Shown: positions 1 through 63,456 of the stretch, one piece after another | Layout: each line of letters begins with the position of its first letter | How positions within the stretch are numbered: position 1 is the first letter of the stretch | Origin: Peptococcaceae bacterium | GTDB taxonomy: Bacteria; Bacillota; Desulfotomaculia; Desulfotomaculales; JACDOK01 | NCBI GenBank assembly: GCA_017656185.1 | Contig: JACDOK010000011.1 | Coordinates: forward strand, 1 to 63,456 | Direction of reading: 5' to 3' | DNA length: 63,456 nt | Notes under the pieces: model-generated | The model's input: only the letters and a program-made list of their open reading frames with translations | Told to the model about the DNA's origin: nothing | Database searches by the model: none | Program-made: the position numbers and the translations under genes

Positions 1-60
1 CTTCGTCGCTCGGGACTTTCACCCTATAGACAACGCCCATGCCGGGCGCACAAAACAAAA

Positions 61-96
61 CCGCGGAGAAGAAAACTCCGCGGCTTTGTTTGTTTT
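61..96 (+). terminator. Rho-independent terminator, possibly bidirectional
   Basis: An 8-bp perfect stem (61-68 with 76-83, loop of 7) is followed on the plus strand by a T-rich tract to about 96. The flank before the stem is A-rich, so it would also give a U-tract on the minus strand. It probably ends a gene lying left of the window; one frame entering from the left stops at a TAG at 27-29, but too little is present to identify it. Confidence 0.75.
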
Positions 97-174
97 CTAA
101 AAAAATGCAAATGGAGAAAAGAGCTGTTCTTGCCAATTATGGTGTGATTGTCCGGACATGGAAGCATTATCTCC

Positions 175-202
175 TTGATATACAATTTTCCCACCATATA
201 CG
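175..202 (+). promoter_or_regulatory. Possible promoter of the opp operon
   Basis: TTGATA at 175-180 and TATACG at 197-202 are separated by 16 bp and precede oppA by about 190 bp. The match to a sigma-A promoter is only moderate. The rest of 97-390 holds no gene; an SD-like purine run at 303-309 is followed only by a short unconvincing frame. The oppA SD lies at about 373-380. Confidence 0.3.
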
Positions 203-390
203 CATTAAGAATATTCGAAGGTAAAAAGGAAAATCCCAGCAAGACGTCGAATGGGTAAATGGCTAAAATACATCGGTATAATGCAGTGTAAAACCTACGT
301 TAAAGGAGGTGTGGTCAGCACAAAGCAGAGCGAGTATTTTAGCGCAACATTGGTTCACGTGGCAGATTATTATGGAGGAGGTCTAACTGT

Positions 391-2034
391 ATGCCCTGGA
401 AAAAGGTAGTCGGCTTACTGGCAATTATGGCCGTATTTGCCTTTGTCTTTATACTAGCCGGCTGTGGAGGCGGCCAGGAGGAAAGTACTGGTACTGCTTC
501 GGGCGAAATGGCTGAAGAACAGGTATTGATTCATAACATAGGTACTGAGCCCGAATCCCTTGACCCCGCCAAGATTACCGGTATTCCTGAAGGCACAGCC
601 GTTTACCAGCTCTTTGAAGGTCTGACCCGTATAACGGAAGATGGTTTAAAACCTGCCGTGGCTGAGAGCTGGGACGTATCCCCCGACGGGCTTACCTACA
701 CTTTCCACCTGCGTGACGGCGCCAAATGGAATAACGGCGACCCTGTTACCGCTTATGATTTCGAATACGCTTGGAAGCGGGCCCTCAATCCGGAAACCGA
801 GTGCGAATACGCTTACCAGCTGTATTATGTTAAGAACGGTGAAGCCTATAATGCTGGAGAAATCACCGATCCCGACCAGGTAGGCGTCAAGGCTCTCGAT
901 GAAAAGACCTTAGAGGTAACCCTGGAGGCCCCTGCTCCCTATTTCTTGAGTCTAACCAGCTTCTACACCCTGTACCCGGTACATAAGGCTACCGTTGAAG
1001 CGAACCCCGACTGGGCCAACGCACCGGAAACCTTCGTAAGTAACGGCCCGTTTAACCTTGAAAATTGGGAGCACCATTCCAAACTGGAATTGGTTAAAAA
1101 TGACACCTACTGGGATGCCGAAAACGTCAAGCTCGACAAAGTGATTTTGACCATGGTAGAAGAACAGGCTACTTACCTTACTATGTGGGAAAACGGTGAA
1201 ATTGATACCATCGAGTCACCGCCGCTTGCCGATATGGATCGCCTGAGGGCTGAAGGCAAACTCCAAACTAAACCGTACCTTGGTGTTTATTACTATATCT
1301 TCAATACCGAGCAGGAACCGTTTGATGATCCTAAGGTCCGCAAGGCCCTGGCCTTGGCGATTGACCGCAAGACCATCGTTGAAAAAATAACCAAGGGCGG
1401 TCAGCTGCCGGCCTTTGCCCTCGTACCCCCTGGTATTCCTGATGCCGAACCCGGCTCCGATTTCCGTGAAGTCGGTGGAGACCTGTTTAAGGAAGACGTA
1501 GAAACTGCCAAGCAGCTATTAGCAGAAGCCGGTTACCCGAACGGCGAAGGCCTACCTGAAATCACCATTCTCTACAACACCCACGAAGCCCATAAGACCA
1601 TCGCTGAAGCGATCCAGGAAATGTGGAAGACCAACCTGGGTATTGAGAACGTTAAACTCACGAACCAGGAATGGAAAGTTTACCTCAACAGCCGTGACGA
1701 AGGTGATTTCCATGTAGCCCGCGCCGGCTGGATCGGTGATTACGCTGATCCTATGACCTTTGTGGATATGTTTGTAACGGGTGGCTCCCAGAACGACGGC
1801 CGGTGGAGCAACGCCCGCTACGATGAATTAGTCGAGACCGCCAAGAACACCGGCGACCAGAAAGTCCGGATGGAAGCCATGCACGAGGCTGAAGAAATCC
1901 TAATGGATGAAATGGCTGTTATGCCCATCTACTTCTACACACTTAACGTCTGCGAGCAGGATTACGTCCGGGATGTTTTCTGGGATCCGCTTGGCCCGCC
2001 ACACTTCAAGAGCGCCTGGATTGCCAAACACTAA
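391..2034 (+). CDS. oppA: Oligopeptide-binding lipoprotein (ABC importer, SBP family 5)
   Basis: This 547-residue protein is the extracellular solute-binding subunit of a peptide importer. Its N-terminus has two lysines, a hydrophobic stretch and the lipobox LAGC with Cys25, so it should be lipid-anchored on the outer face of the membrane. The remainder fits the family 5 fold (OppA/DppA/MppA), including the early segment PESLDP near residues 50-55 and the TYWDA motif. The ATG follows a strong SD at 373-380. It heads the oppABCDF cluster and is separated from oppB by a hairpin, which should let it be made in excess of the membrane subunits. Peptide binding is the family norm; the actual ligand could be a dipeptide, nickel chelate or other small molecule. 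Confidence 0.9.
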   Translation: MPWKKVVGLLAIMAVFAFVFILAGCGGGQEESTGTASGEMAEEQVLIHNIGTEPESLDPAKITGIPEGTAVYQLFEGLTRITEDGLKPAVAESWDVSPDGLTYTFHLRDGAKWNNGDPVTAYDFEYAWKRALNPETECEYAYQLYYVKNGEAYNAGEITDPDQVGVKALDEKTLEVTLEAPAPYFLSLTSFYTLYPVHKATVEANPDWANAPETFVSNGPFNLENWEHHSKLELVKNDTYWDAENVKLDKVILTMVEEQATYLTMWENGEIDTIESPPLADMDRLRAEGKLQTKPYLGVYYYIFNTEQEPFDDPKVRKALALAIDRKTIVEKITKGGQLPAFALVPPGIPDAEPGSDFREVGGDLFKEDVETAKQLLAEAGYPNGEGLPEITILYNTHEAHKTIAEAIQEMWKTNLGIENVKLTNQEWKVYLNSRDEGDFHVARAGWIGDYADPMTFVDMFVTGGSQNDGRWSNARYDELVETAKNTGDQKVRMEAMHEAEEILMDEMAVMPIYFYTLNVCEQDYVRDVFWDPLGPPHFKSAWIAKH

Positions 2035-2061
2035 CTTTTGATACACTTTTGTTGCCAGGCA

Positions 2062-2110
2062 GTTGGAGGTATGCCTTGGGGGCATACCTCCAACGTTTGT
2101 TTTATATCTT
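2062..2110 (+). terminator. Intra-operon terminator/attenuator between oppA and oppB
   Basis: A perfect 14-bp inverted repeat (2062-2075 with 2081-2094, 5-nt loop) is followed by a T-rich tract. It lies 27 bp after the oppA stop and upstream of the oppB SD, the usual position for a partial terminator that raises the ratio of binding protein to permease. It may instead protect the oppA mRNA 3' end. Confidence 0.8.
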
Positions 2111-2157
2111 TTTTACCTTATCTTTCCTGTTTTTTAGTGGGGGAGGACTGATATGAT

Positions 2158-3087
2158 TTGTCCCGGTATGTTTTGAAGCGATTGATAGCTTCTTTAATCA
2201 CGCTTTGGGTCATTGTAACTTTGACCTTTATTTTGATGCATAGCATCCCCGGCGGCCCTTTTTCTTATGAAAAAGAATTACCCAAGGCCATTATTGAGAA
2301 CCTTAACAAACGTTATCACCTGGACTGGCCTCTCTGGAAACAGTACCTTGACTACCTGGTACACCTTATCCAGTGGGATCTGGGACCCTCTTTCAAATAC
2401 GAAAGTATGACCGTCAACGACATCATTAATAAAGGCTTCCCCGTTTCAGCAGCCTTGGGTGGTATATCTCTGGGATTTGCGCTGGTATTAGGCATCACCG
2501 CTGGTGTCATCTCGGCCCTGAAACAGTACCAATGGCAGGATAGTCTGGTAATGCTTATGGCAACACTGGGTTTTTCGGTGCCCAGCTTTATTCTCGCCAG
2601 CCTGTTTATTTATATATTTTCTTATAAACTGCACTGGCTGCCGGCAGCGATGTGGGGTAAGCCGGAACAGGTAATTATGCCGGCTCTGGCCCTGTCAGCA
2701 TTGCCAACGGCTTTTATCGCCCGTATGGTCCGCACCACGATGCTGGAAGTTCTTAGCCAGGATTATATTCGTACGGCCTGGGCGAAAGGCCTTTCAGGCC
2801 GGGTGGTTATTCTCAGACATGCTTTAAAAAACGCTCTCTTACCCGTTTTATCTTACCTGGGGCCTTTAACGGCTGCGATTCTCACCGGAAGCTTTGTAGT
2901 GGAAAAGATTTTTGGCATTCCTGGTATGGGGCGTCAATTTGTTACTAGTATTTATAACCGTGACTACACTACCATTATGGGTGTGACAATATTTTACAGC
3001 ATTATTTTGATCCTCGCCAATTTTCTGGTTGATATCATGTATGCTTACCTGGACCCACGGATCAAAGTGACCGGGGAAAAGGAGTGA
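2158..3087 (+). CDS. oppB: Oligopeptide ABC transporter permease, OppB type
   Basis: This 309-residue membrane protein is the first permease half of the peptide importer. It has an N-terminal membrane helix at about residues 9-29, the large extracytoplasmic segment typical of OppB/DppB, and five further helices. The cytoplasmic EAA loop that docks the ATPases is at about residues 198-227. A nearby ATG at 2153 is out of frame and stops quickly, so translation must begin at the TTG at 2158, with SD GGGGGAGG at 2139-2146. It is followed 4 bp later by oppC. Its C-terminus DPRIK is characteristic of the family. Confidence 0.9.
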   Translation: MSRYVLKRLIASLITLWVIVTLTFILMHSIPGGPFSYEKELPKAIIENLNKRYHLDWPLWKQYLDYLVHLIQWDLGPSFKYESMTVNDIINKGFPVSAALGGISLGFALVLGITAGVISALKQYQWQDSLVMLMATLGFSVPSFILASLFIYIFSYKLHWLPAAMWGKPEQVIMPALALSALPTAFIARMVRTTMLEVLSQDYIRTAWAKGLSGRVVILRHALKNALLPVLSYLGPLTAAILTGSFVVEKIFGIPGMGRQFVTSIYNRDYTTIMGVTIFYSIILILANFLVDIMYAYLDPRIKVTGEKE

Positions 3088-3091
3088 AATC

Positions 3092-4009
3092 ATGCCGCCG
3101 CTTTTTAACCATGCAGACTTCAAACCTGTTACCGTAACCACACATGCGGAAACGATAGTGAGGCCAAGCACAACGTACTGGCAGGATGCCTGGCGCAGGC
3201 TCAAGAAACATCGCCTGGCAGTCGTAGGCTTGATCATCATCGGAATCCTGGCCTTAATGGCCATATTTGGCCCCTTACTTTCACCCTATAGTTATTCTGA
3301 CCAGTCCCTCGATGAAACCAACCAGCCTCCTAGTGCCAAGCACTGGTTTGGTACCGATAACCTTGGACGGGACCTGTTTACGCGCGTACTGTACGGCGCT
3401 AGGATTTCGCTTGCTATCGGCTTCATAACGAGCTTCATAAGTCTTGGCATAGGCGTAACCTACGGTGCCATTAGCGGCTTTTTCGGTGGCAGGGTTGACG
3501 CCTTTATGATGAGAATAGTGGACATCCTTTACGGGCTGCCCTTTCTCCTTTATGTAATTCTGCTGTTGGTAATTATGGGACCTGGCTTGGGCCCGATATT
3601 CATCGCCCTCGGTATTGTTTACTGGCTTAACATGGCCAGAATTGTACGCGGGGAAATCCTGAGTCTGAAAGAACGGGAATTTGTCCTTGCCGCTCGTACC
3701 ATCGGTGTCAGCCCCAAGCGCATAATTATGCGCCACCTAGTACCCAATGCGATGGGACCAATCATCGTTACTATGACCCTGGTTATACCCGAAGCCATCT
3801 TTTCAGAAGCTTTTCTAAGTTACATTGGTCTCGGTGTATCCGCCCCGGTAGCTAGTTGGGGCGTCTTGGCCTCAGATGGTTACACGGCGATTCGTACTTA
3901 CCCCTGGCAGCTTTTCTTCCCGGCAGCGTTTATCAGCATCACTATGCTGGCCTTCAATTTCCTGGGGGATGGCCTACGCGATGCGCTTGACCCCCGTATG
4001 AGGAGATAG
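3092..4009 (+). CDS. oppC: Oligopeptide ABC transporter permease, OppC type
   Basis: This 305-residue protein is the second permease half. It carries the OppC N-terminal domain with one helix at about residues 48-68, then the family hallmark [21 protein letters not shown], and further helices with an EAA loop at about residues 190-220. It ends in the conserved [12 protein letters not shown] segment. It should form a heterodimer with OppB and contact OppD and OppF at the cytoplasmic face. The gene sits 4 bp after oppB and 16 bp before oppD, consistent with one transcript. Confidence 0.9.
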
Positions 4010-4025
4010 TTGGGAGGAGTATTGT

Positions 4026-5063
4026 ATGAATGCAGAACATAGTACACCGTTATTACAGGTTAGAGGCCTGAAAATATCATTCTTCACTTATGCTGGTGAA
4101 GTTAAGGCAGTAGACGGCGTAGATTTTGAAGTTGGGTCAGGCGAGGCCGTGGGAATCGTCGGCGAGTCGGGATGCGGCAAAAGCGTTACCGCCCTTTCCG
4201 TCATGCGTTTGATACCCAAGCCAGGAGAAATAATAGACGGTTCCATCATCTTCGATGGTGAAAACTTATTAACAAAAACCGAAAAAGCTATGGAAGCAAT
4301 AAGGGGTAAGGATATTGCTATGATATTTCAGGACCCCATGACCTCCCTCAACCCGGTTCTGACCATTGGTTACCAGCTCACAGAAGCCATCCTGCGCCAC
4401 GAGAAGATGGAAAAACGTCAAGCACGGGAGAAAGCCATCGAAATGCTGCGCCTGGTCGGAATTCCCAATGCGGAAGAAAGGCTGTCTCAGTACCCTCACC
4501 AGTTTAGTGGGGGTATGCGCCAGAGAGTTATGATTGCGATGGCTTTGTGCTGCAACCCCCGGCTGTTGATTGCCGACGAACCCACCACGGCTCTTGACGT
4601 AACCATTCAGGCACAAATTATAGAACTGTTAAAAGAGTTAAGAAGTAAACTCAACACTTCGATCGTGTTAATTACCCACGACCTGGGCGTCGTCGCGGGT
4701 CTCGCCGACCGTGTTATCGTTATGTACGCCGGGAAGATTGTCGAGGTAGGAAAGATCAAGGATATATATTACAATGCCCGCCATCCCTATACCTGGGGTC
4801 TGTTAAAATCCGTACCGCGGTTGGACTATAAGGAAAAAAGGCGCCTGGTACCTATCGTCGGGCAACCCCCCGACCTCCTGGATCCTCCCAAGGGTTGTGC
4901 TTTTTACCCGCGCTGTCCTCACGTAATGCGGATCTGCCTTAAAGAAAAGCCTGAACTGACAGAACTAGGGCCGGAACACAAGGTGGCCTGCTGGCTGGCA
5001 CATCCCGCCGCACCAAAACCTGATTTCAATAAGGTAGCATCCAATACCACGGCAAGGGGGTAG
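4026..5063 (+). CDS. oppD: Oligopeptide ABC transporter ATP-binding protein, OppD type
   Basis: This 345-residue ATPase energises peptide uptake. Visible motifs are Walker A GESGCGKS at residues 46-53, a Q-loop ([11 protein letters not shown]), signature FSGGMRQRV and Walker [13 protein letters not shown], then the switch histidine in ITHD. The C-terminal oligopeptide/dipeptide domain has the cysteine cluster [14 protein letters not shown], which in related transporters binds an iron-sulfur cluster. The start ATG at 4026 has SD GGGAGGAG at 4011-4018. oppF follows 4 bp downstream and would be its heterodimer partner. Confidence 0.92.
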
Positions 5064-5067
5064 GAAC

Positions 5068-6048
5068 GTGCAGGAAACTCCGTATTTAATAGAAGTTAAA
5101 AACCTGAAAAAATGGTTTCGCGTCCAGCGGGGTCTTTGGCGCACGCAGCTCAAACACGTGCGCGCCATCGACGGCATCAGCTTCGGGATTAAAAAGGGTG
5201 AAACACTTGGTCTGGTGGGAGAAAGCGGCTGCGGAAAAACGACCGTGGGCCGGACCATCATCCGGCTTTACGATCCCACGGAGGGCCAGGTCCTATACGA
5301 GGGCCAGGATATCGCGCGCCTTACCGAGGAAGAGCTGAAGCCCTACCGCAGAAAGGTGCAAATGATCTTTCAGGATCCTTATGCCTCTCTCAACCCGCGG
5401 ATGACCGTCAGTGATATTATTGCCGAACCCCTGAATGTACACGGGCTCGTCGCGCCGTCGGAGCGTCAAGACAGGGTTCACGAGCTGCTGAAGATGGTCG
5501 GGCTGAACCCCGAACACGCCAACCGCTACCCGCACGAGTTCAGCGGGGGCCAGCGTCAAAGGGTTGGGATCGCTCGGGCTCTGGCCGCCGATCCCAGCTT
5601 TATTATCTGCGATGAACCCATCTCGGCCCTCGACGTGTCCATCCAGGCGCAGGTGGTCAACCTGCTGGAGGAACTGCAGAGCAAACTCCAGCTGACTTAC
5701 CTGTTTATCGCCCACGACCTGGCCATGGTTAAACATATCAGCAACCGCATCGCCGTAATGTACCTGGGAAAGATAGTGGAAATAGGGCCGGGACACGAGT
5801 TGTACGAAAACCCCAAGCACCCCTATACCCTGGCCTTGCTTTCCGCCGTACCCATTCCGGACCCGGATATGGAAGCGAAGCGCCGCCGTATTATTCTGAA
5901 GGGGGACGTACCCAGCCCGATCGACCCGCCCGAGGGGTGCCGGTTCCATACGCGTTGTGCCCGGGTCCAACCGGAATGTAAATCCATTACACCCGAGCTA
6001 AAAGATCTCGGCGGGGGCCATATGGTAGCCTGTCATCTTTACGATTAA
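5068..6048 (+). CDS. oppF: Oligopeptide ABC transporter ATP-binding protein, OppF type
   Basis: This 326-residue protein is the second ATPase of the importer. It has Walker A GESGCGKTT (residues 51-59), signature FSGGQRQRVGIARAL, Walker B FIICDEPISALD and the ABC switch IAHD. The C-terminal region has the Opp cysteine cluster (CRFHTRCARVQPEC). The GTG start at 5068 is preceded by AAGGGGGTAGGA. The gene ends tail-to-tail with the minus-strand acetyltransferase, overlapping it by 4 bp with no terminator in between, so antisense read-through is possible. It completes oppABCDF. Confidence 0.92.
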   Translation: MQETPYLIEVKNLKKWFRVQRGLWRTQLKHVRAIDGISFGIKKGETLGLVGESGCGKTTVGRTIIRLYDPTEGQVLYEGQDIARLTEEELKPYRRKVQMIFQDPYASLNPRMTVSDIIAEPLNVHGLVAPSERQDRVHELLKMVGLNPEHANRYPHEFSGGQRQRVGIARALAADPSFIICDEPISALDVSIQAQVVNLLEELQSKLQLTYLFIAHDLAMVKHISNRIAVMYLGKIVEIGPGHELYENPKHPYTLALLSAVPIPDPDMEAKRRRIILKGDVPSPIDPPEGCRFHTRCARVQPECKSITPELKDLGGGHMVACHLYD

Positions 6049-6566
6049 TCAATCCACTCTTCTCGGAGGATGCTCATAAGGATAACGTCGTGGTAGCGGC
6101 CCTGCTTGAACCTGGCTTTGCGGAGGCGCCCCTCCTCCACAAAACCACATGCCTTGTAGCATCTCAACGCTCTCTCGTTAAAGGCCACCGTGTCCAGATA
6201 GATACGGGCGAGGTTTAGCTCCTGGAAGCCATAGGACAGAAGTGCCCGTACCACGTCTCGCCCGTAACCGCGGCCCCAGAATGCCGGCTCCCCGATAATG
6301 ATAAAAAGCTCGGCATTCCTGTTGACAAAGTTAAGTTGAGCCAGTCCGGCGTGACCTATGGCCTTGCCGGACTCCTTGTCTATAATTATGAAATTGCGTT
6401 CGCGGCGGCTGGTTTTAATCCTCTCGTACCAGTCACGCACCATATCCAGTGATTCGTGTACGTTGACCAGGGTAGCGGCGACTTCCGGATTGTTACGCCA
6501 GGCTGCAATCTTTTCCAGGTCGCTTTCCTCCAGCGGGCGCAGCATCACTTTGCCATAATCAAGCAT
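6045..6566 (-). CDS. GNAT family N-acetyltransferase (RimJ/RimL-like)
   Basis: A 173-residue acetyltransferase of the GNAT fold. The opening VMLRPLEESDLEKI is the usual beta-1/alpha-1 of RimJ/RimL proteins and the acetyl-CoA pyrophosphate loop is FWGRGYGRD at about residues 96-104. The C-terminal NERALRCYKACGFVEEG is also standard. The frame can be extended to a GTG at 6578, but the G-run there lies directly against that codon, whereas the ATG at 6566 has suitable SD spacing. The substrate cannot be predicted; relatives acetylate ribosomal protein N-termini, small amines or antibiotics. It stands apart from the lipoprotein genes upstream, which end at a terminator. Confidence 0.75.
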   Translation of the reverse strand: MLDYGKVMLRPLEESDLEKIAAWRNNPEVAATLVNVHESLDMVRDWYERIKTSRRERNFIIIDKESGKAIGHAGLAQLNFVNRNAELFIIIGEPAFWGRGYGRDVVRALLSYGFQELNLARIYLDTVAFNERALRCYKACGFVEEGRLRKARFKQGRYHDVILMSILREEWID

Positions 6567-6670
6567 CAGGCGATCCACCCCCCTTACATGGATGTACTTT
6601 ACAGCGATTCACAGCGTCATACCACCGTCAATTCCCTTACCCATCAAGAATTTAACAGTACTATATCAAG

Positions 6671-6705
6671 CGAGGCAAAACCCGCTGACCCTTATGGTCA
6701 GCGGG
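6671..6705 (-). terminator. Rho-independent terminator overlapping the FG-GAP gene stop
   Basis: A 10-bp GC-rich perfect stem (6681-6690 with 6696-6705) is followed on the minus strand by TTTTG. The TGA of the upstream gene (6698-6700) lies inside the stem, so terminating ribosomes would cover part of the hairpin. Confidence 0.85.
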
Positions 6706-7384
6706 CCACGGAAAACCCCCAGCCGTTCCACTTCCAAATAGTGATCCTCTTTACTTTAGAATCTGTATAACTACCTTCTACGGCAATTAGCTCATTTTCA
6801 CCGTCCTCATCAAGATCTTTTAAGATTACGGCATAATTAGGCCGGTCCAAATTCGAAGACTGCCATACAGGTTTGAAGGAACCATCAACCAGATCAAAAA
6901 TAAAGAAGTGGTTTTTGATACTTCGGTCTTCCTGCTTAATCCAGAAAGGTTTGCAGGGGCCGAAACTCCCCGCCTTCCAAACCAGCAGGTTCAAATCAGG
7001 GATGCCGTCGTTATTGGCATCCCCCAGGACAAAATCATCAACCCACCAACCGCCCGGCGAGTGCCAGATCATTTTCGCACCGGCGGCGACCCTCAACCTG
7101 CCGTCCAGTAAAGTATAAATTTCGCCCGTACCGTCTCCGTCCAGGTCAAAATGCCGGGTTTTCAACTGGAAACCCCATAAAGTTTTTGAAGCATAAGCCT
7201 GCCAAACCGTCTCCGGCGTCAAGTCCAAAGGTTTTCCCCCCGCGAGCCGCGGTTTTTTAGGCGAGAAAGCCGGGGAATTCCCTTCAATGTCCGGAGCAGG
7301 GTTTGTCGCGGCCAAAAACCCCAGGCACCCGATGACTATCATGCTCAGGATCAGGACCGCCGTCAACCATTTATACCGCTTCAT
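6698..7384 (-). CDS. Putative lipoprotein with FG-GAP/VCBS-like calcium-binding repeats
   Basis: A 228-residue exported protein of unknown function. From the ATG at 7384 it has an N-terminal membrane segment (residues 5-18) and a possible lipobox IVIGC. The mature part has acidic loops of the FG-GAP/VCBS type (DLDGDGTGEIY, DANNDGIPDLN, DLDEDGENELIAV), which in other proteins build a beta-propeller and bind calcium. The frame is open 8 codons further, but the ATG overlaps the TGA of the preceding DUF3160 gene as ATGA, which argues for coupling. A short copy of its first 17 codons recurs near 11.3 kb. An envelope role is inferred only from export. Confidence 0.65.
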   Translation of the reverse strand: MKRYKWLTAVLILSMIVIGCLGFLAATNPAPDIEGNSPAFSPKKPRLAGGKPLDLTPETVWQAYASKTLWGFQLKTRHFDLDGDGTGEIYTLLDGRLRVAAGAKMIWHSPGGWWVDDFVLGDANNDGIPDLNLLVWKAGSFGPCKPFWIKQEDRSIKNHFFIFDLVDGSFKPVWQSSNLDRPNYAVILKDLDEDGENELIAVEGSYTDSKVKRITIWKWNGWGFSVAR

Positions 7385-9606
7385 AGAGCCATAAATACTT
7401 TGGTCCATTCCGGCAGGGGCGGAGCATGACCTTCATCCAGCATTTTATGCCATTTCTTATCGGTCAGCCGGTCATTCATAGGCCAGGGGAACTCGTAGTA
7501 AGAATACACGCCCCCTACCGCAATCCTTAACTCACCGTCCACGGGTACAACGGCATAAATTTCATAAATATAACCCGTCGCTTCTTCCAAGACCCAGCCG
7601 TTGGAGTTGGTCGCCACGTCGGCTACGAGAGCTGCCGGCCTGTCAAACAGCGCCGAGCGGTGGTTAATCCCTTCGTCCCGCAAGGCTTCCAACCAAAAAT
7701 GCTCCAGCTGGCCGCCATACGAACGGATTAAATCGTATTCCTCGTCCGTCAACGGGGTATTATTCAATTCCTTTTCGGAAATGGTTTTCAGTGCGAGGGC
7801 CAGCTGTTCCAGCCTTGCCAGGCTTTCTTGATCCCGGCTGTTTAAAAACCCCCGTGCCTGTAAACCTTCCCTGGTCATCTTCGTCAACGCGGCCAGGCGG
7901 GCATAAACGTGCGGGTTGGGCTCGACGTACCCACGGTCGTCGACATCTTCCCAACCACCGCCCATTTCCGCGTAAACCTGCTTGGCATACAGGATGGTGT
8001 CGTGTTTTAATTCCGTCCAGCTGCCCAAAAAAGTATTAAGCTCTTTTCTAGTCCAGGCCATATTGCGCATAAACGATGGATATCCCTCAGGTTTTTCCTG
8101 AGTTAAGGGCAGCAGCGCATACATCCAGCCCCAGTAAAGGTTCTGAGTCCATATTTCCTTGCCTAAACCGGCGATATATGCTCTCATCTTGGCCATATTC
8201 TCGGGATAATTCCTGTAATCCGTTTCCCCCATTGACTTTAAAATGCTATAAGCTTCCTTTGAACCCATAGCGGCGGGAATGTCCAGACCCTTAGGCAGCA
8301 TACGCCGTTCACCCCGGCTGTTTTCCTTGACTTCCCGGTAAATGAGTCGCTGGAAAACAGCCGCGTCGATAGTAAACCGCTGCCCCATAAACCGGAAACC
8401 CTTAATTTCCTTTTCCCGGTCGGGCTGTATGGTTTCGTCAAAAATTGGTATGGAGTTGATGGCCGGTGGTTCTAACTTACTTGCCGCATCCAGGAACGCC
8501 TTCCACTTTTCTTGATCGGAAACCACTGCTTCTAAGCCAGCGTTTGGGCCGTAGATTTCATCACGCAGTTTCTTAAACTGTTCATAAGAAAGGTCGTCGC
8601 TTTTACCCACAAAAAAGCTGGTCGTTTCATAGATCTTGTTCCAGCACAGCAGGTTGTCACCTTCATCGAGCGCCAGGGTCATCAAGACGGCGGATTTCAC
8701 TTCGTCCTCGCTCTTCAAGCGAAAAGTCAACCTGCCGTACCACATCATGGCTTTGAAATAGGCTTTAAGTTCCTCGGACTTGTCGTAGTGTCCCCGCGGG
8801 ATGTATTGCGAATAGTCTTCTTTAAGATTTTCCATGACATCATATTCCGCACCAATCTTCATAACCGGCGAAACAGTAATACCCTGGTGCTTTGCGATCA
8901 GGTCCAGCTCTTTTGCCACCTCTTTTTTTACCACCGGAGGGACGGCCGCGCTGGGATCCAACAGCCTGTCGGCCACGGCAAAAAAGCCGATGTTTCTTTT
9001 GGCGGCATTCTCCCAGGCGGTACCTTTAAGGCCGGCATATTGTTTCTGACTCTCCGCAAGCATTGCCTTGGTGAGCTTCTGCAGTTCCGGGATAAGTTTT
9101 TCAGTTTCCACAGCCTTTAGCAAGTGGTCAAAAAACAAATGGTAGTTGTGCAGCATGGAATCGGTAGTGATAAAAAGCGGCACCGGCTGGTACCTGTTCC
9201 TTTCGTAAAGCTCAAAAAATTCCCTATAGTTATTTGGAATGACGACAAAGCCGTTCTTGACGAGCAATTCTTTGGCGGCATCAGACAACTGAAACATCTC
9301 CGGGTTGGTAATATTACTCAGGTCAGGGGCTACGCTGTACGGCTTTACAGCCGGTGTAACATTCACATCAATTTCTTCGTATGAAAAGGAAGCATACTGA
9401 TAATCACCAGCAGGTTGGGTTGGTCCCTGCCTTTCTTTTATTGGCTGTTCTACTTCGCTGCTCGGTTTTACCTTATCCGCAATCTCTTTCTCAGGTGCCG
9501 CCTGGCATCCGCTGACCAGCACCATAAACAGGAAACAAACCGTTAACAACACAGCACGCAAACGGCATAACCTGCCCCAGCGGGTTTGCCTACTCACGTT
9601 AAGCAC
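7381..9606 (-). CDS. DUF3160 domain lipoprotein
   Basis: A 741-residue exported protein that I recognise as DUF3160 from its pattern, notably FITTDSMLHNYHLFFDHLL near residues 145-163, plus conserved Trp/Tyr-rich segments (WGWMYALLPL, YHKML-like end). The signal segment at 15-33 ends in the lipobox VSGC with Cys34, so it should be a surface lipoprotein. The family has no established biochemical role. The start is a GTG at 9606 with SD AAAGGGG. Its stop overlaps the start of the FG-GAP lipoprotein gene (ATGA), so the two are probably made together and may form a complex. Confidence 0.75.
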   Translation of the reverse strand: MLNVSRQTRWGRLCRLRAVLLTVCFLFMVLVSGCQAAPEKEIADKVKPSSEVEQPIKERQGPTQPAGDYQYASFSYEEIDVNVTPAVKPYSVAPDLSNITNPEMFQLSDAAKELLVKNGFVVIPNNYREFFELYERNRYQPVPLFITTDSMLHNYHLFFDHLLKAVETEKLIPELQKLTKAMLAESQKQYAGLKGTAWENAAKRNIGFFAVADRLLDPSAAVPPVVKKEVAKELDLIAKHQGITVSPVMKIGAEYDVMENLKEDYSQYIPRGHYDKSEELKAYFKAMMWYGRLTFRLKSEDEVKSAVLMTLALDEGDNLLCWNKIYETTSFFVGKSDDLSYEQFKKLRDEIYGPNAGLEAVVSDQEKWKAFLDAASKLEPPAINSIPIFDETIQPDREKEIKGFRFMGQRFTIDAAVFQRLIYREVKENSRGERRMLPKGLDIPAAMGSKEAYSILKSMGETDYRNYPENMAKMRAYIAGLGKEIWTQNLYWGWMYALLPLTQEKPEGYPSFMRNMAWTRKELNTFLGSWTELKHDTILYAKQVYAEMGGGWEDVDDRGYVEPNPHVYARLAALTKMTREGLQARGFLNSRDQESLARLEQLALALKTISEKELNNTPLTDEEYDLIRSYGGQLEHFWLEALRDEGINHRSALFDRPAALVADVATNSNGWVLEEATGYIYEIYAVVPVDGELRIAVGGVYSYYEFPWPMNDRLTDKKWHKMLDEGHAPPLPEWTKVFMAL

Positions 9607-9914
9607 AAATCCTAACCCCTTTCACCCTTGCGATTTAACAAGCATCAAGATTGAAATACCATGCTATTCCATAGCAAAGGGAATGTTCCTTCCGCCTTCC
9701 CATTGGCTGCAATCCATTTCTTGTTAGACGAACTGCCTTACTGCCGGGTTTTAATAACACCAGGAAAAACTTGTTTAGGGAGATTTATAGAGAAATTTTT
9801 CGCGTATGCGCGACCAGAAGTTATAGCGGTTAAAGCACAGGGCTTTAATTGTTTGGGCAGTTCCGTCCAGGCACAGGAATATTCCTTTAGGATGTTTTCT
9901 TTAATGCCTCTTTG
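9607..9914 (-). other. Intergenic region, no gene supported
   Basis: About 308 bp between the MFS gene and the DUF3160 gene. A plus-strand frame spans it but runs into the MFS coding region on the opposite strand and has no SD, so I do not call it. A weak 7-bp stem (830-836 with 842-848 of the 9000s, i.e. 9830-9848) lies downstream of the MFS stop but lacks a U-tract. A short palindrome sits at about 9660-9676. Confidence 0.4.
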
Positions 9915-11174
9915 TCAGGCAGAACGAACCGCCTTTGAGGCCGCCTCACCACTTGCTTCATTAACTTTTAAGGTTACGATCTGGCGCCCCAAAACCAGGT
10001 ACAGCCACGCTAATACCAGGCCCAATGAACCCGTAACATAAAAGACACTCGGGCCGCCAAAGTGATCCATAAGCCATCCTCCTACCGCGGGACCCGTCAT
10101 CATTCCCAGGGCACGTAAGGATTCCAGTCCTACATATCTACCGCGTTTGTCCGGTGGCGCGATGGTAACAAGATACTTCATACTGCTGGGAGCGTGATAC
10201 ATCTCCCCTATCGTAAAGATCACGGTCATCGCCAGAAAAACTGCCATTGACTTGCTTACCGCGAACCCGAAAAGGCCCAGGCCGAACAGTGCCGCCCCAA
10301 AAGCCAGAGTCCGGCCTACCGGCGCGTCTTCTGTCCGGCGGGCGATACTCATTTGAAAAACCACTACCATAGAGGCATTGAGTGACAGCAATACCGCAAA
10401 AGTAGTTACCGACCCGGTTACGTCTTCCTTCAGGTAAAGAGGCAGGCTGGTATAGAACTGGGTAACTGCAAACGCCATCAAAACATAGAGCACGACAAAA
10501 AAGCCAACGGTCTTTTGGGCAAAGATGTTTTTATACTCCCTGATGTTTTCCATCAATTTACCATGTGCCTTCGACTTGTTATAATCTGACGGTAAGGTTT
10601 CCGGTAAGTACAGGGCTATGAACCCCGCGACCAGCAGCAACACCGTACCGGTAATCCCGAAAATCACGCTCGGAGACACCATAAATGCCACCGCCCCTAG
10701 TAAGGGTCCTACCGCAAATCCTACATTACCGGCAATACGCATCAAACCATAGGCTTGGGCACGTTTTTCACCCGGCGTAACATCAGCCACCATGGCATTG
10801 GCCGCCGGGCGGTAAAACGCCCCGCAAAATGATTGGCATGCTATCAGAACAGCAAATGACAAGACACTTTCGGCCCAAATCAAGCTCCAAAAGAACAGCC
10901 CCTCAAGGACCAGCGAACCTATCATTATCCGGCGGCGCCCCCACTGGTCAGTCATTGCTCCTGCCACTATACTGCCTACCGTTGCCGCAAGAGGAGAAAT
11001 ACCTACAATCAACCCTACAACCGCGCGGGTGGTATCCAGCCAGTCATACAGCAGGACCGTAAACAAGGGAAAAACCATTGCCGCCGCCGTACAGGTAGCT
11101 ATTTCGCCCCAAAACCGGATCCAAACAGCGCGGTCGAATTCCGAACCATATGACAATAATCGACCTAACAGCAT
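9915..11174 (-). CDS. MFS transporter (drug exporter-like)
   Basis: A 419-residue major facilitator superfamily protein with about 12 predicted membrane helices. Motif A between helices 2 and 3 is clear (GAMTDQWGRRR, near residues 72-82), and the half-repeat between helices 8 and 9 is present in degenerate form. The sequence FCGAFYRPAANAMVADVTPGEKRAQAYG is typical of the multidrug-exporter branch (YttB/MdtH-like). The ligand is unknown. It stands alone, with an A+T-rich 5' flank and no recognisable terminator downstream. Confidence 0.8.
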   Translation of the reverse strand: MLLGRLLSYGSEFDRAVWIRFWGEIATCTAAAMVFPLFTVLLYDWLDTTRAVVGLIVGISPLAATVGSIVAGAMTDQWGRRRIMIGSLVLEGLFFWSLIWAESVLSFAVLIACQSFCGAFYRPAANAMVADVTPGEKRAQAYGLMRIAGNVGFAVGPLLGAVAFMVSPSVIFGITGTVLLLVAGFIALYLPETLPSDYNKSKAHGKLMENIREYKNIFAQKTVGFFVVLYVLMAFAVTQFYTSLPLYLKEDVTGSVTTFAVLLSLNASMVVVFQMSIARRTEDAPVGRTLAFGAALFGLGLFGFAVSKSMAVFLAMTVIFTIGEMYHAPSSMKYLVTIAPPDKRGRYVGLESLRALGMMTGPAVGGWLMDHFGGPSVFYVTGSLGLVLAWLYLVLGRQIVTLKVNEASGEAASKAVRSA

Positions 11175-11194
11175 GCCTCTTCTCCTACTCCAGC

Positions 11195-11347
11195 CTAAAC
11201 TTTAAACAACGATACATCGTTTTTTACAGTTAAAAACAATCCAATTATAACTCCTGAAATGAACACTTGTAAATATAAGGCCAAAGAACCTGAGTACCCA
11301 ATGACTACGATGATCAGGGCCGCCGTTAACCATTTGTGCCGCTTCAT
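11195..11347 (-). pseudogene. Short ORF duplicating the N-terminus of the FG-GAP lipoprotein
   Basis: A 50-codon frame whose first 17 residues (MKRHKWLTAALIIVVIG) closely match the N-terminus of the FG-GAP lipoprotein starting at 7384 (MKRYKWLTAVLILSMIVIG). DNA similarity spans about 11285-11347 against 7322-7384. The rest of the protein does not resemble the parent and ends at a TAG. It could be a remnant left by partial duplication or a small membrane peptide. No good SD precedes it. The remainder of 11175-11509 contains only the terminator of the radical SAM gene. Confidence 0.5.
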
Positions 11348-11479
11348 AATGCCCGCGCGCCTGATTTTAACATGGGTTTTAACCCTTTTTTCGGACAGTG
11401 AATAAATTCCTGATTATATAGACGCAGCATGCTGTGTGTTGGTTTTCGAGAAGGGGAAAAACTGTCTGCATCAAAGAGT

Positions 11480-11507
11480 AAAAAAGGTAGTCCGAAATGG
11501 ACTACCC
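11480..11507 (-). terminator. Rho-independent terminator of the radical SAM gene
   Basis: An 8-bp perfect stem (11486-11493 with 11499-11506) with a 5-nt loop, starting 3 bp after the radical SAM stop codon and followed on the minus strand by a run of at least five Ts. Confidence 0.85.
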
Positions 11508-11509
11508 TG

Positions 11510-12934
11510 TTATTTCTCCTCTTTCCAGGTACCACAAGGACATATCTCCGGTGTTAGGTAAGCCCGGTAATCGGTAGTCAAGCGTATGCCCTCCAGTAAC
11601 TTCAGGAGATGCGAAAGCGAAAGTTTGCCGGAAATAAGCCTAGTTATAAACCATTTCAAAGTACCCGCCGTGTTCCTTGAACTCAAATAGGTCTTCCGGT
11701 ACAGGTTGGCAAATTCCTGATAAAACTGGTTTACGGAAATCTTGGTGGGAAGTACGGCATGCAGCAGGTCGTACAGGTTGTAATTCATCGTGGTTATCCG
11801 TTCCTTAACCTGTTGATAGAGCTCGGTACCGGGAAGCGGCGTTAAAACGCTGAAATAAGGTTGGCTGATCTTTAACCTGCGTACATACTCTATGAGCTTG
11901 CGAAATTCCTGCCGGGTAAATTGAGGATCAACAATAAAGGATGCGTAGACTCCAATGTTGAGAGACTGCAGAAACTTCAAGGCCTTTTCGTTGTTCTGAA
12001 CCGAGTTCCGTTTGTTGATCGCGTTCAGCCCGTCTTGGTCGATCTTTTCGAAGCCGATAAAGACGTTATCCAGCCCCACTTCGGCCCATTTCTTAATTAC
12101 ATCGGGATGTTTGATGATGGTGTCGCTGCGCGCCTGGAAAATATAGCGCCGGCGCGGCAGCTTGGAACGCGCGATAAGATCGGCGATCTTAAAAGACCTG
12201 TCGATATCGATCAGAAAATTGTCATCGGTAAAAAGGACATCCCCGGGGGGTAGGGTTTTAACTTCCTCTACCACTCTTTCGGGGCTCATAAAACGAATCT
12301 TACCGCGGTGAAACCTCCATATACTGCAAAAGTTACAATGATAAGGACAGCCCCTGGATGTTTCCATAAGGTTAAAAGGCCGGCGCGTTCCAAGATAATA
12401 TTTGTTACGGTATCGTTTCGTAAGTTCTCTGTTGGGAATAGGGACTTCATCCAAATCAACCACAAGAGGCCGCTCCGGGGTTAAAACCTGCCCTTCCGGC
12501 GTGTTTACGGCCAACCCCGCCACCTTAGTGAGGTCCTCACCCCTCTCTAAAGCATTAACCAGATAAGGCGCAGCAGCTTCGCCATCGCCAATGACTACTG
12601 CATCGATTGCCGGGTGGTAAAAATCCTCAGGTTTAAGAGAAGCGTGATGACCTCCTATAAACAGGAATACATCCGGCTTGGTCGTTTTTACTAATTGGGC
12701 TATGGCAAGAGTCTTGTAAACGTCAACGGTAAAGGAACAACTAATCCCCACTACATCAGGTTTGAATGCAGTAATTTCATTAGTCAAGCGGCGGTCATTA
12801 AACAAGTCTAAAATGCGCACCTCATGTTCACTCAGCGAGGCAGCTACCACTTCGAGCCCAAGTGGTTCTGTCTGGATCAGCTGCTTAAATACCGGTCCTT
12901 TGGACGGGCGGGGCTGCAATAGAAGTATTCGCAT
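11510..12934 (-). CDS. B12-binding domain radical SAM protein
   Basis: A 474-residue enzyme with an N-terminal cobalamin-binding-like Rossmann domain (about residues 1-130, LLLQPRPSKGP and VGISCSFT) and a central radical SAM barrel. The 4Fe-4S motif CxxxCxxC is RGCPYHCNFCSIW with Cys196, 200 and 203. A SAM-binding region (LFTDDNF) and C-terminal helical extension follow. Relatives carry out methylations or ring rearrangements in lipid, hopanoid, bacteriochlorophyll or natural-product synthesis; the substrate here is unknown. The frame extends 21 codons upstream, but SD GGAGG lies 9 nt before the second ATG of ATGGGTATG, so I start at 12934. It is monocistronic, with a terminator just downstream. 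Confidence 0.8.
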   Translation of the reverse strand: MRILLLQPRPSKGPVFKQLIQTEPLGLEVVAASLSEHEVRILDLFNDRRLTNEITAFKPDVVGISCSFTVDVYKTLAIAQLVKTTKPDVFLFIGGHHASLKPEDFYHPAIDAVVIGDGEAAAPYLVNALERGEDLTKVAGLAVNTPEGQVLTPERPLVVDLDEVPIPNRELTKRYRNKYYLGTRRPFNLMETSRGCPYHCNFCSIWRFHRGKIRFMSPERVVEEVKTLPPGDVLFTDDNFLIDIDRSFKIADLIARSKLPRRRYIFQARSDTIIKHPDVIKKWAEVGLDNVFIGFEKIDQDGLNAINKRNSVQNNEKALKFLQSLNIGVYASFIVDPQFTRQEFRKLIEYVRRLKISQPYFSVLTPLPGTELYQQVKERITTMNYNLYDLLHAVLPTKISVNQFYQEFANLYRKTYLSSRNTAGTLKWFITRLISGKLSLSHLLKLLEGIRLTTDYRAYLTPEICPCGTWKEEK

Positions 12935-13207
12935 ACCCATACACCTCCGTTTATCAACAAACAATATGCGGAAAAAGAACCTTTTTAAACTTATCATTTA
13001 TTTCCAGGTTATATTTATACCAACTTATGGATAAAAGGGAAGAGTTTATATTTTAGGGTTTGAGACAAGTATTTGTAAGGTATGGAGCAGGATTCCTGGC
13101 CTTCTGTGGGAATTTTGGTTGTTATTACCTACTAGATTATAATTCTATGATGCTGATCAATATCCTTTTTTATAAAAAAAAATTTTTCCCCATTAGATTG
13201 GAAGCCC

Positions 13208-13495
13208 TCAAAAGATCTGCTTAGTTTTGATATAAGTAAAGAACGTAACAGATATAATTCCATCCTTTATCGAAACCTGAAGCTTCCATTCTAAAAGCTT
13301 AGGTTCTAACCAATCCCAATTTTCATCTGTAGAATAATTAATCGAATAAGGAAATTCCGAAGGGTTATCATCTAAAATCTCGTGTGTACTCCAGTTACAC
13401 CCGTGCCACATAGCACCAAACTCAGTTAATTCGCGCGCAAAAATCGATGCGTGCAAGTAAGACCAAAGCGAATCGTCCCCTTCGATAGCTTCCAA
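13208..13495 (-). pseudogene. 5'-truncated gene of unknown function
   Basis: The longest start-initiated frame is 95 residues from a TTG, but the same frame continues coherently upstream (residues reading FKQVGEPFSRASTTCGALES) to a stop near 13623 without any ATG or GTG. The natural start therefore seems to be missing, with the break falling in or next to the methyltransferase fragment on the other strand. The protein is acidic and aromatic-rich (WLEPKLLEWKLQV) and I do not recognise the family. Low G+C and loss of the 5' end point to decay. Confidence 0.5.
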
Positions 13496-13595
13496 TACGC
13501 TCTCTAAAGCCCCGCAGGTCGTGGATGCTCTAGAAAATGGTTCTCCAACTTGTTTAAAATAACAATAGGAAATAAGTGGGGGTGGAAGTCCGAGG

Positions 13596-14082
13596 ATGAG
13601 CAGACCTTTTTGGGAGGATGCCTATCAAAACCCCAATGCGAATGCCTTTGGTAAACCGAGTAAAGAGATTATCCAGTTAGCTCATGTTCTTTCTCCAGGA
13701 AGCTCTGTGCTCGATATTGGCTGTGGTGAAGGCAGAAATGCACTTTTCCTGGTCAATCAAGGTTTCCGAGTAGATGCTTTTGATATCTCAGAAGCAGGTA
13801 TACGCAAATTGAAAAACGTTGCGACTGAAAGCAAGCTAACGCTCAATGCTTGGGTTGACGACATAACTAGGTTTCATTTTCGCGAGTGTAAAAGAATTAG
13901 GGGTTTCTCCTAAGGATGCAGTTTACATTGGTGACCAGTTTGATAAAGATGCTTTAGGTGCTTCTAAGGCGGGGTTGCACGGAATATAGCTTGATCGTAA
14001 TAGCTCGCCCAGCATAAATACATTAGTAACCGTCATTAAAAGTCTCTCAGAAGTGCTTGATGTTATTGCAAGTCTACGTTAA
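13596..14082 (+). pseudogene. Chimeric remnant: SAM methyltransferase N-terminus joined to HAD hydrolase C-terminus
   Basis: From the ATG at 13596 the frame encodes a class I methyltransferase start (PFWEDAY, FGKPS, then motif I VLDIGCGEGRNALFL and motif II FDISEAGI), like the TehB family. Near 13876 it stops making sense. In the next frame a HAD-phosphatase C-terminus appears: LGVSPKDAVYIGDQF, DALGASKAGLHGI, then a TAG at 13987-13989 where the family has Trp, and LDRNSS to a TAA at 14080. The 105-codon frame thus ends in 10 out-of-frame residues. This is a fusion of two broken genes by deletion, plus a nonsense mutation; neither product should work. Confidence 0.8.
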
Positions 14083-14296
14083 CCTAAAGGCTCATCAAAG
14101 CATGGACGGCATAGGCTATTCGTTGACTTGCACTTTAACTAGTACCGTTTGATGTCGTAAGTCGTAATTTCCTTTACTTTATTATTGTTGGAACGTAAAG
14201 TAAGATGCTTTAGTTTTGGTGCAGATCAGTTTTAGCCTGGCTGCAATTCGTAGCCTAAGGGATGGAGTGCGAGTTCTTAAAACCGAGGTATGTAGA

Positions 14297-15055
14297 TTGA
14301 ACGTTAAGTCTTACTTAAAACGAATTAAAATGGAACATCGAGGAAACAAAGCAGATCATACGTTATTGTCCCAATTACAAAAACAACATATGCTGACTGT
14401 TCCTTTTGAAAATCTAGACATTATACAAGGTAAAAGAATCACATTAAATGTGGAGGATTTTTTCCATAAGATTGTTGAGAATAGGCGAGGCGGATTTTGT
14501 TATGAGCTGAACGGCCTATTCCATTGGCTTCTTAAAGAACTTGGGTTTAACTCTTGCATACTTTCGGCACAAGTAAAGCGAGCAGACGGAACGTTTGAAC
14601 CTGAATACGACCATATGATGCTTCTCGTTCACCTGGACAAAGACTATGTGGTGGATGTTGGTTTTGGTAATTCAGTTCGTTCCCCTCTGCCACTTTCAGG
14701 AGAAGAAATAAATGATGTAAGCGGGGTATATAGGATAAAACCTAATTATTCCATATTGTACGGGTATTTCTTTCAGAAAAAGAGAGATGGTAAATGGGTT
14801 TCTCTATACCACTTTACAAAAACTCCCAGGAGCCTTTCTAATTTCCAAGCAATGTGTGATTATCATCAAACGTCTCCAGATTCTGACTTTACACAGAAAT
14901 TACTATGCACAATGGCCACAGAGATTGGCCATGTTACGCTTTCAGGAGAAACACTTACTATAACGGAAGGGGGGATGAAAAGAGTATATCCTATTTCTTC
15001 CCTGACTGAACGCGAGCAAATACTAAGTCAGTACTTTGGGATAACCTTGCCATAA
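14297..15055 (+). CDS. nat: Arylamine N-acetyltransferase
   Basis: A 252-residue enzyme that transfers acetyl groups from acetyl-CoA to aromatic amines or hydrazines. The Cys-His-Asp triad is intact: Cys68 in RRGGFCYELN, His106 in YDHMML and Asp120 in VDVGFG. The N-terminal VPFENLDI motif is also present. The frame extends 27 codons upstream, but those residues do not look family-like, and the TTG at 14297 has GAGG 9 nt upstream. It is the only clearly intact enzyme gene in the A+T-rich 13-17 kb island and may be a recent acquisition. Its physiological substrate is unknown. Confidence 0.85.
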   Translation: MNVKSYLKRIKMEHRGNKADHTLLSQLQKQHMLTVPFENLDIIQGKRITLNVEDFFHKIVENRRGGFCYELNGLFHWLLKELGFNSCILSAQVKRADGTFEPEYDHMMLLVHLDKDYVVDVGFGNSVRSPLPLSGEEINDVSGVYRIKPNYSILYGYFFQKKRDGKWVSLYHFTKTPRSLSNFQAMCDYHQTSPDSDFTQKLLCTMATEIGHVTLSGETLTITEGGMKRVYPISSLTEREQILSQYFGITLP

Positions 15056-15138
15056 TCCAAAGCAGGGGAGCCCCCTATTTGTTTGATCCGTATAGTTACT
15101 TCTAAGATGCGATAGATCTTGAATGGAGGAATAATTGA

Positions 15139-15324
15139 GTGAAGAGAAGTGAGCTACTTCCAGGAAAACATTTCAATGTTTTGAAGTTAATTTATGATCG
15201 TTTGTCTAATTCTAATGTGAATTGGGTGGTTACTGGGAGCACTGCTTTTGTAATTCAAGGAATACCTCTAAAACCTAATGATACTGACATTAGTCTTAAT
15301 TATGAACTCGAAAGGACTGAATAA
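15139..15324 (+). pseudogene. Truncated nucleotidyltransferase-fold protein
   Basis: A 61-residue product from a GTG start with SD GGAGGA. It has the opening of a MNT/AbiEii-like nucleotidyltransferase: NVNWVVTGSTAFVIQG, where GS marks the fold, followed by KPNDTDI, equivalent to the first two metal-binding aspartates. The protein then ends within 10 residues (NYELERTE), whereas family members continue for over 100 residues with a third acidic residue. It is probably a remnant produced by deletion. Family members can act in toxin-antitoxin modules, but no partner is visible. Confidence 0.5.
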
Positions 15325-15327
15325 ACA

Positions 15328-15777
15328 GTGAAAAAACGCCAATACCTAATTGGTATCGCCATGTTTTACTTAATTGTAATTGGGGTCATGAGGGTTCAAC
15401 CGTATATTGATTACTACGCTAGAAGTACCGGGAATCTTGCTGGGACCCTTCTTTTATCAATACCATCCTTAATCGGTATTGCAGTTGGTACAACTCTTCT
15501 ACGATTTGATGTAATATTAGAGGCTATTACCAATCGAAATCGGTTTAGTATACAGTGGACTACCCTATTGATCTTTGGTTCCCCATTTGCCCTATTTAAT
15601 GTCCTGATTCCCTTGTTAGACTGGGTTACGGCTGGCAGGTTGGTGGCGATAGAGCTTGCATACTTCACAATTGTTAGTCCAGCAGCAGGGGTCATTGCTT
15701 CTATTTTACTAGGATTAGGATTTCTTTTCAGTCTTAGAAGAAAGGGTGAGAGCACCGGACCTTTGGATCCTAATTGA
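15328..15777 (+). CDS. Small membrane protein of unknown function
   Basis: A 149-residue protein starting with GTG 3 bp after the truncated nucleotidyltransferase. Four hydrophobic segments are visible, at about residues 6-23, 38-58, 76-98 and 107-136, with a basic C-terminal tail (SLRRKGES). I recognise no family motif. The codon usage is A+T-rich like the rest of the island. The 221 bp downstream (15778-15998) contain no gene or hairpin that I can support. Confidence 0.5.
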   Translation: MKKRQYLIGIAMFYLIVIGVMRVQPYIDYYARSTGNLAGTLLLSIPSLIGIAVGTTLLRFDVILEAITNRNRFSIQWTTLLIFGSPFALFNVLIPLLDWVTAGRLVAIELAYFTIVSPAAGVIASILLGLGFLFSLRRKGESTGPLDPN

Positions 15778-15998
15778 CAACGTGATTATCTTTATACTAA
15801 CTGCGGGCTCATACTTACCCAGACTATGTGTTATGTTTTCCCGGAGCAAGCTGATTGGAATAATACTGGAACCGATTAATGCTTCTTTCATAATTGATTA
15901 CGTCAATGGCAACTGAAAAGTAAACAACTTTATTATCGAATATATAGAATACTATTATTAAAAAATCTTGGCCTTAATAAGCTATCGGCAAGGAATCT

Positions 15999-16795
15999 TT
16001 GGTGGCCCGGCTTCTGGTCAAGGAGATCAACCGCCGCATGGAAGAAACCGAAGCTGCCCTGGGCATCGACAGGGTTAAACCGTTTGAACTGTACGTCTGC
16101 CGGGGTCAGCGCCAGGCAAGGTTGCCACTGTTTTGCCCGAAATACCTAGAGCCGATCCTGGCCGGCGGGGACTTCGCGGAAGCCCGGCACCTGGTGCTGA
16201 AAAAATGCCTGAAGATGTACTGCCGGGAGTTTACCGGAGCCGGTAAGACCGACTTGCTGAAGGTTATCGATCCCTGGTCGCTGGTACGCGGGAACGGTCC
16301 GTCCCGTTATGTGGACGAGTTATACCCTGCGCCCGTGCCCTATGATGAAAGTGATGGAGCTTTTTTGAGCCGAATGATTGAAGGTATCCGGCCCCTTTTG
16401 CCCACCGACCGCCTGCAGGCACCGGATTTTTTGGCGCCGGGCCAGGTACTGAAAGAGCTAACCGAGTTTGTGACGGTGGAAGCAGGGCTCGGCCCGGTGG
16501 TAGCTCGTCAGTTGGTTGAAGAGGTTATCGCCTTGCGTAATATCTGCTCTGCTGCCTGCGCACCAAGGAGCTAAACACCGGTGAAATGCCTCTGCTGGTC
16601 ACCCATGTCAGCGCACGCTTGTCGGAAGATACGGCCACGCGTTACAGGCGCTTAGCGCCGGTGATTATCAAGATCTGGACTCCCGAGGAGCTGGCCAGTG
16701 TTCCTAACACCGTGCCGGGATTCCTGGAACAATTGAAAAGGCGTATTGTGCGGGTCTGTTTTGAGGCCTACCGGCAAAACGGTCTTTTAACTTAA
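15999..16795 (+). pseudogene. Frameshifted DUF1670-like protein, 5'-truncated
   Basis: Two frames together look like one protein. The first (191 codons from GTG 15999, to TAA 16572-16574) contains RVKPFELYVCRGQRQARLPLF and EAGLGPVVARQLVEEVIALRN. After a frameshift near 16545 the match continues as CCLRTKELNTGEMPLLVTHVSARL and ends at 16795. The layout resembles DUF1670 proteins, often multicopy in Clostridia, but this family call is from memory and tentative. An in-frame TAA lies just upstream of the start with no ATG between, so the 5' end also seems lost. G+C content rises sharply at about 15990, marking the edge of the A+T-rich DNA. Confidence 0.55.
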
Positions 16796-16890
16796 GAGCG
16801 CAAGACAAAGAAAGCACGACAATAACCGCTCATTTGGGGGTAGATGGCGCGAGGTCCCGATAACCGCGACGGTACTCGGGGTTATCAAGC

Positions 16891-16922
16891 AAAAACCCGC
16901 TAACCCTTCTGGTTAGCGGGTT
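16891..16922 (-). terminator. Rho-independent terminator of rnpB
   Basis: A perfect 12-bp stem (16894-16905 with 16911-16922) with a 5-nt loop and a T-tract on the minus strand. It begins directly after the 3' end of the RNase P RNA. Confidence 0.9.
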
Positions 16923-16923
16923 T

Positions 16924-17351
16924 GTGAGTAAACCTATAAGCCGAGTTCTGTCGTGGGTGATCATCTATCTGGGACGTTAGTTGCCTAACGCCTCTAGCGA
17001 CCTGACCCGGGGACGGAGCGGGCCACTCCATGGTCCCCCTATTCGGTCTTGCTCCGGGTGGGGTTTACCTAGCCGGCCGGTCGCCCGGCCGCTGGTGCGC
17101 TCTTACCGCACCGTTGCACCCTTACCCAGCACTCAACCCGGTAATTGAAAGATTATCTTTCACGTGAAAAACTATTCTTCAAACAAAAGGCAACCTTTCA
17201 TTCACTGGGTTGAGTGCTGGGCGGTCTACATTTCTGTGGCACTATCCTTGGGGTCGCCCCCACTGGGTGTTACCCAGCACCCTGCCCTATGGAGCTCGGA
17301 CTTTCCTCAGGCACTTGACATCAAGTGCCCGCGATCACCTGATTTACTCAC
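16924..17351 (-). ncRNA. rnpB: RNase P RNA, bacterial class A
   Basis: The catalytic RNA that removes 5' leaders from pre-tRNAs. On the minus strand the universally conserved core reads GAGGAAAGTCCGAGCTCC (J3/4-P4) followed by the ATAGGGCAGGGTGCTGGGTAA block. The 3' end carries the GACAGAACTCGGCTTAT (P4 3' strand) element. The two ends pair as P1 (GTGAGTAAA with TTTACTCAC). The architecture is the ancestral class A rather than the class B of Bacillus. The length is about 428 nt, with an A+T-rich extension in the P12 region. Promoter and terminator bracket it precisely. Confidence 0.95.
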
Positions 17352-17358
17352 CTTTTTC

Positions 17359-17387
17359 ATGTTATCACCAAAATCCCCAAAAATCAA
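17359..17387 (-). promoter_or_regulatory. Sigma-A promoter of rnpB
   Basis: On the minus strand TTGATT (17382-17387) and TAACAT (17359-17364) are spaced by exactly 17 bp, and the -10 box ends 7 nt before the 5' end of RNase P RNA. Confidence 0.8.
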
Positions 17388-17505
17388 GGATATTCGCTGG
17401 ATTCCGCTTTTCAGCTTGCGTTTTTATAGCATAATAATGATCTTTCGTTGTAGGACCCGAGTGTTTTTTTGCGGTCGCGCCGGGGTTCCCGGAGCACTCT
17501 TTATC

Positions 17506-18150
17506 CTAATACTTCATACCGGCAAGCAGCTGTCTCAGTTCCGCCCAGCTGTCCACCAGGTAGTCCGGTGCGAACGGCACCATGTCCTCCCTGCGGACCG
17601 CCCCCCAGGTGACACCGATCGTAGTAATGCCGGCGGCTTTACCGGCCTGGATGTCATAATAACTGTCCCCGACATAGACAGCTTCTTGAGCCTTAACACC
17701 TAAAAGGTCTAGTGCCGTAAGCAACGGCTCCGGGTTGGGTTTGGCCGCCTGAACGTCATCTTTGGTTACGGTAATGTCCACCAGATGGTCGATGCCGGTA
17801 ACACGCATACCACGTTCGGTCATTTCGCGGCGTTTGGAAGTCACTACCCCGACCTTTAAGCCCCATTTCTTTATCGCCGCTAGTGTTTCCACAGTCTCCG
17901 GAAACACTTTGATGTACTGGTCGTGGATGGTGCGCTGGTACTCAATGTAGCGGTTAAAGAGTTCTTCGGCACGGGCCCCTCCAAACTGCTGGCACGCATC
18001 CCACAAGGGAATACCGATAGTCTTGAGCACCGCGCCGTTGTTCCACGGCAGGTTCATCTGCCTGAAAACCTCACGGTAGGTTTTTTCGATGAGGGGAATA
18101 GAATCCAAAAGGGTCCCGTCGAGATCGAAAAGTACGGCTTTAAGTGCCAC
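17506..18150 (-). CDS. HAD-family phosphatase (PpaX/Gph-like)
   Basis: A 214-residue HAD hydrolase of the phosphoglycolate phosphatase/pyrophosphatase branch. All four motifs are present: I FDLDGTLLDS (residues 8-17), II VVTSKR, III K in AKPNPEP, and IV GDSYYDI. An alpha-helical C1 cap lies between motifs I and II. The closest well-known relatives are PpaX and Gph, but the cap does not allow a choice of substrate. The gene precedes rnpB; an 11-bp repeat array separates it from the GyrI-like gene upstream. Confidence 0.8.
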   Translation of the reverse strand: MALKAVLFDLDGTLLDSIPLIEKTYREVFRQMNLPWNNGAVLKTIGIPLWDACQQFGGARAEELFNRYIEYQRTIHDQYIKVFPETVETLAAIKKWGLKVGVVTSKRREMTERGMRVTGIDHLVDITVTKDDVQAAKPNPEPLLTALDLLGVKAQEAVYVGDSYYDIQAGKAAGITTIGVTWGAVRREDMVPFAPDYLVDSWAELRQLLAGMKY

Positions 18151-18173
18151 GTCCGGCGCTCCCTCCGGTCAGT

Positions 18174-18250
18174 GTGATACAGTGGTAACACAATGGTAAC
18201 ACAGTAGTAACACAATAGTGATACAGTAGTGACACAATAGTGATACCTAC
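18174..18250. repeat. Seven tandem copies of an 11-bp unit
   Basis: Starting at 18174, seven 11-bp units run without gap, with consensus GTRAYACARTR. Alternate units carry CAGT and CAAT, suggesting a 22-bp higher-order period. The last unit contains the stop codon of the GyrI-like gene on the minus strand. No coding role is apparent. Confidence 0.85.
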
Positions 18251-18705
18251 TCAGCAATAGGGAACTGGAGTTCGGTGATGAATTCCTCCGGGTTATCCGT
18301 GTGCCCAAAGGTTTTTAGGTATAGTTCCCGCGAAGGGAGCAGGATTTTAAGACCCCGCTCGCTGATATAGTCGCGGGCGGTCTTATAGGCTTCAACGATC
18401 TTTTCGTACGGCCCGTAATGTACCAGGCTGAGAACCCTGGCTGCCGGCAGGGTAATGCAGGTGATTTTGTCTTTGTCCGCCACCACCCGGTTTACCGGCA
18501 AACAGGTGGCAAAGTCCATCTCATATTCGTCAAACTCGTGGCTGTAATAAAGATTAAAGAGCGGCCCGGTCAACTCCAGCTCCTGTTCCGCCGCATAATG
18601 GAATAAAGCGGGAATACGCTCGCCCACCTCAACAAGGGGACTTGTTTCCCGCCAGCACAGTGCCAGCACCTCACCAACCTGTTTAATGACCGGTTTGTAT
18701 GACAC
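18247..18705 (-). CDS. GyrI-like effector-binding domain protein
   Basis: A 152-residue stand-alone GyrI-like/AraC effector-binding domain, a fold that binds small hydrophobic or cationic molecules and in some members inhibits gyrase or hydrolyses cyclopropanoids. Typical features are VGEVLALCWRET near the start, the GPLFNLYYSHEF strand, and ARVLSLVHYGPYEKIVEAYKTARDYI with the central GPYE turn. The frame extends to 18780, overlapping the nif3 stop, but AAAGGAGG lies 8 nt before the GTG at 18705 and the domain begins exactly there. The ligand is unknown. Confidence 0.75.
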   Translation of the reverse strand: MSYKPVIKQVGEVLALCWRETSPLVEVGERIPALFHYAAEQELELTGPLFNLYYSHEFDEYEMDFATCLPVNRVVADKDKITCITLPAARVLSLVHYGPYEKIVEAYKTARDYISERGLKILLPSRELYLKTFGHTDNPEEFITELQFPIAE

Positions 18706-18779
18706 CCGGTAGTCCTCCTTTATTGCTTCGGTAAAATCCTTACGGGCATTCCTTTGGGGTCCCGGGCGGGCGCTCCTCA

Positions 18780-19571
18780 CTACAAATAAGTGAACGGTTC
18801 CTGGTATGTTTCCGACACGATGATCTCTACCCCGGCCCCCGCTTTACGGCACCTTTCCACCAAGAATTCCCGCAGTGGCTCCAGGATGACGCGCTCGCTG
18901 GCGTAGTGTCCCGGATCTACGAAATTCAGGCCGGCGGCCAGAATATCCTGGGCCACGTGATATTTGATATCTCCGGTCACGAAAACGTCGGCACCGGCGA
19001 ACTTGGCCTTGGGCCATAAATCACTGCCCGATCCGCCGCAAAGAGCAACTTTGCGGATTTTCCTGTCCTCGGGACCACCCGCCCTCACGGCGGGTACTTC
19101 CAGAACAGTTTTGACCATCGCCACAAACTCGTAAAATGTTACCGGTTCTTCCAGCAGCCCAATACGCCCCAACCCTTCGCCATCAGGCGTCAGGTGTTTT
19201 ACATTTACCAGGTTTAATTTACCCGCCAAAACGCTGTTGACGCCTCCTTCGGCGGCGTCGAGGTTGGTATGAGCGGCATAGAGGTTAATATTGTGGCGCA
19301 CCAATTTCCCGATAATTTTCCCGGTGGGAAGGTCCAGGCGGATGCTGCGCAGTCCCTTAAATATAAAAGGGTGGTGTGTGATGATAAGCCCGGCTCCTTT
19401 GTCAACGGCCTCGTCTATTACCCGCTCGTCAATGTCCAGTGCCAGCAGTACGCGGGATACTTCGGCCTGCGGGTCCCCCACCTGCCAGCCGGCATTATCC
19501 CCTTCCAACGCCAGGCTCTTGGGAGCCAATTCTTCCAAAAACGTGACAACGGTTTGACACTTTACAGGCAT
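18780..19571 (-). CDS. Nif3-like dinuclear metal-centre protein (YqfO family)
   Basis: A 263-residue NIF3/DUF34 protein. The metal-ligand motifs are ITHHPFIFKG near residues 65-74, AHTNLD near 100-105 and the C-terminal DPGHYASE. The protein lacks the roughly 100-residue PII-like insert of B. subtilis YqfO and so resembles the compact E. coli YbgI form. Its biochemical role is not settled; GTP cyclohydrolase-like and metal-chaperone functions have been proposed for the family. It overlaps trmK by 10 bp, a gene pair conserved across Firmicutes. Confidence 0.9.
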   Translation of the reverse strand: MPVKCQTVVTFLEELAPKSLALEGDNAGWQVGDPQAEVSRVLLALDIDERVIDEAVDKGAGLIITHHPFIFKGLRSIRLDLPTGKIIGKLVRHNINLYAAHTNLDAAEGGVNSVLAGKLNLVNVKHLTPDGEGLGRIGLLEEPVTFYEFVAMVKTVLEVPAVRAGGPEDRKIRKVALCGGSGSDLWPKAKFAGADVFVTGDIKYHVAQDILAAGLNFVDPGHYASERVILEPLREFLVERCRKAGAGVEIIVSETYQEPFTYL

Positions 19572-20251
19572 GCTAAAATCTCCTCTAGTTTTGCCATCTT
19601 GTCTTGAATATTCCCTGCTTTTTCCCGGGCTTCTGGACGATTGCTTTTCTGAAGCCCAGTCAATATCTTCTCGTATATCCTTAATAATCCTGCCAGGTAT
19701 TCTTTCAACAGGGGATGTTTTTTGGCCACCAGCCTTGGCCCTATCTCCTGCAGCAATTGGTCGTCAACTTCCTGTTTTCCGGGTTCGGCCACAATGACCT
19801 GGAAAAGGCGTCCCCCGTCCCGTACCAGTTCTTCATCGACAATGCGCCACCCGTGACCGGCAAGCCAAAGGCGCAGTGCGCCGGCCTGCGCCATGGGCTG
19901 CATTACCAGGCGTTCCGCCGCTTGCCGTACACCAGGCGATTTGGCCAGGATTTCTTTGATAGTATGACCACCCATGCCGGCCAATACAATCACCTGGGCT
20001 TCCCCGGGTTTTAATGCCGTAAGGCCGTCTCCGCAGCGCACGTCAATGAACCCCTCGAAACCGCGTGATGTTACCGCCAAACGGGCCGCCGCCAGGGGCC
20101 CGCCGGCCTTTTCCACCCCGATAACACGGGAGACCCGTCCGGTTTTAATCAGGTATACGGGCAGTAATGCATGGTCCGTGCCGATATCGGCGACCACTTT
20201 CCCTGGCGGGACAAAATGGGCAATGCAAAGAAGTCGCGGTGACAGTTCCAT
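19562..20251 (-). CDS. trmK: tRNA (adenine22-N1)-methyltransferase
   Basis: A 229-residue SAM-dependent enzyme that makes m1A22 in tRNA. Motif I is VADIGTDHALLPVYLI (residues 20-35), the catalytic region is VLAGMGGHTIKEIL, and the C-terminal half is the charged coiled-coil typical of TrmK (YqfN). Its position between sigA and nif3 matches B. subtilis yqfN. It lies downstream of the two tRNA genes, whose own terminator separates the transcripts. Confidence 0.9.
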   Translation of the reverse strand: MELSPRLLCIAHFVPPGKVVADIGTDHALLPVYLIKTGRVSRVIGVEKAGGPLAAARLAVTSRGFEGFIDVRCGDGLTALKPGEAQVIVLAGMGGHTIKEILAKSPGVRQAAERLVMQPMAQAGALRLWLAGHGWRIVDEELVRDGGRLFQVIVAEPGKQEVDDQLLQEIGPRLVAKKHPLLKEYLAGLLRIYEKILTGLQKSNRPEAREKAGNIQDKMAKLEEILACL

Positions 20252-20323
20252 TGAGACACCCCAAGCGTTTCTAAGTAGTTAGCATACCCTATTGATTCGG
20301 CAAGAAATCTTAACACTGCCGGA

Positions 20324-20360
20324 ATCAAAAACGCCCTGATAGTATATATACCAGAGCGTT
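20324..20360 (-). terminator. Terminator of the tRNA pair
   Basis: The minus strand forms a stem of 5 bp, a mismatch and 3 bp (20352-20360 with 20330-20338), followed by TTTTTG. It lies 13 bp after the CCA end of tRNA-Val. Confidence 0.65.
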
Positions 20361-20372
20361 GGTAATCATATT

Positions 20373-20447
20373 TGGTGGGCGATACTGGATTTGAACCAGT
20401 GACCCCCGCCTTGTAAGGGCGGTGCTCTCCCACTGAGCTAATCGCCC
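20373..20447 (-). tRNA. tRNA-Val (UAC)
   Basis: A complete 75-nt cloverleaf. The acceptor stem GGGCGAT pairs with ATCGCCC, the D-arm has AGCTCAGTGGGAGAGC, the anticodon loop CTTACAA gives UAC, the T-arm has GGTTCAAATCC, and CCA is encoded. Confidence 0.95.
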
Positions 20448-20457
20448 GGAGTAATTT

Positions 20458-20535
20458 TGGTGGGCCCACTAGGATTCGAACCTAGGACCGATCGGTTATG
20501 AGCCGACTGCTCTAACCGGACTGAGCTATGGGCCC
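20458..20535 (-). tRNA. tRNA-Ile2 (CAU, expected lysidine-modified)
   Basis: A 78-nt tRNA with acceptor stem GGGCCCA, T-loop GGTTCGAATCC and encoded CCA. The anticodon is CAU in the context GGCTCATAACC, which is typical of the AUA-decoding tRNA-Ile2 that TilS converts to lysidine, rather than elongator tRNA-Met. This identity rests on similarity of the anticodon arm. Confidence 0.85.
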
Positions 20536-20548
20536 AATCGCAAAGTAT

Positions 20549-20577
20549 ATTATACTACATGTAACGGTACCCGTCAA
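20549..20577 (-). promoter_or_regulatory. Strong sigma-A promoter of the tRNA-Ile/tRNA-Val unit
   Basis: TTGACG (20572-20577) and TATAAT (20549-20554) are separated by 17 bp on the minus strand, and the -35 box starts 7 bp after the sigA stop. The mature tRNA-Ile begins 14 nt after the -10 box. Confidence 0.9.
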
Positions 20578-20583
20578 CACAAG

Positions 20584-21663
20584 CTATTCAAGGTAATCCT
20601 TGAGCTTTTTGCTGCGGCTAGGATGGCGTAATTTCCGCAAGGTCTTGGCTTCGATCTGGCGGATACGCTCGCGGGTAACGCCGAACTGCTGACCTACCTC
20701 TTCCAAAGTACGGGCTCGGCCGTCATCCAACCCAAAGCGCAGTCTCAACACGCGCTGTTCTCTCTCCGTGAGCGTCTTAAGAACCTCATTAAGTTGCTCG
20801 CGGAGCAATGTAAAGGAAGCCTCATCCGCCGGTGCCTGGGCGTCCTGGTCTTCAATAAAGTCACCCAGGTGGGAATCCTCTTCCTCTCCTATAGGCGTCT
20901 CCAAGGAAACAGGTTCCTGCGCTATTTTGATAATTTCCCGCACTTTTTCTTCCGAGATATCCATTTCCTTGGCAATCTCTTCAGGAGTCGGCTCGCGGCC
21001 AAGCTCCTGCAGCAACTGGCGGGACGCCCGGATCAGCTTGTTGATGGTCTCGACCATATGCACCGGAATACGAATCGTGCGAGCCTGGTCGGCGATGGCC
21101 CGTGTAATGGCCTGCCTGATCCACCAGGTGGCATAGGTGCTGAACTTATATCCTTTACGGTAGTCAAACTTCTCTACCGCTTTAATAAGACCCAGGTTGC
21201 CTTCCTGTATGAGATCAAGGAATAACATTCCTCGCCCGACGTAGCGCTTGGCAATACTGACTACCAGGCGCAGGTTGGCCTCAATAAGACGCCGTTTAGC
21301 TTCCTCGTCGCCCATCTCCATCCTTTTGGCCAGCTCGACTTCCTCTTCCGATGTCAACAGCGGAATACGGCCAATTTCTTTAAGATACATCCGCACCGGA
21401 TCATCTATATCAACACCTTCCGGAACGGTAAGTGTCTTTTCCACTTCTTCTTCATCGTCTTCCCCTTGCAGTTCCAACTCAGGGATTTCCGGCACAACTT
21501 CAATGCCCATACTGGCTAATTGGGCGTAAATCTCATCAATCTGTTCAGGCGAAAGATCAACGTCCTGAAGCTCATCCATAATCTCGTTGTAGGTCAGAAC
21601 ACCATTCTTCTTGCCCTTCTCCATTAATTCTTGAAGGTGCTGTTTTGCCGCTTCTCCCTTCAC
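20584..21663 (-). CDS. sigA: RNA polymerase primary sigma factor SigA
   Basis: A 359-residue housekeeping sigma-70 factor. A short region 1.1-like N-terminus ([23 protein letters not shown]) is followed by region 1.2 ([17 protein letters not shown]), region 2 ([37 protein letters not shown] with the -10-reading [12 protein letters not shown]), region 3, and region 4.2 ([30 protein letters not shown]) that reads the -35 box. It starts at a GTG overlapping the dnaG stop. The dnaG-sigA pairing is the classical macromolecular-synthesis operon. Confidence 0.97.
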
Positions 21664-23444
21664 ATTTGCTCCCCCCTTTCTAGGGTTTTTAGAATATCTT
21701 GTTTTGCCCTCAATAACTCGCGCACCAGTTCTTGGTTACCGGCCTTTTCAGCCGCCGCCAGATCAAGCTGGAGCTGGCGTCTCATTTCCTGCCTGTGCAA
21801 ACGTTTGAGGGCCGCCAGGCAATCATTAAAGGTTAAAATCCCTTCTTCAGGTGGCGTTTCAGCCAGTAAAGCGCTCAACGCTTGCTGTTCGCGCTCTTCA
21901 AGGTAATTAGCCAGCATTGCCGGCTGGAATCCCGTCTGCTTTTTACGCCTTAGCAAAACATCAAAGATACGCTGGTAGCTTACATTGGTAAAAAAGGTTT
22001 CCCCCAGTTCCTGTCGTACGGTGTCAACCAAGGATATATCTTCTATGATTGACCTCAACAAACCAGCTTCGGCTTTTTGCCTTGCAGAGGTCTGCCTAAT
22101 ACCTATATTATGCAGCTTTTTAGCAATTTTATCCGATTTTGCCCAATTTTCTTTATTACTTACCCTAAATTTCCTTAATTCACTGTATACCGTTTCCCAG
22201 TTTAAGCTGAGAGCCCCGGCCACCTTGCGCACTCCTTCTTCCCTTTCAACCTCACTCGACAAACGATGCAGAGTCGGTAACACCTCTTGCAGTACGGATA
22301 ACTTAGCCGTGGCTGACCCGGAGTTGCTGCGCGCCAAGGCCTGGGAAAGCTTGTAGTCCAGCAGCGGCACCGCCTGCGATATTAACCGGTCCCAGGCTTC
22401 GCGGCCTTGTTCTCTCAAAAAATCATCGGGATCGCAACCCTCCGGTACGCATACAACCTTCAGGCGACAGCCCAGCTCCTGCAAAATGTCCAGGCCCCTC
22501 ATAGTCGCCTTGACGCCGGCAGCATCAGCATCATAAGCAATATAAACATCCTGGGTATAGCGCAATATCAGCTTTCCCTGCTCCTGCGTCAGGCTGGTGC
22601 CCAGGGACGCCACCGCGTTTTCAATACCGTATTGATGGGCCGTAATAACATCCAGGTAACCTTCCATAATCACGGCATAACCTGCACTTCTTACGGCCTG
22701 CCGTGCCAGGTGCATGCCGTAAAGAACCTGCCGCTTGTTGAAGACCGGCGTTTCAGGGGAGTTTAAATACTTCGGCAGCGAGTCATCCATTACCCGTCCC
22801 CCGAAACCAATCACACGGCCCTGGGCATCCCAAACCGGAAAGATCACGCGGTTGCGAAAGCGATCAAAAAAGCGTCCGTTACTACCTTCTACCGCCAGGC
22901 CCCACTGCACCAGTTCACGGGGACGAAATCCCTGCCCAGTCAGAAAACGCAACAACGCGTCCCAACGTGGTGGGGCAAAACCCAGCTCAAACCGTTCCTG
23001 CATTTCCGCCGATACGCCGCGACTTACCAGGTATTCCCGAGCTTGGGCAGCCGCGGCATCCCGCTGCAAGATGCGGCGGTAAAAGTCTCGCGCCAGCGCA
23101 TGCGCCCGCCGGATACGTTCATACTTACCAGGTTCCCCCGATGAATATTCCGGCAAACGGATACCCAAGCGCCCTGCTAGATAACGGACGCTCTCAGGAA
23201 AACTGAGGTTTTCCTTTAACATTATAAATTTAAAAACATTGCCCCCTGTCTGGCAGCCGAAGCAATAAAAAAGCTGTTTTTCCGGCGTAACAGTAAAAGA
23301 AGGCGTTGTTTCCTGGTGAAAGGGACAAAGGCCGATATAATGACGCCCCTTCTGCTCCAGGCGGACATATTCGGAAATAATTTCTACAATGTCCACCCGG
23401 CCACAGATATCTTCCACCAGTTCTTCGGGAATTAACCCTTGCAA
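21660..23444 (-). CDS. dnaG: DNA primase
   Basis: A 594-residue primase that lays RNA primers at replication forks. The zinc-binding domain has Cys40-Pro-Phe-His43 and Cys61/Cys64 (YCFGC). The Toprim core has [10 protein letters not shown] and AYDADAAG with the catalytic acidic residues. The C-terminal helicase-interaction region is shorter and less conserved (about residues 440-594). Translation starts at a TTG at 23444 with SD AAGGTGG. Its TGA overlaps the sigA start, so the two are translationally coupled. Confidence 0.96.
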
Positions 23445-23537
23445 TTTAGACCACCTTCACAGCCAGGCGGGCAACTAGTTAAATAGTTCGCTAACACCAC
23501 AAATTTTCCTGCCCTGCCTTCGACAATTTTTATGGCG

Positions 23538-24539
23538 TTACACCACTGGAAACCCACGGGGAACAAATAGTTCCTGAAATTTCATTACGGCATACCGGTC
23601 GGTCATACCGGCAATATAATCACATACCACCTGGGATGTGCCAAATTTGGCAATCCTTTGCCGGTGTTCGCCGGGAAGAAGTTCCGGGTAATTTATGTAG
23701 TATTCGTAAAGATACTGTACCACGTGCCGGGCCTTACCTTCCTCGGCCTTGGCCTCAGATCCCAGGTAGACATTCTCAAACATAAAGGCCCTTAATTCGT
23801 CCACCGCCTGCTGCATAGCAGGACTCATGGTAATAACCGACTTCCCCCAACTATGGTTGATAAGGTCGGTAACCATACTATTGATGCGCTGCCGGTGCGA
23901 GTATCCCACATACTGCAGGATTTCCGCCGGTAGATCCTCTAATTGCAAAACCCCGCCGCGCACGGCATCATCAATATCGTGATTAATATATGCGATGCGG
24001 TCGGCAATGCGGACCACCTGGCCTTCCAAAGTACCGGGCATCCGTTCCCCGGTATGAGTCGCGATGCCGTCGCGGACTTCCCAGGTAAGATTTAAACCGC
24101 CTTCGCCTTCCAAAAAGTCAACGACACGAACGCTTTGCTCGTTATGGCGAAAGCCGCCGGGGTGGATCTCATCCAATGCACTTTCCCCGGTATGCCCGAA
24201 AGGAGTATGACCCAGGTCATGTCCCAAGGCGATCGCTTCCGTAAGATCTTCATTGAGGCGCAGGGCACGGGCGATGGTCCGCGCAATTTGAGACACTTCC
24301 AGGGTATGAGTCAGGCGGGTCCGGAAATGATCACCTTCGGGAATGATAAACACCTGGGTTTTTTGTTTCAACCGCCGGAAGCTTTTGGAATGGATAATGC
24401 GATCGCGGTCACGCTGGAAATCGGTACGCACGGTACAGGGCTGCTCGGGACGCTGCCGCCCCCTGCTGTCCCTGCTCCGGCAAGCATAAGGGGAAAGATT
24501 TTCTTCCTGTTCTTCAATCCAGTGACGATAAACAACCAC
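23538..24539 (-). CDS. Deoxyguanosinetriphosphate triphosphohydrolase-like HD protein
   Basis: A 333-residue dNTP triphosphohydrolase of the dGTPase-like family, which cleaves dNTPs to nucleoside and tripolyphosphate. Family marks are ENLSPYACRSRDSRGR at the start, RDRDRIIHSKSFRRLKQKTQVF, HTLEVSQIARTIAR, and the HD motif LGHDLGHTPFGHTGE, with the later YINHDIDDA supplying the last metal ligand. The frame reaches a GTG at 24557, but GGAGG lies 8 nt before the GTG at 24539. It sits upstream of dnaG, where dNTP-pool control makes sense, though co-regulation is only inferred. Confidence 0.88.
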   Translation of the reverse strand: MVVYRHWIEEQEENLSPYACRSRDSRGRQRPEQPCTVRTDFQRDRDRIIHSKSFRRLKQKTQVFIIPEGDHFRTRLTHTLEVSQIARTIARALRLNEDLTEAIALGHDLGHTPFGHTGESALDEIHPGGFRHNEQSVRVVDFLEGEGGLNLTWEVRDGIATHTGERMPGTLEGQVVRIADRIAYINHDIDDAVRGGVLQLEDLPAEILQYVGYSHRQRINSMVTDLINHSWGKSVITMSPAMQQAVDELRAFMFENVYLGSEAKAEEGKARHVVQYLYEYYINYPELLPGEHRQRIAKFGTSQVVCDYIAGMTDRYAVMKFQELFVPRGFPVV

Positions 24540-24570
24540 CAGGCCCACCTCCGGCACAAACTACCCGCTC

Positions 24571-24601
24571 GTTAAAAACCCCCAGGCGTGCACCTGGGGG
24601 T
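24571..24601 (-). terminator. Rho-independent terminator of the FMN reductase gene
   Basis: A 9-bp GC-rich stem (24578-24586 with 24593-24601) is followed on the minus strand by TTTT. It starts 5 bp after the stop codon at 24607. Confidence 0.85.
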
Positions 24602-24606
24602 CACAG

Positions 24607-25224
24607 TCAATGTGAACGGGAGCGGTTTTTCCGTCTTAGTTCACTCGTCACCCGTGCCACATCCACTACCCGGCGCACAAGAATACGGGTCCGCTGGTAT
24701 ACTTCCTGATCCTGTTCTGCCGGCTGCTGGGCACAAACCCCTTGATGACCGGCATCACCGGTGAGGTCGCCGTCACCCACCACCGTCATACCCTGCGTCA
24801 GCATCATATCATGCATTGCACGTACCGTAGTTTCCTGCCCGCCGAAACGCGAGCCGCCGACAGCAATGCAGCCGCCAACAACATTTAACAGAGCCAAATC
24901 TTTGCGCAAACTGCGCGTCTTGTCCCAAAAAGCTTTTAAAGGTCCGGATACCGTTGCGAAATAGACCGGGCTGCCCAGAATTACGGCATCGGCGGTGCAC
25001 AGGACATTGAACATTTCCTCGAGTTTCGTCCCTTGAAAACAAGTCTTTTGGCAGGGAGTGGAGCAGTGAATACAAAAAGGCTGTTTCGCTGAAGACACAC
25101 CCTCCCACGCGTATAACAGTAATGTATCCACACCCATGCTTTGGGCTTCACTCAAAGCCACCCGTAGCACCTGGGCCGTGTTACCGTTTTTACGCGGGCT
25201 GCCGTTAATAGCTACCAGAAGCAT
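24607..25224 (-). CDS. NADPH-dependent FMN reductase / flavodoxin-fold protein
   Basis: A 205-residue flavoprotein of the iron-sulfur-flavoprotein-like NADPH-FMN reductase family. The FMN phosphate loop is INGSPRKNGNTAQVL (residues 6-20), and GSPVYFATVSGPLKAFWDKT is the second flavin-contact region. A cysteine cluster CIHCSTPCQKTC at about residues 51-62 resembles the 4Fe-4S cluster site of archaeal and clostridial iron-sulfur flavoproteins. It probably reduces quinones, metals or thiols in anaerobic redox balance, but the electron acceptor is unknown. It ends at its own terminator. Confidence 0.8.
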   Translation of the reverse strand: MLLVAINGSPRKNGNTAQVLRVALSEAQSMGVDTLLLYAWEGVSSAKQPFCIHCSTPCQKTCFQGTKLEEMFNVLCTADAVILGSPVYFATVSGPLKAFWDKTRSLRKDLALLNVVGGCIAVGGSRFGGQETTVRAMHDMMLTQGMTVVGDGDLTGDAGHQGVCAQQPAEQDQEVYQRTRILVRRVVDVARVTSELRRKNRSRSH

Positions 25225-25256
25225 TGCCTACCTCACTTAACGAAACTCTGAACTTA

Positions 25257-25823
25257 CTAAGTCAACATTATGGATGAAACCGGAGAATACACCGGGCCCT
25301 GCATTGTCAACTGGCTTTGCATCAGGGTAATATTGTCAACGGTAAACCTTGCCACCGTATCGGACCTGGCAATTACCTTCGGGGCCTTGCTATGCAGTCT
25401 TGCAACCCCACGGGCGGAACGCAGCCGCGCCAGGGTCAGGTGAGGTACAAACTCTTTTTCTTCCCGGGGAAAGCCAAGCGGCAGCAAAGCTTCCTCTACT
25501 ACACGCCACAAACCCCGGAACGCCTGCAAGTCACCACCAACACCAATCCAGATGACACGTGCCGGGCGGCCAAAAGTACCCCAACCCGCAAGTTCGAGAT
25601 CAAAAGGCTCTAATGAAGCCACGGCCTGACTGACGGCTTCGGCCATCGGGGCTACCATGGACTCCCTCACGCTGCCCAAAAACTTTAGCGTAAGGTGCAA
25701 ATTCTCCCCGGCCACCCATTTAGCATCCAGATTAAATTTATAAAATTCTTGCTGTATTTCGGATACTTTCTTTTTTACTTCGTAAGGTAAGTCAATCGCC
25801 CAAAAAAGGCGCATCGTTGCCAT
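25257..25823 (-). CDS. thpR: RNA 2',3'-cyclic phosphodiesterase (LigT family)
   Basis: A 188-residue 2H phosphoesterase that opens 2',3'-cyclic phosphate ends of RNA. The two catalytic HxTx motifs are HLTLKFLG near residue 41 and HLTLARLR near residue 127 of the chosen product. The opening RLFWAIDLP is typical of the ThpR/LigT branch. I place the start at the ATG at 25823, which has CGGAGG 6 nt upstream. In the same strand block, rtcB and cca are further RNA end-processing genes, though not adjacent to this one. Confidence 0.88.
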   Translation of the reverse strand: MATMRLFWAIDLPYEVKKKVSEIQQEFYKFNLDAKWVAGENLHLTLKFLGSVRESMVAPMAEAVSQAVASLEPFDLELAGWGTFGRPARVIWIGVGGDLQAFRGLWRVVEEALLPLGFPREEKEFVPHLTLARLRSARGVARLHSKAPKVIARSDTVARFTVDNITLMQSQLTMQGPVYSPVSSIMLT

Positions 25824-25972
25824 AACAAACCTCCGAAAGGAACACAAGACCAACCGCTGCCCGTAAAGCGTGCGGTGGTCGGCATTTTCCCGGCTTTACC
25901 AAGCTAATAGATCAGTTTCGACATCCTTAACGCTAATCCTGCCAGCAAAAGGAAAAACAGGATAAAAGTTTA

Positions 25973-25988
25973 GCGGGCTTAAGCCCGC
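25973..25988 (-). terminator. Palindromic hairpin downstream of ppsA, weak terminator
   Basis: A 16-bp perfect palindrome (GCGGGC TTAA GCCCGC) lies 53 bp after the ppsA stop. On the minus strand it is followed by TAAACTTTTATCC, a poor U-tract, so termination is only possible. Confidence 0.45.
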
Positions 25989-26041
25989 CCTAATTTCAAT
26001 TTATGTCCCGCGGCAAAGCTTATGACGAATTTTAAAACCCT

Positions 26042-28375
26042 TTAATCACGATTCCTTAACCCCTGCAAAATTATTTTTTGTTCTACAGACGCCACCAGGC
26101 GGCGGGTATGGGCTACGGTGTCCGGGTTCACGCTAACGCTGTCAATACCATTCCGCACCAGGAATTCCGTAAACTCCGGGTATACCGACGGGCCCTGCCC
26201 GCAAATGGAGACCGTCTTACCGTATTGGTGGGCCACCTCAATCAGATGCTTAATGGCCCGTTTTACGGCTTCGTTGCGCTCGTCAAAATAACCCATACTG
26301 TCAAGGATGCCGGAATCACGATCGGCACCCAAAATCAACTGCGTCAGATCATTGGACCCGATCGAGAAACCGTCAACCAGGGGGCTGAAGGCATCAGCCA
26401 TAAAAATTACAGACGGGACCTCGGCCATCAGCCAAATCTTAAAATCAAGCCCCCGTTTCAAACCCTCTGAGGCCATAATATCTAAAACCTTTTCCACTTC
26501 CCAGGTGGTGCGTACAAAAGGCAGCATCGCCCAAACATTCTTGAGATGATACCTCTCCCGCACCTTCAGCATTGCCCGGCATTCCAGCCGGAACCCTTCT
26601 TCATATTCCGGTGAAATATAGCGGGAGACGCCACGCCAGCCGATCATAGGGTTGTTTTCTACCGGCTCGACTTCTTCGCCGCCCTTCAGACCGCGGAATT
26701 CGTTGGTACGGAAGTCGCTCATGCGCACTACTACAGGACGAGGGTAAACAGCCTGGGCCACCACGGCAATACCCTCCGCCAAACGGTCCACAAACATGGC
26801 TTCCTGGCCGGTACGCAGCAGATACATGGGGTGGGCGCCAATGTGATCGGTAAAAATAAACTCCGTACGCATCAGACCGATACCGTCAAAGGGTAAATCC
26901 TTGTACTTCCCGACCACATCCGGTTGGCCCAGGTTCATATAGATCCTGGTTGCCGTTATCGGCGCCATTTCCTTTAAAAGCACATTTGCGGCAGCCAATT
27001 CGCCATCGCTTTTATCCTTTACCTGCTCGCGTGTTTCCTCAACTCGCCCTTTGTAAATTACCCCGCGGGTGGCATCCACGGTAACTTCCATACCCTCTTG
27101 TAATACCCGGGTGGCATCCTTGGCACCCACGATGCAGGGTACGCCCAGTTCACGGGAGACAATGGCCGCGTGACAGGTGCGCCCGCCTTCATCGGTTACA
27201 ATACCGGCAGCCTTTTTCATGGCAGGTACCATATCAGGATTGGTCATTACCGTAACCAGGATGTCGCCTTCATAGACCTGGTTGATATCATTGAGAGTCT
27301 GCACCACTCTTACCGGGCCGTAGGCAATACCGGGAGACGCTCCTAAACCACGCGCCAAGACAACCCGCTCATTCTCATTATTTTCCGGCTGTAAAGTGGT
27401 GATGGGACGGGCCTGCAGTATATAGAAGAGCCCGTCTTGAGCGTCCCATGCCCATTCAATGTCCTGGGGATGGCCGTAATGCTCCTCCAAGGCGACGCAG
27501 AGCCGGGCCAGCTCGAGAATCTCCTCTTCTTCGAGACATGAACGGGATACATACTCGGGACCAAGATATTCAGCCACCGGAACCTTCAGCGTCCCCTCAC
27601 CCTGGTTGGTATCATTAACGATCATGAAAGTCTTGTCGTTTACAGTCCGTTCTAAAATCGTCCAATCCCGCTTGTTCACGATATACTCGTCAGGCGTCAC
27701 GGCACCTGAGACCACAGCCTCGCCAAGGCCCCAGCTGGCATTGATCATAAGCTCACTGCGGTTTTGCGATATGGGATTAACGGTAAAGACCACCCCGGAA
27801 CGGGCCGCGTTGATCAGCTTCTGCACCACCGCCGAAAGGTAAACGGTAAAATGGTCGAACCCTTTACTTTGGCGGTAATAAGTAGCCCTTGCCGTCCACA
27901 GCGACGCCCAGCATTTCCGCACGTGGTTGACCACGCTCGCAGCCCCGACTACATTAAGGTAAGTATCCTGCTGCCCGGCAAAAGAAGCTTCGGGCAGGTC
28001 TTCCGCCGTGGCCGAGCTCCGCACGGCGACCACCGGAGGGGTATCGTCTTTTACCATTTCCTCGTAAGCCCTGATAATTTCGTCTTCAATTTCGGGCGGG
28101 ACCGCTGTCCCCTTAATCATTTCCCGAATACGTGCCGTGTTAAGGCTCAGTTCTTCAACATTGTTGATATCTGTCTGGTTAATCAGTTCTTGAATTTTAG
28201 CCTGTAAACCAGTACGTTCGATAAAATACTTATAGGCTTGAGCCGTCACGCAGAAGCCGGGAGGAACCCGAATCCCCGCGCGGGTAAGTTCCCCCAGGTT
28301 GGCTCCTTTACCGCCAACCAACGCGATATCGTCTTTGGTCAGCTCTTCAAACCATTTTATAAAACGATAACCCAT
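26042..28375 (-). CDS. ppsA: Phosphoenolpyruvate synthase
   Basis: A 777-residue enzyme converting pyruvate and ATP to PEP, AMP and phosphate, the entry step of gluconeogenesis. The N-terminal ATP-grasp domain contains LVGGKGANLGEL and VAVRSSATAEDLPEASFAGQQ. The swivelling phosphohistidine domain has GGRTCHAAIVSRELGVP with catalytic His402, preceded by Thr400, which is the residue targeted by PpsR-type regulators. The C-terminal TIM barrel has GSNDLTQL and ends with the catalytic Cys in VSICGQGPS. Length fits PpsA rather than the longer PPDK. The regulator gene ppsR lies directly upstream. Confidence 0.93.
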   Translation of the reverse strand: MGYRFIKWFEELTKDDIALVGGKGANLGELTRAGIRVPPGFCVTAQAYKYFIERTGLQAKIQELINQTDINNVEELSLNTARIREMIKGTAVPPEIEDEIIRAYEEMVKDDTPPVVAVRSSATAEDLPEASFAGQQDTYLNVVGAASVVNHVRKCWASLWTARATYYRQSKGFDHFTVYLSAVVQKLINAARSGVVFTVNPISQNRSELMINASWGLGEAVVSGAVTPDEYIVNKRDWTILERTVNDKTFMIVNDTNQGEGTLKVPVAEYLGPEYVSRSCLEEEEILELARLCVALEEHYGHPQDIEWAWDAQDGLFYILQARPITTLQPENNENERVVLARGLGASPGIAYGPVRVVQTLNDINQVYEGDILVTVMTNPDMVPAMKKAAGIVTDEGGRTCHAAIVSRELGVPCIVGAKDATRVLQEGMEVTVDATRGVIYKGRVEETREQVKDKSDGELAAANVLLKEMAPITATRIYMNLGQPDVVGKYKDLPFDGIGLMRTEFIFTDHIGAHPMYLLRTGQEAMFVDRLAEGIAVVAQAVYPRPVVVRMSDFRTNEFRGLKGGEEVEPVENNPMIGWRGVSRYISPEYEEGFRLECRAMLKVRERYHLKNVWAMLPFVRTTWEVEKVLDIMASEGLKRGLDFKIWLMAEVPSVIFMADAFSPLVDGFSIGSNDLTQLILGADRDSGILDSMGYFDERNEAVKRAIKHLIEVAHQYGKTVSICGQGPSVYPEFTEFLVRNGIDSVSVNPDTVAHTRRLVASVEQKIILQGLRNRD

Positions 28376-28446
28376 TCCTACTGCCTCCTTAAATTAAATA
28401 CTACATCTATAAATACTACCAGGGTTGTTCTTAACGGCTTCCGCGC

Positions 28447-29301
28447 CTATTTGGAGTCACCGTCTTTTTGATTCACATTAGCCTTGCGATAAAGGTCAAA
28501 AACCAAACCGGCCGTTTCCTCAACAGCCTTGCTGGTCACGTCCACGACGTGACAACCGGTGCGCCGGTAAATGTCGTGGGCATAGGCCAGCTCTTTATCG
28601 ACACGCTCTCTCTTGGCGTAATCGGCATTATCAGGAAGCCCGAGAGAACGCAGGCGTTCCTTGCGAATGGTAACCAGCTGTTCCGGGTCAATGGTGAGGC
28701 CGATGATGCGGTAAGGCTCAATTTGAAACAACTCTTCCGGAGGCATTACTTCGGGTACTAACGGGATATTGGCCGCCTTAATCCTCTTATGAGCCAAGTA
28801 CATACACAGCGGCGTCTTTCCGGTACGTGACACCCCCAGTACTACCAAGTCGGCCAGGATAATGCCGCGGGGATCCTTACCGTCGTCATATTTAACGGCA
28901 AATTCAATAGCCTCTACACGGCGGAAGTATTCCTCGTCCACCCGCCGCATCAATCCCGGCTCTAAACGCGGCGTGTAGGACAACACCTGCGACAGGGACT
29001 TAATAACCGGTCCCATAATGTCAACTACCGGAACACCCCTCCGCCCGGCCTCCTCTTCCAATGCTTCTTTCAGCCCCGGCAGCACCAGGGTGAAAATAAT
29101 AATACTGGGATAACCGCTGGCTTCCTCGACGATTTCCGGTATCTCCTCCGGGTGGGTTACGTAAGGCACCCGCCTGATTTCCACGTGACCATGGTTAAAT
29201 TGGCTAGCCGCCGCTCGCGCCACCAATTCGGCGGTTTCCCCTATCGAATCGGAAACAATATATATTACCGGACGTTGTGGTTCTGTCCCAGAAATGATCA
29301 C
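28447..29301 (-). CDS. ppsR: PEP synthase regulatory kinase/pyrophosphorylase (DUF299)
   Basis: A 284-residue bifunctional serine/threonine kinase and phosphorylase that inactivates and reactivates PEP synthase or PPDK by acting on a Thr beside the catalytic His. The family opening YIVSDSIGETAELVARAAASQF and the nucleotide-binding loop LGVSRTGKTPLCMYLA near residues 150-165 are intact. It corresponds to B. subtilis YqfL. It sits between ccpN (8 bp gap) and ppsA, so transcriptional and post-translational control of gluconeogenesis appear to be encoded together. Confidence 0.93.
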   Translation of the reverse strand: MIISGTEPQRPVIYIVSDSIGETAELVARAAASQFNHGHVEIRRVPYVTHPEEIPEIVEEASGYPSIIIFTLVLPGLKEALEEEAGRRGVPVVDIMGPVIKSLSQVLSYTPRLEPGLMRRVDEEYFRRVEAIEFAVKYDDGKDPRGIILADLVVLGVSRTGKTPLCMYLAHKRIKAANIPLVPEVMPPEELFQIEPYRIIGLTIDPEQLVTIRKERLRSLGLPDNADYAKRERVDKELAYAHDIYRRTGCHVVDVTSKAVEETAGLVFDLYRKANVNQKDGDSK

Positions 29302-29309
29302 CGCCTCCT

Positions 29310-29957
29310 TTACTCCCCTTCCCCTAATTCCACAAACAGCCGGGTCACGTTACTCTTACTCAAACGACCCACCACTTCGTAGGCCTCACTTTTATTCGGC
29401 GCCTTAACTCTGCGCACAACGGGAAGGGCATCCACCTCGTGGGTAACCAGTTTATGAGCAGCCTGCCACACAGTTTCGTGCGGTTCCGTCATGACAACGT
29501 TTGGCATCCTGGTCATAATAATACCTATGGGAACTTCGTGCAGGTTTTGCGTTCCAAGAGCAAGTTTCAATAAATCTTTACGGGATACAACACCCTGCAA
29601 GTACCCTTCTTCATCGACCACAAACAGAGTGCCGCAATCTTCCATGAACATGTTAATTACGGCATCGTGAGCCGAGGTATTCTCACGGACTACCACAGGA
29701 CGCGATTTAATGTCGCCCACCGTCACTTTACGAAGTTTCTGGGCCACAATACGGTTGGGCGATTTCCCGCTGTAAAAGTAGCCCACACGAGGGCGGGCTT
29801 CCAACAAACCGGCCATAGTGAGGATCGCCAGGTCCGGGCGGAGCGTGGCCCTGGTCAGGGAAAGGCGTTCGGCTATGTGCTCACTGGTAATAGGGCCTGA
29901 CTCTTTAACAATTCGCAAGATTTCTTCCTGCCGCTTGGTTAACTCCAATATCACCAC
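29310..29957 (-). CDS. ccpN: CcpN-type regulator: HTH plus two CBS domains
   Basis: A 215-residue transcription factor with an N-terminal winged HTH (residues 4-60, ILRIVKESGPITSEHIAERLSLTRATLRPDLAILTMAG) and a pair of CBS domains (about 75-205) that in B. subtilis CcpN bind ADP/ATP and related ligands. CcpN represses gluconeogenic genes on glycolytic carbon sources. The position before ppsR matches B. subtilis. An inverted repeat CGGAGCA/TGCTCCG (29963-29969 with 29986-29992) lies just before the gene and is a possible autoregulatory site. Confidence 0.9.
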   Translation of the reverse strand: MVILELTKRQEEILRIVKESGPITSEHIAERLSLTRATLRPDLAILTMAGLLEARPRVGYFYSGKSPNRIVAQKLRKVTVGDIKSRPVVVRENTSAHDAVINMFMEDCGTLFVVDEEGYLQGVVSRKDLLKLALGTQNLHEVPIGIIMTRMPNVVMTEPHETVWQAAHKLVTHEVDALPVVRRVKAPNKSEAYEVVGRLSKSNVTRLFVELGEGE

Positions 29958-30063
29958 TCCTTCGGAGCATTTATGCCATACTAATTGCTCCGATACGGGA
30001 AAATGTATGTATTATACTCTACTATCTTATGAGCCATTTCCCTGCCAAAGAAGTAAAAATATT

Positions 30064-32142
30064 TTACGAAACAACTAAACGGGATAGGTCGGCCACCTGC
30101 TTGACAAGACTGGAAATCTGATATAACAGCGCCAGGCGGTTGTTCCTGACGCGCTCGTCATCAGCCATAACCATAACATCATCGAAGAAACGGTCGATGT
30201 GAGGCCGCAGTTCTCCCATAACGGCCAGTGCTTCCAAGTAGCTCCGGTCATTCTTCAGCACTGGTTCCACCCGCTGTTTGAGGTCCTGTAAAGCGTTATA
30301 CAACAAAACTTCACTTTCGTCCTCCAGGTAAGCGCGGCGTACTTCACCGGTAACGGCTTTTTGAGCAAGGTTGTTGGCACGTGTAAAAGCCGTATACAGG
30401 TCCTCAAAGCCGGGAGAACCTCTGAACCGGGCCAGGGCCTGCCCCCGGGCCCAAGCATCGGGCACGTCCTGGAAGCCTACCGCCAATACCGCATCTATAA
30501 CGTCATGGGAAAGGCCCCGCTCGGCGAACAAACCGCGCAAACGCTGTTTGAAGAAAGCCGAAATGTTTGTGGTTACTTCAGTCAACCCCACCGGCAAGCG
30601 GCCCTGGTATTGTTCATAAGCACGGGCCACCATTTCATCCAGGGGAAGATGTAAATCGTGGGCCATCAAAATATGGCATACGCCCAAAGCCTGGCGGCGA
30701 AGGGCATAAGGGTCCTGAGACCCGGTAGGCTGAATACCCAGACCGAAAAACCCGACCAGGTTATCCCATCTTTCGGCAAGACTCAGGACGATACCGGGAG
30801 CGCTGGCCGGGAGTTCATCACCGGCAAAACGCGGCAGATAATGCTCGAAAATGGCGCGGGCCACTCCCTCTTCCTCCCCGGTACGCCGCGCGTATTCGGC
30901 ACCCATAACGCCCTGCAGTTCCGGAAACTCATAAACCATATCGGTAACCAGGTCGGCTTTACAAAGCTCGGCAGCCCTTAAGGCGTGCTGCCTGGCTTCC
31001 GGTGACAGGTCCAAGGCCTCGGCCAAGCAGCCGGCCACTGCTTTCAAGCGCTGTATCTTGTCGTAAATCGTACCCAGTTCTTCATGGAAAACCACTTTTT
31101 TCAACTCATCAACACGCGACGCCAGCGGCTTGGCCAGGTCTTCTTTCCAGAAAAACTCGGCATCAGCCAAGCGCGCGTTAAGCACCTTTTCATTGCCGGC
31201 CCGTATGGTAGCCAGGTGTTCCGCCGTTCCGTTGTGCACGGCAATAAAGTTGGGTAACAGGCGGCCCTCCACATCGTAAACGGGAAAATAACGCTGGTGT
31301 TCGCGCATCGAAGTCACCAATACCTCCGCCGGAACGGCCAGATACTTGGCGGGAAAACTCCCGCAAAAAGCAGTGGGGTATTCCAGGAGATTAACTACTT
31401 CTTCCAGTAATTCTTCGTCCTTTCGTACCTGCCCGCCAACCGTTTGGGCGGTTTCCTGCACCTGCTGCCATACTTTTTGGTACCGTTCCTGCGGGTCGGC
31501 CAGTACGTAATGTTCCCGCAGCAAGTCTATATAATCGCGCGGGCTTTGGATCTTCAGTTTACCGCGCGAAAGGAAACGATGCCCAAAAGTATACGGCCCG
31601 CTTTCCACCCCGGCCAGGCTGAAAGGAATTACCTCGCCGTCAAAAAGGGCGACCAACCACCTGATGGGGCGGGCGAACTTAAGGTCATAGTCTCCCCACC
31701 GCATCGGTTTGGGGAAAGGCAGAGATGTAATAAGCCTGGGGGCCAACTCGCGCAGGATCTCGGATGTGGGACGTCCCGGTTCTTTCTTAACGGCAAAGAC
31801 ATACTCGATCTTGCCCACTACCCGGGAAACCAAATCTTCTACCGCCACCCCCTTGCTGCGTGCAAACCCGATAGCCGCCTTGGTGGGGTTGCCGTCAACA
31901 TCAAAGGCTGCTTTCTTCGGAGGCCCCTTTATTTCCTGCACCAGCGGTTCCTGCTCTTCGGACAGTCCCTCGACATAAAGGGCCAGGCGTCGAGGGGTTC
32001 CATAGGACTTCAGGGTACGGTAAGACAAGCGATATTCTTCCAATAAGTCACGCCCGATTTGTACCAGGTTATCGAGGCCGCCCGGCAGAAAACGGGCGGG
32101 CATTTCTTCAACACCGATTTCAAGCAGAAAGTCCTTAGCCAC
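30064..32142 (-). CDS. glyS: Glycyl-tRNA synthetase beta subunit
   Basis: A 692-residue tRNA-recognition subunit of the bacterial alpha2-beta2 glycyl-tRNA synthetase. The opening [19 protein letters not shown] is diagnostic, with further family blocks [19 protein letters not shown] and [11 protein letters not shown], and a C-terminal anticodon-binding DALR-like domain. The frame starts at a GTG at 32154, but the GTG at 32142 has SD AAAGGTGG at good spacing and matches the family N-terminus. It overlaps the glyQ end by 8 bp. Confidence 0.95.
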
Positions 32143-33019
32143 GAGCCCGACCACCTTTCAGCAAAGGATAGCCCATCTCTTTCCGCTGCTTGACATAAGC
32201 GTGGGCGCAAACACGTGCCAGAGCCCTGACGCGCGCGATGTATCCCGTACGCTCGGTAACGCTTACCGCGTTGCGGGCATCAAGCAGGTTGAACGTGTGG
32301 GAACACTTCAACACATAGTCATATGCGGGGAGCACCAGCCCTTTTTCGATAATCCGCTGGGCTTCTTTTTCATACATATCAAAAAGGTCAAACAAAAGGT
32401 CCGTATCGGCGTCTTCAAAATTGTAATGTGAGTACTCGACCTCGCCCCGGTGATGAACATCACCATAGGTAATATTATTGTTCCAAATAATGTCAAAGAC
32501 GCTGTCCTTGCCCTGCAAGTAAAGAGCCAGGCGCTCCAAGCCGTAGGTAATTTCTACAGACACGGGGCGGCAGTCAATACCGCCGCACTGCTGGAAATAG
32601 GTAAACTGTGTGATTTCCATACCGTCCAACCACACTTCCCATCCCAGTCCCCAAGCGCCCAGGGTAGGTGACTCCCAATTGTCCTCCACAAACCGCACGT
32701 CATGCTCGGCGGGTTCGATACCGATGGCTTTAAGACTGTCCAGGTAAAGATCAATAACATCGTCCGGAGACGGTTTAAGAATGACTTGATACTGGTAGTA
32801 GTGCTGCAAACGGTTGGGATTTTCACCGTAGCGGCCGTCGGTGGGGCGCCGGGACGGTTCGACGTAGGCTACATTCCATGGTTCGGGTCCCAGGGCCCGG
32901 AAAAAAGTAGCCGGGTTCATCGTACCAGCCCCTTTTTCCACGTCGTAGGGCTGCTGGATAATACAGCCTCGATCGCCCCAATACTTACTGAGGGTATGAA
33001 TGAGTTCCTGAAAATTCAG
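32135..33019 (-). CDS. glyQ: Glycyl-tRNA synthetase alpha subunit, apparent CTG start
   Basis: A 294-residue catalytic subunit. The first in-frame ATG, GTG or TTG would be the GTG at 32941, giving 268 residues and losing the conserved N-terminus. Upstream, the same frame reads [19 protein letters not shown] followed by [17 protein letters not shown], which matches the family start MNxQ...YW...GC. The codon at the family start is CTG (33017-33019), with AGAGGTG 7 nt upstream and an in-frame TGA 9 nt upstream. I therefore infer initiation at CTG. Other conserved blocks include [16 protein letters not shown] and [10 protein letters not shown]. The operon continues into glyS. Confidence 0.9.
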
Positions 33020-33049
33020 CGATAATCACCTCTTTAAACATGATTTAAA

Positions 33050-33096
33050 GTTAAAACCTCCCGTCCCGGTATACACCCAAGAAAACGGGAGGTTTT
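33050..33096 (-). terminator. Hairpin between the DUF4342 gene and glyQ
   Basis: An 11-bp perfect stem (33053-33063 with 33086-33096) with a 22-nt loop, ending in TTTT and then AACTTT on the minus strand. It begins 28 bp after the DUF4342 stop. It may terminate that gene or modulate entry into glyQS. No T-box (TGGN bulge, AGGGTGG block) is present. Confidence 0.6.
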
Positions 33097-33124
33097 GCGG
33101 CGCGTCCAAAATAAGTACTGCAGG

Positions 33125-33508
33125 TTATTGCTGTGACGGCTCGGGATCTTCTGCGGACAGCTCAAATTCCAAGGTGTAATTCTTGGACATAGCGGTAAGT
33201 AAACCTACAACACCCAGCACGGCCACCTCCGCCGAGGCCAGGGCTCCTAAAACACCCACCGCTCCGACGGCCGCAGGCAACTCAAATACGGTACGATCTC
33301 CCTTTTTAATCTTAATGCGGCCGCGGCCTCCCCGGCGCACCCATTCCCGGATTTTGGTCATTATTTCCTCGCCACTACGCCGCTGTTCTTCCAACCGGAT
33401 TAAAGCCTCCACCACGTCTCCATTGGCGGCATCCAGAGCTTCTTTGGCTTCGCGATAGCTCACACCGAGGCGGGCGCGCAATAAATCAATTTTTTCGATA
33501 TCAGTCAC
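33125..33508 (-). CDS. DUF4342 protein with UBA-like N-terminus
   Basis: A 127-residue protein of unknown function. Residues 1-42 form a UBA/TS-N-like three-helix domain (VSYREAKEALDAANGDVVEALIRLEE), as in elongation factor Ts. Residues 65-110 match DUF4342: a basic strand (RGRIKIKKGDRTVFELP) and a glycine/alanine/valine-rich membrane-like segment. It may bind ribosomes or nascent chains through the UBA-like domain, but that is speculative. It lies between recO and glyQ and is followed by a hairpin. Confidence 0.7.
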   Translation of the reverse strand: MTDIEKIDLLRARLGVSYREAKEALDAANGDVVEALIRLEEQRRSGEEIMTKIREWVRRGGRGRIKIKKGDRTVFELPAAVGAVGVLGALASAEVAVLGVVGLLTAMSKNYTLEFELSAEDPEPSQQ

Positions 33509-33538
33509 CCTTAACCCTCCTCATTCCATCTTTATTCT

Positions 33539-34288
33539 TTATATTTCCCCCAATTTTTGTAGAAATGCTAATGCCTTGGGCTTGCGTTCCAAATAATAGC
33601 AGATACAGGCATTGAGGAGGGTATTTAGTTCCTGCCTTGTTTCGGCACCGGCAGCCAGCGCGTGCACGCGTTCCAAAGGCCAGTCAAACAGCCTCTCCAG
33701 CAGGCGTACCGTGCCCATACGGCACGGGATACCGTCAGGATCCTTCTTACGGCACGTGGGACAGAGCAGGCCACCCTCCCGGGGACTTATCACCACTTGC
33801 GAACCACCCGGGTCTTTCCGGCAGATTACACAGTCGTCCAGGTGCAGTTGATACCCGACCCGGTTTAAAACGCGGGCTTCAAAAGCCCGCAAAAGCAACT
33901 CCCGGTTCTTAGTTTTGGGTATTTCGTCCAATGCCTGACAGAGAAGTTTAAAAAGTTCCCGGTCAGGTTCTTCGTCAGGAGTTACAAGTTCAATTAATTC
34001 ACATATATAGCTGGCACAGGTTATAGTAACAAGGTTGGATTGCAATCCTTCCGTACGCCGGATTTCTTCACACTGGCGCACCACATCGAGGTCACGTCCC
34101 CGAGCCATTAAAAAACGGGAGTAGCTGAAAGGCTGGGCCGCTCCGCGTTTGCGGCTGCCGGGTTTGGCAATACCGTAAGCCACCGCCCGTACCTTACCCT
34201 GGTCCCGTGTATAAATGGTGAGTACCTTATCGGCCTCACGCATTACCCTGGACCTTAAAACAATACCCTCGGTACGGTAAAGCTTCAT
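33539..34288 (-). CDS. recO: DNA repair protein RecO
   Basis: A 249-residue recombination mediator that helps load RecA on SSB-coated DNA with RecF and RecR. The N-terminal OB-fold contains TEGIVLRSRVMREADKVLTIYTRDQGKVRAVAYG. The C-terminal helical domain contains a zinc site with the pairs CVIC and CPTC (about residues 148-177). recO next to glyQS is conserved in Firmicutes. The start ATG at 34288 is 21 bp after mgtE. Confidence 0.93.
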   Translation of the reverse strand: MKLYRTEGIVLRSRVMREADKVLTIYTRDQGKVRAVAYGIAKPGSRKRGAAQPFSYSRFLMARGRDLDVVRQCEEIRRTEGLQSNLVTITCASYICELIELVTPDEEPDRELFKLLCQALDEIPKTKNRELLLRAFEARVLNRVGYQLHLDDCVICRKDPGGSQVVISPREGGLLCPTCRKKDPDGIPCRMGTVRLLERLFDWPLERVHALAAGAETRQELNTLLNACICYYLERKPKALAFLQKLGEI

Positions 34289-34309
34289 TGCCCGCCCGTC
34301 CTTCCTAAT

Positions 34310-35665
34310 TCAAAACCCCAAGCCAAACCAGATTGCGGAGGCCATACCAAAGTAAATAAGCATGCTGGTCGCATCCATAAGCGTGGTAATAAAAGGACCG
34401 GAAGCGAGCGCCGGGTCCACCCCTATGCGGCTGATAAAGAAAGGAAAGAGGCTTCCTAAAACAGTAGCCACGAGCATGCTGGCAGCCAGGGAGATCCCAA
34501 CAACCAAACCAAGGATAAAGTTATCCTGCCAAATAATAGCCACAGTCGCGAGCACCAGTCCGCTGATGATACCTACCAGCAAGCCTACCCGTGCTTCCTT
34601 TAAAATAATATAAAAGCCATGCTTGGGGTTTACTTCCCCGGTTCCCAATCCCCGCACCACTACCGCCAGCGTCTGCGTGGCCACGTTACCCGGCCCCCCG
34701 GCTATCACAGGCATAAAGAAGGCCAGAGCGGTCACGGCCTGTAACGTACCCTCGAACAACTGGATGACACTGCCGGCCAGAAGTGAACCGAAAAGAAGGG
34801 TAATTAGCCAGGGTAAGCGGCGCCCGGCGCGCTCAAAGTCACTCAACTCCAAGTACCTGCTTTCTTGCTTTACGTTTGCCAGGCTCAAATAATCCTCGGT
34901 AGCCTCTTCTTCAATAACGTCAAGAACATCGTCAACGGTAACGATACCGACCAGTACCCCGTCGTCATCAACAATCGGTAAAGCCAGGAAGTCATATTTT
35001 GCTACCACCCGGGCCACTTCTTCCTGGTCGGTATGCACATTTAAGCTGATGACCTTGGTACGCATAATATCTTTAATTTGTTTGGAGGGGTCGGCCAAAA
35101 TCAATTCCCGCAGTGAAATAACCCCGACGAGCTGGTTCCGGTCATTCACTACGTATACATAATAAACGGTCTCGGCACCCGGTGCCGTCCTGCGTATATG
35201 TGCAATGGCCTCTTCCGCCGTCATTTCTTTATTGATAAAGACAAACTCGGTGGTCATAATGCCACCGGCGGTATCAGGCTCGTACTCCAAAAGCTCCTGG
35301 ACATCCTCGGCATCCTGCGAGGGCATCATGCCGAGGTACTTGGCTTTGGTCTCTTCATCGAGTTCACCGATCAAGTCGGCGGCATCATCGCTTGACATCT
35401 CCTGGAGAATAAGCGCCGTGCGGTGAACGCCCAAGCCTTCCAGCAATGAGGCCACCTGACTCCGGTCCAATTCATAAAGAACCTGAGCCGCAACATTATA
35501 ATCTACGTGAGAAAGAATCGCGATCTGCTCCGGTAAATCGAACAGGGGAAGAACCTCGGCCAGATCGGCATAATGTGTTTCCTTAAGATAATTAGTGAGG
35601 CCTTTCCTGTCACGTGAGGCTAAAAGGCGGGCAATATTTTCCCGTACTTTTTGGGTTCTCTCCAT
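34310..35665 (-). CDS. mgtE: Magnesium transporter MgtE
   Basis: A 451-residue Mg2+ channel. The N domain (about 1-130) has the superhelical repeats ADLAEVLPLFDLPEQIAIL and HRTALILQEMSSDDAADLIGEL. Two CBS domains follow (about 135-255), forming the cytoplasmic Mg2+ sensor with the plug helix. Five membrane helices fill 280-451, including the pore region MPVIAGGPGNVATQTLAVVVRGL. The ATG at 35665 has SD TAGGGGG 8 nt upstream. That SD lies in a structured leader, so translation is probably controlled. Confidence 0.95.
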   Translation of the reverse strand: MERTQKVRENIARLLASRDRKGLTNYLKETHYADLAEVLPLFDLPEQIAILSHVDYNVAAQVLYELDRSQVASLLEGLGVHRTALILQEMSSDDAADLIGELDEETKAKYLGMMPSQDAEDVQELLEYEPDTAGGIMTTEFVFINKEMTAEEAIAHIRRTAPGAETVYYVYVVNDRNQLVGVISLRELILADPSKQIKDIMRTKVISLNVHTDQEEVARVVAKYDFLALPIVDDDGVLVGIVTVDDVLDVIEEEATEDYLSLANVKQESRYLELSDFERAGRRLPWLITLLFGSLLAGSVIQLFEGTLQAVTALAFFMPVIAGGPGNVATQTLAVVVRGLGTGEVNPKHGFYIILKEARVGLLVGIISGLVLATVAIIWQDNFILGLVVGISLAASMLVATVLGSLFPFFISRIGVDPALASGPFITTLMDATSMLIYFGMASAIWFGLGF

Positions 35666-35819
35666 AGTAAATTCCCCCTAAAGGCCTGCGTTTTACCGCT
35701 GGGAAGCATAGGCCTATCATAGTGCCCATCTGTACTACGCTGTTTATTATGCGGTCGCGAGCCACTATCCATAAGCCCACCCCCTCAAGGCGCCTTCAGG
35801 GTATTCCCGGTACGGGACC
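35666..35819 (-). promoter_or_regulatory. Structured mgtE leader RNA with mutually exclusive helices (riboswitch candidate)
   Basis: The minus-strand RNA has a small 5' hairpin (35805-35817), then the segment RC(35792-35801), CCCTGAAGGC. This can pair over 10 bp with RC(35676-35685), GCCTTTAGGG, which contains the mgtE SD. The same segment can instead fold locally with RC(35782-35789), CTTGAGGG. Between them are an inner helix (35771-35777 with 35711-35717, plus 35763-35767 with 35720-35724) and a further hairpin at 35688-35699. I see none of the conserved sequence of the M-box. The rest of 35855-35973 is A+T-rich without a gene. Confidence 0.55.
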
Positions 35820-35825
35820 AAAAAC

Positions 35826-35854
35826 AATCTATCAGTTCAACCAACCTTTGTCAA
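35826..35854 (-). promoter_or_regulatory. Sigma-A promoter of mgtE
   Basis: TTGACA (35849-35854) and TAGATT (35826-35831) are spaced by 17 bp on the minus strand. Transcription would start near 35819, giving a leader of about 154 nt. A 10-bp direct repeat (35850-35869) overlaps the -35 box. Confidence 0.8.
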
Positions 35855-35973
35855 TAAAGGTCAATAAAGAAAGTATACTTTGCCTTAACTATTTATAGAT
35901 ATGCAAGTTTAAATAGATTATTTAGTAAACATCATTATACAATAGAATTTTTCAAGGAAACAGGTAATAACTT

Positions 35974-37392
35974 TTAGCGGTTACACAAACGTGCCGCCTT
36001 CCTTTTTAATGCCGCCAGCAGTACTTCACGGTGGTTTTCCAACCGCCCCGCCTGCACACTTGCGACAAGATCGTCCAGGGTCCGCTTTACCTGCGGCCCC
36101 CGGCCCATAATCTCAGCCACGTCGCCACCGCTGACAGCAAGATCTTCGGGGTAGAAAGGCACCTGCCAAAGCACTTTTTCTACCATCCCCTGCAGCAGGT
36201 CGTTTTCTTTAAGGAGATATTCCGGATCGACCTTGCCTCCCCGCAAGTCAGCACTGCGCAGCTCCAGCAGCTGCCTTACGGCCTCTGCCAGGTCGGCACG
36301 GCCGGCAAAGCTAGCTGCCAAGCGTCTAAGCCATTTAATAACGGGTCTTCGCTCGGGACCGGGAAAATTCATGTGATGGCGCACCAACCAAACCACCCGC
36401 CTGGTTATTGCAGGAGGGACGCGCAAGCGGTTTAAAATTTTTCGCGCCATATCGGCCCCTACCCTGGCATGCCCGTAATCGCTGGGTTCGCCATGCTTGT
36501 TAAGGCACCGGACGCCCGGTGACCCCTTAGCGATATCGTGTAAAAGGGCCGCCCAGCGCAGCACCGGTTCCGGGGGAATGTTGGCTACCACACGCAGGGT
36601 ATGGCCCCAGACGTCCAGGGTGTGATACCGGGGGTTCTGTTCTATGTGAACCAGGCGCGCTACTTCGGGCAGCACGGCCACTATTTGTTCACGACCGTCG
36701 GCACGACAGCGGCACTCAGTGGTCAACAGCCCGGTTCCCCTCATCAACTCCAGGCCGTCGGCAGCGTACGGCGCCACCAGCAGTTTATCGAGCTCGTCAC
36801 GTACACGTTCTACTGAAAGCCCTGCTACCCGGCCAAGCGCCTTGCCAATGGCATCTCTCGTCTGCCGCTCCACTCGAAAACCGTACTCGGCCACAAAACG
36901 GCATGCCCGGAACATCCGCAGGGCATCTTCGGCAAATCTTTCTTCCGGATCTCCCACGGCTCGCAGGAGACCCCGGCGCAGATCTTCCCGACCGCCCAGG
37001 GGGTCTATGACTGTACCCGCCCGGTCCATTGCCATGGCGTTTACGGTAAAGTCCCGGCGTGCCAAGTCGTCCTCAAGGGCCCACACGAATTCCACTTTTT
37101 CCGGGCGGTGGGCATCTTCGCCATACGTTTCGGTACGAAAGGTGGCAATCTCGTATTCCTGCCCCTCAAGGATCCACGAGATAACCCCAAAAGCTGCCCC
37201 TTTCCGAAAGGCTTTGATATTGTTCTTGGCGGCAATATCCAATACGGCGCGGGGACAGGCGTCGGTACAAATGTCAAACTCTTTGGGCCGGCGGCCCAGG
37301 AGAATATCACGCACCGCGCCGCCCACCACATAAGCTTCATAACCCGCCTGGTTCAAAGTTTCCAGGATTTTATGCACTCCGGGAGGGAACAA
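35974..37392 (-). CDS. cca: CCA tRNA nucleotidyltransferase / poly(A) polymerase family with HD domain
   Basis: A 472-residue class II nucleotidyltransferase that adds or repairs the 3' CCA of tRNAs. The head has VVGGAVRDILLGRRPKEFDICTD with the catalytic GG and DxD-like motif, and ARRDFTVNAMAMD further on. The neck contains AEDALRMFRACRFVAEYGF. A C-terminal HD domain (about residues 255-360, LLHDIAKG) may act as a 2',3'-cyclic phosphatase. Translation starts at a TTG at 37392, only 4 nt after rtcB. The genes are surely co-transcribed. Confidence 0.9.
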   Translation of the reverse strand: MFPPGVHKILETLNQAGYEAYVVGGAVRDILLGRRPKEFDICTDACPRAVLDIAAKNNIKAFRKGAAFGVISWILEGQEYEIATFRTETYGEDAHRPEKVEFVWALEDDLARRDFTVNAMAMDRAGTVIDPLGGREDLRRGLLRAVGDPEERFAEDALRMFRACRFVAEYGFRVERQTRDAIGKALGRVAGLSVERVRDELDKLLVAPYAADGLELMRGTGLLTTECRCRADGREQIVAVLPEVARLVHIEQNPRYHTLDVWGHTLRVVANIPPEPVLRWAALLHDIAKGSPGVRCLNKHGEPSDYGHARVGADMARKILNRLRVPPAITRRVVWLVRHHMNFPGPERRPVIKWLRRLAASFAGRADLAEAVRQLLELRSADLRGGKVDPEYLLKENDLLQGMVEKVLWQVPFYPEDLAVSGGDVAEIMGRGPQVKRTLDDLVASVQAGRLENHREVLLAALKRKAARLCNR

Positions 37393-37396
37393 GTTA

Positions 37397-38818
37397 TCAA
37401 TCCTTTCCCTTTATCACCGCCAGGGGATACATCCGGGCGACTTTATGTGTAAGACCTGCTTCTACCAGGGTCTCTACCACCTGATCTATGTCTTTATACG
37501 CCAATGGTGCCTCATCAACAATGTCTTTATAATTTTTAATATTGTAAATAACCTGCCCCATACTGGCCTCAAATTCGGCCCGGGAAATTTGTGCGCCGGC
37601 GGCACGGCGGGACAGGGTTCTCCCCGCCCCGTGATTCACCGAATAATAAGACTCAGCCGCACTTGCCGTGCCTACCAGCACATACGAAGAGGTACCCATA
37701 CTCCCGGGTACTAATACAGGGTGCCCGGTATCACGGTATACAAGTGGGTTGCCATCGTGCCCGGCCGGCAGAGCCCTGGTCGCACCTTTACGGTGCACCA
37801 GCACCCGGCGGTTCCGGTGCTTTTCCCATTTGGCAATATTATGCGCCACATCGTAAACCAGGCGCGTTTGCAATTGTTTTTGATTTTGACCGGTGATATC
37901 ACTCAGTGCCCGGCATATGTCGGCCATAATAATCTGGCGGTTGGCAAAGGCAAAATTAACGGCACAAGCCATAGCAGCATAATATCTTTTACCTTCCGGA
38001 GAATCAATAGGTGCACAGGCCAAACCCTTGGAAGGCAGCTCAATACCGTACCTACCTGCCACTTTGAGGAGACTGCGGCTGTAATCAGTGCATATCTGGT
38101 GGCCAAAACCACGGCTGCCGGTATGAATCATGATCACCAGCTGGCCCGGAAAAAGCCCGAATTTATGCCCCAGGTGGTCATCAAAAACCTCCTTCACCTC
38201 TTGTATCTCAATAAAGTGGTTGCCGCCACCCAGGGTACCTAACTGCACCGCTCCCCGTTCAATGGCTTTGGAGCTTACCGCACCGAGATCGGCCCCTTCC
38301 ATTCTACCGTTCTCTTCAATGTAGTGCAGGTCCTCTGAAGAACCAAAACCTTCCTGCACCAGTTCCGCAACCCCGTTGTGGACAACACGTTCAAAAAGCT
38401 GCGCCGTAATGCCCTTATGCCGTCCTTTTTTGCCGATACCGGTGGGCACATAAGCTTCAATGCGTTCTATCAGTTTACACAGCCGTTCCTTGTCCCAATC
38501 GGCGGCAACCATTGAAGTACGTATTAGACGTACCCCGCAGTTAATATCCATTCCTACCGCGCCGGCGGAAATGATGCCGCCAGCGGCTACGGCCATCACA
38601 CCCCCGATGGGCAGGCCGAACCCTTCGTGAATGTCAGGCATACCCACCACGGGATCAAGAACCCCCGGCAGGCAGGCGGCATCAGCCAACTGCACCAGGG
38701 ATTTGTCCCGGTCCAGGAGCGGCCGGAGAGCTTCATTGGCATAAACGAGACCGTCCACGCGCATATTCCCCGCGCGGACCAGACGGTAGCGGTTAATCCC
38801 GTCACGTTTCAGGTGCAT
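37397..38818 (-). CDS. rtcB: RNA-splicing ligase RtcB
   Basis: A 473-residue GTP- and Mn2+-dependent ligase that joins 2',3'-cyclic phosphate or 3'-phosphate RNA to 5'-OH ends. Metal-binding and guanylylation motifs are intact: GMDINCGVRL with Cys, GGGNHFIEIQ, HTGSRGFGHQIC, VHRKGATRALPAG, GSMGTSSYVL, and VNHGAGRTLSRRAA containing the GMP-accepting His. The standard start ATG lies at 38818. It directly precedes cca, pointing to tRNA repair. Confidence 0.95.
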   Translation of the reverse strand: MHLKRDGINRYRLVRAGNMRVDGLVYANEALRPLLDRDKSLVQLADAACLPGVLDPVVGMPDIHEGFGLPIGGVMAVAAGGIISAGAVGMDINCGVRLIRTSMVAADWDKERLCKLIERIEAYVPTGIGKKGRHKGITAQLFERVVHNGVAELVQEGFGSSEDLHYIEENGRMEGADLGAVSSKAIERGAVQLGTLGGGNHFIEIQEVKEVFDDHLGHKFGLFPGQLVIMIHTGSRGFGHQICTDYSRSLLKVAGRYGIELPSKGLACAPIDSPEGKRYYAAMACAVNFAFANRQIIMADICRALSDITGQNQKQLQTRLVYDVAHNIAKWEKHRNRRVLVHRKGATRALPAGHDGNPLVYRDTGHPVLVPGSMGTSSYVLVGTASAAESYYSVNHGAGRTLSRRAAGAQISRAEFEASMGQVIYNIKNYKDIVDEAPLAYKDIDQVVETLVEAGLTHKVARMYPLAVIKGKD

Positions 38819-38825
38819 AATATCC

Positions 38826-38853
38826 GCTCCCTGCTCACCGCTTACTGCTTACT
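38826..38853 (-). repeat. Heptamer array (AGTAAGC-type) at the epimerase 3' end
   Basis: Read on the minus strand: AGTAAGC, AGTAAGC, GGTGAGC, AGGGAGC. The first units encode the last residues (SKQ) and the TAA stop of the epimerase gene. Confidence 0.8.
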
Positions 38854-39741
38854 TCCTTTCAAATACCCCAAATTTTCTGCAAATGAACGAGGCTTGAAAC
38901 CAAAGGTGCGCTGGATACTGTGAACATCCGTGATATTGTCCCGGTCCAACTGGGCCAGTTCGTCCGGTGTCGCCGGAGGATCGGGCAAGATAAGTCCCAT
39001 TACTCTGACGGCCGGTTTAACGAGCGGCAGCGGAACACGCACTTTAACGCGCCTTATCCCCACCTCAGACATCACCGCATCGAGTATTTCTTCATAAGTA
39101 AGGTGCTCCGGGCCGCCAATCTCATAAACCCGGCCATAATGCTCGGGGCCTTCGTCCAATACCCGGATGATGCACCGCACAAGGTCACCGGCCCAGACAG
39201 GCTGAAAGCGCGTCTGGCCCGATCCCGGTATGACGGCCAACCCCGGAGACAGTTTCAGCCCCTGGAGCAGGCGGTCAACAAACCCAAAGCCGGGGCCGAA
39301 AATAACCGACGGGCGCAGGATCGTATAGGGACACTTCCCCTCGCGTACCGCCTGCTCGCCCAGCCACTTGGAATAGGTATAGCGGTAACGGGGGTCGTCA
39401 CCGGCCCCCAGCGCGCTCAGGTGCACCAAATGTTCCACGCCCCCCTTCCCGGCGGCCTCAACCAGCTTGCGTGTTCCCTCTACATTCACGCTTTGGAAAT
39501 TATATTTCCCGCGCTCGCGTATGACGGCGACCAGGTGGACGACCCGCCTCACCCCGGTACAGGCCTCCTGTAGAACCTTTCCATCAGTAATGTCTCCAAC
39601 CACCGTTTCCACATTCCGCAGCCCCAAAGCCTGCACCTTTTGGGGAGACCGCACCAGACACCGCACCTTATGGCCGTGTTCCAGCAAAGCCGGCACTAGG
39701 TGACTACCTACAAAACCGGTCGCTCCCGTAACCAGGATCAT
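38842..39741 (-). CDS. NAD(P)-binding SDR protein, NDUFA9/NmrA-like epimerase family
   Basis: A 299-residue atypical short-chain dehydrogenase. The N-terminal nucleotide-binding loop is VTGATGFVGSHLVPALL (residues 4-20). VVHLVAV follows, and YTYSKWLGEQAV provides the YxxxK catalytic pair near residues 128-132. The middle section LRPSVIFGPGFGFVD and the later PVWAGDLVRCIIRVLD are typical of the complex I NDUFA9-like branch. Such proteins often act on nucleotide sugars or quinone-related substrates, but no function can be given here. The coding end merges with a heptamer array. Confidence 0.82.
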   Translation of the reverse strand: MILVTGATGFVGSHLVPALLEHGHKVRCLVRSPQKVQALGLRNVETVVGDITDGKVLQEACTGVRRVVHLVAVIRERGKYNFQSVNVEGTRKLVEAAGKGGVEHLVHLSALGAGDDPRYRYTYSKWLGEQAVREGKCPYTILRPSVIFGPGFGFVDRLLQGLKLSPGLAVIPGSGQTRFQPVWAGDLVRCIIRVLDEGPEHYGRVYEIGGPEHLTYEEILDAVMSEVGIRRVKVRVPLPLVKPAVRVMGLILPDPPATPDELAQLDRDNITDVHSIQRTFGFKPRSFAENLGYLKGSKQ

Positions 39742-39848
39742 TAATACCCCACCTCCCGGGGAAATTTACCCGCTGTTCCCGTCAATCCCTACCAGTAGAA
39801 TATCTTGGTAGAATATCCAGTGGCATCAAAACCCGCCCCTACAACTAC

Positions 39849-39912
39849 AATGGAATACACGATGGAATATACAGTTGAATGTACAGTTGAATATACGGTT
39901 GAATGAATATAC
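39849..39912. repeat. Tandem 12-bp repeat, five copies
   Basis: Units of consensus RRTKGAATRYAC start at 39849, 39861, 39873, 39885 and 39897 (the last expanded to 16 bp). Two GTAGAATATC copies occur just upstream at about 39795-39818. The region lies between the epimerase and the next gene. No gene is supported in 39742-40015. Confidence 0.75.
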
Positions 39913-40015
39913 AATTGTCTAAACCATCCCCTACATTCTCTCTAAGTTACATAGCAGGAGTGTAGGGGAGTCCTTATGGGCTTCTGGAAACCCCTGGGCA
40001 ATGCAAAACAAGTTT

Positions 40016-40642
40016 TTAACGCCCATCTAACATACTATCATCTATTTTGGTGTCAAACACCCGCATTACCAGGCAAAACACCGGGATGGCCACCAGCAGG
40101 ACGGCATAATGGCTGTGCCACCCGGCCCAGTGAAGAGCAACCGACATACCCTTAGAACTATCAAACATCACTACAATTTTAGCAAAGAAAGCGGTAATAA
40201 CTCCCAAGATCAAAATTAGCGGTTCTCTCCAAAACACCAGTGCGTACAACAGCAGTAGAGCCCACAGTATCATTGCGTATCCAATAGACTTGCGTATGTT
40301 GTTTGAACCGCGAAAATAAATCGCCAACCCTACCAGGGCCGCAGACGGCATGTAATAAAGACCGACCGTCATCGCCCCGGCCACAGCCACAAAAAGCAGA
40401 ATGACGAACCCGGGCCAAAGCAGCCACAACGCCGGCGGCGCTTTAAGAGAATGGACAAAAGCTGCTACCAGCATCAGAGGAGTTATGAAAAAGTAAATAC
40501 TCTGCATAATAATTTCACCCAGCGGAGAATGGACAAAGAATAGGCCTTTAGTTAAAAAATAGACGCTGATAACTAAGGCTACCGCGGCACCGCTAACACC
40601 TATTACCGGCGCAGCCCGCTGCGCCTGGTTAAAACCAGTCAT
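40016..40642 (-). CDS. Multi-pass membrane protein of unknown function
   Basis: A 208-residue protein with about six hydrophobic segments, at roughly residues 13-33, 45-65, 71-93, 95-110, 121-157 and 177-196. I recognise no motif. It starts 5 bp after the MarR/GbsR-like regulator, so it belongs to that transcript. Its expression is probably tied to the same signal as the divergent DrrAB-like exporter, perhaps as an accessory membrane component; this is inferred from context alone. Confidence 0.6.
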   Translation of the reverse strand: MTGFNQAQRAAPVIGVSGAAVALVISVYFLTKGLFFVHSPLGEIIMQSIYFFITPLMLVAAFVHSLKAPPALWLLWPGFVILLFVAVAGAMTVGLYYMPSAALVGLAIYFRGSNNIRKSIGYAMILWALLLLYALVFWREPLILILGVITAFFAKIVVMFDSSKGMSVALHWAGWHSHYAVLLVAIPVFCLVMRVFDTKIDDSMLDGR

Positions 40643-40647
40643 ACACC

Positions 40648-41208
40648 CTACTCCCCTTCTGCTTTATCCTGCGTTTTTGCTTTCCTTACGGTTTGCAACA
40701 TGGCCGCCAAGCCCGCCAAACCGGAGCGATCCAGGGTGAGAATGGCTTCCACAATGCGGTCAAGAAGGTCGAAATGTCGTTTAATATACTGTAGTCTGTC
40801 AAGGACAAAATCTCGATCTTCAGCACCTTTTGCCTGCTGTACCAGGGCTATACTGCGGTTCACCAAATCAAAGGTAGCGTCGAATTCCTCCTTCTCCCGC
40901 TGCCGTAAAATGGTCTTTACCATTTTGCCAAAATCGGTTTCGGCCTCGTAATAGTCTTTGCGGTCACCCGGCCGCACATGCCGCCGTACCATGCCGAACC
41001 GCTCCAAACGGCGCACCTGCATACTGACGGTGGCCTTGGAAACCTTCAAGGCGGCAGCCATTTCATCCAGCGTCAGTTTTCCGTCATACAGGTAAAGCAG
41101 TGCCCATAAACGCCCGAAAACCCGTCCAAAACCCCAGAATTCAAACTGCCGCCCGATGGCCTGGGTAAATAACGCGCGGGCCTGTTCAAGATCACTGCGC
41201 TGCTCCAA
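40648..41208 (-). CDS. MarR-family regulator, GbsR-like
   Basis: A 186-residue repressor-type protein. The winged HTH occupies about residues 35-95 (LTLDEMAAALKVSKATVSMQVRRLERFGMVRRHVRPGDRKDYYEA), with flanking helices for dimerisation, as in GbsR/OpuAR regulators of osmoprotectant genes. It is divergent from the ABC exporter genes starting at 41353. A 22-bp perfect palindrome lies between them, next to its own -10 region, so it probably controls itself and the exporter. Confidence 0.8.
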   Translation of the reverse strand: MEQRSDLEQARALFTQAIGRQFEFWGFGRVFGRLWALLYLYDGKLTLDEMAAALKVSKATVSMQVRRLERFGMVRRHVRPGDRKDYYEAETDFGKMVKTILRQREKEEFDATFDLVNRSIALVQQAKGAEDRDFVLDRLQYIKRHFDLLDRIVEAILTLDRSGLAGLAAMLQTVRKAKTQDKAEGE

Positions 41209-41226
41209 CCGGAAACTCCTTTCACA

Positions 41227-41248
41227 ACGTTTAATATATATTAAACGT
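41227..41248. promoter_or_regulatory. 22-bp perfect palindrome, putative operator of the MarR/GbsR regulator
   Basis: ACGTTTAATAT followed by its exact reverse complement. It lies 19 bp upstream of the regulator start. On the minus strand TTGACA (41267-41272) followed by TATACG overlaps it at suboptimal 15-bp spacing, so binding would block the regulator's promoter. Confidence 0.7.
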
Positions 41249-41290
41249 ATAATATATCATATAAGCTGTCAAGGGCTTCCAACCCAGGAA

Positions 41291-41319
41291 TTGCCTTAAA
41301 TGGAGTGATATCGTACAAT
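41291..41319 (+). promoter_or_regulatory. Promoter of the DrrAB-like exporter
   Basis: TTGCCT (41291-41296) and TACAAT (41314-41319) are 17 bp apart. A smaller inverted repeat TTAAC-AAC-GTTAA (41321-41333) covers the expected transcription start and may be a second operator. Confidence 0.7.
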
Positions 41320-41352
41320 ATTAACAACGTTAACCTGACAAGAGGTATCAAT

Positions 41353-42369
41353 ATGCCGCCGATCGTAGAAGTAAACGGCCTTACAAAACGATTTCCCGGT
41401 GGGATTACCGCCGTTAACAACATTACCTTTCAAGTACACGAAGGAGAAATATTCGGCTTTCTCGGCCCCAACGGGGCCGGGAAGTCCACTACTATTATGA
41501 TGCTGACCACCCTGCTGCGCCCCACTTCCGGCCGCGCTCACATAGCCGGATTTGACATCATAAAACAGCCCAATCAGGTTCGCAGCGTTATCGGCTATGT
41601 ATCACAAGATTTGGCCGTTGATGACAATTTGACCGGCAGGGAAAACTTGCGACTGCAGGCGGGGTTTTATCACCTCCCCGCACGCGAAGCCCGGGCCCGC
41701 ATAGCGGAGCTGCTTGATCTCGTAGGCCTGAACGAACGTGCCGACTTCCGGGTGGAAACTTATTCCGGCGGCATGCGCAAGCGCCTTGATATCGCGGCAG
41801 GCCTCCTGCACCGCCCCCGTTTGCTTTTTCTGGACGAGCCCACCCTCGGGCTCGATATCCAGACCCGGCGCGAAATCTGGCGTTACGTCACTGGACTGCA
41901 GCAGAGTTTCGGGATGACCATATTCCTCACCACCCACTACCTGGAAGAAGCCGACGTCCTGTGTGATCATATCGCCATCATTGACCAGGGAGTCATTAAG
42001 ACCATTGACACGCCGGGTCATCTCAAAGCCCAATTTGGCGGCGATATCGTAACCCTGCGTTTTGCACCCGGTACCAGTCAGGAACAAGAAGCCCTGGCCC
42101 TGGAAAGCATAGCACGCTTGGATGTCGTCTCAAATATTCAAAAGACGGGCGACGAGGTTATGATCATCACACCCGACGGTGACCGGACCGTACCGGTTGT
42201 TTTCGAAACCATACAACCCCTGGATGTCAGCGTCCAATCCGTTACCGTTAAGCGTCCTTCCCTCGATGATGTATATGTCGCCGTCACAGGGCGACATCTG
42301 CGCGACGAGGTTATAGACGCTGAAGCTTCACGGCGGGCGCGTATCCGGATGCGAAGGGTGAAATCTTGA
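41353..42369 (+). CDS. ABC exporter ATP-binding protein (DrrA-like)
   Basis: A 338-residue ATPase of the daunorubicin-resistance type. It has Walker A GPNGAGKST near residues 41-49, Q-loop VSQDLAVDD, signature YSGGMRKRLDIAAGL, Walker B LLFLDEPTLGLD, and switch TTHYLEEAD. A C-terminal DUF4162-like extension (about 240-338) is typical of the group. The frame begins upstream at 41305, but the ATG at 41353 has AGAGGT 7 nt before it and matches the family start. It pairs with the permease at 42366 and is probably repressed by the divergent regulator. Confidence 0.88.
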   Translation: MPPIVEVNGLTKRFPGGITAVNNITFQVHEGEIFGFLGPNGAGKSTTIMMLTTLLRPTSGRAHIAGFDIIKQPNQVRSVIGYVSQDLAVDDNLTGRENLRLQAGFYHLPAREARARIAELLDLVGLNERADFRVETYSGGMRKRLDIAAGLLHRPRLLFLDEPTLGLDIQTRREIWRYVTGLQQSFGMTIFLTTHYLEEADVLCDHIAIIDQGVIKTIDTPGHLKAQFGGDIVTLRFAPGTSQEQEALALESIARLDVVSNIQKTGDEVMIITPDGDRTVPVVFETIQPLDVSVQSVTVKRPSLDDVYVAVTGRHLRDEVIDAEASRRARIRMRRVKS

Positions 42370-43151
42370 ACGGTATCATGCTGGTAGATGCCTATTATGT
42401 TTATTGGCGGGAGATGAAAAGGTTATCCCGGCAGAAAACACGTATCGTTATGTCGGTAATTCAACCGGTGGTATGGTTGGTGCTAATGGGCAATATGATG
42501 ACCGGTTTAACGAACAACCCGTTTGCAGCCCGCATGATCGGTGCCGATAGTTACCTGGATTTTATGACTCCCGGTATTATGATTATGTCGGCCCTATTCG
42601 GCAGTGTTTTCGGCGGTGTATCGATCATTTGGGACCGGCAGACCGGTTTTCTCAATAAGATGCTGGCCGCCCCGATTTCCCGTACCGCCATCCCGCTCGG
42701 CAAGATGGCGGGTATTGCCTCCCAGGCGGCCCTTCAGGTTATCGTCATCGGTATCATCGCCTTGCTCCTGGGGGTGGAGTTTGCCACCGGCCCGGCCGGG
42801 TTTTTGCTGGCTTTGGTAATTATTATCCTGTTCAGCTTCGGGGTATCCGGCATTTCGCTTTCCCTGGCCACGATACTGAAAACACACGAGTCTTTGTTTG
42901 CGGTGATGAATTTCGTCACCCTGCCGATGATGTTCGCGAGTAATGCCATTTTTCCCAAAGCGGCAATGCCTTCCTGGTTGGAATTAATCGCCACTTACAA
43001 CCCTCTTTCCCATGCCGTAACGCCTATTAGAACACTCATCGTGCAGGGGTGGGTTTGGGACCGGATTATAAACGGGCTGGTGGTCATGGCCCTGTTTGCT
43101 TTGGTAATGATTATTGTCTCGTCCCGGCAGTTTAAGAGGTCGGTAGGGTGA
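42366..43151 (+). CDS. ABC-2 type exporter permease (DrrB-like)
   Basis: A 261-residue ABC-2 membrane protein with six predicted helices, including VVWLVLMGNMM and the family block YLDFMTPGIMIMSALFGSVFGGVSIIWDRQTGFLNKMLAAP. The TTG start overlaps the ATPase stop by 4 bp; an ATG follows 12 bp later as alternative. Together with the ATPase it should export a hydrophobic compound or toxin, identity unknown. A heptamer repeat array begins directly after its stop. Confidence 0.85.
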   Translation: MNGIMLVDAYYVYWREMKRLSRQKTRIVMSVIQPVVWLVLMGNMMTGLTNNPFAARMIGADSYLDFMTPGIMIMSALFGSVFGGVSIIWDRQTGFLNKMLAAPISRTAIPLGKMAGIASQAALQVIVIGIIALLLGVEFATGPAGFLLALVIIILFSFGVSGISLSLATILKTHESLFAVMNFVTLPMMFASNAIFPKAAMPSWLELIATYNPLSHAVTPIRTLIVQGWVWDRIINGLVVMALFALVMIIVSSRQFKRSVG

Positions 43152-43152
43152 C

Positions 43153-43171
43153 AGCAGTAAGCAGTAAGCAG
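43153..43171 (+). repeat. Heptamer array (AGTAAGC-type) after the permease gene
   Basis: Two exact AGTAAGC units (43156-43169) with a partial AGC before and AG after, beginning 2 bp after the TGA stop of the DrrB-like gene. Confidence 0.6.
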
Positions 43172-43193
43172 GATTTGGGGCATGAACTTTTAT

Positions 43194-43235
43194 CGTTGAA
43201 CGTCGAACGTAGAACGTCGAACTTTGAGCTTTGAA
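43194..43235 (+). repeat. Second heptamer array (CGTNGAA-type)
   Basis: Six consecutive 7-bp units: CGTTGAA, CGTCGAA, CGTAGAA, CGTCGAA, CTTTGAG, CTTTGAA. The array lies between the DrrB-like gene and acpS. Confidence 0.75.
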
Positions 43236-43267
43236 CTATTTACTGCGACCGAAGGGAGCGATCCTAA

Positions 43268-43654
43268 GTGATCGTAAGTATCGGCACGGACATCGTTTCC
43301 GTCGCACGGGTTGAGCGGGTGATGAGCCGCTGCGGCGAGCGCTTTTTACAGCGGGTTTTTACTTCCGCCGAAAGAGAGTATTGTTTGGGAAAACGGGCCT
43401 CTTCAGCCTGTTTGGCCGCTCGTTTTGCTGCCAAGGAGGCGGTCCTGAAGGCGTTGGGGATAGGACTGGCTGGCTGCCAATGGCGGGATATTGAAATTAC
43501 TACCGGGCTGCGGGGCAAACCCGGAGTGGTTTTGTCCGGAGGAGCAGCCGGCCTGGCAGCCGCACGGGGTATTAGTGAGGTACTGATATCACTCAGCCAC
43601 GAATCTGATTATGCTTTGGCTTTTGCCGTGGCTGTAAAGGGGGATACCGAGTGA
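43268..43654 (+). CDS. acpS: Holo-[acyl-carrier-protein] synthase
   Basis: A 128-residue phosphopantetheinyl transferase that activates acyl carrier protein by adding 4'-phosphopantetheine from CoA. The motifs are GTDIVSVARVERV (Mg2+-binding Asp8) and ARFAAKEAVLKALG with the catalytic Glu and Lys, then SLSHESDYALAFAVA. It begins with GTG at 43268 and overlaps nnr by 4 bp. The acpS-nnr-alr order is conserved in Firmicutes. Confidence 0.93.
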   Translation: MIVSIGTDIVSVARVERVMSRCGERFLQRVFTSAEREYCLGKRASSACLAARFAAKEAVLKALGIGLAGCQWRDIEITTGLRGKPGVVLSGGAAGLAAARGISEVLISLSHESDYALAFAVAVKGDTE

Positions 43655-45204
43655 GATTGGTAACGGCCGCAGAAATGCGGGAAATCGACCGGCAGGCCAT
43701 TAAAGTTTTCGGCATACCGGGACTGGTACTTATGGAGAATGCCGGGTTAAAAGTAGTAGAAGCAGTTAAAGAAACTTTAGGTACTTTAAAAGGAAAAACT
43801 GTGGTCATTTTGGCCGGCAAGGGTAATAACGGCGGGGACGGTTTTGTAGCGGCACGCCACCTGGCCAACGCCGGGGCCAAAGTACGGATAATGCTGGCCG
43901 CCGATCCCAACGATATCACGGGCGACGCGCGGGTGAATTTCGATATCTGCCGCAAGCAGGAATACAAGATTTACGACCTGCGGGAGAAAAACGCCCTTCA
44001 GGTGCTGCACCTGGCTTTAATGCAGTCGGATCTGGTCGTCGATGCCCTGTACGGTACCGGATTTCGTGGACAGATCAAGGGGCGTACTGCCGAGGTGGTC
44101 AATGCCGTTAATGAAGCCCAGAAGCCGGTGATAGCGGTAGACATCCCCTCCGGCGTGGAGGCCGATACCGGAAAAGTTAACGGCCCCTGTATCAAAGCAA
44201 CCCGTACCGTTACCTTCGGGCTCCCTAAAGTCGGTCTCGTACTGGAACCCGCCTTGCTGTACGTCGGGCAGTTATGTGTCGCGGATATTTCCCTGCCCCC
44301 GTCTCTCATTTCTGAAAAAGGCAGCCGTTATCTGCTGACACGTGATCTGGTACGGTCATGGTTGACCCCACGCCCACTGGCGGCTCACAAAGGGCAGTTT
44401 GGACACGTTCTGGTAGTAGCCGGATCCCGGGGAATGTCGGGTGCCGCCTGCTTGGCAGCCGTGGCGGCGGTACGCAGCGGTGCAGGCCTCGTAACCCTGG
44501 CCGTCCCCGCCGGCCTGCAGGATGTTGCCGCCACTAAAGTCACCGAGGCAATGACCCTGGGTCTGGCTGAAACGGCTGAGGGTACACTCAGCCCGGCATC
44601 ATGGGAACAAATTATGGAGTTTACAACCAGAGCCTCGGTAATGGTTTTGGGCCCGGGCCTTTCAACGCATCCCGAAACAGTACAATTAGTAAAAGAATTA
44701 ATCTCCACAATAAACATTCCGTGCGTCCTTGATGCGGATGCTCTTAACGCTCTCGCCGGGGAAGCACACAAATTAAAGGCCGCTAAGGCTCCTCTGGTCA
44801 TAACACCCCATCCCGGCGAAATGGGAAGGTTACTCAACACCAGCCCCCGCGAGATACAGTCGGACCGCCTTAAAACAGCGGAGCATGCCGCCCATGAATG
44901 GGGCTGCACCGTTGTGCTGAAGGGCGCACGAACGATTATTGCCGGCAGTGAAGGAGTCTCTTACATTAACCCCACCGGTAATCCCGGTATGGCTTCCGGC
45001 GGCACCGGGGATGTATTGGCCGGGACTATTGCCGGGCTTCTCGCCCAGAGACTGGAACCTTTGAAAGCCGCTGCTGCCGGGGTTTACTGCCACGGCTCGG
45101 CCGGGGATATGGCAGCGGAAGAAAAGGGACAGCATGGTTTAATAGCAGGTGATATAATTGAGAAGTTACCGTATGTGTTAAAGGAGATTGAAATTAGTAA
45201 TTGA
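43651..45204 (+). CDS. nnr: Bifunctional NAD(P)H-hydrate epimerase / ADP-dependent dehydratase
   Basis: A 517-residue metabolite-repair enzyme that restores damaged NAD(P)H. The N-terminal YjeF_N epimerase domain (1-215) has MRLVTAAEMREIDRQAIKVFGIPGLVLMENAG-type start, GKGNNGGDGFVAARHL and VDIPSGVEADTG. The C-terminal YjeF_C dehydratase (about 225-510) has VLDADALNAL, TPHPGEMGRLL and NPTGNPGMASGGTGDVLAG. The fusion is intact. The GTG start overlaps the acpS stop. Confidence 0.93.
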   Translation: MRLVTAAEMREIDRQAIKVFGIPGLVLMENAGLKVVEAVKETLGTLKGKTVVILAGKGNNGGDGFVAARHLANAGAKVRIMLAADPNDITGDARVNFDICRKQEYKIYDLREKNALQVLHLALMQSDLVVDALYGTGFRGQIKGRTAEVVNAVNEAQKPVIAVDIPSGVEADTGKVNGPCIKATRTVTFGLPKVGLVLEPALLYVGQLCVADISLPPSLISEKGSRYLLTRDLVRSWLTPRPLAAHKGQFGHVLVVAGSRGMSGAACLAAVAAVRSGAGLVTLAVPAGLQDVAATKVTEAMTLGLAETAEGTLSPASWEQIMEFTTRASVMVLGPGLSTHPETVQLVKELISTINIPCVLDADALNALAGEAHKLKAAKAPLVITPHPGEMGRLLNTSPREIQSDRLKTAEHAAHEWGCTVVLKGARTIIAGSEGVSYINPTGNPGMASGGTGDVLAGTIAGLLAQRLEPLKAAAAGVYCHGSAGDMAAEEKGQHGLIAGDIIEKLPYVLKEIEISN

Positions 45205-45251
45205 TGATGGGCTATCCCCGTTCTAATTAACGTAATCAAGGAGAGATTGAT

Positions 45252-46388
45252 ATGTCTTCTTCCGTCCCCATCTACGCCAAAATCGATGTGGCTGCTTTAA
45301 AACATAATCTCAGCGAAGTGCGGCGCCTGGTCGGAAAAGATACCGAGATAATGGCCATCGTAAAGGCCAACGCCTACGGCCATGGTCTGGTGGAAGTCGC
45401 ACGGGTCATGCTGGATAACGGGGCTTCACGGTTGGGAGTAGCGCGCGCTGGCGAGGCCATACGGTTACGTAAAGCCGGCATCACAGCTCCCATTTTAATC
45501 CTGGGATACACGCCACCGGCCCAGTATGAAGACGTGCTGACCTACGATCTTACCCAGACCATTTATGACGTCGAACTCGCCCGTATGCTTTCCGATATCG
45601 CCGGTAAATTGGGCAAAAAAGCACGGGTACACCTGAAAATTGATACCGGAATGGGGCGGCTGGGTTTCCTGGACGGCCCTTCCGTTATGCGGGATATCAT
45701 CGAAGTCGCCCTGCTGCCCAACCTGGAATTGGAAGGCATGTTTACTCACTTCGCGAGCGCCGATATTAAAGATAAATCCTACACCCAGCAGCAGTTCTCC
45801 CGCTTTATTGAATTAGCCTGCACCTTGGGCCGGGACGGCATCGACATTCCCCTGCTGCATGCCGCCAACAGCGCCGCTATCATTGACATGCCCGAAACCC
45901 ACCTGAACCTGGTACGACCCGGGATTATGCTTTATGGTCTTTACCCGTCACCTGAAGTGGAAAAACACCGGGTAGACTTAAAGCCGGCTATGACCCTTAA
46001 AGCACAAGTTAGCTTCGTAAAAAAAGTCCCGGCCGGAACCTCTGTAAGTTACGGCTGTACCTATACCACTCCTAAAGAAACCATACTGGCAACAGTTCCC
46101 GCAGGATACGGCGATGGTTACAGCCGCCTGCTGTCCAACCAGGGTGAAGTATTAATTCACGGCAGGCGGGCTCCGGTGGTCGGGAGAGTATGTATGGACC
46201 AGCTTGTGGTTAATGTGGGGCATATTACAGACGTGGCCATAGGTGATGAGGTTGTACTGTACGGGCGCCAGGGGGATGCCGTTCTGCCGGTGGAAGAATT
46301 GGCTGATAAAATCGGAACTATCAATTACGAAGTCGTTACCGCCGTGAGCGCCCGGGTACCGAGAGTGTACGTAAACGGTGAGGAGTGA
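45252..46388 (+). CDS. alr: Alanine racemase
   Basis: A 378-residue PLP enzyme interconverting L- and D-alanine for peptidoglycan. The PLP lysine is Lys38 in IVKANAYGHG. KIDTGMGRLGF, MLYGLYPSPEV and the second catalytic Tyr in VSYGCTYTTP are present, as is GRVCMDQLVVNV. The ATG at 45252 has SD AAGGAGAG. The stop codon lies in a heptamer array. It converges on the LytT-like regulator gene. Confidence 0.95.
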   Translation: MSSSVPIYAKIDVAALKHNLSEVRRLVGKDTEIMAIVKANAYGHGLVEVARVMLDNGASRLGVARAGEAIRLRKAGITAPILILGYTPPAQYEDVLTYDLTQTIYDVELARMLSDIAGKLGKKARVHLKIDTGMGRLGFLDGPSVMRDIIEVALLPNLELEGMFTHFASADIKDKSYTQQQFSRFIELACTLGRDGIDIPLLHAANSAAIIDMPETHLNLVRPGIMLYGLYPSPEVEKHRVDLKPAMTLKAQVSFVKKVPAGTSVSYGCTYTTPKETILATVPAGYGDGYSRLLSNQGEVLIHGRRAPVVGRVCMDQLVVNVGHITDVAIGDEVVLYGRQGDAVLPVEELADKIGTINYEVVTAVSARVPRVYVNGEE

Positions 46389-46418
46389 GAAGTAAACAGT
46401 AAGCAGTGAACAGTAATT
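46384..46418 (+). repeat. Heptamer array (AGTRARC-type) at the alr 3' end
   Basis: Five consecutive units AGTGAGA, AGTAAAC, AGTAAGC, AGTGAAC, AGTAATT. The TGA stop of alr is part of the first unit. A weak stem AAACC-TAT-GGTTT follows near 46430-46442 between the convergent genes. Confidence 0.8.
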
Positions 46419-46472
46419 TGGCAATAAAGAAACCTATGGTTTTCTGGCTTAGTCGCGCCAGCGGCACCTGGC

Positions 46473-47225
46473 CTAAAACCCCAGGATCTTGCGCAGTTTC
46501 TTCGCCTGGGCACGACTCAAAGGCACCTCGCTGTGCTCCTTGTCGTCGACCACTAGAGTATAGGTACCATTGAAAAACGGAATAATCTCTTTTACCTTGT
46601 GCATGTTGACAAGACAGCAGCGGTGCGTTCGGAAGAAAATATTGGGGTTAAGCCGGGACTCCAACTCTTTTAATGTAAAATTAGTGTGCAGTTTATCGGC
46701 ATAAGTTTTAAGGTAAACGGCATCCTGTTCCGTAAAGGCATATACGATGTCTTTTTCTTTTACAAGCACCGTTTTACCATTCTTTTCCGCCGGCAGGCGG
46801 TCGATTTTAATCACTGTCTGGCCGGCACTTCCTGCCGACCTTTCATCGGAAGCACCTTCCTGGGTAGCTTTGAATACTTTGTTGACGGCCTGCAGCAGGC
46901 GTTTCTCGTCAATGGGTTTGAGAATATAATCAATAGCATTAACCTCGAAGGCTTTTAAAGCATACTCATCGTATGCCGTCACAAAAATGACATACGGCGG
47001 GCGTTCCATTTCCTGAATGGCCGCTCCTAACTCCAACCCGTTCATACCCGGCATCGATATATCGATAAACAGCACGGAGTAATCCAGTGCCTTGATCAGC
47101 TTCAGAGCTTCCTGGGCGTTAGCCGCTTCGCCGACGATTTCAATATTATCAATTTTGCCCAAGGCATAACGCAGCTCCTGCCGGGCCGGGTACTCGTCAT
47201 CTACAATAAGAGCTTTTAACTTCAC
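46473..47225 (-). CDS. LytTR-family response regulator
   Basis: A 250-residue two-component regulator. The receiver domain (1-120) has the acidic pocket VDDEYPARQEL, phospho-acceptor Asp55 in LFIDISMPG and the conserved Lys in YILKPIDEKRL. The C-terminal LytTR DNA-binding domain (about 150-250) has FFRTHRCCLVNMHKVKEI and SEVPLSRAQAKKLRK. It lies 2 bp after its kinase. The likely target is the divergent permease pair at 48787, although no consensus binding site could be proved. Confidence 0.9.
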   Translation of the reverse strand: MKLKALIVDDEYPARQELRYALGKIDNIEIVGEAANAQEALKLIKALDYSVLFIDISMPGMNGLELGAAIQEMERPPYVIFVTAYDEYALKAFEVNAIDYILKPIDEKRLLQAVNKVFKATQEGASDERSAGSAGQTVIKIDRLPAEKNGKTVLVKEKDIVYAFTEQDAVYLKTYADKLHTNFTLKELESRLNPNIFFRTHRCCLVNMHKVKEIIPFFNGTYTLVVDDKEHSEVPLSRAQAKKLRKILGF

Positions 47226-47227
47226 GG

Positions 47228-48538
47228 TTACACCTCCTCCTCTACGGTGTCACTGATTAAAGGTAAACGGAAACTTACTCGCGTGCCTTTACCGACTTCA
47301 CTTTTAACATTGAGGCCGTATTCCGCCCCTAACAGGCTCTTTAAACGCTCGTGGACGTTACTCAACCCTACCCCGCTCCCGGAACCAAAACCGGGTTTAA
47401 AAATGCGGGGAAGTATCTCGGGAGGTATTCCGACACCGTCATCCACAATTTCCACGCCCATCTCATCACCAATCCTGCTAACTTTAATTTTAACAGTACC
47501 GTTGCCCATTTTTGGCATGATACCGTGTTTGACGGCGTTTTCCACCAGAGGCTGCAAGGTAAGCACAGGCACTTTGTATCGGAGCAGCGTATGGTCAATA
47601 TCCCGGGCAATGGTCAATTTTTCACGGAACCTGGCTTTTTCTAAGATCAAGTAAGTATGCACGCACTCTAACTCTTCGCTCAAAGTGCTGAAATGGCCGG
47701 TGCTTTTAAAAGCATGCCGGAAAAAACTGGCCAAGCGTATCAGCAGGTCACGCGCCGATTCGGGATCGGTTCTGATTAGCATCGTGATGGTGTTAAGGGT
47801 ATTAAAAAGGAAATGCGGATTGATTTGGGCCCGCAAGGCATCCAGTTCGGCCCGCGTGACCAATTGCGCCTGCCGGTCAACTTCGGAGAGTTCCATCTGC
47901 ACGCCTAAAAGCTGGGCCACACCGATAGCCAGTTTAACCATCTCAGCCGGAATAGGACCTTTTTCGGTACGATAAAGTTTAATGGTCCCGATAACTTCTC
48001 CTTTGAGCTTCAGAGGTACAATGACGGCGCCTTCGATAGGGCAGACACAGTTTTTGACCGGACACTGCAGATCTTCTTTTTTTTCTACTATTTTAAGTTC
48101 GCCGGTTCTGATAACCTGTTTGGTGGCAAAAGTTACAATATCCTTACCCGGCGGGTGCTGATCACAGCCCGGGCCGATAAATGCCAGCACACGTTGACGG
48201 TCAGTAATGGCTACTGCCGGAACGTCTCCTATTTTCTGAATAATTTCCGCCGTCTTACGTGCCGTTTCCTCATTCAGACCGCGGCGCATATAGGGTAGGG
48301 TCTCGCTGGCAATCTGCCAGGTGGGGTCCTGGGAATGTTCCTCCAGTTTTACAGTCACGATTTTGCGTCCACCCGGACGTCCCCGGCAGACAAACAACAG
48401 GGCTAGAGTATTCGCAGCACAAAGAACCAGGGCCACCGGCCAAAGAGACGGGTTCCACCACAAAAGCCCACCCGTAATAACTGCCTGGCTTAATAAAAAA
48501 CGGCTCACCCAGTTATCTGCATTCCTCGAATAAGGCAA
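47228..48538 (-). CDS. LytS-type sensor histidine kinase with GAF domain
   Basis: A 436-residue kinase. Two membrane segments lie near residues 13-50, followed by a GAF-like sensor domain (about 85-215) with a cysteine cluster CPVKNCVCP (159-167) that could hold a metal or redox cofactor. The His_kinase domain has the phospho-acceptor His242 in AQINPHFLFNTLNT, and the HATPase domain has QPLVENAVKHGI and DDGVGIPPE. It lacks the 5TM-LytS input domain used for pyruvate sensing in B. subtilis, so its signal differs. Confidence 0.88.
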   Translation of the reverse strand: MPYSRNADNWVSRFLLSQAVITGGLLWWNPSLWPVALVLCAANTLALLFVCRGRPGGRKIVTVKLEEHSQDPTWQIASETLPYMRRGLNEETARKTAEIIQKIGDVPAVAITDRQRVLAFIGPGCDQHPPGKDIVTFATKQVIRTGELKIVEKKEDLQCPVKNCVCPIEGAVIVPLKLKGEVIGTIKLYRTEKGPIPAEMVKLAIGVAQLLGVQMELSEVDRQAQLVTRAELDALRAQINPHFLFNTLNTITMLIRTDPESARDLLIRLASFFRHAFKSTGHFSTLSEELECVHTYLILEKARFREKLTIARDIDHTLLRYKVPVLTLQPLVENAVKHGIMPKMGNGTVKIKVSRIGDEMGVEIVDDGVGIPPEILPRIFKPGFGSGSGVGLSNVHERLKSLLGAEYGLNVKSEVGKGTRVSFRLPLISDTVEEEV

Positions 48539-48577
48539 ATCAGCTTCCTTCCCCGGTTAACTAACTTTTATATTTGT

Positions 48578-48606
48578 ACTATACTATATGATTCGGCACC
48601 CGTAAA
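48578..48606 (-). promoter_or_regulatory. Promoter of the LytS/LytT-like operon
   Basis: TTTACG (48601-48606) and TATAGT (48578-48583) are separated by 17 bp on the minus strand, 40 bp upstream of the kinase start. Confidence 0.65.
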
Positions 48607-48786
48607 CAATCCCGTCTATGTAAATTATCACAAAATTATTAATATTCAGCTGTTATGCCGCCTGTAATTATTACCTGTAATTTCACAAACTGGATTTCGG
48701 AATTCATTAAAGGGAAATAAACGCGCCTGTAGAAAGCACGTAGTGATTTTATCTCGTCTGGTATTGGTCTTGGTTAGGAGGGCAAT

Positions 48787-49335
48787 ATGAAACAAATTAT
48801 TACCGGCATGATGGCGGCAGTTATATTCCTAGCCCTACTGGCATATACACGCGGGGGCACCGGATTGCTGCTAACCGGTCTTTACAACGGCGGCCAAATA
48901 ATCTGGCAAGTCCTTCCTTTGATTCTCATTGCTTTCGCTGTAGCAGGGCTGCTGCAAACGGTTATATCCAAAGAAACAGTGTCCAAATGGCTGGGTAAAG
49001 AGTCAGGCATTAAAGGGATATTTTTGGGTGCTTTAGCCGGGGCACTGGTCCCGGGCGGTCCTTATGTCTTTTTCCCCCTGGCGGCTACTTTTCTGGTTTC
49101 GGGCGCCGAAATCGGCACCGTAATCGCCTTTCTCGCAGCGAAAAACCTGTGGACGTTAAGCCGCCTACCTATAGAAATAGCTCTTCTTGGTTCTCATATC
49201 ACACTAGTGCGATACGCGGTCACTTTTATATTCCCCGTTTTATTGGGAGTGCTTGCTAACGTCCTGTTCTCCCATCGCGTCGAGGCCATCCGTGAACAAA
49301 TTCAAAAGCTGCAAAAGGTGGAGAAAGCTTCATGA
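48787..49335 (+). CDS. Small permease, half-size DUF318/ArsP-like (first of a pair)
   Basis: A 182-residue membrane protein with about five hydrophobic segments. The block KGIFLGALAGALVPGGPYVFFPLAATF (residues 77-103) matches a repeated block in the next gene, and both halves resemble the two internal repeats of DUF318-type permeases (YraQ/ArsP). The C-terminus is an amphipathic basic helix. SD TAGGAGGG precedes the ATG. It overlaps the next gene by 4 bp. The pair probably forms a heterodimeric transporter; the ligand is unknown. It is divergent from a LytTS-type system. Confidence 0.6.
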   Translation: MKQIITGMMAAVIFLALLAYTRGGTGLLLTGLYNGGQIIWQVLPLILIAFAVAGLLQTVISKETVSKWLGKESGIKGIFLGALAGALVPGGPYVFFPLAATFLVSGAEIGTVIAFLAAKNLWTLSRLPIEIALLGSHITLVRYAVTFIFPVLLGVLANVLFSHRVEAIREQIQKLQKVEKAS

Positions 49336-49817
49336 TTACCACTATAATTATACTTTTCCTCATGTTCATAGTACTATTTGTGATCGCTTATCGTAAAGGC
49401 GACGGCAGTCACCTGAAAGGACTTAAAACCGGGGCTCACATGTTCAAAGGAATCATCCCTCTTTTGCTCCTGGCCTTTCTTTTAAGCGGCCTGATTGAAG
49501 TGGCGATACCACCGGAATTAATTCAATCTTGGCTGGGAGACCAAGCCGGCTTTAAAGGCATCTTTATCAGCACCCTTGTCGGGGCCCTGATACCCGGTGG
49601 CCCTTACGTTTCCTTCCCCATCATCGCCGCCATTTTTAATGCCGGTGCCGGGATCGGAACGGCGGTAGCGCTCATCACCGGCTGGGCCCTGCTGGGCGTC
49701 GGCCAGCTGCCCTTCGAAGCCGCCCTGGTAGGACCACGCTTTATGATCACCCGCCTCAGCCTGGTCTTTATCGTCCCGCCCCTGGCGGGCTTAATAGCAC
49801 AGGCTCTTTTCGGATAG
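49332..49817 (+). CDS. Small permease, half-size DUF318/ArsP-like (second of a pair)
   Basis: A 161-residue membrane protein homologous in plan to its upstream neighbour: KGIFISTLVGALIPGGPYVSFPIIAAIF (about residues 75-102) aligns with the same block there, and IPLLLLAFLLSGLIEV with VLPLILIAFAVAGLLQT. Four to five membrane segments are visible. The overlapping start (ATGA with the preceding TGA) implies coupling. Two half-size partners suggest a split version of a single full-length permease or a dual-topology pair. Confidence 0.6.
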   Translation: MITTIIILFLMFIVLFVIAYRKGDGSHLKGLKTGAHMFKGIIPLLLLAFLLSGLIEVAIPPELIQSWLGDQAGFKGIFISTLVGALIPGGPYVSFPIIAAIFNAGAGIGTAVALITGWALLGVGQLPFEAALVGPRFMITRLSLVFIVPPLAGLIAQALFG

Positions 49818-49898
49818 ATTTATTTCTTATACTGATGGAAACCACCGGCGGGGATAACGTCTCATCCAAATATATCCTTCTGTTAATCCTGCCTGTTT

Positions 49899-50939
49899 TT
49901 ATTCCTGCAGTATTTCACGGGCCACCTGCAGCACGTACTCAATGTCATTTCTACTGACATCCAGATGTGTAACAAAACGCAGTTGATCCGGCCCGAAAGA
50001 CGAGCACCGGATCCCCCGTGCCTCCAGCGCAGCCGCAAAAGTCGCCGCGCCCGGCTGTTTCGCCACTTCTACCACTACGATGTTGGTTTGCACCCGTGGC
50101 AGGTCGATTTTTAAACCTGGAAGCTCCGCCAACCCGGCAGCCAATACCTTGGCGTTCTTGTGGTCCTCGGCCAGCTCGGGTATGCGGTCAAGTGCCACCA
50201 GTCCCGCCGCCGCCAACACGCCGGCCTGCCTCATTCCCCCGCCAAGGGCCTTGCGGTATTTGCGGGCCCGGGCAATAAAATCGGCGTCACCGGCCAGCAG
50301 CGATCCCACCGGCGCCGCCAAAGCCTTTGAAAGACAGAACATTACCGAATCGCAGTACCGGGTAAACTCCTTAACATCAATATCACTTGCCACCGCAGCG
50401 TTGAATATCCGGGCCCCGTCAAGGTGTACGGACAGCCCCCGCTCCCGGGCCAGGTTGTAAAGGTTAGCCATCATTTCCGGCGACATGACGGTCCCGCTGC
50501 CGCGGTTAAAGGTGTTCTCCAGGCACACCAGGCGGGTGCGGGGGAAATGAATATTCTCGGGCCGGAGGGCAGCCCTCAACCGGTCCGGCCCTTCAGGGCC
50601 CAGCAGCCCAGCTACCGGTTTCAACTGTACTCCGGCCAACATGGCCGGTGAACCCACCTCATAGTAGCAAATATGGGATTCCTCGTCCAGGATAACCTCG
50701 TCCCCGCGCGCGGTATGGGTCAGTACGGCAATTTGGTTGCCCATTGTACCGCTGGGAACGTAAAGTGCAGCTTCCTTCCCCACCAAAGCGGCGGCCTTTT
50801 CCTCCAACCGGTTCACCGTCGGGTCTTCGCCGTACACATCGTCGCCCACTTCGGCACGGTACATTGCCTCGCGCATCTCTTTCGTCGGTTTGGTCACCGT
50901 ATCGCTGCGCAGGTCTATTATTTTTGTCTCTTGCGGCAT
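49899..50939 (-). CDS. ltaE: Low-specificity L-threonine aldolase
   Basis: A 346-residue PLP-dependent aldolase cleaving threonine or allo-threonine to glycine and acetaldehyde. Characteristic features are [12 protein letters not shown] at the start, [34 protein letters not shown] and the PLP lysine Lys205 in [15 protein letters not shown] related beta-eliminating lyase activity cannot be excluded. The gene stands alone between the permease pair (convergent) and a CBS protein. Confidence 0.9.
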
Positions 50940-51011
50940 CGTTCTCCCTCACTTATGCTGGTATTTTGGTAACTTACATTGTCCGTTACCGGGTATAATT
51001 CCTGCTACAAA

Positions 51012-51050
51012 TTATGACGCCCGGACCAAATACCGGTTCGGGCGTCATAA
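51012..51050 (-). terminator. Hairpin downstream of the CBS protein gene
   Basis: A 12-bp perfect stem (51012-51023 with 51039-51050), 15-nt loop, starting 26 bp after the CBS gene stop. The following minus-strand tract is TTTGTAG, so it is a moderate terminator. Confidence 0.6.
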
Positions 51051-51075
51051 AGAAGCCGTAATGCGAGGGAAATCC

Positions 51076-51570
51076 TTAAATCCTATGGGCGATGAAATCA
51101 AAAAGCTCAATCGTCCGTACAACCCCGACCACTTCATGGTTTTCGACCACAGGGAGAACATTGACCCCTTTTTGGGCCACTATTTTAATGGCTTCCAGGG
51201 CGGAAGTATCGGGATGCACGTGAATCACTCCGGCATTTCTCATTATGTCCCGAACCTTTAACTTGGTCCAGTTCTGTGTGTGCCAATTATAGAAAGAGGC
51301 CCACGAGGCAGTAGAGTATTGTAAGTCCAGCATTACCTCGTCAAAGTTCATCGCAGATAGGATGTTCCTGAGAGTCAGAATACCTACGGGATGCTTCTCC
51401 CGGTTAAGTACAATCAAAGAACGGTGTCCCATCAAAAAGTTCTTGTCATAGCGGAATGATTCATGCAAGACGTCTATTGCATGATCGACAGTGTCATCTT
51501 CGTATACCGTTGAATATTCCTCAATCGGCAACATTAGCTCCTTTACTTTAACAATTTCGGGAATGTTCAC
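51076..51570 (-). CDS. CBS-domain protein
   Basis: A 164-residue protein made of a CBS pair: the first at about residues 8-75 ([30 protein letters not shown]) and the second at about 103-162 ([37 protein letters not shown]). Between them is an insert rich in Trp, Tyr and Ser ([17 protein letters not shown]). Such stand-alone pairs sense adenine nucleotides and regulate partner enzymes or channels; no partner is evident here. A possible promoter (TTTACA-16-TTAAAA) lies near 51620-51650 on the minus strand. Confidence 0.8.
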
Positions 51571-51768
51571 TGACCATCACCTCCGTGCCAAAATCTCTCC
51601 CGAACTTAATTTTAGTACTGCACTTTTAAAATATGATTAATCCTGTGTAAAAACAATGTAAGCTAACAGCAATATTTATCCTACACCCTCATACCCCAGA
51701 CATCAATACCCTTCACCCAACCGAGTAAAATCGGAACCGAAAAAGCATCAAAATTTAATAAAGAAAAC

Positions 51769-51797
51769 TTGACGAAAAATATTTCCCTTACTAAAAT
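51769..51797 (+). promoter_or_regulatory. Promoter of the sdpRI-like operon
   Basis: TTGACG (51769-51774) and TAAAAT (51792-51797) are separated by 17 bp. The imperfect inverted repeat ATTTAGAT-GATA-ATCGAAAT at 51801-51820 covers the expected start site and is a likely SdpR/ArsR-type operator. Confidence 0.8.
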
Positions 51798-51849
51798 GGT
51801 ATTTAGATGATAATCGAAATAATGGCCCTCTCTACGGGGAGGTGATGAT

Positions 51850-52170
51850 TTGGGTTTAAATACGTTATTTAAAGCGCTTAGCGATAATACTCGACGGGAA
51901 ATTTTGCGCTTGCTGACTGATAAGGATTTGACGGCTGGCGAAATAGCTGAGGCATTTGATTTATCCAGGGCTACCATTTCTCATCACTTAAGCGTGCTGA
52001 AGGAAGCCGGTTTGATCCTGGATGAACGTCGTGGTCCGTACATCATTTACTCCCTTAATACGACTGTCTTCCAAGAAGTCGCGGGGTGGGTTTTTGATGT
52101 TACACGAACATTACTTAACAAAGAACAAGGTAAATCGAAGACCGGCATTCAAACACCCCGTCACAAATAA
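51850..52170 (+). CDS. sdpR: ArsR-family autorepressor, SdpR-like
   Basis: A 106-residue winged-HTH repressor. The domain covers residues 3-80 (LFKALSDNTRREILRLLTDKDLTAGEIAEAFDLSRATISHHLSVLKEAGL), with the SdpR-like RGPYIIYSLNTTVFQEVAGW end. No metal-binding cysteines are present, consistent with SdpR rather than a metal sensor. It starts with TTG at 51850 after SD GGAGG. In B. subtilis SdpR represses sdpRI and is sequestered by SdpI when SdpC toxin is present. Confidence 0.85.
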   Translation: MGLNTLFKALSDNTRREILRLLTDKDLTAGEIAEAFDLSRATISHHLSVLKEAGLILDERRGPYIIYSLNTTVFQEVAGWVFDVTRTLLNKEQGKSKTGIQTPRHK

Positions 52171-52196
52171 GATATCTTGAAAGGTGGTTATCAAAA

Positions 52197-52883
52197 ATGC
52201 CTGACAACAAAGAATACCGCTGGGTTGACATCCTGCGTCAAGATTGGCCCCTTATTCTAATACTGTTAGGTCTGCTGGTTGCTGCTTTTGTTGTTTATCC
52301 GCAGCTGCCGGAACGTGTCCCAATGCACTGGAATGCCGGCGGCGAAGTAGACAGGTACGGTTCCCGCTTCACCGGAGCATTTGCCATTCCATTGTTGACG
52401 ATAGGTATTTACATAGGTATGCTGGTATTTCCTTTGATGGACCCGCGCCGGGCCAACTACGCCAATTTTTCAACCGCCTACCGGGCCATACGCACCGGTT
52501 TGGTTCTCTTTTTAGCAGTACTCTATGGCATCGTTACAACGAATGCATTAGGATATGAAGTTAACGTTGCGCGGGTAGTGCCCATCACTCTAGGGTTGTT
52601 GTTCATTTTGATCGGCAATTTTCTCACCCAGGTTCGTCACAACTACTTTGTAGGCATTAGGACCCCATGGACACTGGCGAGCGAAGAAGTATGGCGCAAA
52701 ACCCACCGGGTCGGAGGGTTTGCCTTTGTATTAGCCGGTATTATAAGTATATTGGCGGCTTTCCTTCCTGCCCCCGCTAATTTCTGGGTAGTCATCGGTT
52801 CTCTCATTGGTGCCGCCGCCATTACAACCATCTACTCAGCTATCATATACTTCCGTCATAAGGATAACGTAAAAATAAAATAA
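52197..52883 (+). CDS. sdpI: SdpI-family immunity membrane protein (DUF1648)
   Basis: A 228-residue membrane protein with six helices. The N-terminal DUF1648 part has the hallmark PQLPERVPMHWNAGGEVDRYGSR, and the SdpI domain has GNFLTQVRHNYFVGIRTPWTLASEEVWRKTHR. In B. subtilis SdpI both confers immunity to the SdpC killing factor and recruits SdpR to the membrane. No SdpC or its maturation genes occur in this window, so it may sense an exogenous toxin. Confidence 0.88.
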   Translation: MPDNKEYRWVDILRQDWPLILILLGLLVAAFVVYPQLPERVPMHWNAGGEVDRYGSRFTGAFAIPLLTIGIYIGMLVFPLMDPRRANYANFSTAYRAIRTGLVLFLAVLYGIVTTNALGYEVNVARVVPITLGLLFILIGNFLTQVRHNYFVGIRTPWTLASEEVWRKTHRVGGFAFVLAGIISILAAFLPAPANFWVVIGSLIGAAAITTIYSAIIYFRHKDNVKIK

Positions 52884-52968
52884 CCTTTGAAGCAACAGAA
52901 ACTTTTCTAAAACCTCGAAACATGCTTTAATAATAGTGTTGTCGGATGCTGTCAAGGAGGGTTCAGTG

Positions 52969-54033
52969 GTGTCTATAAATCTAGACGCCGAAAACGTTGA
53001 TCTAATGCTCCTAGTTCTGGCCCATATTGTTGTCGCCATTATCGTTGGCTGGTTAGCCGGTCAACTATTTAATCTGACGCTGGGGCGTTTGGCCCAGCGT
53101 ACCAAGAACGACCTGGACAGCAAACTCGTAAAGGTTTCCAAGCGTCCCCTGTCGGTGGTTGTTTTCATTATCGTATTGCAAATAGCACGAGACAAACTTT
53201 CCCAGTTCCCCCATTGGGTCGGGTCACCGGTTTTCGATTGGTTGAATGACTTTATTTTTGTCATCGGCGTAGTAGTAGCCAGCCTGTGGTTGGTCGCGGT
53301 AATTAACACCCTTATTGACTGGTATTTGACGAACATCGCCCATCGTACCAAGACTGCGTTGGATGAGTTGTTCCTGCCGTTACTGCGGAAGGTCAGCAGT
53401 ATCATCATATATTTTCTGGCAATTACCGTTATCTTGAGCCATTTTAACATCAATGTTACCGGTCTTATTGCGACCGCCGGGGTGGCTTCACTGGCCATCG
53501 CACTAGCGGCACAGGATACCTTATCCAACATGCTGGCCGGGTTTACCATCCTTTCCGATCGCCCCTTCAGGGAAGGAGACCGTATTGAACTGGCCTCCGG
53601 CATTTACGGCGACGTTTACCATATCGGCCTGCGTTCCACCAAAATCCTTACCAGGGAAAACACCCTGGTCACCATCCCCAACAAGGATATAGCGAACGCC
53701 GTGATTATTAACCATATGCTGCCGGACGGTATTTACCGGATCAGTACTACCGTCGGCGTAGCCTACGGCACCGACCTGCATAAAGTTAAAGCTATTATTT
53801 TTGACATTCTTAAATCGCTTCCGGAGGTACTGGACGAACCCAAGCCGACCGTATTCTTTTTAAACTTCGGGGACTCCTCGCTGGACCTTTCCATCCGTTT
53901 CTACATTGCCGACGCGCGGCACCGCCGCCGTGTCACCGACATCGTGCACATGGCCATTAAGGACCGCTTCGAAGCTGAAGGCATCGAAATTCCCTTCCCG
54001 CAGCGGGATGTGCATATTATTTCACACAAGTAA
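52969..54033 (+). CDS. MscS-family mechanosensitive channel
   Basis: A 354-residue small-conductance mechanosensitive ion channel. Four membrane helices precede the MscS core, with a pore-lining helix having TGLIATAGVASLAIALAAQDTLSNMLAGFTIL and the beta domain RPFREGDRIEL. A C-terminal cytoplasmic cage (about 250-350) contains RFYIADARHRRRVTDIVHMAI. The frame opens at a GTG at 52936, but AAGGAGG lies 8 nt before the GTG at 52969 (another GTG at 52966 is 5 nt away). It protects against hypo-osmotic shock. Confidence 0.88.
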   Translation: MSINLDAENVDLMLLVLAHIVVAIIVGWLAGQLFNLTLGRLAQRTKNDLDSKLVKVSKRPLSVVVFIIVLQIARDKLSQFPHWVGSPVFDWLNDFIFVIGVVVASLWLVAVINTLIDWYLTNIAHRTKTALDELFLPLLRKVSSIIIYFLAITVILSHFNINVTGLIATAGVASLAIALAAQDTLSNMLAGFTILSDRPFREGDRIELASGIYGDVYHIGLRSTKILTRENTLVTIPNKDIANAVIINHMLPDGIYRISTTVGVAYGTDLHKVKAIIFDILKSLPEVLDEPKPTVFFLNFGDSSLDLSIRFYIADARHRRRVTDIVHMAIKDRFEAEGIEIPFPQRDVHIISHK

Positions 54034-54038
54034 AAATA

Positions 54039-54227
54039 TCACGTTACACAAAAGCGGGCCACCCCGGGGGAACTCAGATGTTCCCACCGGCCCCGCACCC
54101 CTGCAAATCGCGCGCCCAGTTCAATATGCAGCATGGCAATGCCGCAATCCAACCTCTTGGAAATATGGTAGCTGTCCTTTTCATTATCAACGGCCACTGT
54201 AACACTTCGCATTATTTTTTGGGGCAA
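54039..54227 (-). pseudogene. Remnant of a nitroreductase-like gene
   Basis: A 62-codon minus-strand frame contains SKRLDCGIAMLHIELGARF followed by AGVRGRW, resembling the DCGIAMxHFELAARExGLxGRW block near the C-terminus of flavin nitroreductases. No N-terminal FMN-binding part or start region exists upstream, where the 54228-54464 region is noncoding. It is most likely the decayed end of a lost gene. The identification is by pattern only. Confidence 0.4.
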
Positions 54228-54381
54228 TGATTTTCATAATTTGGAATTTCCAGGTAGATAATAATTGGAACTTTAGGATACGGAGCAGGAATTAGGTCAT
54301 AGATCCTTGAATTGTAATATGTAACGGAAGTACGGAGCTTCCACTGCTTGACGAATTTTTCATGTACCATCGTAATGAATG

Positions 54382-54432
54382 ACCACGAAGGTCTGTTTCC
54401 GCTGAAGCGGGAGGCTTTTTCGTGGTTTTTTA
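54382..54432 (+). terminator. Terminator or attenuator upstream of fmdE
   Basis: An outer 8-bp stem (54382-54389 with 54419-54426) encloses an inner 6-bp stem with a TGAA loop (54397-54412) and is followed by six Ts. It lies 33 bp before the fmdE start and 350 bp after the MscS gene. Region 54240-54380 upstream has two more hairpins (54327-54343 and AGGAT/ATCCT at about 54276-54306) but no gene. Confidence 0.75.
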
Positions 54433-54464
54433 TTTACTGATAATTTTTAAGGAGGTTTTTAAGT

Positions 54465-55070
54465 ATGTGTCAAGTAACTGACTGGGAAAAAGCCTTGGAT
54501 TTTCACGGGCATGCCTGTCCGGGACTGGCCGTCGGTTACCGTGCCGCCCTGGCCGCCCTGCGCGAACTCGGAGCAAACCGCAGCCCCGACGAGCAGCTGG
54601 TGGCCATCGTGGAAAACGACGCCTGCGGCGTGGACGCCATCCAGGTTCTCACCGGCTGTACCTTCGGAAAAGGCAACCTGGTATTTCGCGATTACGGTAA
54701 ACACGTCTACACCATCGGGCGCCGCGACAACGGGAAGGCCGTACGGGTATCCGTGAAGAGAAGCTGGTCCCAAAGTGAAGAGTACAAGGCATTAAGAGAA
54801 AAGGTATTCAGCGGTAATGCTACGGAAGAAGAGAGAAAAGCCTTTGCGCGGATGCAGCAGGATAATACGGAAAGAATTCTCGAAGCTCCGGAAGAAGAAA
54901 TTCTTGATATTAAGCATATCCCTTTAGAGTTACCACGCAAGGCACGGATTTTTAAATCTGTCGAGTGTGCCGTCTGCGGCGAAACGGTAATGGAACCCCG
55001 CGCGCGCCTCCATAACGGTCAAGCGGTCTGCATCCCCTGCAGCGAAGAATACCGCTGTGTAAAGTTATAA
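54465..55070 (+). CDS. FmdE-family protein with C-terminal zinc ribbon
   Basis: A 201-residue protein. Residues 5-130 match the FmdE family (formylmethanofuran dehydrogenase subunit E): FHGHACPGLAVGYRAALAAL with Cys18 and ENDACGVDAIQVLTGCTFGKGNL. The C-terminus carries a zinc ribbon CAVCGE...CIPCSEEYRC. In bacteria such proteins occur with molybdenum or tungsten enzyme genes, but no catalytic role is established. ATG at 54465 has SD AAGGAGG. The upstream hairpin suggests attenuation. Confidence 0.85.
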   Translation: MCQVTDWEKALDFHGHACPGLAVGYRAALAALRELGANRSPDEQLVAIVENDACGVDAIQVLTGCTFGKGNLVFRDYGKHVYTIGRRDNGKAVRVSVKRSWSQSEEYKALREKVFSGNATEEERKAFARMQQDNTERILEAPEEEILDIKHIPLELPRKARIFKSVECAVCGETVMEPRARLHNGQAVCIPCSEEYRCVKL

Positions 55071-55124
55071 CAGCAGGTATGTCCGGCTGGCACACCCCGG
55101 GTTTACTGGGAGCGGTGATCGCTG

Positions 55125-55565
55125 ATGGATAACTCTTTTAAACTGCAGCCCATTGGGGTTATTCACTCCCCGTTCAAAAACAAAAAAGAAGCTCCCCGTC
55201 AAGGAAGATTACGGCAGGAAACCTCTGTGATTGAAGTATACCCGTCCTTTGCAGACGGGTTGAAAGATATCGAAAAAGCTACCCACCTGATCGTCCTTTA
55301 CTGGGGACACCAGGCGGACCGCACCACGCTGCAAACCAAAACGCCCTGGGGTCCTGAAATACGGGGCGTTTTCGCCTGCCGTTCCCCCAACCGGCCCAAC
55401 CCCCTCGCCTTTTGTGTCGTGGAACTCGTCCGGCGCGAAGGTAATCAGTTGATTGTACGGGGGTTGGATGCCGTGGACGGCAGCCCTCTCCTGGATATTA
55501 AACCCTACTTTCCCGGTATCGACTCCGTACCCCAGGCAAAAGTCTCGTGGCCCCGTACACCTTAA
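55125..55565 (+). CDS. trmO: tRNA t6A37 N6-methyltransferase TrmO (TsaA/YaeB)
   Basis: A 146-residue SAM-dependent beta-barrel methyltransferase that makes m6t6A37 in tRNA-Thr. Family marks are LQPIGVIHSPFKNKKEAPRQ at the start, LIVLYWGHQADR, the strongly conserved GVFACRSPNRPNPLAFCVVEL (catalytic region), and DGSPLLDIKPY. The ATG at 55125 follows fmdE by 54 bp. It converges on aroF with no clear terminator between them. Confidence 0.9.
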   Translation: MDNSFKLQPIGVIHSPFKNKKEAPRQGRLRQETSVIEVYPSFADGLKDIEKATHLIVLYWGHQADRTTLQTKTPWGPEIRGVFACRSPNRPNPLAFCVVELVRREGNQLIVRGLDAVDGSPLLDIKPYFPGIDSVPQAKVSWPRTP

Positions 55566-55605
55566 ATACGTTGCAGTGCTGTGACCTACCCCTATCACCA
55601 GTTAC

Positions 55606-56619
55606 CTATACCCTTCTCCCCACCGCTTCGGCAATACGCCCGACCTCATTCATCATAATTTCAAAATTACCCGGTGTTAAAGATTGAGCCCCGTCGCACA
55701 AGGCTTCCGAAGGATTGGGATGGACTTCAACCAGTAAACCATCGGCACCAGCCGCAACGGCCGCCCGCGACATCGGAATAACATATTTCCATTTTCCGAG
55801 ACCATGACTCGGGTCAACGATTACGGGCAGGTGGGAAACATTCTTAACAATCGGAACGGCGCTTAAATCCAATGTATTACGCGTATAGGTTTCAAAGCTG
55901 CGAATACCGCGTTCACACAAAATAACGTTCGGGTTACCGGAAGCAAGAATATACTCCGCAGCCATTAACCACTCTTCGATGGTAGCCGACATACCTCGTT
56001 TCAAGAGAACGGGACGATCAATACGACCCAATTCCTTTAACAATTGGAAGTTCTGCATATTCCTCGTCCCGATTTGGACAATGTCAGCGTACTCGGCCAC
56101 AATGGGGAGAGTGGCATTGTCCATAACTTCCGTAACGATAAACAAACCGTACTTTTCACGGGTTTCAGCCAAAAGTTTCAGGCCCTCTTCTCCCAGTCCC
56201 TGGAATGAATAGGGTGACGTCCGGGGTTTAAAGGCACCACCGCGCAAGATCCTGGCCCCGGCTTTTTTGACCACTTCGGCAGCGGCAAAAAGCTGTTCCC
56301 TGCTTTCCACGGCACACGGGCCGGCCATAACCTGCAACGTATCGCCGCCGATCTCCAGATCACCTATGCGGATTACCGTACCTTCTTCTTTCATCTCTCG
56401 GCTGGCCAGCTTATAAGGTTTGAGGATGGGAACAATGTCCTCCACCCCGGGCAGCGTTTCCAAATTCATACACCCAAGCCTGGTCTTATCCCCAATAGCC
56501 CCGATGATGGTTCGTTCCACACCCTTAGAGAGATGAATTTTAAAACCGTTTTCCTCCAGTTTCTCGATAACTCCTCTAATCTCGTCTTCGGTAGCCTTGT
56601 GACTCATCACAACTATCAC
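55606..56619 (-). CDS. aroF: 3-deoxy-7-phosphoheptulonate synthase (DAHP synthase, type Ibeta)
   Basis: A 337-residue enzyme for the first step of the shikimate pathway (PEP plus erythrose 4-phosphate). Residues 1-70 form the ferredoxin-like regulatory domain of the type Ibeta group. The barrel has VMAGPCAVESREQ, GGAFKPRTSPYSFQGLG, VQIGTRNMQNFQLLKELG, VILCERGIRSFETYTRNTLD and VDPSHGLGKW. It is the last gene after trpA (68 bp away), so flux into chorismate is likely co-regulated with tryptophan synthesis. Confidence 0.94.
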   Translation of the reverse strand: MIVVMSHKATEDEIRGVIEKLEENGFKIHLSKGVERTIIGAIGDKTRLGCMNLETLPGVEDIVPILKPYKLASREMKEEGTVIRIGDLEIGGDTLQVMAGPCAVESREQLFAAAEVVKKAGARILRGGAFKPRTSPYSFQGLGEEGLKLLAETREKYGLFIVTEVMDNATLPIVAEYADIVQIGTRNMQNFQLLKELGRIDRPVLLKRGMSATIEEWLMAAEYILASGNPNVILCERGIRSFETYTRNTLDLSAVPIVKNVSHLPVIVDPSHGLGKWKYVIPMSRAAVAAGADGLLVEVHPNPSEALCDGAQSLTPGNFEIMMNEVGRIAEAVGRRV

Positions 56620-56687
56620 CCTTGACTCCCTCCTTTATTTCCTCCCACATAACGAAAATAATAGTTCTTATAAATTTATAAACAAGT

Positions 56688-57482
56688 TTACCCCTTTCCC
56701 AGGGCATTTTTCAATTCCTTTACAAATGTTATAAATTGCTTAATATTTTCCATGCCCTTTTCAGCCACAAATTTCACCAGAGCGCTGCCTACCACGACCC
56801 CGTCGGCAAGGTCCCTCAGTTGAGCCGCCTGCCGCGGCCCGGACACCCCGAACCCCAACGCCACCGGTAAATCTGTAGACCTGCGTACCATTGATGTCAG
56901 GTATTGAAGGTTCGCAGGCATTTCCGCCCTGGGACCGGTAATACCCTTGACAGTAACGCAGTAAATAAAACCCCGTGCCTCCCGGGCAATGGCTCCGATA
57001 CGATCCGGCGGAGAAGTCGGCGCTACCAGGGGAATAAGCGCGATCCCATTCGCGTCTGCCAGTTCCCGCAAAATACCTGATTCCTCCAGGGGCAAATCCG
57101 GTACGATAACTCCGTCCACACCGGCCCGGGCCGCATCACCGGTAAAAGCCCGGAGACCGTACTGCAACAGGGGATTAAAATAACTCATCAAGATGATCGG
57201 TATCTCCGTACGGGTGCGCAGCCGGTATACAATATCAAGAATGGCCCTGACGTTGGCCCCCGCCTTCAAAGCCCTTTGGGAAGCAGCTTGAATCACAGGG
57301 CCGTCGGCCATGGGGTCCGAGAACGGTACTCCCAATTCAATAAGATCCGCTCCCCCCTCTTCCATTGCCAGCACCAGATCCGGCGTATCTGCCAGAGTGG
57401 GATCGCCCGCCGTCAGGTAAGTGATCAAGGCCGTTTCACCCTGTGAACGAAGCGTGTCAAACCTTTCACTAATGCGATTCAT
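56688..57482 (-). CDS. trpA: Tryptophan synthase alpha chain
   Basis: A 264-residue subunit cleaving indole-3-glycerol phosphate to indole. The catalytic Glu and Asp lie in [20 protein letters not shown]; the phosphate-binding loop is in [11 protein letters not shown] and GVVVGSALV. The frame extends to 57521, but the ATG at 57482 has SD GAGGAGGGG and matches the family start. It overlaps trpB by 14 bp, so the subunits are translationally coupled. Confidence 0.95.
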
Positions 57483-58668
57483 CGTTCCCCTCCTCAAAAA
57501 GGCGGGCCACTGTCTCGACATCTTTATCCCCGCGTCCCGAAAGATTAACCAGGACGATCTGTTCGCCGGGCAAGGATGAGGCTATCCTTACCGCTTCCGC
57601 CACGGCGTGGGCACTCTCCAAGGCCGGAAGAATGCCCTCCGTACGCCCCAGCAACTCAAATGCTTCCAAGGCCTCCCGGTCGGTAACGGCAGTATAAGTC
57701 GCCCGGCCGCAGTCCTTGAGGTAACTGTGTTCTGGACCTACTCCCGGATAGTCGAGACCCGCCGATACCGAATGCACCGGAGCAACTTGACCGTCCGCGT
57801 CCTGCAGCAGGTAACTGAAGGAGCCGTGTAAAACCCCCGGGCGGCCCCGGTTCAGCGTCGCCGCGTGTTCTCGCGTCTCCAGCCCCTTGCCGGCCGCTTC
57901 CACGCCGACGAGCCGGACTTGGCGGTCTTTCAGAAAAGGATAGAAGATGCCCATAGCATTACTGCCCCCACCGACACAGGCTACCACATAATCGGGAAGA
58001 CGGCCCTCAATTTCCAGCAACTGCATTTTGGCCTCGCTGCCGATCACGGCCTGGAAGTCACGTACCATCGTGGGATAAGGATGGGGACCGGCTACAGAAC
58101 CGATCAGGTAATAGGTATCGTCGACGTTGGTCACCCAATCCCTTATCGCCTCGTTCATAGCGTCCTTCAAGGTCCGGGAACCGGCCCTGACCGGCACGAC
58201 TTCCGCCCCTAAGAGGCGCATGCGGACCACATTCAGGGCCTGGCGGCGCATATCCTCTTCCCCCATGTAGATGACACATGCCAAGCCGAAAAGCGCGGCG
58301 GCAGTAGCCGTGGCCACACCGTGCTGCCCGGCGCCCGTCTCGGCAATGATACGCTTTTTACCCATTCTTTTGGCCAGGAGCCCCTGGCCGATAGTGTTGT
58401 TGATCTTATGGGCCCCGGTATGGTTAAGATCCTCCCGCTTGAGATAGATCCGGGCGCCCCCGCAGTGCTGTGTCAGCCCGGCGGCAAAATAGAGCGGGCT
58501 CGGTCGTCCGACATAGTCTTTTAAAAGGAGATGCAATTCCTTCTGGAAATTGTCATCATTTTTTACCTGGTCGTAGGCGGCGGTAAGTTCTTCAAGTGCC
58601 GGCATCAACGTTTCCGGTACAAATCGCCCGCCGTAAGACCCGAAGTAACCTCTCTCGTCCGGCAGCAT
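57469..58668 (-). CDS. trpB: Tryptophan synthase beta chain
   Basis: A 399-residue PLP enzyme condensing indole and serine. Lys88 in NHTGAHKIN binds [13 protein letters not shown] binds its phosphate, and EDLNHTGAH includes the catalytic region. The substrate-channelling Glu block [13 protein letters not shown] is present. The ATG at 58668 has SD AAGGAGG 7 nt upstream. The upstream trpF runs 77 bp into this gene. Confidence 0.96.
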
Positions 58669-59278
58669 CGCCGACCCTCCTTACAGTTTGGATAAAGGCC
58701 CGTATCTTAGCCGTGTCCTTTTTACCATCCGTTTCTACGCCACTGGAAACATCAACACCCGCGGGGCGGACGCTCCTTATAGCCGCAAGGACATTATCAA
58801 CCGCCAGTCCCCCGGCCAGGATCACAGGAGCCGGCGGAACCCAGTCCCGTACGGTTTGCCAGTGAAAAGTACGTCCCGTACCCCCCGCCTTTCCGGCCAC
58901 ATAGGCATCGAGTAGTACAGCCGCCACCCGGTAACGGTTGGCTTCAGAAAGAGTTTCGCGCCCCTTGACGCGGAAAGCTTTGATTACCGGGACATTTAAT
59001 GCGGCACAGTATTCCGGTGATTCGGTACCGTGGAGCTGAACGGCATCAAGGCGGCAAAAATCAGCTATTTCCTGTACTTCTGCCACAGGAGCGTCTACAA
59101 ACACGCCAATCTTAAGAACCCCTGCCGGTAGGGATGAAATAATCGAACGTGCCGCCTCGGGACTGATGCGCCTGCTGCTGGGAGCGAAAACAAACCCCAG
59201 GGCATCCGCTCCCAGATCGCCAGCCAGTTGAGCCGTCCGCCTGTCGGTAATACCGCAAATTTTAACGAATACCACCAT
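58592..59278 (-). CDS. trpF: Phosphoribosylanthranilate isomerase, 3' end overlapping trpB
   Basis: A 228-residue TIM-barrel isomerase. The opening [27 protein letters not shown] contains the catalytic Cys, while [12 protein letters not shown] and [14 protein letters not shown] and [10 protein letters not shown] (catalytic Asp and phosphate site) follow. The ATG at 59278 overlaps trpC. The conserved fold ends near [10 protein letters not shown], but translation continues about 24 residues into trpB, making the protein longer than usual. Confidence 0.92.
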
Positions 59279-60059
59279 CGACACCCCTGCTAAGCAACTT
59301 CGCCAGGCATTCACCGGGCTGAGCACCGCGCATCAGGGCCTCACCAACCAGCACCGCGTCAACGCCAAAGGTGTGCAGTATTTCAAGATCTTCAGCAGAT
59401 TTGATACCGCTCTCGCTCACCAGGGTTACGTTGTCCGGCACATACCGGGCCAGGCGTTCGGTTACGGTAAGATCCGTTTTCAGGGTGCGTAAATCGCGGT
59501 TATTGATACCAACCAGTGCGGCACCGCAGGACAGCGCCTGCTGCAGTTCATCCTCGTGGTGCACCTCAACCAGGCAGTCCATCCCCAGCTCTTGTGCCAA
59601 ACCAAAGTACTCCTCAAGTTCTGACAGTGCCAGCGCCGCCACGATCAGGAGAATGGCGTCGGCCCCTAAGACCCTGGCCTCGTAAACTTGGTAGGAGGAA
59701 ACAATAAAATCTTTACGCAGTACCGGCAGCTTTACGGCCTGGTGTACCGCCTGCAAGTATGCCGGGTCACCTTTAAAGAATGTCTGGTCCGTCAACACGG
59801 AAATGGCGGCGGCACCGTTGGCCTCATACTGCCGCGCTACCTCTTCCGCCGGGAGGTCATCCCGGATAACGCCCGCCGAGGGCGAGGCAAACTTCACCTC
59901 CGCAATTACGGCTATTTCATCCGTTCTTACCAAAGCTCCGGCAAATTCCCGGCATGGGTTCTCTTTGGCGAGGGCGGCCTCCTTAAGGCGCCGCGCCGCT
60001 TGTGAACCCTTTAGCTGCTTCATTTCAAACCTTTTTTGAGCCACTATACGATCTAGCAT
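59262..60059 (-). CDS. trpC: Indole-3-glycerol phosphate synthase
   Basis: A 265-residue TIM barrel that closes the indole ring. Key catalytic residues lie in VIAEVKFASPSAGVI (Lys, near residue 54), VLRKDFIVSSYQVYEARVLGADAILLI, and LVGINNRDLRTLKTD; ESGIKSAEDLEIL and VLVGEALMRG complete the phosphate site. It overlaps trpD by 7 bp and trpF by 17 bp. Confidence 0.95.
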   Translation of the reverse strand: MLDRIVAQKRFEMKQLKGSQAARRLKEAALAKENPCREFAGALVRTDEIAVIAEVKFASPSAGVIRDDLPAEEVARQYEANGAAAISVLTDQTFFKGDPAYLQAVHQAVKLPVLRKDFIVSSYQVYEARVLGADAILLIVAALALSELEEYFGLAQELGMDCLVEVHHEDELQQALSCGAALVGINNRDLRTLKTDLTVTERLARYVPDNVTLVSESGIKSAEDLEILHTFGVDAVLVGEALMRGAQPGECLAKLLSRGVDGGIR

Positions 60060-61072
60060 AATAAACTCCTGGTAAAAGCAATAAACTCATCAAGCTTGGC
60101 GGCTGCTTTCCCGCTGTCAATAGCTTCGGAAGCCTGTTCGACAGCCTGAGGTATATCCTCACTGAACCCTGCCGCCACCAGTGCCAGGGCGGCATTAAGT
60201 ACCACCGCGTCACGGCGGGGTCCTTGCTCACCCGCCAGAACCCGGCGGGTAATACCGGCATTTTCTTCCGGACTGCCGCCAGCCAGCGCCCCGGTATCCG
60301 CACATGCAAATCCCAGGTCTTGAGGATCAATCACACCGGATATTACTTCTTGGTTATGAACCTCCCAGTAACGCGAAGGACCGGCCAGGGAAACCTCATC
60401 CAACCCGCCGGCGCCGTGCACCACAAAGGCCCTTTTTACACCAAGTCCCGCCAATACCCCGGCCATCAACTCCGCTACCCGGGCATCATAAACCCCCAGG
60501 ACCTGAGCCTGCGGTAAGGCGGGGTTGGTTAGCGGCCCCAGGATGTTAAATACGGTACGGATTCCGATTTCTTTTCTTGGCCCGGCGGCATGCTTCATGG
60601 CCCCATGCAGCCGCGGGGCGAACAAAAAGGAGATGCCCACCCGGTCCAGACACACGCCCATTTGTTCCGGTGATAGTTCCAAGTTGGCACCCAGGGCGCG
60701 CAGAACATCGGCACTGCCGCAGCGGCTGGAGACCGAGGAGTTGCCGTGTTTGGCTACTGGCACACCGAGGGCGGCCACGACAAACGCGGCGGTGGTAGAA
60801 ATATTAAAGGTATGAGCCCCGTCACCCCCGGTACCGCAGGTATCTACGATCATACGATGTTTGGTACGTACCGGGGTGGCCTTATCACGCATGACCCGGG
60901 CAAACCCGGTTACCTCATCAACGGTTTCCCCTTTGAAGCGCAGCCCGACCAGCAAAGCCCCCACCTGGGCCGGCGTAGCCCTGCCGGACATAATGTTATC
61001 CATTACCGCTTCCGCTTCCCCTAATACCAGGTGTTCCCCGTTCACAACCTTGGAGATGGCATCCCTAATCAT
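60053..61072 (-). CDS. trpD: Anthranilate phosphoribosyltransferase
   Basis: A 339-residue enzyme that adds phosphoribose from PRPP to anthranilate. The PRPP motif is VDTCGTGGDGAHTFNIST, with KHGNSSVSSRCGSADVL and NILGPLTNP further on and VVHGAGGLDEVS near the active site. The frame starts at a TTG, but the ATG at 61072 has AGGGGG 7 nt upstream. It is a stand-alone TrpD, not fused to TrpG. Confidence 0.95.
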   Translation of the reverse strand: MIRDAISKVVNGEHLVLGEAEAVMDNIMSGRATPAQVGALLVGLRFKGETVDEVTGFARVMRDKATPVRTKHRMIVDTCGTGGDGAHTFNISTTAAFVVAALGVPVAKHGNSSVSSRCGSADVLRALGANLELSPEQMGVCLDRVGISFLFAPRLHGAMKHAAGPRKEIGIRTVFNILGPLTNPALPQAQVLGVYDARVAELMAGVLAGLGVKRAFVVHGAGGLDEVSLAGPSRYWEVHNQEVISGVIDPQDLGFACADTGALAGGSPEENAGITRRVLAGEQGPRRDAVVLNAALALVAAGFSEDIPQAVEQASEAIDSGKAAAKLDEFIAFTRSLLC

Positions 61073-61083
61073 CGTCAAACCCC

Positions 61084-61647
61084 CTATTGGTTCAGGAAAT
61101 TTCGTAAAATGGTCTTCCCGTGCTGTGTCAGTATCGATTCGGGGTGGAACTGCACCCCTTGAACCGGGTGCTGCCGGTGCCTTACAGCCATGATCTCCCC
61201 TGTTTCGGCCCTCGCAGCAACCTCAAGACAATCCGGCAAATTTTCTTCGGCCAGAATAAGAGAATGATAACGTGTTGCCGTAAAGGGTGACGGTACATTC
61301 TTAAAAATATGGCTCCCGTCGTGTCTTATTTGAGAAGTTTTGCCGTGCATCAGCACCGGTGCCCGTACCACCTTTCCGCCATAGGCCTGACCGATTACTT
61401 GATGACCCAGGCATACCCCGAGAACGGGTATGTAACTTCCATAACGGCTGACAAGATCCAGGCAGATGCCCGCCTGGTCCGGGGTACCGGGCCCCGGGGA
61501 AATTACAATGTGAGAAGGTTTCATCTCAGCAATTTCAGCTAAGCCGACCTGGTCGTTACGATACACTTTTACCTCTGCCCCGAGTTCTGCCAAGTAGTGC
61601 ACCAGGTTATAGGAAAATGAATCGTAATTATCAATTAATAAAATCAC
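61084..61647 (-). CDS. trpG: Anthranilate synthase glutaminase subunit (amphibolic with PabA)
   Basis: A 187-residue class I glutamine amidotransferase supplying ammonia to TrpE. The nucleophile is Cys79 in GVCLGHQ; the oxyanion segment is SPGPGTPDQAG and the His-Glu pair is in VQFHPES. It begins with GTG overlapping the trpE TGA by 3 bp. If no separate pabA exists it probably also serves folate synthesis, as in B. subtilis. Confidence 0.95.
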   Translation of the reverse strand: MILLIDNYDSFSYNLVHYLAELGAEVKVYRNDQVGLAEIAEMKPSHIVISPGPGTPDQAGICLDLVSRYGSYIPVLGVCLGHQVIGQAYGGKVVRAPVLMHGKTSQIRHDGSHIFKNVPSPFTATRYHSLILAEENLPDCLEVAARAETGEIMAVRHRQHPVQGVQFHPESILTQHGKTILRNFLNQ

Positions 61648-63107
61648 TGATCATAACCCCCTAAGGCCTGCAATAACGCCTCGGCCTTATGAGCTGTCTC
61701 GTGATATTCTTTAAGAGGAACTGAGTCAGCAACAATCCCAGCTCCCGCCTGGATATAAGCCGTCTTTTGACTTATAATCACCGTGCGAATGGCAATACAG
61801 GTGTCCAGATTGCCACTTAGACCGAAGTAGCCTACGGCACCGGCATAGATACCGCGCCGCGACGGTTCCAATTCCTCGATAATCTCCATAGCCCGTACCT
61901 TCGGCGCCCCCGATACCGTACCGGCCGGGAATACCGCCATAAGTGCATCAAGGGCATCACAGCGGGGAGCCAGTTTACCGCATACCTCCGAAGTCAAGTG
62001 CATGACATGCGAATAATACTCCACTTCCATCATTTTAGAGACCTTGACGGTACCCGGCAGGCACACTCTTGACAGGTCATTGCGGCCCAGGTCGACAAGC
62101 ATAACGTGCTCGGCCCTTTCTTTGGGATCGGCCAATAATTCCGCAGCCAGCTGACCGTCCTCAGCGGCGTTTCGGCCGCGCGGCCTGGTACCGGCAATGG
62201 GCCTGGTTGTAACCACCCCGTCGTCAACACGCACCAGCATCTCCGGAGACGCCCCGGCAACCACCGGATCACCAAAGTCCAGGTAAAAAAGATGAGGTGA
62301 TGGGTTGATGCTGCGCAGCCGCCTGTACAAGTTAATGGGACTGCCTTTGAAAGGCACTTGAAAACGCCGGGAAAGTACCACCTGAATGGCATCCCCTGCG
62401 GCAATATAATTTTTGGCGTGCCCTACATTGGTGCAAAAGTCTTCAGTTGATTGGTTAGATAAGGGCTTCAAACTTCCGTTATCCAGGTCGAACAACCCTT
62501 GGTTATACGAACGGGTTTCATTGATAGTCGCCAGCACTTCCTCAATTTTTTGGCAGGCTTTTTCGTATGCATCTTCAGGATCGTTTCCGGGCTGGCTCAG
62601 GTAGATGACCTTTACGGTGTGCTGCACGTGGTCAAAAACAAGTACTACCTTGCTGAACGCCAGCATAGCGTCAGGCAGCTGCAGGTCATCACGGGCCCCG
62701 GTGGGAAGATACTCCAGATACCGTACCGCATCATATCCCCAAAAACCAACAGCGCCTCCCCAAAAACGAGGCTCACCGGACCGGGGCGGGCAATGATATT
62801 TACGCATAAGATCCCTCAGCACCCGAAACGGATTGCCTTGTACCGGTATAACCCGATCACCGCAATCTATTAATCCTTCACCGTCTTTGAAACGTAAAGT
62901 CCAAAGAGGATCAAAACCGAGGAAGGAATAACGCCCCAGCCTCTCTCCCCCTTCTACGCTTTCCAAAAGGTAGGCCGGCGCCGCGGGGTTCAATTTCATA
63001 TACACGGAAATGGGCGTTTCGGTATCCACCACCTGTTCACAGGACACCGGAATCAGGGTATAAGAACGCGACAGGTTAAGATAATTCTCCCGTGCTGGCA
63101 GAATCAA
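61644..63107 (-). CDS. trpE: Anthranilate synthase component I
   Basis: A 487-residue chorismate-utilising enzyme making anthranilate. The tryptophan feedback site LLESVEGGERLGRYSFLG is near residues 45-62, and the active-site blocks are PIAGTRPRGRN, KERAEHVMLVDLGRNDLSRV, FPAGTVSGAPKVRAMEII and IQAGAGIVADS. The GTG at 63113 abuts the SD GGGAGGT with no spacing, so the TTG at 63107 (7 nt away) is the likely start. A TRAP-type attenuator precedes it. Confidence 0.95.
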   Translation of the reverse strand: MILPARENYLNLSRSYTLIPVSCEQVVDTETPISVYMKLNPAAPAYLLESVEGGERLGRYSFLGFDPLWTLRFKDGEGLIDCGDRVIPVQGNPFRVLRDLMRKYHCPPRSGEPRFWGGAVGFWGYDAVRYLEYLPTGARDDLQLPDAMLAFSKVVLVFDHVQHTVKVIYLSQPGNDPEDAYEKACQKIEEVLATINETRSYNQGLFDLDNGSLKPLSNQSTEDFCTNVGHAKNYIAAGDAIQVVLSRRFQVPFKGSPINLYRRLRSINPSPHLFYLDFGDPVVAGASPEMLVRVDDGVVTTRPIAGTRPRGRNAAEDGQLAAELLADPKERAEHVMLVDLGRNDLSRVCLPGTVKVSKMMEVEYYSHVMHLTSEVCGKLAPRCDALDALMAVFPAGTVSGAPKVRAMEIIEELEPSRRGIYAGAVGYFGLSGNLDTCIAIRTVIISQKTAYIQAGAGIVADSVPLKEYHETAHKAEALLQALGGYDQ

Positions 63108-63230
63108 ACCCACACCTCCCTTTGACAGCTCGCAAAACTACACCCGTAGCCCCTGTATCTCGGTATTTAGGCAGGCTTTTCTTGTTTGGATAATGTTCTT
63201 GCAGAGGTAAGCTTGCGGTGAGAGGCGAGG

Positions 63231-63260
63231 AAATAAAAAACAGCACCCAGAATGAGTGCC
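63231..63260 (-). terminator. trp leader attenuator terminator, with overlapping antiterminator
   Basis: On the minus strand the stem GCACTC-ATTCT-GGGTGC (63243-63259) is followed by TGTTTTTTATTT (to 63231). The alternative helix pairs RC(63276-63282) plus RC(63272-63273) with RC(63252-63260), GGCACTCAT, using the 5' half of the terminator stem. The region down to trpE (63114-63230) contains no gene that I support. Confidence 0.85.
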
Positions 63261-63273
63261 GCATGTAGACTGG

Positions 63274-63333
63274 CTCACTCATCCTCAGCTCAACTCACCT
63301 TAACTTTTCTAAACTTTCTTCTCTTCTCAGCTC
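63274..63333 (-). promoter_or_regulatory. TRAP-binding site: twelve NAG triplets
   Basis: On the minus strand, triplets GAG, GAG, GAG, AAG, TAG, AAG, AAG, GAG, GAG, GAG, GAG, GAG begin at 63333, 63328, 63323, 63316, 63311, 63306, 63301, 63296, 63291, 63286, 63280 and 63276. Most intervals are 5 nt. The last two triplets lie inside the antiterminator strand. This is the layout bound by the tryptophan-activated 11-mer TRAP (MtrB). Confidence 0.85.
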
Positions 63334-63350
63334 ATATAAAATTAAATTTA

Positions 63351-63379
63351 TACTTATCACTATTGATGCCATATGTCAA
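63351..63379 (-). promoter_or_regulatory. Sigma-A promoter of the trp operon
   Basis: TTGACA (63374-63379) and TAAGTA (63351-63356) are separated by 17 bp. Transcription should start near 63344, so the TRAP site begins about 11 nt into the RNA. Nothing else is recognisable to the window end. Confidence 0.85.
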
Positions 63380-63456
63380 GACATTTTTGTGTAGATATTA
63401 AAAACCGTAGATTGCAAGTTTAATTGCCTTACATATTATGGCAAACCCCTGTTTTA

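Follow-up and report, generated by a model that had tools for sequence, protein, structure and literature searches.

The trp leader of Bacillus subtilis contains an antiterminator that overlaps the repeats and the attenuator, and at least 7 repeats are enough for stable TRAP binding (PMC4027176). The trp leader of Bacillus halodurans carries 19 triplets and is bound by a 12-mer TRAP (PMC3184956). The TRAP literature that we found concerns Bacillus and its close relatives, and here the predicted switch heads the trp operon across an order of Clostridia-type anaerobes.

The window, i.e. the whole stretch of 63,456 nt that was analysed, carries a trpEGDCFBA-aroF operon at its right end, the leader of which is read on the minus strand. 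In 5′ to 3′ order this leader shows a −35 element TTGACA, twelve NAG triplets and an intrinsic terminator with its U run, all upstream of trpE. Sequence and modelling together indicate that it is a TRAP-controlled transcription attenuator, for which we estimate a probability of about 0.88. The features of the leader and the operon are as follows.

63374..63379, minus strand: putative −35 element TTGACA of the trp promoter (from the sequence; absent from the promoter-scan output)
63274..63333, minus strand: twelve NAG triplets forming the predicted binding site for TRAP (sequence, array score, relatives)
63276..63284, minus strand: antiterminator 5′ strand GGAUGAGUG, overlapping the last NAG triplets (folding)
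63250..63258, minus strand: antiterminator 3′ strand CACUCAUUC, common to the terminator 5′ arm (folding)
63240..63262, minus strand: intrinsic terminator hairpin, the attenuator (folding, terminator scan, relatives)
63235..63240, minus strand: U run of the terminator, U6 (sequence, terminator scan)
61644..63113, minus strand: trpE, anthranilate synthase component I (TIGR00564 above cut-off)
61084..61647, minus strand: trpG/pabA-type glutamine amidotransferase (TIGR00566 above cut-off)
60053..61078, minus strand: trpD (TIGR01245 above cut-off)
59262..60059, minus strand: trpC (ORF list; named from operon order and sequence, without family scan)
58592..59326, minus strand: trpF (ORF list; named in the same way)
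57469..58668, minus strand: trpB (ORF list; named in the same way)
56688..57521, minus strand: trpA (ORF list; named in the same way)
55606..56619, minus strand: aroF-type DAHP synthase at the operon end (TIGR01361 above cut-off)

With the trpEDCFBA leader of B. subtilis this locus shares an untranslated leader with NAG repeats spaced by about 5 nt, an antiterminator over the last repeats, an intrinsic terminator that uses one of the antiterminator strands, and the presence of mtrB in the genome. It differs by its 12 candidate triplets with three AAG and irregular gaps, by an operon that includes trpG and has a DAHP synthase at the end, by the position of mtrB between dnaE and accD, and by the lack of a detectable dedicated anti-TRAP gene in the genome. 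The leader of B. halodurans likewise has more than 11 triplets, but 19 compared to the 12 candidates found here.

The triplets start at positions 63333, 63328, 63323, 63316, 63311, 63306, 63301, 63296, 63291, 63286, 63280 and 63276 of the minus strand and read GAG GAG GAG AAG UAG AAG AAG GAG GAG GAG GAG GAG, which corresponds to eight GAG, one UAG and three AAG (G/UAG in 9 of 12). Start-to-start spacings are 5, 5, 7, 5, 5, 5, 5, 5, 5, 6 and 4 nt, 9 of 11 being 5 or 6 nt. The chain score of the array was 8.0, compared to a maximum of 4.4 among 1,000 dinucleotide shuffles, and both the coordinates and the array of twelve triplets at mostly 5 nt, as put forward in the original prediction, were confirmed. 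That prediction had also called the AAG and UAG triplets and one gap unusual. This applies to the three AAG triplets, whereas UAG is a standard TRAP triplet, and the last spacer of 1 nt is odd as well. The three AAG triplets and the two odd spacers (one of 4 nt, one of 1 nt) may reduce affinity. When the whole genome was searched for seven AG in exact 5-nt steps, the trp leader was the sole accepted array; a match at G000:C60:4659 was rejected because of its position ahead of a recombinase-like gene and its triplets, most of which are AAG or CAG. The promoter, described earlier as a good one, has a perfect −35 element, but the −10 element at a distance of 16–18 nt is poor or undefined and a promoter scan of the region did not report the trp promoter.

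GGAUGAGUG and CACUCAUUC form 9 pairs, and most of the last two triplets is held inside this antiterminator, in agreement with the strand-sharing hairpins proposed at the outset. The terminator scan found one terminator-like site in the region (63262-63240), with 0.2 expected. In folding of the growing transcript the antiterminator reached a probability of 0.93–0.94 before the 3′ arm of the terminator was complete. Folding the complete leader with and without masked repeats, a check suggested with the original prediction, gave a modelled terminator probability of 0.15 for the free RNA and of 0.999 with the array masked, which mimics TRAP. Antiterminator and terminator are mutually exclusive in silico and lie upstream of trpE.

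According to the proposed mechanism, Trp-bound MtrB, which is encoded elsewhere in the genome, would wrap the 12-triplet array as the RNA emerges when tryptophan is plentiful. This would remove the last triplets from the antiterminator, the terminator (63262-63235) would form, and transcription of trpEGDCFBA-aroF would stop. If tryptophan is scarce TRAP would not bind, the antiterminator would form first and the operon would be transcribed. From these data we infer MtrB binding and its dependence on tryptophan, as well as the ring size and the termination inside the cell.

The mtrB gene, the absence of which would have counted against TRAP, was found at G000:C8:24498-24695 inside an 86-aa ORF between dnaE-like and accD-like genes (134 bits; PF02081, E 3.1e-39; NF009724 above cut-off, with the curated thresholds of both Pfam and NCBIfam passed). 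PDB TRAP chains align over the same MtrB region. In an alignment with the B. subtilis sequence the protein keeps K37, K56 and R58. These are RNA-contact residues of B. subtilis TRAP (PMC7430163). MtrB of this genome reads FTENTAA compared to FTEHTSA in relatives and differs at two positions that are near-invariant there. A title cited in PMC7430163 states that B. subtilis TRAP needs Glu60 to terminate efficiently; a Lys at position 60 was considered as a defect and dropped, as an aligned PDB TRAP chain likewise has Lys. A dedicated anti-TRAP gene (rtpA, PF15777) was not found in the genome, the sole match being a DnaJ zinc-finger stretch below cut-off. Only one relative showed an anti-TRAP match above cut-off (G042:C1:1839768-1839935, L275; 54 bits, 74-aa frame).

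Within the same order mtrB is present in 58 of 60 genomes, and 52 of 56 regions upstream of TrpE-like hits in relatives contain an array scoring above every shuffle. The four regions without an array are those of the divergent hits L081, L082 and L087 (39–43% identity), which may be PabB-like rather than TrpE, and of L083, where the match starts at residue 219 and the scanned stretch probably falls short of the leader. L075 has a short array, and the contig end truncates the stretch that carries it. After removal of L075, L081, L082, L083 and L087 and addition of the window leader (n = 52), a terminator was present behind the array in 51 of 52 leaders. A second method located 50 terminators, 44 of which have CUC, complementary to the GAG repeat, in the 5′ arm or loop. 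Nascent RNA folding let the terminator 5′ arm pair upstream in 49 of 50 leaders, and in 40 of 50 with at least 4 pairs to the array itself. The triplets and the mostly 5-nt spacing are kept upstream of trpE while the letters between the triplets vary; thus the relatives retain the NAG spacing along with the hairpins and not the hairpins alone. At equilibrium the terminator is favoured in most relatives even without masking; therefore the switch would be kinetic there. A clear thermodynamic switch is seen in few leaders, that of the window being one of them. The array, the hairpins, the relatives and mtrB together point to the TRAP mechanism of B. subtilis, as originally suggested.

The original prediction had considered TRAP unusual in this lineage, which does not hold: TRAP is ordinary here, and mtrB was detected in 152 of 299 genomes of a phylum sample, one of which (G079) has two mtrB matches. 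Record titles of the mtrB relatives include Ammonifex, Desulforudis, Carboxydothermus, Desulfotruncus, Pelotomaculum, Ruminiclostridium, Halanaerobacter and Desulfoscipio. As half of the phylum sample carries mtrB, TRAP may be more ancient, or may move between genomes more readily, than its record in Bacillus implies, and the approximately 50 natural leaders provide a comparative set for the triplets and spacings that TRAP tolerates. No paper on TRAP in Clostridia was found in the open-access literature, a coverage without most subscription papers and comparative reviews on trp control, and it is likely that TRAP has been described in such genomes before.

Other explanations for the leader have to be weighed against TRAP-controlled attenuation. 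The array could be a purine-rich sequence without TRAP binding, with control exerted by a T-box or a Trp-rich leader peptide, and T-boxes do occur in this genome. However, neither a T-box (RF00230) nor another Rfam leader matched in the trp region, and the six T-boxes found in the genome all lie outside contig C11, the genes read behind them not resembling trp genes. No frame in the ORF list, which was inspected unsystematically, resembles a Trp-rich leader peptide. Since the array is also kept upstream of trpE while the inter-triplet letters change, and mtrB is in the genome, we regard this explanation as very improbable. Hardly any more credit is due to the idea that TRAP binds but mainly hides the trpE ribosome site, thus acting on translation and not on termination. 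The trp operon of B. subtilis has such a second, translational level of TRAP control, and in the read-through fold with masked array the SD region of trpE is fully paired. As the SD is mostly paired in the free fold, too, no switch is seen at the ribosome site, which we dropped as a candidate, and both here and in relatives a strong terminator comes immediately after the array.

A slightly greater, but still small, likelihood is assigned to termination brought about by TRAP mainly via RNA polymerase and not by blocking the antiterminator. In B. subtilis, TRAP is reported to induce termination also without the attenuator RNA (PMC3913778), and the equilibrium fold of many relatives favours the terminator in the absence of TRAP. 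Nevertheless, the window leader has its clear thermodynamic switch, and the upstream pairing in the nascent RNA of nearly all leaders backs the antiterminator. Attenuation through the antiterminator thus remains the preferred reading.

In 41 of 52 relatives the trpE strand also carries a DAHP synthase gene farther downstream. According to the original prediction TRAP would set entry into the shikimate pathway via aroF. A second DAHP synthase of the genome is located after a T-box (G000:C42:138-404, L283), and therefore one of the two entry enzymes would be under TRAP control and not the whole shikimate entry. This T-box also precedes an apparent prephenate dehydratase gene.

Further targets in this genome were sought by patterns, which degenerate arrays can escape. 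The ribosome site of trpB2 is covered by a second clear array, AAG AUUAG UUGAG AGGAG AAGAG (G000:C3:169-191). Its leader (G000:C3:169-206, L022) has five NAG triplets at 5-nt spacing that are kept in relatives and is a predicted translational TRAP target. A score of at least 3 was obtained for 23 of 30 trpB2 start regions compared to 5 of 320 other gene starts (Fisher p 3e-25, a value that overstates independence as the genomes are related), and three of those five are iorA loci. The trpB2 arrays of the order mostly have 3–7 triplets, lie over the ribosome site and often extend into the start codon. Translational targets of TRAP in B. subtilis are trpG, trpP and ycbK. The trpB2 arrays resemble them in covering the ribosome site and differ in the target gene and in being shorter.

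Relatives were searched with an exact six-triplet pattern for arrays at other genes. Such arrays precede trpP (L098, L104), a trpX-like ABC binding protein gene (L092, L114; the 292 bits of L114 are below the TrpX cut-off of 390) and iorA, encoding indolepyruvate:ferredoxin oxidoreductase (L100, L105, L108), and occur at a separate trpB (L115) and at trpD within the operon (L099). In one genus an array with a terminator-like hairpin precedes a gene for a DctP-type solute-binding protein (L109, L110, L111), an arrangement that suggests a transporter for tryptophan or an indole compound. Family-library scans cover L104, L105, L109 and L114, while the other target genes were named by sequence likeness. 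Terminator-like sequences follow several of the non-trpE arrays (by eye, unscored). For iorA, a manual count gave an array within 450 nt before the gene in 8 of 25 closer homologues; the remaining homologues may be controlled from farther upstream. The closest iorA of this genome (L165) has no array. L148 has an array before iorA and a further one where the following gene, probably iorB, begins.

From these arrays a wide TRAP regulon with two modes appears probable in the order, comprising a translation block at trpB2 and attenuation of trpP, the trpX-like ABC, dctP-like and iorA genes. In the open literature searched we found no description of trpB2, trpP, trpX-like, iorA or dctP-like genes as TRAP targets. 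If it exists, such a regulon would link tryptophan synthesis, uptake and indolepyruvate metabolism, and for transporters without known specificity a TRAP site would point to tryptophan or an indole compound as the substrate. The predicted extra targets suggest functions for transporters and trpB2.

Elsewhere in the window, 4–5 NAG triplets were observed at 11172-11202 (minus strand), close to where an MFS transporter gene (9915-11174) begins; their score of 3.3 is the highest among the window control genes and possibly due to chance. The window further contains a bacterial class A RNase P RNA at 16921-17350 on the minus strand (333.5 bits).
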